From a virus, in the IMG/VR virus record IMGVR_UViG_3300020074_000140, positions 1 to 22,115 of that record: a DNA stretch of 22,115 nt, one strand, 5' to 3'. Positions 1 to 22,115 of the stretch are shown here, piece after piece. How positions within the stretch are numbered: position 1 is the first letter of the stretch; the number at the start of each line of letters is the position of its first letter. The notes under the pieces are model-generated. The model saw only the letters and a list, made by a program, of their open reading frames with translations. It was not told the origin of the DNA and did no database searches. The position numbers and the translations under genes are program-made.

Positions 1-43
1 TAATTGCAACCATTGTAAAAGTTATAAAAGAAAGGCATTTATT

Positions 44-1327
44 ATGCTTAAGGAAATTATAAAAAGGATGCAGGAAATAGCATCCGAAGTAGAGGGCATT
101 GAGAAAAAGGAAACCTTGACTCCTGAAGATGAAAAGAGATTTGATGAACTTGCAGTTGAATTCAAAGAGCTTGAGGAAAAGAAAAGGAAAGCTACTGAAA
201 GGGAGTCATCTTTAAAGTCTATCAGGGAGTTTGGGGAAAAACCAGTCAATGACCCTGCAAAACCTGCTGACGGTGGGGAAGTAACTCCTCAGGGGCAGTT
301 TAGGAACTTTGGGGAATTTGTACAGGCTATTGCCTATGAATACAGAAATAGAAAAGCAGACCCAAGACTTGTACAGTTAAGGGAACTTTCTATGGACTCT
401 ACAACCAAAGGTGGCTACCTTGTGCCCGATGCTTTTGTTGACACAATCAAAATGGTTTCACTTAGTGATGCTGTTGTAAGGCCAAGGGCTTCCGTTATAC
501 CAGCAGGTGCACAGCCTGACCAGGGTGTTGATATGCCAGCACTTGACCAGACTGCAGCCGACGGTACTGGACTTTATGGAGGTATTGAGGTTGAGTGGAT
601 TACTGAGGGCGCTACCAAACCTGAACAGGACTCAGCTTTTAAGTTAATTGAACTTGACCCCAAAGAGGTTGCTGGCCATATTATTGTAACTGATAAACTC
701 TTAAGGAATGCCGGGGCTATTGAGTCACTTTTAGGCAATCTTTTTAGGGGCGCAATTACTACAGCAGAGGAAAAGGAATTCCTGGCCGGAACTAATGCAG
801 CAACAAGGCCAACTGGTATTATAACCCATGCTGGCACTATTGCTGTAAACAGGGCAATTGCAGACAGGATTACCTATGCTGATATAGTCAATATGTTTGC
901 CAGCTCTTTTGGTGTTGGTAACTATGTTTGGGTAGCTGCAAAGTCAGCACTTCCTCAGCTTATGCAGATGAAGGATTTTGAAGCAGCAGACAGTGACGCA
1001 CCAAACCTGGTTTTCCAGCCTGATGCACGCACTGGCATACTTGGTACAATGCTTGGGCTTCCGCTTGTCTATACTGATTTGCTTCCAGCACTTGGTACTA
1101 AGGGTGACCTGATGCTTGCAAACTTCGGTTACTACCTTATAAAGGACGGTTACGGTGTTGAAATAGCTGCATCTGAGCATGTATATTTCACTACTAACAA
1201 AACCGTTATTAAGGCATTCTGGAACGTTGACGGCAAGCCCTGGTTAACAGCTCCGATAACACTTCGTGATGCTGCAACTGAGGTTAGCCCGTTTGTCGTG
1301 CTTGATGTTCCTGCGGTAGGATCATAA
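44..1327 (+). CDS. Major capsid protein, HK97 fold
   Basis: This is the shell subunit of the icosahedral head. The 427-residue product begins with a charged, Lys/Glu-rich coiled coil (about residues 1-65), the usual internal delta/scaffolding domain of HK97-type capsid proteins, followed by a Pro/Gly-rich linker (about 66-85) where the prohead protease normally cuts. The mature fold begins near STTKGGYLVP (about residues 118-127), a typical opening of phage_capsid family proteins. The length fits the family. The ATG has an AAAGG ribosome binding site 8 nt upstream. A strong 13-bp hairpin follows the stop, suggesting separate control of this high-yield message. The protease and portal expected upstream lie outside the window. 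Family assignment is firm; the exact cleavage site is not visible. Confidence 0.95.
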   Translation: MLKEIIKRMQEIASEVEGIEKKETLTPEDEKRFDELAVEFKELEEKKRKATERESSLKSIREFGEKPVNDPAKPADGGEVTPQGQFRNFGEFVQAIAYEYRNRKADPRLVQLRELSMDSTTKGGYLVPDAFVDTIKMVSLSDAVVRPRASVIPAGAQPDQGVDMPALDQTAADGTGLYGGIEVEWITEGATKPEQDSAFKLIELDPKEVAGHIIVTDKLLRNAGAIESLLGNLFRGAITTAEEKEFLAGTNAATRPTGIITHAGTIAVNRAIADRITYADIVNMFASSFGVGNYVWVAAKSALPQLMQMKDFEAADSDAPNLVFQPDARTGILGTMLGLPLVYTDLLPALGTKGDLMLANFGYYLIKDGYGVEIAASEHVYFTTNKTVIKAFWNVDGKPWLTAPITLRDAATEVSPFVVLDVPAVGS

Positions 1328-1340
1328 CATAACCTAATTT

Positions 1341-1371
1341 GTGAGGGTTGGCAGATGTTGTCAGCCCTCAC
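1341..1371 (+). terminator. 13-bp hairpin after the capsid gene
   Basis: The arms 1341-1353 and 1359-1371 pair over 13 bp with two G-U wobbles and a 5-nt loop (GATGT). Only a weak T-rich stretch (TTATTT) follows, so this could be a partial terminator or a 3' stabilising hairpin for the capsid message. It ends a few bases before the ribosome binding site of the next gene. Confidence 0.6.
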
Positions 1372-1388
1372 TTATTTAAGGAGCAATA

Positions 1389-1574
1389 ATGAAGTTTAAT
1401 GTAAAAAATGAGTTCATATATAAGGGTAAGCGGATATTTAAGGGTGATATTGTCGATATATCTAACTTTGATATTGGCAAGGTAACAAAATTAAATGTAC
1501 TGGGCGAGCCTGTTAAGGAAAATAATGTTGAGCGGGCAGTAGTAAAGCCAAAAGAGACAAGGAAATCTGAATGA
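1389..1574 (+). CDS. Small head-region protein, unknown function
   Basis: The product is 61 residues, basic and hydrophilic, with no signal peptide or membrane segment. The first half reads as a compact beta-rich module (FIYKGKRIFKGDIVDI) and the Lys/Glu-rich tail looks disordered. A good ribosome binding site (AAGGAG, 5 nt spacing) and a 4-nt ATGA overlap with the connector gene show that it is translated as part of the head block. Small proteins at this place, between capsid and connector, are common in siphoviruses and are sometimes decoration or head-completion proteins. I do not recognise a family, so the role is inferred from position only. Confidence 0.75.
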   Translation: MKFNVKNEFIYKGKRIFKGDIVDISNFDIGKVTKLNVLGEPVKENNVERAVVKPKETRKSE

Positions 1575-2167
1575 ATTTAAAAATAATTACAGCAGCTGCA
1601 ACAGAGCCCATAAGTTTAACTGAGGCTAAACTGCATTTAAAAGTTGAGAATATCGCTGATGATAACCTAATTACTATGCTTATAAAGGCATCGAGACAGT
1701 CAGCGGAAAACTTTACACATAGGGCGCTTGCTTCACAGGTGCTGGAACTGGTACTTGATGAATTTCCAGAAAATGACATTGTACTGCCCCGGCCGCCAGT
1801 TGAAAGCGTAACTTCAGTAAAATATAAAGACCATGAGGGAACTGAAACCACAGTTTCATCTGCTGATTATATTGCCTTTACTGATGCGGACCCGGCTGTT
1901 GTTGTGCCAGCTTATAGCAAGTATTGGCCGTCTTTTACACCGTACCCTAAGGGCGCTGTAAGGGTCAGATATACTGCCGGGTATAAGACAACTGGTAGCG
2001 ATCCAAATTTAATTATACCTGAGGCTATAAAACAAGGGTTACTTTTGGCAATCGGTAACTACTATGAGAACAGGGAAGATTTACTGGCAAAGGGGCATAT
2101 TCCTAAGAGCTTGCCATTGGGTGTTGAATACCTTTTATATCAATATCGTGTTTGGGACTGGTCGTAA
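1571..2167 (+). CDS. Head-tail connector (gp6-like adaptor)
   Basis: The 198-residue protein matches the phage gp6-like/QLRG head-tail adaptor family, which forms a ring under the portal and extends the DNA channel. Visible hallmarks are the opening ITAAATEPISLTEAKLHLKV, then a helical stretch ending in a Thr-His-Arg region, a middle beta region with PRPPVESVTSV, and the YPKGAVRVRYTAGY segment before C-terminal helices. It overlaps the upstream small gene by ATGA and shares one base with the downstream head-closure gene, so translation is coupled. Family confidence is high because the N-terminal and PRPPV blocks are characteristic. Confidence 0.88.
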   Translation: MNLKIITAAATEPISLTEAKLHLKVENIADDNLITMLIKASRQSAENFTHRALASQVLELVLDEFPENDIVLPRPPVESVTSVKYKDHEGTETTVSSADYIAFTDADPAVVVPAYSKYWPSFTPYPKGAVRVRYTAGYKTTGSDPNLIIPEAIKQGLLLAIGNYYENREDLLAKGHIPKSLPLGVEYLLYQYRVWDWS

Positions 2168-2487
2168 TGGATATAGCAACACTAAGGCATAGAATAACAA
2201 TAGAGCAAGTTACAGAAACGGTCAATTCTGTTGGAGAGCCTATAATAACCTGGACAACATTTGCGATAGTTTGGGCTTCAGTCGCACCACTTGACGGCAG
2301 AGAATTCTGGGCCTCAAAACAAATTAATTCGGAGGTTACAGGCAAAATAAAAATCCGGTATTTGTCAGGCATTAATACTAAAATGAGGGTATTGTTCGGC
2401 TCAAGAGTATTTGATATTGAGGCTATTCTAAATGTCGAGGAACGCAACAAGGAAATGACGCTGCTGGTTAAGGAGCATAATGGTTAG
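2167..2487 (+). CDS. Head closure / head-tail joining protein
   Basis: This is a 106-residue protein of the phage head-tail joining family (SPP1 gp16-like), which plugs the connector after DNA packaging. The start MDIATLRHRITIEQ is the typical opening, and the REFWASKQINSEVTGKIKIR stretch followed by short beta strands fits the family's small beta barrel. I chose the ATG that overlaps the upstream stop (TAATG); an upstream in-frame non-ATG start would only add residues translated inside the connector gene. It overlaps the next gene by 8 nt. Confidence 0.85.
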   Translation: MDIATLRHRITIEQVTETVNSVGEPIITWTTFAIVWASVAPLDGREFWASKQINSEVTGKIKIRYLSGINTKMRVLFGSRVFDIEAILNVEERNKEMTLLVKEHNG

Positions 2488-2881
2488 TAGTTGTAGCATA
2501 AAAATAGAAGGTGTAAAAGAAGTTACTATTGCTTTACATAATGTTAATAAAAATGTAATAGCTGAGCTTAGGGCAGGTGCAATAGAGGGTGCAAAGATAA
2601 TAGCAGATAAGGCAAGAGAACTTGCACCAATGGGGCCTACTGGCAATTTAAAGAAAGCAATAAAATATAAGGAAATGCCATATAAGGAAACATCGCCGAT
2701 TGTATCTATTGCAGCAGTTGACAGGAAAAAAGCGCCTCATGCACACTTAGTAGAATTTGGTACAGTTAAATCAAGGGCGCACCCGTATTTTAGACCAGCA
2801 TATAGGCAAATGGCAAACAGGGTAAAACAAATAATAACTGAGGCTATGAAAAGGGCAATATCAAAGGCAGGAAAATTATGA
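2480..2881 (+). CDS. HK97 gp10-like tail completion protein
   Basis: The 133-residue protein resembles the HK97 gp10 family, which acts at the head-tail joint or in tail completion. Seen in the sequence are an N-terminal strand (SIKIEGVKEV), a long amphipathic helix rich in Ala/Lys, the APMGPTGNLKKAI segment (family members usually show P-x-x-T-G-x-L), and HLVEFGTVKSRAHPYFRPA, which is the family's signature (VEFGT...AHPFxRPA). It overlaps both neighbours (8 nt upstream, ATGA downstream), in the classic order adaptor, closure, gp10-like, terminator. Confidence 0.9.
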   Translation: MVSSCSIKIEGVKEVTIALHNVNKNVIAELRAGAIEGAKIIADKARELAPMGPTGNLKKAIKYKEMPYKETSPIVSIAAVDRKKAPHAHLVEFGTVKSRAHPYFRPAYRQMANRVKQIITEAMKRAISKAGKL

Positions 2882-3255
2882 TTGAAGCAGCACTGAGGAC
2901 AAAATTACTTTCATATGCGGGGCTTACAAGTCTTATATCCCAAAGGTTATATATTTTAAAGTTGCCGCAAAACCCAACATTGCCGGCAGTAACTTATTTT
3001 CTTGTTTCGCAAAACAGGCACAATGATATTGATGTTGCGATGGCAGATATTCAGATAGATACATGGACAACAGACTACACAGGGGCCCAGAATATTATGC
3101 AGAATATAAGATTTGCCATACAACGTGAAAAAGGCATATGGAGTAGCATCGAGGTTATAAGTGTAGTATTTGACTTTGAAAATATCGATTATGAACCAGA
3201 CACAAAAATATATCATGGAATATCTCAGTACAGAATAAAATACCGGGAACAGTAA
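2878..3255 (+). CDS. Tail terminator-like protein (DUF3168 type)
   Basis: The 125-residue product fits the DUF3168/tail-completion group, whose members cap the tail tube and bind the connector. The N-terminus (IEAALRTKLLSYAGLTSLI) has the family's helix, followed by PAVTYFLVSQNRH and an alternating beta pattern (IQIDTWTTDYTGAQNIMQNI), where a strand is followed by the long helix seen in gpU-like folds. It is the last gene before an intrinsic terminator, which separates the connector genes from the major tail protein. Position and pattern agree; assignment is by family resemblance. Confidence 0.82.
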   Translation: MIEAALRTKLLSYAGLTSLISQRLYILKLPQNPTLPAVTYFLVSQNRHNDIDVAMADIQIDTWTTDYTGAQNIMQNIRFAIQREKGIWSSIEVISVVFDFENIDYEPDTKIYHGISQYRIKYREQ

Positions 3256-3283
3256 TCCCTTTAACAAATATTAATAAAAACAG

Positions 3284-3312
3284 AAAAGCCTTGAAGTGAG
3301 GCTTTTTTATTT
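3284..3312 (+). terminator. Intrinsic terminator inside the late gene block
   Basis: Arms 3284-3291 (AAAAGCCT) and 3299-3306 (AGGCTTTT) pair perfectly with a 7-nt loop, followed by TTATTT. This is the best rho-independent terminator on the plus strand of the structural region. It ends 2 nt before the ribosome binding site of the major tail protein, so either readthrough is partial, antitermination operates, or the message is processed here. Confidence 0.85.
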
Positions 3313-3326
3313 GAAAGGAGTTTGAT

Positions 3327-3881
3327 GTGGCACAAACAGTAATACAACAGGCAAATAAAATCCAGTTCGGATCAGGAAAATTTGAAATCAGCCAGGATGA
3401 CGGCGTCAGCTGGATAGACTTGGGCGCAATGAGAGGCATCGTATTTTCTGAGGTCTGGGAAGAGGTCAGGGTAATGTCTGACAATGCAGGCGAGGTTAAG
3501 GTTGGAATAAAGAACCATTATGCTTCACTATCTGGTGACTTAATGGAGCTTGACCTTGAGAACCTCTCAATTATCAGGGGTGGAATTGACACCTTTTCAG
3601 AGATTGCAGGCACGTCTGAAACATTAAAATCAGGTGGGCTTACTACAATGGATGCAATACAGGCAAGGGTAACAAATACTAATGAGGATGATGAGGAATT
3701 TAGAATTACAGTTTATAAAGGTTCATCTGCAAAAGGTATTGAAATTACATTACAGCCTGATGACGCTGATGACCCGAATATGATAGGTATAGAGATTAAG
3801 GGCACTGTCGATGTAGATAGGACTGCCGGAGACCAACTATTTGAAATCTACTCAGAGCAAGGTGAATCATCTGGTTCATAA
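3327..3881 (+). CDS. Major tail tube protein
   Basis: The 184-residue product is placed and patterned as the tail tube subunit: beta-rich, acidic, with IQFGSGKFEISQDDGVSWIDLG near the N-terminus and alternating strands to the end (GIEIKGTVDVDRTAGDQLFEIY). The start is GTG with AAAGGAG 6 nt upstream; an ATG two bases earlier is in another frame and stops after five codons. It is flanked by a terminator upstream and a folded leader downstream, suggesting that its expression is set apart from its neighbours, as expected for an abundant protein. The next genes (chaperone pair, tape measure) confirm its place. Confidence 0.85.
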   Translation: MAQTVIQQANKIQFGSGKFEISQDDGVSWIDLGAMRGIVFSEVWEEVRVMSDNAGEVKVGIKNHYASLSGDLMELDLENLSIIRGGIDTFSEIAGTSETLKSGGLTTMDAIQARVTNTNEDDEEFRITVYKGSSAKGIEITLQPDDADDPNMIGIEIKGTVDVDRTAGDQLFEIYSEQGESSGS

Positions 3882-3897
3882 ATTTAACAAACAGCAT

Positions 3898-3935
3898 GGG
3901 AGCTGCCTATACCAGCTCCCCACCTGTATAGGAGG
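3898..3935 (+). promoter_or_regulatory. Predicted H-type pseudoknot over the chaperone RBS
   Basis: Stem 1 pairs 3898-3904 (GGGAGCT) with 3914-3920 (AGCTCCC). Its 9-nt loop holds CCTATAC (3906-3912), which is perfectly complementary to GTATAGG (3926-3932). That second strand covers the first part of the AGGAGG ribosome binding site at 3930-3935. Linkers are 1, 1 and 5 nt. The two stems can coexist as a pseudoknot, or stem 2 alone can mask the site. The fold is computed by eye only. Confidence 0.6.
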
Positions 3936-3943
3936 TATTTTAA

Positions 3944-4288
3944 ATGAGCGCAACATTTAAGGATTTTGACAAGTTATTACCTGAGGTAAGGGTAGCAAAA
4001 CTTGCAGGAAAAGAAATAGACGTTTCTAAGTTGCCGAGCCGTACATCAATAGAAATGGCAGCATTTAGAGACAGTATATTAAAAAGCAAAGTTACAAGTG
4101 AAGAAGCGGCATTAAAATCAATTGAAATAGTTGCTAATGCCTGCGCAAAAACTAATCCGGAACTGGACATAACAACTGACTGGCTGCTTGATAATACACA
4201 TCACGAACAGTTAATAGCTTTCATGGACTTTGTACTTGAGCCTATTAACAAGCCTGACAAGTCCGACAAAAAAGATAAAAAAAAATAA
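3944..4288 (+). CDS. Tail assembly chaperone, short form (gpG-like)
   Basis: This 114-residue protein lies between the major tail protein and the tape measure, the position of lambda gpG-type chaperones, which bind the tape measure during tail assembly. It is Ala/Lys/Glu-rich and mostly helical (KDFDKLLPEVRVAKLAGKEI; EEAALKSIEIVANACAK) and ends in a Lys/Asp tract (DKSDKKDKKK). Its last three sense codons are AAA AAA AAA followed by TAA, which is the slippery site for the long form. The ATG has a strong AGGAGG site, itself inside a predicted pseudoknot. Sequence similarity is typically weak in this group; position and the frameshift signal carry the call. Confidence 0.85.
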   Translation: MSATFKDFDKLLPEVRVAKLAGKEIDVSKLPSRTSIEMAAFRDSILKSKVTSEEAALKSIEIVANACAKTNPELDITTDWLLDNTHHEQLIAFMDFVLEPINKPDKSDKKDKKK

Positions 4289-4313
4289 ATCCTGTCATTG
4301 AACTTGGCAGGAT
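4277..4313 (+). promoter_or_regulatory. Programmed -1 frameshift signal
   Basis: Nine A residues (4277-4285) are read as three Lys codons, so the heptamer A AAA AAA (4279-4285) is in the correct phase for a -1 slip. The zero-frame stop TAA follows at once (4286-4288). A 9-bp hairpin (4289-4297 with 4305-4313, one G-U pair, 7-nt loop) sits just downstream as a stimulator. The -1 frame then runs open to 4569. Confidence 0.88.
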
Positions 4314-4569
4314 ATACAGTCATGTAGTGTACGTTACGGGTTACACTTTTGATTATCTGTTAGATTATCTAACACTCGAACAGGTAATGATGTTATATAC
4401 CTACTCGTTTGACTACATGGAAAATCAATCGATTATTTTGGTAAATAAAATGGCACAGGCTTTCTTTGGCGCAAAAAAGAAGTCAGTACCAGACAGCCCG
4501 GATATTAAGAAAGCAAAACTATTATTTGGTAATAGAATAAAAACTCCAAAAGATAAGGAAAATACATGA
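4285..4569 (+). CDS. Tail chaperone frameshift extension (T part of gpGT)
   Basis: This is the -1 frame continuation of the chaperone. After slippage at the A run, translation continues through 94 residues starting at codon ATA (4285) to the TGA at 4567-4569, giving a G-T fusion of about 208 residues. In lambda-like phages the fused form is needed in small amounts to load tape measure and tail tube. Independent initiation is unlikely: the only early start is a GTG at 4327 with no ribosome binding site, whereas the frame is open across the slip site. The sequence is aromatic and acidic early (TFDYLLDYLTLEQVMMLYTY) and Lys-rich at the end. It overlaps the tape measure start by ATGA. Confidence 0.85.
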   Translation: MNPVIELGRIYSHVVYVTGYTFDYLLDYLTLEQVMMLYTYSFDYMENQSIILVNKMAQAFFGAKKKSVPDSPDIKKAKLLFGNRIKTPKDKENT

Positions 4570-6884
4570 GCGTTTTAGGGCGCCTTATTGTAAGTATTGT
4601 TGGTGATAATCGAGAGCTCAAGAAATCACTTACCGATACAGAAAAACAATTAAATAAACAGACTAAACTAATTACTGACATCTCAAATAAAATGGCTACT
4701 GCTGGGAAGTTAATGACTGTTGGCATAACACTGCCTATTCTTGGAATTGGTACTGCAATGGTAAAAACTGCAATTGACGCTGTAGAGTCTGAGAACCTGT
4801 TTAGAGTATCAATGGGCAACATGGAACAGGCAGCAAGGGACTGGTCAATTGAGCTGTCAAGGGCGCTTGGATTAAACCAATATGAAATTCGTAAGTCAGT
4901 TGGTATCTTAAATGTTATGTTTGGTTCTATGGGGCTTGCTGAAGAGGCTGCCTATGGCATGGCAACAGGTCTTACCGAATTAACTTATGATATGGCATCG
5001 TTTTATAACTTAAGACCTGAGGAGGCTTTCCAAAAACTACAGGCTGGTATAACTGGCGAAATTGAACCATTAAAGAGGCTTGGTATAGTTGTTAATGAAA
5101 CTGCAATAAAAACTTATGCCTTAAAGAATGGAATTATTGAGCAGGGCGAGACAATGACTGAGCAGGAAAAAATCATTGCCAGGTATCAGGTAATAATGGA
5201 GGCTACTTCAGCAGCACAAGGTGACCTGGCCCGCACAATGGAAGACCCCGCAAATCAGCTCAGGAAACTGCGCTCTCAAGCGGAAGAGGCCGCAATATCA
5301 TTTGGTATGCTTCTGCTGCCCGCTGTGTCAAAAGTTTTAGGAATTTTTGATGAATGGGCACAAGAAATACAGGGGCTTTCAAATGACAAGAAAAAATTTA
5401 TAATTCAAATTGGTTTGTTTGCTGCATCAATAGGCCCAGCAACTTTTGCAATAGCTAAAATGATACAAGTTGTAGTGGGGCTTAGAAATGCAATTATTAT
5501 GTTATCTACTGCAGAAAAAACATCAATCTTTTTTAAAGGTGGTGGATTATTAGCAGCTCTGGCTCTGGCTATTATTCAGACAGGTGATAGTGTCCAGTAT
5601 ACGGGTGATAGCTTGCAAAAACTTGAAACCATTATTCATAGAGCAGAGACAGGATTTGACAGATTAAAAAAAGGTAATGAGGAATACAATGAAACAGTCG
5701 AAAAAGCACAAACAATAAATGATGAGTTACTTTTAAATATTAAGGAACTTGCAGATACATACCCACTACTTGCAGATGAAGTTATTATTGCTTATGAAAG
5801 CTGGAAAAACGGAACTATTACTCTTGATGAGTATAATATTGAATTAAGAAATTTAATAGATAATAAAGATGATTACATAGTTAAGTCGGGAGAATTTGAC
5901 AGCTCCAGTCAAAAAAATGTAAACAGTATCGAACAATTAACCGATTCTTTAGCCAGTGGTGAAATATCAATAGATGAGTACATAAACAGCATGGCTGGCA
6001 TGGAAGGCGCAACAGACGATACAACTGGTGCAGTTGATAGCCTTTACAGCTCCATATTTAATTTATTTTTATTAACAGCAGACACTGAAGCTAAAACTGA
6101 GGCAATCCGGGAGGGCTTTAAGAAAGTTGCTGAAGCTACTAAGGAATTTGGCGGAGAGTCAGATGAGGCAAAAGACGCTCAAGAGGAACTGATAAGAATA
6201 CTTGACGGTGAAATCCAAAATACACTGCCTGCATTACTTGAGAAAAAAGGTTTTCTTACTCAGGCTGAAAAAGATTATATAACCGAATTGCAAAATGGAA
6301 TAACTAAGGCTGGCGAGTGGGGTATAGGTAATAGAAAAGAAATAGAAGAAACCGCAGCACTAATAGAGCAAAGGATAGGCAGGGACGCGGCGCTTATAAT
6401 GCTTGGTTTTACTGGCCAATTAGATGAGCTTGGCAAAAAAGAAGTTAAACCATCAATAGACCTTGACACAACAAATTTTGATGAAAAATATTCAAACGTA
6501 ATAAGAAAAATGCAGGAACTTGATAGACGATACCTTCCCGGTTATTCAACTGGCGGTATAGTTGGCTATGCAAAAGGCGGTATTATAGGTCATGACGGAT
6601 TTATGCAGCCGCTACTTAAGGCTTCACAAGGATTAATTACTCCAAGCTATGATAACGGCGGCATATTATCACTGCTTCATAAAAACGAGGTTGTACTTAA
6701 TTCAAAACAAACCCGTAATTTAGCTGAGTTAATATTTGGACTTGCAAATACAAAGCATGATGTAGGCGGCGGGGGAGTTAATTACGAAGTAAATATAACA
6801 TCACCTAAAGCGCTGTCTGAGTCTGAAATAACAAGGCAAATAGATTTATTTACTCGTGAACTTAGCTATAGATTGGGGTATTAA
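4566..6884 (+). CDS. Tail tape measure protein
   Basis: The 772-residue protein sets tail length and helps DNA delivery. At the family rule of roughly 1.5 Angstrom per residue it predicts a tail near 115 nm. It opens with a coiled-coil segment (about 15-45), then a hydrophobic stretch (about 50-72, VGITLPILGIGTAMVKTAID), long Ala-rich helices (about 80-260), more hydrophobic segments (about 275-345), acidic helical repeats (about 370-620), and a Gly-rich end with GGIVGYAKGGIIGHDG, a form common at the C-terminus of tape measures. It overlaps both neighbours. No peptidase domain is visible. Confidence 0.93.
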   Translation: MSVLGRLIVSIVGDNRELKKSLTDTEKQLNKQTKLITDISNKMATAGKLMTVGITLPILGIGTAMVKTAIDAVESENLFRVSMGNMEQAARDWSIELSRALGLNQYEIRKSVGILNVMFGSMGLAEEAAYGMATGLTELTYDMASFYNLRPEEAFQKLQAGITGEIEPLKRLGIVVNETAIKTYALKNGIIEQGETMTEQEKIIARYQVIMEATSAAQGDLARTMEDPANQLRKLRSQAEEAAISFGMLLLPAVSKVLGIFDEWAQEIQGLSNDKKKFIIQIGLFAASIGPATFAIAKMIQVVVGLRNAIIMLSTAEKTSIFFKGGGLLAALALAIIQTGDSVQYTGDSLQKLETIIHRAETGFDRLKKGNEEYNETVEKAQTINDELLLNIKELADTYPLLADEVIIAYESWKNGTITLDEYNIELRNLIDNKDDYIVKSGEFDSSSQKNVNSIEQLTDSLASGEISIDEYINSMAGMEGATDDTTGAVDSLYSSIFNLFLLTADTEAKTEAIREGFKKVAEATKEFGGESDEAKDAQEELIRILDGEIQNTLPALLEKKGFLTQAEKDYITELQNGITKAGEWGIGNRKEIEETAALIEQRIGRDAALIMLGFTGQLDELGKKEVKPSIDLDTTNFDEKYSNVIRKMQELDRRYLPGYSTGGIVGYAKGGIIGHDGFMQPLLKASQGLITPSYDNGGILSLLHKNEVVLNSKQTRNLAELIFGLANTKHDVGGGGVNYEVNITSPKALSESEITRQIDLFTRELSYRLGY

Positions 6885-7729
6885 TGTTACTGTCTTTTAT
6901 AAATTCAAATGGTGAATCATTTCCGATAAGCGGAAATTATATATTAAAATCATGGTGGGGATTTGGGGAGCTGCCTGTAGATATACAGTCATCAAAAGCA
7001 CCATATCAGGACGGCAGGACTTATATAGATACAATAGCTGACTCCAGAGATTTTGGGTTTGATTTTACAATTATTGGCGCAACCAGGCAAGAAGTATTTA
7101 ATAGGCGTCTTTTAATTACATCACATTTTAATCCAAAACTGGGGCCCGGAACGCTTGAGTGGCAACAGGATGACGGGACTATATATCATATTGATTGCAT
7201 ATCAAAATTATCGTTTCCGTCAGGTGATGGGCAAAGCGCAAATCATCAAACCGTAATAGTACAACTATTTGCTCCCAATCCATTTTGGTACAACCCCACA
7301 CAACAGGAAAAAATAATGGTGGGATTTGAGGGCGGCTTATCATTTCCTTTTTCCTTTCCTTTTGGTCTGGGTTCAGTTGGAACACAGATAGATGTTTTGA
7401 ATACAGGCGATGTAGATACTCCAATAATGGTTTATTTTTATGGTGAGATTGTAAATCCAAAAATACAAAACCTTACAACCGATGAGGAAATATCAGTAAT
7501 ACGCACAATAGCAGACGGCGATATTTTAATCATAAATACTGCATTTGGTGAAAAGAGCGCAATGGTGCTTTCCGGCGGAGAGTATATAAATGCTTTTGAA
7601 TATGTAGACCCTGACAGTGTATTCTGGAAACTTGCTCCGGGTATAAATACTGTAAAATATACAGCATCTTCAGAGGGTGCTAATGCTCGTTGCAGGCTGT
7701 ATTATTATCATCGTTATTCGGGTGTTTAA
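6884..7729 (+). CDS. Distal tail protein (Dit, SPP1 gp19.1-like)
   Basis: The 281-residue product belongs to the siphovirus tail component family that forms the hexameric hub at the tail tip. Diagnostic stretches are the N-terminal FINSNGESFPISG, the KAPYQDGRTYIDT region, RQEVFNRRLLITSHFNPKLG (the arginine-rich helix usual in Dit), and LFAPNPFWYNP near residues 128-140, which closes the N-terminal ring domain. The C-terminal half (about 150-281) is a beta-rich galectin-like domain. Its start shares one base with the tape measure stop and its stop abuts the next gene, so expression is coupled. Confidence 0.9.
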   Translation: MLLSFINSNGESFPISGNYILKSWWGFGELPVDIQSSKAPYQDGRTYIDTIADSRDFGFDFTIIGATRQEVFNRRLLITSHFNPKLGPGTLEWQQDDGTIYHIDCISKLSFPSGDGQSANHQTVIVQLFAPNPFWYNPTQQEKIMVGFEGGLSFPFSFPFGLGSVGTQIDVLNTGDVDTPIMVYFYGEIVNPKIQNLTTDEEISVIRTIADGDILIINTAFGEKSAMVLSGGEYINAFEYVDPDSVFWKLAPGINTVKYTASSEGANARCRLYYYHRYSGV

Positions 7730-9460
7730 ATGGAATATATGGAATATATGGATCCGCCGCCTCCGCCGCCAACACCATCAGGAACTTTGAGCGCAACAGC
7801 GGCAAATCCAACGGCAGTTAATTTAAATTATTCGTATGCAAACGGCTCAAGCGTATCACTGTTTAGAGGTTCGACGCTGGTAACAACATTTGGCTCTGGC
7901 AGCGGGTCGGGTGCATATAATGACACAGGCCTTGAGCCAGATACAATTTACACATATTACTTGCGCAATGGTACATCAACAGGCTCAACACAGCTTGCAA
8001 TAGCAACCGTTGGAACTCCCGAGCTTCCTGCTGTTGGAACGTTATCAGCGGCAACCATTGATGCAAATACAGTAGATTTAATTTATACCTTTAACGACGG
8101 TGTTAATGTATCGCTTTTTAGAGACGGTGAACGCATAACATCGCTTGGCAGCGGCGCAGGTTCTGGAACTTACAGAAATACAGGGCTATCTCCCGATACA
8201 AGTTATTCTTATGCTTTAAGAAATGGCACTGACCCAACAGACTTATTACTTGCAAGTTCATCGGCTAAAACATTAAGGACTGTAAGAAAAGCCGCTATTG
8301 AGCAGGGCAAAATACTTCCACTGTCATCGCTTGTTACAATATTTGACAGCACGCTTACAAGAATAGGAATACTTGAGGATTATGAATACCTTTACTGGAG
8401 TTATAATTTTAGGAAGCCAGGCAGTTTTAAACTAATTGTAAACCGCTATAAATTTGGCACTGAGTATCTTATAAAAGGAAACGTAATAGCTTTATATGTT
8501 GCAGGCTACTACAGGGCAGGCATTATCAAGTCAAGACAAATCAGCTTAACGGAAAAGGGCAAACTTTCAGAAAATTATACCATTGTTGGTTATGAGCTTG
8601 GAGGATTACTTGCTGAGCGCATAGCACTTCATAACACAGGCGCAGAAACGACAGGGTATGATAGCCAAAATACTTATGCTGAAACAGCCATGCGCCACTA
8701 CGTAAATGTAAACTGCATGGACGCAACAGATACAAACAGGAATTATCCTTTGCTGTATTTGGAGTCTCCAGATGGCCAGCGCGGAGGCAATATAAAGTAT
8801 GACGCAAGGTTTCAGAAAATATCAGAACTGCTTGAAGAAATAAGCCTTGCTACTGCAAATCTTGGCTGGGAGGTTGTTCTTGACCCGACAAATAAAAGGA
8901 TGGTTTTTAAAATCATAGAGGGAATTGACAGAAGTTTTGACAACGGTGAAAACTCGCCTGTTACTTTTTCTCCGAGTTTCGGAAATGTAAGGCTTATATC
9001 TTATCTTAACTCAGACTTAAATTCAAAAAATGTAGCTTATGTTGCAGGAAAAGGTGAGGCTGATGAGCGAGAAGTGGAGCAGGTTTCATACCAGGACGGC
9101 ACTTACTCAAATATCGGCCGCCGTGAAGTCTTTATTGACGCAAGGGATTTAGACAGCAACGATAAACTTATTCAAAGAGGCAACGAGAGGCTTGCTGAAC
9201 TTGGAGAGGAAAAGGTACTTGAGATTGAAAATTTATCTACAGGGTCGTTTTCCTATGGTGTAGATTTTTATTTGGGAGACATATTAACGGTTGATTATCC
9301 TGATATTGTTAGCGCTGATTTAAGGGTGATAGAGTCAATTATAGAAATAGACGCTAAAAACTTAATCCAGAACAAACTTATATTTGGTAAACAATATCCT
9401 GATTTAATCAACATTAATGAATATAAAAATAAAAACTTTTTAACTGAAGTTAGGAGATGA
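7730..9460 (+). CDS. Tail-tip protein, two Ig/FN3-like modules plus Gp37-like domain
   Basis: The product is 576 residues. After a start with six consecutive prolines come two tandem modules of about 75 residues (about 17-93 and 101-180) that match each other closely: each has GTLSA near its start, VSLFR, GSGxGSGxY and TGLxPDTxYxYxLRNG, an Ig/FN3-like pattern usual in surface-binding modules. The rest (about 195-570) resembles the siphovirus ReqiPepy6 Gp37-like tail family, the protein after Dit that forms the tip. The gene abuts Dit (stop TAA then ATG). The start is ambiguous: ATGs at 7730, 7739 and 7748 lie in a 9-nt tandem duplication with only a weak binding site. Confidence 0.85.
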   Translation: MEYMEYMDPPPPPPTPSGTLSATAANPTAVNLNYSYANGSSVSLFRGSTLVTTFGSGSGSGAYNDTGLEPDTIYTYYLRNGTSTGSTQLAIATVGTPELPAVGTLSAATIDANTVDLIYTFNDGVNVSLFRDGERITSLGSGAGSGTYRNTGLSPDTSYSYALRNGTDPTDLLLASSSAKTLRTVRKAAIEQGKILPLSSLVTIFDSTLTRIGILEDYEYLYWSYNFRKPGSFKLIVNRYKFGTEYLIKGNVIALYVAGYYRAGIIKSRQISLTEKGKLSENYTIVGYELGGLLAERIALHNTGAETTGYDSQNTYAETAMRHYVNVNCMDATDTNRNYPLLYLESPDGQRGGNIKYDARFQKISELLEEISLATANLGWEVVLDPTNKRMVFKIIEGIDRSFDNGENSPVTFSPSFGNVRLISYLNSDLNSKNVAYVAGKGEADEREVEQVSYQDGTYSNIGRREVFIDARDLDSNDKLIQRGNERLAELGEEKVLEIENLSTGSFSYGVDFYLGDILTVDYPDIVSADLRVIESIIEIDAKNLIQNKLIFGKQYPDLININEYKNKNFLTEVRR

Positions 9461-9464
9461 CAAT

Positions 9465-10301
9465 ATGGTTGAGTACAGCCGGTTCTTCGGAGCTGAGGGC
9501 GAGCCAGAATACAGCCAGCCACAGTTTGCAGAAGTGCTATCAAAAATATTTTCAAACGGTGTATTTACCGATGTGTTAAACGAGCTTGAAGTAGTAGAGC
9601 ATGATCCAGCTGCAATGGCAGTAGATATAAAATCAGGTGAGGGTTGGATTAATGGCTACTGGTATCAGAACACTGCAGACCTTACTAAAACACTTGCAGC
9701 CGCTGACCCAGACAATGACAGGATAGACAGGGTTGTACTTAGGCTTGATGTAACAGATGAGCTTAAAATATCTGTTGAAGTACTGACAGGTACTCCAGCA
9801 GCAGACCCAGACCCCCCAGAACTTACACAAGACAGTGATACGTATGAAATATCACTCGCACAGGTTTTAGTCGGTGATGGCGTAACAAGTGTAACTGACG
9901 CAAATATTACTGATGAGAGGGAGTTTGCAGAAGTAAATCATGCTCCTGTCTCAGATGATGATTTGACAGAACAAAGTCTTGTTGTAACTACTATTGCATC
10001 AAGTGCAACTCCCACTCCAGCAAGGGCAAGTAAAAAAACAGAACTTGAAATAACAGCACTTGCAGCAGCAGCGGAATTTGCAGCTCCGTCAGGCACTCCT
10101 GTAAATGGAGATTTACTATTTATATCAATAACAGATAACGGAACTACAAGAGCTTTGACTTATAACGCTATATATGATGACCCTTATAGTGCAGAGTTAC
10201 CAACAGATACTACTGCAAATTTAACAATACTTATGTTATTCAGGTACAGCTCTGCAAGGTCAAAATGGGAATTGTTGTTTACAGATGAGGGGGCAGCATA
10301 A
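9465..10301 (+). CDS. Tail-tip / baseplate structural protein
   Basis: The 278-residue protein resembles the minor structural proteins that follow Gp37-like tail proteins. Its N-terminus (SRFFGAEGEPEYSQPQFAEVLS), the middle SGEGWINGYWYQN and the RIDRVVLRLD...LAQVLVGDG...ITDERE sequence are typical of baseplate or side-fibre attachment proteins in Gram-positive phages. The C-terminal part (about 170-278) is Thr/Ala-rich and beta-patterned, suggesting a spike or binding module. A good site (TTAGGAGATG) precedes the ATG, 4 nt after the upstream stop. Receptor contact is an inference from place and pattern. Confidence 0.78.
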   Translation: MVEYSRFFGAEGEPEYSQPQFAEVLSKIFSNGVFTDVLNELEVVEHDPAAMAVDIKSGEGWINGYWYQNTADLTKTLAAADPDNDRIDRVVLRLDVTDELKISVEVLTGTPAADPDPPELTQDSDTYEISLAQVLVGDGVTSVTDANITDEREFAEVNHAPVSDDDLTEQSLVVTTIASSATPTPARASKKTELEITALAAAAEFAAPSGTPVNGDLLFISITDNGTTRALTYNAIYDDPYSAELPTDTTANLTILMLFRYSSARSKWELLFTDEGAA

Positions 10302-10991
10302 ATGGCAGGAATAGATTCATATACAAAACTATTATTACATTGTGATGGTGCAGATGCTTCTACAACTTTTATTGATAGTGCAACAGGTAAAACCGTAACA
10401 GTATCAAGCGGCAGTCCTCAAATTGATACGGCACAAGCAAAATTTGGCACAGGCTCGCTACTACTTGCTAACGCAACATCAGACCAGATAAGACTTGCAG
10501 ATAGTGCTGACTGGAATTTTGGAAGTGGAGATTTTACTGTTGATTTTTGGATTAGAATACCGGCAAATCCTGGAGCTTCAAATGGAATTATATCTCAGTA
10601 TACTGCAGGATTTTTTAGAATAGTAATGGTAAGCGGAAGTAAAATTTATTGGGATTGCACAGCAGGTGGTTCGTCAAGATGGGAGCTATGGGGAAATACT
10701 GTAATATCAGATAATACATGGGCTCATGTTGCTTGCGTAAGATATGGAAATACACAGAAAATATATGTAGATGGTGTTGCTCAAACATCTACAGGCAACT
10801 ATGCAGGGGCACTTGATGATTTATCAGGCCCGTTTAATATTGGGTTAGATGCTGGATTTGGAGTTTTATCTTGCTGGTTAGATGAAATCAGAGTATCAAA
10901 AGGCATAGCAAGATGGACAACTAATTTTACACCTCCGACAAGAGCTTATTCAAAATCTATTTCAGGCGGTATTTTAAGATGGTTTTATTAA
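10302..10991 (+). CDS. Lectin-like (LamG/ConA fold) tip protein
   Basis: The 229-residue protein is almost entirely one concanavalin A-like/LamG domain. Visible landmarks are LLLHCDGADASTTFIDSATG, GKxV then KFGTGSLLL, DFTVDFWIRI, WAHVACVRYGNTQKIYVDG, and the closing LDEIRVSKGIARWTTNFTPP, a very common ending of phage LamG adhesins. Such domains bind carbohydrate, so this is a good candidate for host surface recognition. The ATG follows the upstream stop directly, with GAGGGGG as binding site. No signal peptide or enzyme motif is seen. Confidence 0.87.
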   Translation: MAGIDSYTKLLLHCDGADASTTFIDSATGKTVTVSSGSPQIDTAQAKFGTGSLLLANATSDQIRLADSADWNFGSGDFTVDFWIRIPANPGASNGIISQYTAGFFRIVMVSGSKIYWDCTAGGSSRWELWGNTVISDNTWAHVACVRYGNTQKIYVDGVAQTSTGNYAGALDDLSGPFNIGLDAGFGVLSCWLDEIRVSKGIARWTTNFTPPTRAYSKSISGGILRWFY

Positions 10992-11010
10992 CTTTAGAGT
11001 ATCAAATGAA

Positions 11011-11106
11011 ATGACTTACTTAGACAACATACCTTTATATATTTATGTCCTGCTGTTTGCAGGCATTTTTATTATATGCAGATACATGGACAGGAGGCTC
11101 AAGTGA
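11011..11106 (+). CDS. 31-residue membrane peptide
   Basis: This short reading frame encodes MTYLDNIPLY, then a hydrophobic segment (about residues 8-23) and a basic end (RYMDRRLK), that is, a single membrane helix with a positive tail. Its stop overlaps the GTG start of the next gene (GTGA), which supports real coupled translation. There is no strong ribosome binding site at its own ATG. Position just before the lysins suggests a role in lysis, as a holin-like or accessory peptide, but this is inference; it may only serve to couple translation. Confidence 0.5.
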   Translation: MTYLDNIPLYIYVLLFAGIFIICRYMDRRLK

Positions 11107-11435
11107 ACAATGGACGCCGATTTGAGGATAAGGTAACAGCATCGGATTTTATAAAAATGCCACAAAAAGAACTACTGGCAAACATATATGTGCAAACATT
11201 AAAAACTAATGGCACAGTAAAAGACCACGATATAAGGTTGGAATGTATTGAAAAGGAATATATGAACAAAGATGATATAAAAGCAATTTGTGTGGATCTA
11301 AAGGCACAATTAAATGAAAAGATAGACTGGAAACCATTTAAGCGTTTTGGTGTTATTCTTACAATTATAATATCACTACTTACTATACCAAATCTTGCGC
11401 TTAATATTCTTAAATTTATATCTTTAGTACCATGA
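11103..11435 (+). CDS. Membrane-anchored lysis-cassette protein
   Basis: The 110-residue product has a soluble, charged helical N-terminal part with probable coiled coil (about 25-80) and one strong C-terminal membrane segment (FGVILTIIISLLTIPNLAL, about 82-104). This layout recalls XhlA-like haemolysin/holin-accessory proteins next to lysins. I place the start at GTG because AGGAGG lies 5 nt upstream and the codon overlaps the previous stop; an ATG nine codons earlier has no binding site. Its stop overlaps the lysin start (ATGA). No recognised holin is present in the cassette, so this protein or the 31-residue peptide may fill that job. Confidence 0.72.
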   Translation: MNNGRRFEDKVTASDFIKMPQKELLANIYVQTLKTNGTVKDHDIRLECIEKEYMNKDDIKAICVDLKAQLNEKIDWKPFKRFGVILTIIISLLTIPNLALNILKFISLVP

Positions 11436-12622
11436 ATAAAGAACAACTATATTCAGCTCATAATCCAGACAATATAAAAATAAATATCGGTGGCTCATGC
11501 GTGGGTGGCATAGGCTCAACTAACTGGGATATGACTTATAATGAAATAAGGATACTACCAGATAAGCCTTTAAACTCATGGCACTTTATACAGGAAAGCA
11601 TTAACCGCAAAAAACAATTTACTGTAAACATAGACCAGTACATTTCCAGGACAAGCCATTGGTTGCCAGATGAAGCTACATATAAAAATCATGTAAATCA
11701 TATTTGTAATGAGCTACTTAAAAGAGATAGTAACGTAATAAATTATTGTGATATTACAGTTGATAACGAGCCATTAAAAAATAATTATCATCCAAATACT
11801 GATAGCTATATCAAATATGTAAAATGGTGTAGCCAAGTAGCAAAGTCTTACTTGTTTAAAGTATCAGCAGGTAATGAAGAATTTAACCTTGCAGAGCACA
11901 GGGTAATAGTGAATGGCTGGAAGAATTTATACTATGAAATGGGGCTGCTTAAAGAGCTTGGCATAATAGACAGGATTGCAATACATATTCAAGGTGCTTG
12001 CCTTACAGATGAACTCCGTAAACGCTGGACACAGTTTTGCTTTGGTATAGTAAATGCTTATAAGTTTAAGTTAGAGAATACATTTATTTGCACTGAGGCT
12101 GCTTACACTGACCCTAAAAATACAATGTATAGCCATTGGATACCAAAGATTAAAATGGCACTTGATTTAAAATGCAGTGCTATTGGGTTTGTGTTTATAG
12201 ATTATGATAGCAAATATAATGAGTACAATACAGATTATAGCTGGCTTGCAATATTTAAGGATAAACAATTAAGAGTATCACAGCAGGCATGGAATGATTT
12301 TAGAGATATAGCAATTAAGTATAAAAGAATTGAAATAGAGGAGTTTGATGATATGAAATTAAAAGTATTAAAGCCAGGTTCAAAAGGAAACCAAGTTTTA
12401 TTTATTCAGGAAATAATGAGCCAGGAATACGGATTTGAAAATCCATTGTTTGACGGCATATACGGAAGTTTGACATTACATCAGGTTAAAGAATACCAGT
12501 CATCAAATCATCTTACAGTAGACGGCATTATAGGCAAGTTTACAATGACAGATTTAATTAACAAATCATCAGACCCTAAAAAATGGATGAATAGATTGCA
12601 AGTATTTATGGCTTATGAGTAA
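11432..12622 (+). CDS. Lysin 1: TIM-barrel-like hydrolase with PG-binding domain
   Basis: The 396-residue protein has two parts. Residues about 1-300 look like a TIM-barrel glycoside hydrolase: alternating strands and helices, DNEP (111-114) placed like the acid/base Glu after strand 4 of clan GH-A enzymes, and FICTEAAY (218-225) like the nucleophile Glu near strand 7. Residues about 309-380 form a peptidoglycan_binding_1 domain (LKPGSKGNQVLFIQ; FDGIYGSLT; VDGIIG). There is no signal peptide, so release would need a holin. Cleavage of cell wall glycan is inferred; the catalytic assignment rests on two short motifs. It overlaps lysin 2 by 8 nt. Confidence 0.75.
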   Translation: MNKEQLYSAHNPDNIKINIGGSCVGGIGSTNWDMTYNEIRILPDKPLNSWHFIQESINRKKQFTVNIDQYISRTSHWLPDEATYKNHVNHICNELLKRDSNVINYCDITVDNEPLKNNYHPNTDSYIKYVKWCSQVAKSYLFKVSAGNEEFNLAEHRVIVNGWKNLYYEMGLLKELGIIDRIAIHIQGACLTDELRKRWTQFCFGIVNAYKFKLENTFICTEAAYTDPKNTMYSHWIPKIKMALDLKCSAIGFVFIDYDSKYNEYNTDYSWLAIFKDKQLRVSQQAWNDFRDIAIKYKRIEIEEFDDMKLKVLKPGSKGNQVLFIQEIMSQEYGFENPLFDGIYGSLTLHQVKEYQSSNHLTVDGIIGKFTMTDLINKSSDPKKWMNRLQVFMAYE

Positions 12623-13430
12623 AGACTTTATAAATTTATTAAGTAGCAAAATAGATAATATACCGAACTTTCCTGTACTTAAAAGTTTAGCCATAGCACA
12701 AGCCTGTCTTGAAAGCAGATACGGGCAAAAGCATTTTTACAATAACATTTTTGGGATTAAATGTTGGAATGTAAATGCTTATGCAGGCTGTCGTATAGGT
12801 CGTACATCAGAGTTTATTGACGGTTCTTATCAGCATAATTTGAGTTTAGCTTTTCAGGTATATGATAGCTTTGATGATAGCTTAAAAGATTATGCAAGGT
12901 TAATGAATATAAAAAGGTATGAGCGTGTACGTAATGCTAAAAACTATATTGAAGCAACACAGGCTGTAAAGGATTGCGGTTATGCTACATCACTTGCGTA
13001 TGTGGCTAATTTAAGACGTATTATAGAGCAATATAAATTATATGAATTGGATAATAAAATGGAAGATTATTATATAACTCCTAATTTTAAAATGAGTGAA
13101 TTTATCTGCAAAGACGGTACTGAAGTACCAGAAGATTTAAAAATCTATATGGAGATAGTTGCTACTGAATTACAGATGTTACGTAATGAAATAGATAAAC
13201 CTATTATAATCACGAGTGCATACCGTACACCAGAATATAATAAAAAAGTAGGCGGCAAACCTGCAAGCTATCATTTAAAAATGCAGGCTGCTGATATAAG
13301 AGTATCTGGTATGAAACCTTATGATGTAGCTGTATATGCTGCAAGATATACAAACTTTGGAGGATTTGGTATTGCTAATAGTTTTTTACATTTAGATTTG
13401 CGCCCAAAATTTTTGATATTCAAATACTAA
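12615..13430 (+). CDS. Lysin 2: glucosaminidase plus M15 peptidase
   Basis: The 271-residue enzyme joins two wall-degrading domains. Residues about 15-140 match the N-acetylglucosaminidase (FlgJ/GH73-like) family: AIAQACLESRYGQ with catalytic Glu33, NNIFGIKC, then FQVYDSFDDSLKDYARLM. Residues about 155-268 match peptidase M15 of the endolysin type, with SAYRTPEYNKKVGG, zinc ligands H220 and D227 in SYHLKMQAADI, and H259 in FLHLD. The glucosaminidase cuts the glycan and the M15 domain a peptide bond in the stem or bridge. With lysin 1, this gives three putative catalytic activities in two coupled genes. There is no secretion signal. Confidence 0.9.
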   Translation: MSKDFINLLSSKIDNIPNFPVLKSLAIAQACLESRYGQKHFYNNIFGIKCWNVNAYAGCRIGRTSEFIDGSYQHNLSLAFQVYDSFDDSLKDYARLMNIKRYERVRNAKNYIEATQAVKDCGYATSLAYVANLRRIIEQYKLYELDNKMEDYYITPNFKMSEFICKDGTEVPEDLKIYMEIVATELQMLRNEIDKPIIITSAYRTPEYNKKVGGKPASYHLKMQAADIRVSGMKPYDVAVYAARYTNFGGFGIANSFLHLDLRPKFLIFKY

Positions 13431-13452
13431 AATACCTTGCATGGGGTTAAAT

Positions 13453-13511
13453 ATTAATCAAGAAATAATTCTATGATTAATCGTGAACCAATATGTTCAT
13501 TAATCGTGAAC
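13453..13511 (+). repeat. ATTAATC repeats at a 23-bp period
   Basis: ATTAATC occurs at 13453, 13476 and 13499, exactly 23 bp apart. The second and third copies extend to a perfect 13-mer, ATTAATCGTGAAC. The third also forms a GTTCA/TGAAC inverted repeat (13495-13499 with 13507-13511). The array sits between the lysin stop and the structured RNA, where a regulatory protein or a promoter could act. Confidence 0.7.
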
Positions 13512-14072
13512 ATACTGGATTACTGAACATTACCAGACATGTAGTAAATTTATTGTTAATTGCTGGTAACATGCCATACAAACTGCTCCGTATGGAGTAA
13601 CTGTATGGCATAACTGGGGACAAAATGTCCTCACATGTTGTTAGCTAACTGGTTAGCTGGTAGGGCAGAGCAATAGCGAATAACGTAATACGTATAGGCG
13701 TAAGCTCTGCTATATTCCTGCATGGTTTCTGTACGAGCCTAAATGCTTATCTAAACCAGCGTCTATTGATGTCAGCCTGGCTTTACCTGATGGGTCGGGC
13801 TGTCTGCATCGGGATAGCAAGCGAAATTCAACGGGTATATACCTGTTGCGCCTCTGCTAACTGCGGCTTTATACTCCGGAATGAATACCGGCACTCGCAA
13901 TACCAGCGTAATTAACTGGTAGATTGGGTATAAAGGCAGTGGGGTTTGCGGTTATCCTGCAGTATGATTGGCTTCATGCCAGACTGCAAAAACCGCTATA
14001 GGATTGCGGCTCTCCTTGCAGGTGTGGTGACAATACTGCCTGCTAAAACCGCAGTCATTCGGAATTTCCGAA
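13495..14072 (+). ncRNA. Large structured phage RNA (ROOL/GOLLD-like candidate)
   Basis: No plausible gene fills this stretch, yet it is crowded with helices and looks richer in G and C than its surroundings. Clear helices are: 13571-13580 with 13602-13611 (10 bp, enclosing CTCC/GGAG); 13616-13622 with 13626-13632; 13643-13648 with 13653-13658; 13665-13671 with 13704-13710; 13723-13728 with 13753-13758; 13786-13792 with 13807-13813; 13829-13836 with 13841-13848; 13867-13876 with 13926-13935, stacked outside by 13861-13864 with 13936-13939 and enclosing 13901-13906 with 13916-13921; the nested set 13948-13953/13991-13996, 13958-13963/13983-13988 and 13969-13972/13978-13981; 14005-14009 with 14049-14053, enclosing 14018-14022/14039-14043; and 14058-14062 with 14068-14072. 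Wobble pairs in several helices are G-U only if the plus strand is transcribed. Size, phage setting and nearby tRNA genes resemble ROOL and GOLLD RNAs. The class name is inference, and the ends are approximate. Confidence 0.75.
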
Positions 14073-14091
14073 CAACTTATAGAAAGGCAAT

Positions 14092-14250
14092 ATGAATACA
14101 GACGTAACATTAATGCGTAAAATCTTATGTAAATTATTCCCAATAGTAGACGGTAAAATTAAATTCAATGAGTTATATTTTTTAGATGAAGAGTTTATAA
14201 ACTTTATAGAAATGCTACATGTAGCAAATTATCATCCGAGTAAGGAGTAA
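14092..14250 (+). CDS. Small protein of unknown function (52 aa)
   Basis: The frame begins with ATG after a GAAAGG site and encodes 52 residues, with no Cys cluster, membrane segment or known motif. The second half is acidic and aromatic (FNELYFLDEEFINFIEML). It starts about 20 nt after the last helix of the structured RNA and is followed 1 nt later by the next small gene, whose binding site lies inside this gene's last codons. That spacing supports real translation. I do not recognise a family. Confidence 0.6.
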   Translation: MNTDVTLMRKILCKLFPIVDGKIKFNELYFLDEEFINFIEMLHVANYHPSKE

Positions 14251-14251
14251 T

Positions 14252-14401
14252 ATGGACGCTTATTGTGAAGCCAATAATCCAAGTCCTTTTAAACGCTGTG
14301 ATAAATGCCATAAGATTATATCAACAGATTATGGCGTATTTTCAGGTGAGTATTTTTGTTTTAACTGTTTACTCAAAATATTAAAAGATAATAAGGAGTA
14401 A
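14252..14401 (+). CDS. Small zinc-ribbon-like protein (49 aa)
   Basis: The 49-residue product carries two CxxC pairs, RCDKCHK (C16, C19) and FCFNC (C36, C39), spaced as in a small treble-clef or zinc ribbon. The site AAGGAGTAAT lies directly before the ATG. It follows the previous small gene by 1 nt and its own last codons hold an identical AAGGAGTAAT for the metallophosphoesterase, so the three form a chain. Metal binding is inferred from the Cys pairs; the target is unknown. Confidence 0.65.
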   Translation: MDAYCEANNPSPFKRCDKCHKIISTDYGVFSGEYFCFNCLLKILKDNKE

Positions 14402-14402
14402 T

Positions 14403-15158
14403 ATTATTATAGATAAAAATAGTATTGTTACTGCAGTATCATTTGGGGACTTACATGTTCCAAGACATGATATTGAAAGTTTGAATTTATTACTGAAGTT
14501 TTTGAAAGTCCTCAAACCCGATTATATTATTGAGGTGGGGGACAGGCTAAACGGTAAATCAGTATCATTTCACTTAAAAGATTTATACACCACGCCCACG
14601 CTAAAAGAAGAATTTAAAGCTGCTAAAGAAGTTACGGAACAAATAAATTACGCTATACCGTCAGCAAAAAAAATACTTGTAAAAGGAAATCATGACTTCT
14701 GGGTAGTTAAATTTACATGGCAGCACCCCGAACTTGTTGGCATTATTGATTACAACAGAGAACTTGGGTTAGACGACTGGGAAGTAATAGAATATGGCAG
14801 TTCGTTTGAATTTAGGGACTTTATATTTACTCATGGATTAAAAGCACGTTCCGCAAGTGGTTATACAGCAAACGCTATGGTTAGTTGTTTTGGCAGAAGT
14901 GGTATGTCTGGTCATACACATAGACTGGGCTCTTCGTACAGGACATTTTATGATACAACTCACGGTTGGTGGGAAAATGGTTGTATGTGTGATTTTGCAT
15001 TGTCAGAAGAATGGTTTCATGAACCTAACCCAAACTGGCAACATGGCTTTAGTATTATTAAGTTTTTTGATAATAAGAAATTTCATGTAGACCAAATACC
15101 AATACCAGAACAAGACAAGTTTATATTCTATAATAATAAGTATTATGTATTAGATTAA
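14403..15158 (+). CDS. Calcineurin-like metallophosphoesterase, ATT start
   Basis: The product, read from ATT at 14403, is 251 residues and has the whole dinuclear-metal set: GDLH (15-18), GD (46-47), GNHD (95-98), THG (His144) and SGHTH (169-173). The first canonical-type start in this frame is a TTG at 14481, which would delete GDLH and so the active site. Upstream, AAGGAGTAAT is followed by ATT ATT ATA, matching base for base the AAGGAGTAAT-ATG of the preceding gene. I therefore infer initiation at ATT (14403 or 14406). Function could be phosphatase, nuclease or cyclic-nucleotide hydrolase; the substrate cannot be read from sequence. Confidence 0.82.
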   Translation: MIIDKNSIVTAVSFGDLHVPRHDIESLNLLLKFLKVLKPDYIIEVGDRLNGKSVSFHLKDLYTTPTLKEEFKAAKEVTEQINYAIPSAKKILVKGNHDFWVVKFTWQHPELVGIIDYNRELGLDDWEVIEYGSSFEFRDFIFTHGLKARSASGYTANAMVSCFGRSGMSGHTHRLGSSYRTFYDTTHGWWENGCMCDFALSEEWFHEPNPNWQHGFSIIKFFDNKKFHVDQIPIPEQDKFIFYNNKYYVLD

Positions 15159-15187
15159 AGACAAACAAAATTAAATATCAACAACAT

Positions 15188-15229
15188 GAGGGACTGCCCG
15201 TAACGGTCCCTCAACCTTTTACGGGGAGG
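15188..15229 (+). promoter_or_regulatory. Predicted H-type pseudoknot over the HNH gene RBS
   Basis: Stem 1 pairs 15188-15194 (GAGGGAC) with 15206-15212 (GTCCCTC). Its loop holds CCCGTAA (15197-15203), perfectly complementary to TTACGGG (15219-15225), which runs into the ribosome binding site GGGGAGG (15223-15229). Linkers are 2, 2 and 6 nt. The architecture is nearly that of the element at 3898-3935, with unrelated sequence. Confidence 0.62.
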
Positions 15230-15235
15230 TAAGAG

Positions 15236-15703
15236 ATGTCAATTTTAGAAAAGAAAAGTAATGTGTACGGCTGTTCTTTTATTTGTAAATGCGATACTTG
15301 CGGAAAAAAATTCACAAGAAAAGCCACATGGGTAAATAGGACCAAACATCAATTTTGTAATCAGGAATGTGCAAGTAAATATAAATCAATAGAAGTTACC
15401 GGTGCTGGTAATGGACGTTGGAGGGGTGGAATAAATCTAGGTCGTACTGACGGGTATATTGCAATCTATGACGTTAAAAAGAAAAAAGGTAGAAGATATA
15501 AAATGCTGCATAGACACGTTATGGAACAGTCTATCGGCAGAGAACTACTACCTGAAGAAATCGTACATCATATTAATGGTGATAGAAAAGATAATAGAAT
15601 TGAAAATCTTATGTTGTTTGCAAATAGTAGTGAACACCAAAAGTTTCATGAGTTTGGTAAGCATTTTAGGGGGGCGTATGGTTCGGTCAGTATGCCTGCG
15701 TAG
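15236..15703 (+). CDS. HNH endonuclease with N-terminal zinc finger
   Basis: The 155-residue protein has a Cys4 zinc finger (C19, C22, C41, C45) and a C-terminal HNH domain: GYIAIYDVKKKKGRRYKMLH, HRHVMEQSIGRELLPEEIVH and HHINGDRKDNRIENL (111-125), then SSEHQKFH, the pattern of HNH_3 enzymes found as free-standing phage homing-type nucleases. It has a very strong ribosome binding site that may be masked by a pseudoknot. Its last 11 codons overlap the 5' part of a tRNA-like element (15670-15749). A mobile, self-spreading gene inserted beside tRNA genes is the likely history, but a packaging or host-DNA role cannot be excluded. Confidence 0.88.
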   Translation: MSILEKKSNVYGCSFICKCDTCGKKFTRKATWVNRTKHQFCNQECASKYKSIEVTGAGNGRWRGGINLGRTDGYIAIYDVKKKKGRRYKMLHRHVMEQSIGRELLPEEIVHHINGDRKDNRIENLMLFANSSEHQKFHEFGKHFRGAYGSVSMPA

Positions 15704-15749
15704 CGGAATTACTGATAACACGAAGTTCAATTCTTCGTCGCCTCCACCA
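15670..15749 (+). tRNA. tRNA-like element with degenerate middle
   Basis: The ends are tRNA-like. A 7-bp acceptor stem pairs 15670-15676 (GGGGGCG) with 15739-15745 (CGCCTCC), with one G-U pair, followed by A and CCA. A T-arm with TTCAATT loop has 6 bp (15720-15725 with 15733-15738). The middle does not form standard D and anticodon arms; instead TCAGTA (15687-15692) pairs with TACTGA (15710-15715). It abuts tRNA-Thr with no gap and overlaps the HNH gene end. It may be a decayed tRNA, a processing signal or a tRNA mimic. Confidence 0.5.
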
Positions 15750-15825
15750 GCTTCCTTAGCTCAATAGGCAGAGCGTCTGTTTTGTAAACAGGTGGTTGAG
15801 GGTTCAATTCCTTCAGGAAGCTCCA
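15750..15825 (+). tRNA. tRNA-Thr (anticodon TGT)
   Basis: A complete 76-nt cloverleaf with encoded CCA. The acceptor GCTTCCT pairs perfectly with AGGAAGC, the D-arm is GCTC/GAGC, the anticodon arm TCTGT/ACAGG encloses the loop TTTGTAA, and the T-arm is GAGGG/CCTTC around TTCAATT. It reads ACA, a codon used heavily by the phage genes around it, so it probably supports late translation. Confidence 0.96.
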
Positions 15826-15831
15826 AGTTTT

Positions 15832-15907
15832 TGCAGGTTACAGTTCTGGTGAACTGAGAGGTCTCATAAGCCTTTTTAGACGGGTTCAATTCCCGTACCT
15901 GCTACCA
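15832..15907 (+). tRNA. CAT-anticodon tRNA, initiator-like
   Basis: A 76-nt cloverleaf with encoded CCA and loop CTCATAA. The acceptor is TGCAGGT against ACCTGCT, so positions 1 and 72 are U and U and do not pair, while G2-C71, C3-G70 and A73 are present. The D-stem CAGT/ACTG gives A11-U24, and the D-loop holds CTGGT. These are marks of initiator tRNA-fMet recognised by MetRS and the formylase. The anticodon stem has G29-C41 and G30-C40 but U31-G39 instead of a third G-C pair. An elongator Met or an Ile2 tRNA (lysidine-modified, reading AUA) remains possible. Confidence 0.88.
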
Positions 15908-15914
15908 AGATAAG

Positions 15915-15996
15915 CTGGGTGGCGCACCAGAGGGGCTGGCTGTATTTGAAGTTAGCCAGCAGATATAGTAATGATGGGTGGGATGCTATATCACCA
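15915..15996 (+). ncRNA. Folded non-coding segment ending in ACCA
   Basis: Three helices follow one another: 15915-15921 with 15925-15930 (one bulge), 15935-15941 (GCTGGCT) with 15954-15960 (AGCCAGC), and 15962-15968 (GATATAG) with 15986-15992 (CTATATC). The last 7-bp stem is followed by ACCA, as in a tRNA acceptor end, yet the enclosed 17 nt holds no T-arm. It could be the tail of the tRNA transcript, a decayed tRNA, or a separate small RNA. Confidence 0.4.
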
Positions 15997-16070
15997 AGTT
16001 ATATGTTTATATAACTACCTAATATGGTATATTCTGCTATACACATAATCCCATATTATGGACTTTTATA

Positions 16071-16103
16071 CTACATTATAGTCAATTAATATACATAATG
16101 TAG
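16071..16103. repeat. 9-bp perfect inverted repeat
   Basis: CTACATTAT (16071-16079) is the exact inverse of ATAATGTAG (16095-16103). The left arm overlaps a 16-mer, ACATTATAGTCAATTA (16073-16088), that recurs with one change at 16164-16179. Confidence 0.7.
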
Positions 16104-16113
16104 CCGAATATAC

Positions 16114-16149
16114 TACTTTACACTATTGCTGTATTTTACTTTACATTAT
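16114..16149. repeat. 13-mer direct repeat, 23-bp period
   Basis: TACTTTACACTAT (16114-16126) and TACTTTACATTAT (16137-16149) differ at one base and start 23 bp apart. A 9-mer direct repeat TAAGTTGTC follows at 16199 and 16210, 11 bp apart. Confidence 0.6.
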
Positions 16150-16242
16150 CGTTTAACAGTATCACATTGTAGTCAATTATATAAGATTTGTAGTCATTTA
16201 AGTTGTCAATAAGTTGTCTTTATTACTGCAATGTCCATTATA

Positions 16243-16301
16243 TGCAGTGTATTGCACAAAATACATACCAAATTGTGTAGTGTACTGGACAAAATACACA
16301 A
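16243..16301. repeat. Imperfect 25-bp direct repeats with internal dyads
   Basis: 16243-16267 and 16276-16300 match at 21 of 25 positions and both contain ACAAAATACA. The second copy lies within a perfect inverted repeat TTGTGTA/TACACAA (16273-16279 with 16295-16301). This looks like a pair of protein-binding sites. Confidence 0.6.
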
Positions 16302-16449
16302 CTTTATGTATACCCTATGCAGTATAATATCCTGTATTTATGCCATAAAACGCATAAAAACCCCACGAATATATGACAAATATAACCGATAAGGTATATC
16401 AATTTAATGCTATTTTAACTTAATGTCAAACCTAACATCTACTTGCAAC

Positions 16450-16468
16450 TTGTAAGGATTACTTACAA
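16450..16468. repeat. 7-bp inverted repeat, operator-like
   Basis: TTGTAAG (16450-16456) and CTTACAA (16462-16468) are exact inverses around a 5-bp spacer. It lies about 135 bp before the next gene and could be an operator. Confidence 0.45.
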
Positions 16469-16508
16469 CTTCAACCATGCGGTAAATATTACATCTATTC
16501 ACCGCAGT

Positions 16509-16571
16509 TGGTGCAGGAAATAGCAAAATGGTGCAGTAGATAAGCTCAAAATACTTTGTTACTTGGTGCAG
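16509..16571 (+). repeat. Three TGGTGCAG repeats before the 85-aa gene
   Basis: TGGTGCAG occurs at 16509, 16529 and 16564. The spacing is uneven (20 and 35 bp). The last copy is about 33 bp before the start codon of the next gene, so the group may bind a regulator of that gene. Confidence 0.5.
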
Positions 16572-16603
16572 AGTTTCAGCAATAGTTGAAAGGTGGTGAA
16601 ATA

Positions 16604-16861
16604 ATGAAAAAATTAATCATAGCTATAAAAGCTCTTATGCTAAAGGCAATAGATAGAGTTTTACATAACGATTTATATTGTGCTTATCATGGCATGGATT
16701 TTTACTTTGTGTTGTGGGGCTTAGACCAGCAACATTTAAGGGCAAAAATTAAATATGATGAGAATTTGTCTGATAAGGAAATAGAAACACTTGAAAATGT
16801 AAGAGATAAACTTTATGAACTCATGGGCGAGTATGGTGTAGACTTTGACCATGTAGAATAG
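16604..16861 (+). CDS. Small protein of unknown function (85 aa)
   Basis: The 85-residue product begins with a short basic, hydrophobic helix (MKKLIIAIKALMLKAIDRVL), too short and charged to be a confident membrane anchor, then an aromatic stretch (YHGMDFYFVLWGL) and an acidic helical end (SDKEIETLENVRDKLYELMG). I chose the ATG preceded by AAAGGTGGTG, which is better placed than an ATG six codons upstream. It stands alone between the repeat-filled region and the repeats that begin at its stop codon. No family is recognised. Confidence 0.6.
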   Translation: MKKLIIAIKALMLKAIDRVLHNDLYCAYHGMDFYFVLWGLDQQHLRAKIKYDENLSDKEIETLENVRDKLYELMGEYGVDFDHVE

Positions 16862-16902
16862 TTACCAATTATGTCTATTAAATGTTACCAATTATGTCTA
16901 TT
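16861..16902 (+). repeat. Two identical 19-bp direct repeats
   Basis: GTTACCAATTATGTCTATT is repeated exactly at 16861-16879 and 16884-16902, a 23-bp period. The first copy begins at the last base of the upstream stop codon. Together with the 11-bp array just downstream it has the look of an iteron-type binding region. Confidence 0.85.
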
Positions 16903-16922
16903 CGATACAATTAAATAACACA

Positions 16923-16955
16923 GCGTGCGTTAAGCGTGCGTTAAGCGTGCGTTAA
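16923..16955 (+). repeat. Three perfect tandem 11-bp repeats
   Basis: GCGTGCGTTAA is repeated three times without gaps (16923, 16934, 16945). An 11-bp unit puts each copy on the same face of the helix. The array lies about 45 bp before the next gene, so it may be an origin-type iteron set or an operator. Confidence 0.88.
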
Positions 16956-16999
16956 ACATCATAATTCAATATTAACAAGAATTAGGAGAAAGGATTACA

Positions 17000-17140
17000 A
17001 TGACTCCACCCAATATTAACAGACCTATTCGAGAGATTGTAAGGGACGGCATATGCCCTGAGTCCGGCTGCGGGGCCCCGCTGCAAATAGCAGGATCATG
17101 CCCGTTTTGCCCGTCATGCGGATGGAGCGCCTGCAAGTGA
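17000..17140 (+). CDS. Stand-alone zinc ribbon (ribonucleotide reductase tail-like)
   Basis: The 46-residue product is mostly one metal-binding module: C19 and C24 in ICPESGCGAPL, then C34, C37 and C40 in SCPFCPSCGWSAC, with C45 last. This order, CPxxxCGxxL then GCxxCxxCGxSxC, is very close to the zinc ribbon at the end of class II ribonucleotide reductases and in related phage proteins. The ATG is preceded by AGGAGAAAGG. Its stop overlaps the GTG start of the HNH gene. No catalytic domain is attached, so it may be a free adaptor or a remnant kept for coupling. Confidence 0.72.
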   Translation: MTPPNINRPIREIVRDGICPESGCGAPLQIAGSCPFCPSCGWSACK

Positions 17141-17541
17141 GAAAAAAAAGGTCAGATAAAAAAATAATCTTTGATAAATGCGATGACCTGTGGAAATGGA
17201 TTATGCACCAAAAGGGTTATTGTGAAGTGTGTGGCCCACCAGAAGAAGTGCCTTATGTTGAATTCGGTAAAACAGTTCCAGGACTAAACGCGCATCATAT
17301 AGTTACAAAGAAAAATTATAACTTGCGATGGGATTTAAGAAACGGTTGTTTACTATGCATAAAACACCATACTTTTGGTAATCCCTGCGCACACGGTAAC
17401 GGTTTATGGTTTGATGACTGGTTATGGGAAAACAGGCCAAAAGATTTTATATACTTAACTGACCCGGAACATCAAAAGACACACACGTGGCGCTTATCAG
17501 ACTATGAGGATATTTATAAACAATTAAGCGAGGTGATATAA
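17137..17541 (+). CDS. HNH endonuclease (NinG-like)
   Basis: The 134-residue protein has paired zinc ligands YCEVCG (C29, C32) and CLLCIKHH (C71, C74, H77-78), with NAHHIVTKK (HH at 53-54) and RNGCLLCIKHH forming the HNH core. The arrangement is like NinG/recombination endonucleases that cut branched DNA, or like small late-region HNH proteins that aid packaging. I put the start at GTG because it overlaps the upstream stop (GTGA, as at 11103) and gives a sensible Lys/Arg-rich N-terminus; an ATG 13 codons earlier lies inside the zinc-ribbon gene. The stop shares one base with the holin-like gene. Confidence 0.8.
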   Translation: MRKKRSDKKIIFDKCDDLWKWIMHQKGYCEVCGPPEEVPYVEFGKTVPGLNAHHIVTKKNYNLRWDLRNGCLLCIKHHTFGNPCAHGNGLWFDDWLWENRPKDFIYLTDPEHQKTHTWRLSDYEDIYKQLSEVI

Positions 17542-17768
17542 TGAATACAGCATTAGATTATGCAATCATAGCAGCAATAACAATCGCAATTGTAAACAGG
17601 CTAAAAGAGGAACTCCCGGCACTCAAGCCGATATTCTACACGCTCATATCAATAGCAGTAGGCGCTGGCCTGTTTGCTGTAAGCCTGTATGCAAGTGAGG
17701 TTGTAAAGGGCTTTATATTCGCAGGCTTGATTGCCAGCGGGATTTACGATTTTTACAAGAAACAATAA
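17541..17768 (+). CDS. Holin-like small membrane protein
   Basis: The 75-residue product has three hydrophobic segments (about 6-22, 31-50 and 53-69) with a charged break (NRLKEELP) between the first two and a basic tail (YDFYKKQ). Size and layout fit a small class I-type holin, or a phage membrane protein of the holin superfamily. It lies more than 4 kb from the lysins but on the same strand, last in the rightward block. The ATG shares a base with the HNH stop. Function is inferred from topology only. Confidence 0.6.
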   Translation: MNTALDYAIIAAITIAIVNRLKEELPALKPIFYTLISIAVGAGLFAVSLYASEVVKGFIFAGLIASGIYDFYKKQ

Positions 17769-17784
17769 GAAAGAATGACAGTCT

Positions 17785-17810
17785 AAAAAACAAGCCGGTG
17801 AAAGTCCGGC
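17785..17810 (-). terminator. Intrinsic terminator for the repressor transcript
   Basis: Read on the minus strand, a GCCGG/CCGGC hairpin (17794-17810) is followed by TTG and six T residues (the A run at 17785-17790 on the plus strand). It lies downstream of the repressor gene. On the plus strand no T run follows, though the hairpin may still protect late transcripts. Confidence 0.65.
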
Positions 17811-17924
17811 CTATAAACTACACATACCACATGAAAATAAAAGTACTGGTATAGTAACAAACACAATTAATATCAATCCAATTTACCATTCTTTTGCCGA
17901 TAATAGTAAATAAAATCGTAAACA

Positions 17925-18284
17925 TTATGCGGTTGCTTCATGCTGTTCTGAGTCGGTGGGAAAGGTAACCCCTTTTTTGTCTATTGGCTTACTCCATTTT
18001 TTAGCCTCTTTTTCACAATGATCCAGAAACTCCCTGTTATCATCAATGAACTCCAACATCTTGCGGAGGCGGTATTCGTAAAAGTAAGTCGGTAAAATGT
18101 TAAACAGTCCAGCTATTTTTTCAATCATTTCATTACTGGGGGCAGACTTGGTGCGCCTGTTAATCATATTATAAACATAGCTATTTGCTATACCAAGTTT
18201 CATTGATAATCTCTCATAAGATAAATCAGCTTCAACCCGCAGGGCATCCAAAGCCTCTCCAAAACTTTTATATGTTTTTTTCAT
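17925..18284 (-). CDS. XRE-family phage repressor (CI-like)
   Basis: The 119-residue protein has a helix-turn-helix of the XRE/lambda repressor class at about residues 8-65 (LSYERLSMKLGIANSYVYNM, then a basic RRTKSAP turn and EMIEKIAGLFNI), followed by a helical, acidic tail. There is no S24 self-cleavage domain, so SOS induction by autoproteolysis is unlikely. It is divergent from the Cro-like gene at 18508, with a 21-bp dyad upstream of its start. The start has GGAG about 7 nt upstream on the minus strand. It most likely keeps the early rightward promoter off. Confidence 0.82.
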   Translation of the reverse strand: MKKTYKSFGEALDALRVEADLSYERLSMKLGIANSYVYNMINRRTKSAPSNEMIEKIAGLFNILPTYFYEYRLRKMLEFIDDNREFLDHCEKEAKKWSKPIDKKGVTFPTDSEQHEATA

Positions 18285-18314
18285 TTTAACTCCATTCTTA
18301 TTATTTGTACTGGC

Positions 18315-18335
18315 AATGCTATATTATACAGCATT
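18315..18335. promoter_or_regulatory. 21-bp operator dyad
   Basis: AATGCT (18315-18320) and AGCATT (18330-18335) are exact inverses, and TAT/ATA inside also match, giving 9 of 10 symmetric positions about 18325. The dyad covers the presumed -10 of the leftward repressor promoter. It is a likely binding site for the repressor or the Cro-like protein. Confidence 0.65.
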
Positions 18336-18353
18336 ATGTTTGTTATTTGTAAA
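18323..18353 (-). promoter_or_regulatory. Presumed leftward repressor promoter
   Basis: On the minus strand a perfect TATAAT (plus-strand ATTATA at 18323-18328) is preceded by TTTACA (18348-18353) at a 19-bp spacing, longer than ideal. Position relative to the repressor gene and the operator dyad supports it, but the -35 is weak. Confidence 0.45.
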
Positions 18354-18368
18354 TATTTTTAAAAAAAA

Positions 18369-18396
18369 CTTGACATTATAAAAACAATGATTATAA
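18369..18396 (+). promoter_or_regulatory. Rightward early promoter
   Basis: Consensus TTGACA (18369-18374) and TATAAT (18391-18396) are separated by 16 bp. It would drive the Cro-like gene and the early operon. It is the clearest sigma-70-type promoter in the window. Confidence 0.85.
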
Positions 18397-18507
18397 TTAA
18401 CATCATAGAAAACATTATTTATGAGTTTATAGAGAATTCATATAGTAGACATAATATATATTTTATTCTACTCATTATTAACTATGTATTCTTAGAGAGT
18501 TTATAGA

Positions 18508-18696
18508 ATGAATAAATTTAAAAATAAATTAAAAGAAGAGGGCAGGACACAGAGATGGATTGCTGCTAAAATAAGCATATCTGAAACAACCTTATCCAAG
18601 TATGCCAAAGGCAAAAGAAAACCAAATTATGAAGTTGCTGAAATGATAGCAAAACTATTAAATTGCAAACCTGATGATATTTTTTTTACAAATTAA
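18508..18696 (+). CDS. Cro-like XRE regulator
   Basis: The 62-residue protein is one XRE helix-turn-helix domain: RTQRWIAAKISISETTLSKY (helices 2 and 3), KGKRKPNYEVAEMIAKLLN and CKPDDIFF, a typical ending for small XRE regulators. It is the first gene after the rightward promoter and is divergent from the repressor, so it should act as Cro, or as a second repressor that favours the lytic path. Its leader (GTATTCTTAGAG to the ATG) is similar to that of the next gene. Confidence 0.85.
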   Translation: MNKFKNKLKEEGRTQRWIAAKISISETTLSKYAKGKRKPNYEVAEMIAKLLNCKPDDIFFTN

Positions 18697-18727
18697 ATAC
18701 ACTTTGTATTCATAGAGGATATAGATA

Positions 18728-18910
18728 ATGTATAAGAAAAAGTACAATTTACAAGAATTAAAAAAGGTCATAGATAAGCTAATTTCAGAAGATAAAAAGT
18801 TCATTGACATTACTAATTTGATGTTTGCAGTAGGTTACGATCCACTTGATGTAAACGAATTTTATATAAAGTTTGTTAAGCACAGGATGAGGTATGAGAG
18901 AGATAAATAA
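18728..18910 (+). CDS. Small early protein, unknown (60 aa)
   Basis: The 60-residue product is Lys-rich and mostly helical (LQELKKVIDKLISEDKKFID; DPLDVNEFYIKFVKHRM) with no metal motif or membrane segment. GAGG lies before the ATG. The 25 nt ending at its ATG align with those of the Cro-like gene at 19 of 25 positions, which suggests duplication of the leader or shared translational control. Early phage genes of this size are often host-takeover or regulatory factors; no family is recognised. Confidence 0.6.
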   Translation: MYKKKYNLQELKKVIDKLISEDKKFIDITNLMFAVGYDPLDVNEFYIKFVKHRMRYERDK

Positions 18911-18992
18911 TAAGGCTCAAAATATTAAAGAATTGGCATGTCTGAGCGTCTATAGACAAACAATTAATATTGCGGTTCAAGTGGGGCTATAA

Positions 18993-19232
18993 ATGTATTC
19001 TAAGAGCAAAATTGAAACAGAGAGATTTTACTGGGATAAACAAATAGAACGCCACCATACAGGTAAAAGAATAAGACACTTAGCAAGGCAAATTAAAGAG
19101 ATGCCATATAAAAAATTAGCAGAAAAATTATCGGTTAACAGACGGACTATCTGGGCTATAGCAAATGGACTGGCAACAGCAAGCCAAGATTTTATAAGCA
19201 ATCTTGAAAGGTTAGAAAATGGAAAACTATAA
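18993..19232 (+). CDS. Small HTH DNA-binding protein
   Basis: The 79-residue protein has a basic N-terminus and a helix-turn-helix at about residues 37-62 (PYKKLAEKLSVNRRTIWAIANG), where KLAEKLSVNRRTI fits the turn and recognition helix of XRE-like or Cro-type regulators. It would be the third regulator of the switch region. A perfect 10-bp palindrome, GTCTATAGAC (18948-18957), lies about 35 bp before its start and could be its operator. It overlaps the next gene by 14 nt. Confidence 0.65.
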   Translation: MYSKSKIETERFYWDKQIERHHTGKRIRHLARQIKEMPYKKLAEKLSVNRRTIWAIANGLATASQDFISNLERLENGKL

Positions 19233-19392
19233 ACTAATTGAAACCTTTTACAAAGAAAACGGCACAACCAAATTTCCAAAGCCAATTACCTTAAACGGCA
19301 AGTGCCATATCGGTAACAAAAAAGACTGCAAATATTACGCAGTTAAAAACAATAAGGAAGTTTGTTTGAAAGGACAGTGTTTAACAAAATGA
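19219..19392 (+). CDS. Small Cys-rich early protein (57 aa)
   Basis: The 57-residue product has four Cys in the second half: GKCHIGNKKDC (C29, C37) and VCLKGQC (C49, C54 by pattern), with aromatic and Lys residues between. The spacing suggests a small metal-binding or disulfide-linked fold. GAAAGG lies before the ATG, inside the upstream gene. Its stop overlaps the next ATG (ATGA). Similar Cys-rich tiny genes recur further along the early operon. No named family. Confidence 0.6.
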   Translation: MENYKLIETFYKENGTTKFPKPITLNGKCHIGNKKDCKYYAVKNNKEVCLKGQCLTK

Positions 19393-19499
19393 AAATTCTA
19401 AAAGCAATAAAGGATTTTCTAAAAGCACTAATAAATGAAATAGCTGAAATACAGGCAACAGATTTATTTATACGCCAACACAAAGGAGGTGAAAAATGA
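19389..19499 (+). CDS. 36-residue early peptide
   Basis: The peptide is a single amphipathic helix by pattern (MKILKAIKDFLKALINEIAE) with a polar tail. It is tied to both neighbours by ATGA overlaps, and its last codons contain the AAAGGAGGTG site that starts the next gene. It may have its own function, or serve mainly to couple translation. Confidence 0.5.
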   Translation: MKILKAIKDFLKALINEIAEIQATDLFIRQHKGGEK

Positions 19500-19687
19500 A
19501 CAGTGTGCAGGCAAAAGAGCGAATACATTTAAACATGGATGCAATCGCCCTGGAGCTTGACACCATAGATAGTTTGGTATCAATACGCAATCAAGCTAAC
19601 TTCTGCATAAACAATATTGTCAAGCTCATAAAGCAAGGGAGGGTGTCCAACAGTAAATTAGAAAAGTACACAAAACATTCAGTGTGA
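19496..19687 (+). CDS. Small early helical protein (63 aa)
   Basis: The 63-residue product is all-helical by pattern (KERIHLNMDAIALELDTIDS; FCINNIVKLIKQGRV) with a basic end. It has the strongest ribosome binding site of the early genes (AAAGGAGGTG). No known motif is seen. It is followed by a GC-rich hairpin before the next gene. Confidence 0.6.
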   Translation: MNSVQAKERIHLNMDAIALELDTIDSLVSIRNQANFCINNIVKLIKQGRVSNSKLEKYTKHSV

Positions 19688-19694
19688 GGTAAAC

Positions 19695-19717
19695 GGGGAC
19701 TCAACAGGCGAGTCCCC
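19695..19717 (+). promoter_or_regulatory. 7-bp hairpin between early genes
   Basis: GGGGACT (19695-19701) pairs perfectly with AGTCCCC (19711-19717) around a 9-nt loop. No T run follows, so it is not a standard terminator. It has the same stem length as the two predicted pseudoknots, but its loop finds no partner downstream; the next binding site, GAAAGG, stays free. Confidence 0.55.
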
Positions 19718-19733
19718 AAAAGAAAGGCAAGTT

Positions 19734-19874
19734 ATGGAAGATAAAAATATAAAAGAATTAGAAAAAGACATAAAGCCAAATAAGTATAACAACCTTGATG
19801 ACGGTTCAGATTATTTAAAAGATATGCAATATGACATGGACAGAAAATATGAATATGAAAGGACGGACAGGTAA
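19734..19874 (+). CDS. Small acidic early protein (46 aa)
   Basis: The 46-residue product is highly charged (KELEKDIKPNKYNNLDDGSD; MQYDMDRKYEYERTDR), with no Cys or hydrophobic segment, and is probably disordered or a small coiled coil. GAAAGG precedes the ATG. The stop shares its last base with the next ATG. No family is recognised. Confidence 0.5.
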   Translation: MEDKNIKELEKDIKPNKYNNLDDGSDYLKDMQYDMDRKYEYERTDR

Positions 19875-20035
19875 TGGATAGCATAATTTGGTGCTACAAC
19901 ACAGGCTGCCCTAATTGTCTTGGCAAGCTCCCAAAAGGTTATGCTGAGGACAAGGACGGCAGGTTTGGTATATGCAAAAAAGATGAGCTGATACTTGATA
20001 AGGATGGCAGGTGCAAAAATGACAGTAACGATTGA
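19874..20035 (+). CDS. Small Cys-rich early protein (53 aa)
   Basis: The 53-residue product has WCYNTGCPNCLGKLP (C7, C12, C15), then GIC (C34) and GRC (C47), a likely zinc-binding layout. It contains an internal echo, EDKDGRFGICKKDE and LDKDGRCKND. It overlaps the exonuclease gene by 17 nt. No named family. Confidence 0.55.
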   Translation: MDSIIWCYNTGCPNCLGKLPKGYAEDKDGRFGICKKDELILDKDGRCKNDSND

Positions 20036-20822
20036 AAAAATAAAAATAAACTTTAGTGAGCCACATGTAACATACAGGCTCAAAAACGGCCAGGCAGTAG
20101 TTGGTACTACAACAGCACTTGGAATGTTAAATAAGGCGGCGCTGCCGATATGGGGTTTTAACACAGGTAAAGAGCCGATGTTCCAGAATTTGCCGGAAGC
20201 TGTAAAAGCAACCAACACTAAACCATCAAAGCTCAAAAAGGGTGAGGCTATGGTATGGGCTTTTAATGTCGGCCAACAGAGAAAATATGCAAGCCTTTAC
20301 GGTAACAGGGATAAGGCTGCAGATATTGGATTTATTGCGCACGAGATACTTCGGGCCCGGGAAATGGGCGCTGAGATTGATAATTCAAATATTGCGCCTG
20401 ATAACTGGGAAATAGCCTTAAAGTGTGTTGCTTCACATGACAAGTGGTTTGAGGGTATGCAGATTGAAACGATATTTTGTGAAAAAGAGATGGTAAGTGA
20501 GGTTTATTTATATGGCGGCAAGATTGACAAATATGCCTATGTAACGGGTGAGGAAACTTTGATTGACTATAAGAGCGGCAAGGATATCTATGACGAATAT
20601 TTTTACCAGTTGACCGCTTATGTAAATTTACTACTTGAAAACGGCCATTCTGTAAAACGGGCAATCATAGTAAATATGCCAAAGACAAAAGGGGATAGTT
20701 TCAAAGTGGACTCAAAGAGTGTTGAGACATTATTTGAGGCCGGTTACTTTGATATGTTTTGCGCAGCAAAAGACGCTTATTACGCAAGTAAAAAAATCAA
20801 AGCATATAAGGAGGTGTTATAG
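20019..20822 (+). CDS. PD-(D/E)XK exonuclease (RecB/Cas4-like)
   Basis: The 267-residue protein carries the RecB-type nuclease core: His108 in IGFIAHEIL, Asp170 in GGKID, Asp183 and Lys185 in LIDYKSG, and QLTAY (197-201), the extra motif of RecB/Cas4/lambda-exo-type enzymes. Next to ERF and SSB it should resect double-strand ends to give single strands for annealing. I prefer the ATG that gives MTVTIEKIKI over an in-frame TTG eight codons earlier, which lies inside the previous gene without a binding site. GGAGGTG at its end starts the next gene. Confidence 0.85.
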   Translation: MTVTIEKIKINFSEPHVTYRLKNGQAVVGTTTALGMLNKAALPIWGFNTGKEPMFQNLPEAVKATNTKPSKLKKGEAMVWAFNVGQQRKYASLYGNRDKAADIGFIAHEILRAREMGAEIDNSNIAPDNWEIALKCVASHDKWFEGMQIETIFCEKEMVSEVYLYGGKIDKYAYVTGEETLIDYKSGKDIYDEYFYQLTAYVNLLLENGHSVKRAIIVNMPKTKGDSFKVDSKSVETLFEAGYFDMFCAAKDAYYASKKIKAYKEVL

Positions 20823-20824
20823 AA

Positions 20825-21427
20825 ATGAATATTTACCAAAAGCTAATTGAAGTCAGAAAAGCAGTCCCTTACCTGAAAAAAGAAAATGAGGGCTATCAAT
20901 TCAAATTTGTATCAAGCTCCCAAACATTGGCATCGCTTAAAAAGAAAATGGATGAGCTTCAGGTTTTGCTTGTGCCATCCATAACATCAAAGAACTTATT
21001 TGAAAAGACCTTAACAGGCGCAAAAGAGCATTTAACAGAAATAGAAATTGATTATACATGGATTAACGCCGAAGAGCCAAATGAAAAAATAACATGCCAC
21101 TGGTATGGACAAGGGCTTGATACTGGAGAAAAGGGAGTCGGTAAGGCGCTCACGTATGCTGAGAAATATTTCATGTTAAAGTTTTTCAATATACCCACAG
21201 ACAAAGATGATCCTGACAGCTTCCAGGACAAAGTAGACGGCAAAAATGTCAAGGGCCATAAAGCAGGTGACCAGACAATCTTAAAAAAGAAACTCATGGA
21301 GCAGTACAAGGGCGACAAGGCAAAAGCCAAAGCTGAGTTTGACAAGATAATGGCGCTGCAAGAGCAAGAGGATATTGCAGCCACTGAAAAGGAATTAGAA
21401 AAGGAGTTAGAGAATGAGCGTATATAA
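20825..21427 (+). CDS. erf: ERF-family single-strand annealing protein
   Basis: The 200-residue protein matches the Essential Recombination Function family. The signature is at 95-131, with GQGLDTGEKGVGKALTYAEK then YFMLKFFNIPTDKDDPD (the family's G-x-D-x-x-x-K-x-x-x-K-A-x-T-Y-A ... D-D-P-D). The N-terminal part is helical; the C-terminus (about 140-200) is Lys/Glu-rich and probably flexible. ERF proteins form rings that anneal complementary single strands, working with the exonuclease upstream and SSB downstream. It has a good GGAGGTG site and overlaps the ssb start by 14 nt. Confidence 0.93.
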   Translation: MNIYQKLIEVRKAVPYLKKENEGYQFKFVSSSQTLASLKKKMDELQVLLVPSITSKNLFEKTLTGAKEHLTEIEIDYTWINAEEPNEKITCHWYGQGLDTGEKGVGKALTYAEKYFMLKFFNIPTDKDDPDSFQDKVDGKNVKGHKAGDQTILKKKLMEQYKGDKAKAKAEFDKIMALQEQEDIAATEKELEKELENERI

Positions 21428-21761
21428 CAATCAGGTAAAACTATTCGGCAATCTTGGCAAGGCTGCTGAGATTGTTGAAAGCAAGGCCGGGACGGTAGCA
21501 AGGTTTAATTTAGCCGTTTACCGTAGCGGCAAGGGTGATGAGGCAGTAACAGACTGGATACCCATAGTTGCATGGCATGACCTTGCCAGGGGCGCTGCTG
21601 AGCTTGACAAGGGCGCAAGGGTCATCGTTACAGGCTCAATACAAACCCGTAGCTATGAGACTGAGGACGGCGTAAAGAAGTATGTTACTGAGGTAATTGC
21701 AAGGGAGATAGGCAAGGATATATCGATTAAAAAAGATGATGAGGACGAAGTACCATTTTAG
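21414..21761 (+). CDS. ssb: Single-stranded DNA-binding protein
   Basis: The 115-residue protein has one OB fold: NNQVKLFGNLGKAAEI, ARFNLAVYRSG, TDWIPIVAWHDLA, GARVIVTGSIQTRSYE, and then a short acidic tail ending DEDEVPF. That tip is the standard SSB docking site for recombination and replication partners. It is shorter than host SSB because the linker is nearly absent, as often in phages. AAGGAG precedes the ATG. A terminator follows, closing the exonuclease-ERF-SSB unit. Confidence 0.95.
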   Translation: MSVYNNQVKLFGNLGKAAEIVESKAGTVARFNLAVYRSGKGDEAVTDWIPIVAWHDLARGAAELDKGARVIVTGSIQTRSYETEDGVKKYVTEVIAREIGKDISIKKDDEDEVPF

Positions 21762-21766
21762 CAAAC

Positions 21767-21795
21767 GGCTGCTCTATATGGGCAGCCTATTTTTT
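21767..21795 (+). terminator. Intrinsic terminator after ssb
   Basis: GGCTGC (21767-21772) pairs with GCAGCC (21782-21787), followed by TATTTTTT. It ends the recombination unit, probably partly, because small genes continue on the same strand directly after it. Confidence 0.75.
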
Positions 21796-21806
21796 AAGGG
21801 GCGGCA

Positions 21807-21887
21807 GTGAACACTAAAACATTTATAGCATTTATCATAGGCACAATAATTATTTTATCAATGTTAATGTATTTTGTAGTGAGGTGA
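21807..21887 (+). CDS. 26-residue membrane peptide
   Basis: The frame starts at GTG, with AAGGGG about 7 nt upstream, and encodes MNTKTF, then a hydrophobic helix (IAFIIGTIIILSMLMYFVV) and a closing Arg. It is a single membrane segment. The next gene starts 3 nt after its stop, with GAGGTG inside this frame as its binding site. Function is unknown, and translation is plausible but not certain. Confidence 0.45.
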   Translation: MNTKTFIAFIIGTIIILSMLMYFVVR

Positions 21888-21890
21888 GAA

Positions 21891-22037
21891 ATGTTTTGTC
21901 CGATATTGAATAAAGATTGTATTGAAAATAAATGCGCCTGGTGGGTTAAGGTAATAACCTGGACTTATCCAGATGAATCACATGATTATGAATGCTATTG
22001 TTCAGTAAAAGCAATAGCGATAAGGGAGTCTGAATGA
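21891..22037 (+). CDS. Small Cys-rich protein (48 aa)
   Basis: The 48-residue product begins MFCPILNKDCIENKCAWWVK and has a later pair in YECYCSVKAIA, so C3, C10, C15, C35 and C37 could bind metal. This C-P-x-x-x-x-x-C ... K-C-A-W-W pattern is one I associate with short phage proteins of unknown role. GAGGTGAG precedes the ATG. Its stop overlaps the next start (ATGA). Confidence 0.62.
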   Translation: MFCPILNKDCIENKCAWWVKVITWTYPDESHDYECYCSVKAIAIRESE

Positions 22038-22115
22038 AAAGATATTGTGATGAGAATTGTAATAAATGCCCGATAGTTGGTCATAAAAACAGCAGGCAAT
22101 TAACATACGTTATGA
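22034..22115 (+). CDS. Small Cys-rich protein, cut by the window end
   Basis: Only the first 27 residues are present. MKRYCDENCNKCPIVG holds three Cys in a CxxxCxxC pattern. AAGGGAG lies about 8 nt before the ATG, and the start overlaps the previous stop. The frame is open to the edge. It appears to be another member of the Cys-rich set of the early operon. Confidence 0.5.
   Translation, partial: MKRYCDENCNKCPIVGHKNSRQLTYVM

Follow-up and report, generated by a model that had tools for sequence, protein, structure and literature searches.

To our knowledge, large structured phage RNAs are few, and two of them form RNA-only cages. The cryo-EM structures of ROOL and GOLLD are cages made of RNA only (PMC12286853). 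ROOL (RF03087) is carried by phages and prophages, measures ~580-660 nt and contains many helices and pseudoknots, with tRNA genes in its wider neighbourhood (PMC12286853). GOLLD (RF02032) is likewise large and ornate, and its expression is reported to go up during lysis (PMC12286853). In phage ICP1, which lacks tRNAs, a transcriptome study found an abundant noncoding transcript of ~800 nt at the lysis cluster (PMC7567579). Here we describe an element that is very probably a new family at the sequence level: a modular, pseudoknot-rich phage RNA, encoded on the plus strand and lying outside Rfam.

The locus and its relatives

The whole stretch of DNA analysed, here called the window, is a 22,115-base IMG/VR virus sequence (IMGVR_UViG_3300020074_000140). 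Its plus-strand genes begin with an HK97-type capsid protein, tail genes, a peptidoglycan-binding-domain protein and an endolysin with glucosaminidase and peptidase M15 domains (12615-13430). The gap that follows (13431-14091, plus strand) is without a gene and holds the entire RNA candidate. It is succeeded by a 52-aa ORF, a further short ORF, a metallophosphoesterase (14406-15158, plus strand), an HNH protein, two tRNA genes (15750-15825 and 15832-15907) and a holin-like gene (17541), then by a divergent repressor/Cro region and ERF and SSB-like genes. The host can only be guessed to be a Gram-positive anaerobe. Within the gap, the longest ORFs are 49 aa (plus strand) and 63 aa (minus strand, TTG start), and none is a plausible gene. 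The homologues described below differ by indels, which argues against a shared reading frame. Both results agree with a sequence-only reading of this DNA, which had seen no plausible gene in ~580 nt. The candidate occupies ~580-600 nt in the window, and the homologous structured stretches ~300 nt.

Several other features were observed around these genes. The metallophosphoesterase start codon is apparently non-AUG (AUU) in 3/3 phages (window 14406-14408, L095 2526-2528, L104 8085-8087); it adjoins the ribosome-binding site and, in 2/3 phages, also the stop of the preceding ORF. Directly 3' of the same gene lies a GC-rich stem-loop, GAGGGAC...GTCCCTC, in the window (15187-15215) and several short GC-rich stems of dissimilar sequence in L095 (3283-3345). 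The ~680 nt 3' of the tRNA-Met gene (15908-16586) lack an ORF of 60 aa, contain many AT-rich near-repeats as well as a strong stem near 15935-15962 (GCTGGCT...AGCCAGC), and are possibly a second noncoding element. Units resembling GCGTGCGTTAA stand in tandem at 16923-16957, ahead of a second HNH gene.

A DNA search of capsid-sharing records yielded a first homologue, L095 (IMGVR_UViG_3300000558_001122), whose RNA sequence is identical in L091 (IMGVR_UViG_3300002220_000319). A third phage, L104 (IMGVR_UViG_3300035130_000173), was found with a pattern derived from the shared AGCGAATAAC...ATAGGCG. The known distinct sequences are therefore three (window, L095 = L091, L104), too few for R-scape-type statistics. 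Endolysin, RNA and metallophosphoesterase follow one another in one direction in 3/3 phages, and the core of the RNA is kept at the same place although the flanking proteins have diverged (the metallophosphoesterases of the window and L095 are 53% identical).

When degenerate patterns were run against viral contigs, L095/L091 and L104 were the only real matches. The other pattern matches, including 18 in genome contigs, were judged to be chance after the viral contexts had been read and model R1 of the core (see below), applied to all except L121 and L126-L129, had given nothing significant. Of the 70 loci of capsid relatives, 17 were scanned with R1, as were 28 of their full records; the core was absent from all of these but the record that also holds L095, the nearest ones being fragments that end before that place. 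L002, a relative by its endolysin, lacks an RNA at the corresponding place, and a BLASTN search with the element found no match among named phages and plasmids. The 34 nt that L104 shares with a Flavobacterium phage were dismissed as chance: the match lacks the core motif and has an R1 score of ~3 bits at its site. Contigs L003 and L004, which come from two further metagenome datasets, match the capsid end of the window at 100% identity over 2.8-3.4 kb and stop short of the RNA; the same phage thus recurs.

The conserved core and its attached modules

The plus strand of 13480-14085 folds with an MFE of -217.5 kcal/mol, where dinucleotide shuffles give -170.0 +/- 5.6 (z -8.43, 0/20). A 200-nt scan over the whole window had its lowest z (-4.5) at 13501, against a window mean of -0.35 (sd 1.1). 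The minus strand of the same stretch gave a z of -7.66. The homologues alone, with pseudoknots unscored, were slightly better than shuffles (z -1.6 and -1.5), and these weak scores are perhaps due in part to the unscored pseudoknots.

All three phages share a core of ~110 nt (13648-13761, plus strand). It is described by model R1, which scores 111-127 bits in the three phages and was built from them, so that these matches follow by construction. In the core a helix, P1, closes an H-type pseudoknot made of two interleaved helices, b and c. The 5' arm of P1, GCTGGT (13656-13661), is invariant and pairs with ACCAGC (13755-13760). Helix b joins GCAGAGC (13665-13671) to GCTCTGC (13704-13710) in the window, and its counterparts are AGATAA/TTATCT in L095 and TCGGA/TCCGA in L104; it is almost completely rewritten across the three phages, with both sides changed in 4/5 comparable pairs. 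Helix c joins CGTATAGG (13691-13698) to TCTGTACG (13728-13735), with CGAATAGG/TCTATTCG in L095 and CGGATAGG/TCTATCCG in L104; its third pair differs in every phage (U-A, A-U, G-C). The invariant strand AGCGAATAAC (13675-13684) lies in the first pseudoknot loop, and the intervening strand AGCGAAUAAC is unchanged in the three phages while helix b is rewritten. Invariance of AGCGAATAAC between helix arms is as would be expected of a loop with a job.

Statistical controls were applied to both helices. In a core alignment trimmed by hand around helix b, 57/57 cells were paired and 5 pairs showed two-sided change, a result matched by 1/500 shuffles; slid-partner controls on this alignment left 27-40% of cells paired. 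The untrimmed MAFFT alignment, independent of hand trimming, returned helix c as its best stem (8 pairs), and 3/2000 column-shuffled alignments reached 7 or more stem pairs including a compensatory one. Shuffling the arm regions of helix b in each sequence gave p values of 0.005, 0.05 and 0.08. A second TCCGA is available in L104 as partner for the 5' arm of helix b, and helix c has a competitor in the hairpin GGTTT/GAGCC. Two other helices were considered and rejected: GAAT/ATTC, which pairs the invariant strand with ATTCC, never varies, and the hairpin GGAAT/ATTCC fails in the window. Comparison of the three phages thus shows a predicted core in which P1 and the pseudoknot (b, c) present the invariant AGCGAAUAAC.

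Further structures surround the core, all on the plus strand. At the 5' side, MFE folding placed a GTTCA/TGAAC hairpin and a TTACCAG/CTGGTAA stem at 13480-13570, neither seen in L095 or L104. The next hairpin, ATGCCATACA...TGTATGGCAT (13571-13611), has a similar two-part hairpin, TTGCCTTACG..TACGGCAA, at the corresponding place in L095 (1862-1902). Just 3' of the core lies a second H-type pseudoknot (13773-13813), with stems S1 (13773-13778/13797-13802) and S2 (13786-13792/13807-13813). Both stems are also present in L095 (2054-2092), where ACAGTTC/GGGCTGT with CACGATG/CATCGTG corresponds to CAGCCT/GGGCTG with CCTGATG/CATCGGG in the window, and S2 differs by one two-sided change. In the window, GATG immediately 5' of S1 offers the CATC of S2 an alternative nested pairing, and the second pseudoknot therefore rests on comparison with one sequence. 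A hairpin at 13829-13848 and a domain at 13861-13939 (together 13820-13940) appear to be lineage-specific like the 5' hairpins; no counterparts of 13480-13570 or 13814-13945 were found in the homologues.

The 3' part consists of repeated modules. Module D9 (13948-13996), GCGGTT-ATCC-TGCAGT...GGCTTCATGCC...ACTGCA-AAA-AACCGC, recurs in L095 (2111-2158) and in L104 (7875-7935), there upstream of the core and with a more variable inner part. Module D10 (GCGGCTCTCCTTGCAGG...CCTGCTAAAACCGC, 14006-14052) is a second copy, in direct repeat, so that the window has two instances of the stem module with its TCC(T)/AAAA internal loop, and L095 and L104 have one each (in L104 on the 5' side of the core). 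A short hairpin, TTCGGAATTTCCGAA, without a T run, marks the 3' edge (14058-14072). The core is internal in the window and L095 and 3'-terminal in L104, the modules switching side. The duplicated module in the window and the same signature across the core in L104 suggest a building-block RNA, not a fixed leader. The second pseudoknot and the internal-loop modules, whose number and order would vary by phage, are supported by fewer sequences than the core.

In the conserved helices (14 helix instances), the non-Watson-Crick pairs on the plus strand were 9 G-U and 0 A-C; the helices were chosen by plus-strand pairing, so this count is supportive, not independent. The sequence-only reading had argued for the plus strand on the same grounds, rightly. 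All the helices it named are present, but the homologue indicates that 13786-13813 is a pseudoknot stem rather than a hairpin. Its claim of a structured plus-strand RNA is supported and now extended by covariation over three phages, compensatory changes having been found when the homologous regions were aligned (n = 3 sequences). Taken together, the comparisons make it very likely that the element is a real structured RNA.

Family searches and possible roles

In the window, cmscan with the whole of Rfam 15 at the gathering score recovered only the two tRNAs, and the element matched no family. At E<=10 the window gave TD-2 (24.9 bits against a cut-off of 48.7, in the AT-rich upstream part) and a yeast snoRNA model, both with E>=0.25, whilst L095 and L104 gave no match. 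The ROOL model RF03087 had no match at E<=10 in any of the three records (window, L095, L104) and, as a positive control, recovered the known ROOL of L. salivarius pMP118 (NC_007930) with 130.4 bits (E 1e-29). The GOLLD model RF02032 likewise matched none of the three phages at E<=10; the positive control covered ROOL only. A group I intron topology, considered because of interleaving like that of P3/P7, was rejected, having no Rfam support and nothing like P4-P6.

No sigma-70-like promoter or terminator was found at the element edges in the three phages, and the sole terminator-like site is an internal helix of the element. As no promoter or terminator of its own was recognised, the RNA is most simply read as a probable part of the late transcript, and the missing signals suggest something unlike an independent abundant RNA. 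The RNA would then be made within the late (lysis) transcript, and its tight folding could let it survive, either released from that transcript or lying in it. By analogy with ROOL and GOLLD, it may act in trans, late in infection, as an architectural RNA whose loops and internal-loop modules would make tertiary or intermolecular contacts of the kind seen in those two RNAs. A trans-acting scaffold, rather than a cis element, is our first choice, held tentatively; it is favoured by the recombining modules and the intervening ORFs. Formation of homo-oligomers is rather doubtful. We also regard it as unlikely, though conceivable, that the element is a third, unrelated solution beside ROOL and GOLLD in which exchangeable modules, a pseudoknot core joined to repeated internal-loop modules for docking, assemble an RNA-only multimer during lysis.

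The somewhat less probable alternative, a close second, is a cis-acting element of the late transcript, such as a ligand- or protein-sensing leader, an attenuator or an antitermination element, that sets expression of the metallophosphoesterase/holin portion of the operon. The invariant-loop pseudoknot would be its sensing or polymerase-binding part. The constant strand and gap and the missing promoter and terminator fit such a role, as does the core: at ~110 nt, with invariant loops and covarying helices, it resembles a riboswitch in both its size and its pattern of conservation. L104 also speaks for this reading, since there the core lies directly upstream of the metallophosphoesterase, with ~16 nt between its end and the ribosome-binding site GGGAGG of that gene. 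By contrast, a 97-aa ORF separates core and metallophosphoesterase in L095, as do two short ORFs and further modules in the window; module order changes, and 500-600 nt is far beyond what a leader needs.

It is improbable that the element is a ribozyme, or a processing element by which the late transcript is cut or protected. Self-cleaving RNAs usually show pseudoknots with an invariant single strand, as seen here, and the position is intercistronic. However, no catalytic intron, ribozyme or riboswitch model in Rfam matched the window or its homologues at E<=10.

The sequence-only reading had proposed either a ROOL/GOLLD relative or a new class serving the same role. A highly diverged ROOL or GOLLD would fit a phage RNA of ~580 nt with pseudoknots and two tRNA genes within 2 kb, but this is highly improbable and largely refuted by the sequence-structure search: neither model matches at E<=10, and the ROOL control works. 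The homologues measure only ~300 nt, and no tRNA genes were found in their stretches, so the earlier argument from size and tRNA proximity was a poor one. Two tRNA genes do exist in the window, as had been noted, but they are not beside the element, lying 1.7 kb away behind the metallophosphoesterase and HNH genes. What stands is the new class, matched by no Rfam, ROOL or GOLLD model. Finally, a DNA-level structure (an attachment or replication site) or chance would suit the 5'-side inverted repeats, which are also DNA palindromes, and the good folding of the minus strand (z -7.7), but is very unlikely given compensatory changes in interleaved helices, unpaired strands conserved across phages and irregular pairs that are G-U on the plus strand.

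Comparison with ROOL, GOLLD and the ICP1 RNA

The element would be a further, sequence-unrelated family, and its small definable core (110 nt) and module swapping make it a tractable object. It resembles ROOL in being phage-borne, with many helices, pseudoknots and tRNA genes in the wider neighbourhood. The length given for ROOL membership is about 550-660 nt, a range that holds the window element (~580 nt) and not its homologues (~300 nt). Proximity to tRNA genes is a tendency of ROOL and not a strict rule; those of the window are 1.7 kb off, and ARAGORN found none in the homologous stretches L095, L100, L101 and L104. Arrays of tRNA genes are thus not required for such an element. ROOL is a discrete, abundant transcript and forms a homo-octameric nanocage; the element gives no match to the ROOL model at E<=10 and has no promoter of its own in view.

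Like GOLLD, the element is a large ornate phage RNA with one conserved and one variable part. In GOLLD the 3' region is universally conserved and the 5' region variable, whereas the element is smaller, with an internal core and permuted modules. Its likeness to the ICP1 RNA is one of description: both are large noncoding stretches adjoining lysis genes, and ICP1 has no tRNAs. The ICP1 RNA was seen as an abundant transcript. This resemblance suggests that large RNAs may recur at the lysis region among phages, and the element would offer a way to ask whether phages have repeatedly adopted large ornate RNAs as a strategy tied to that region.
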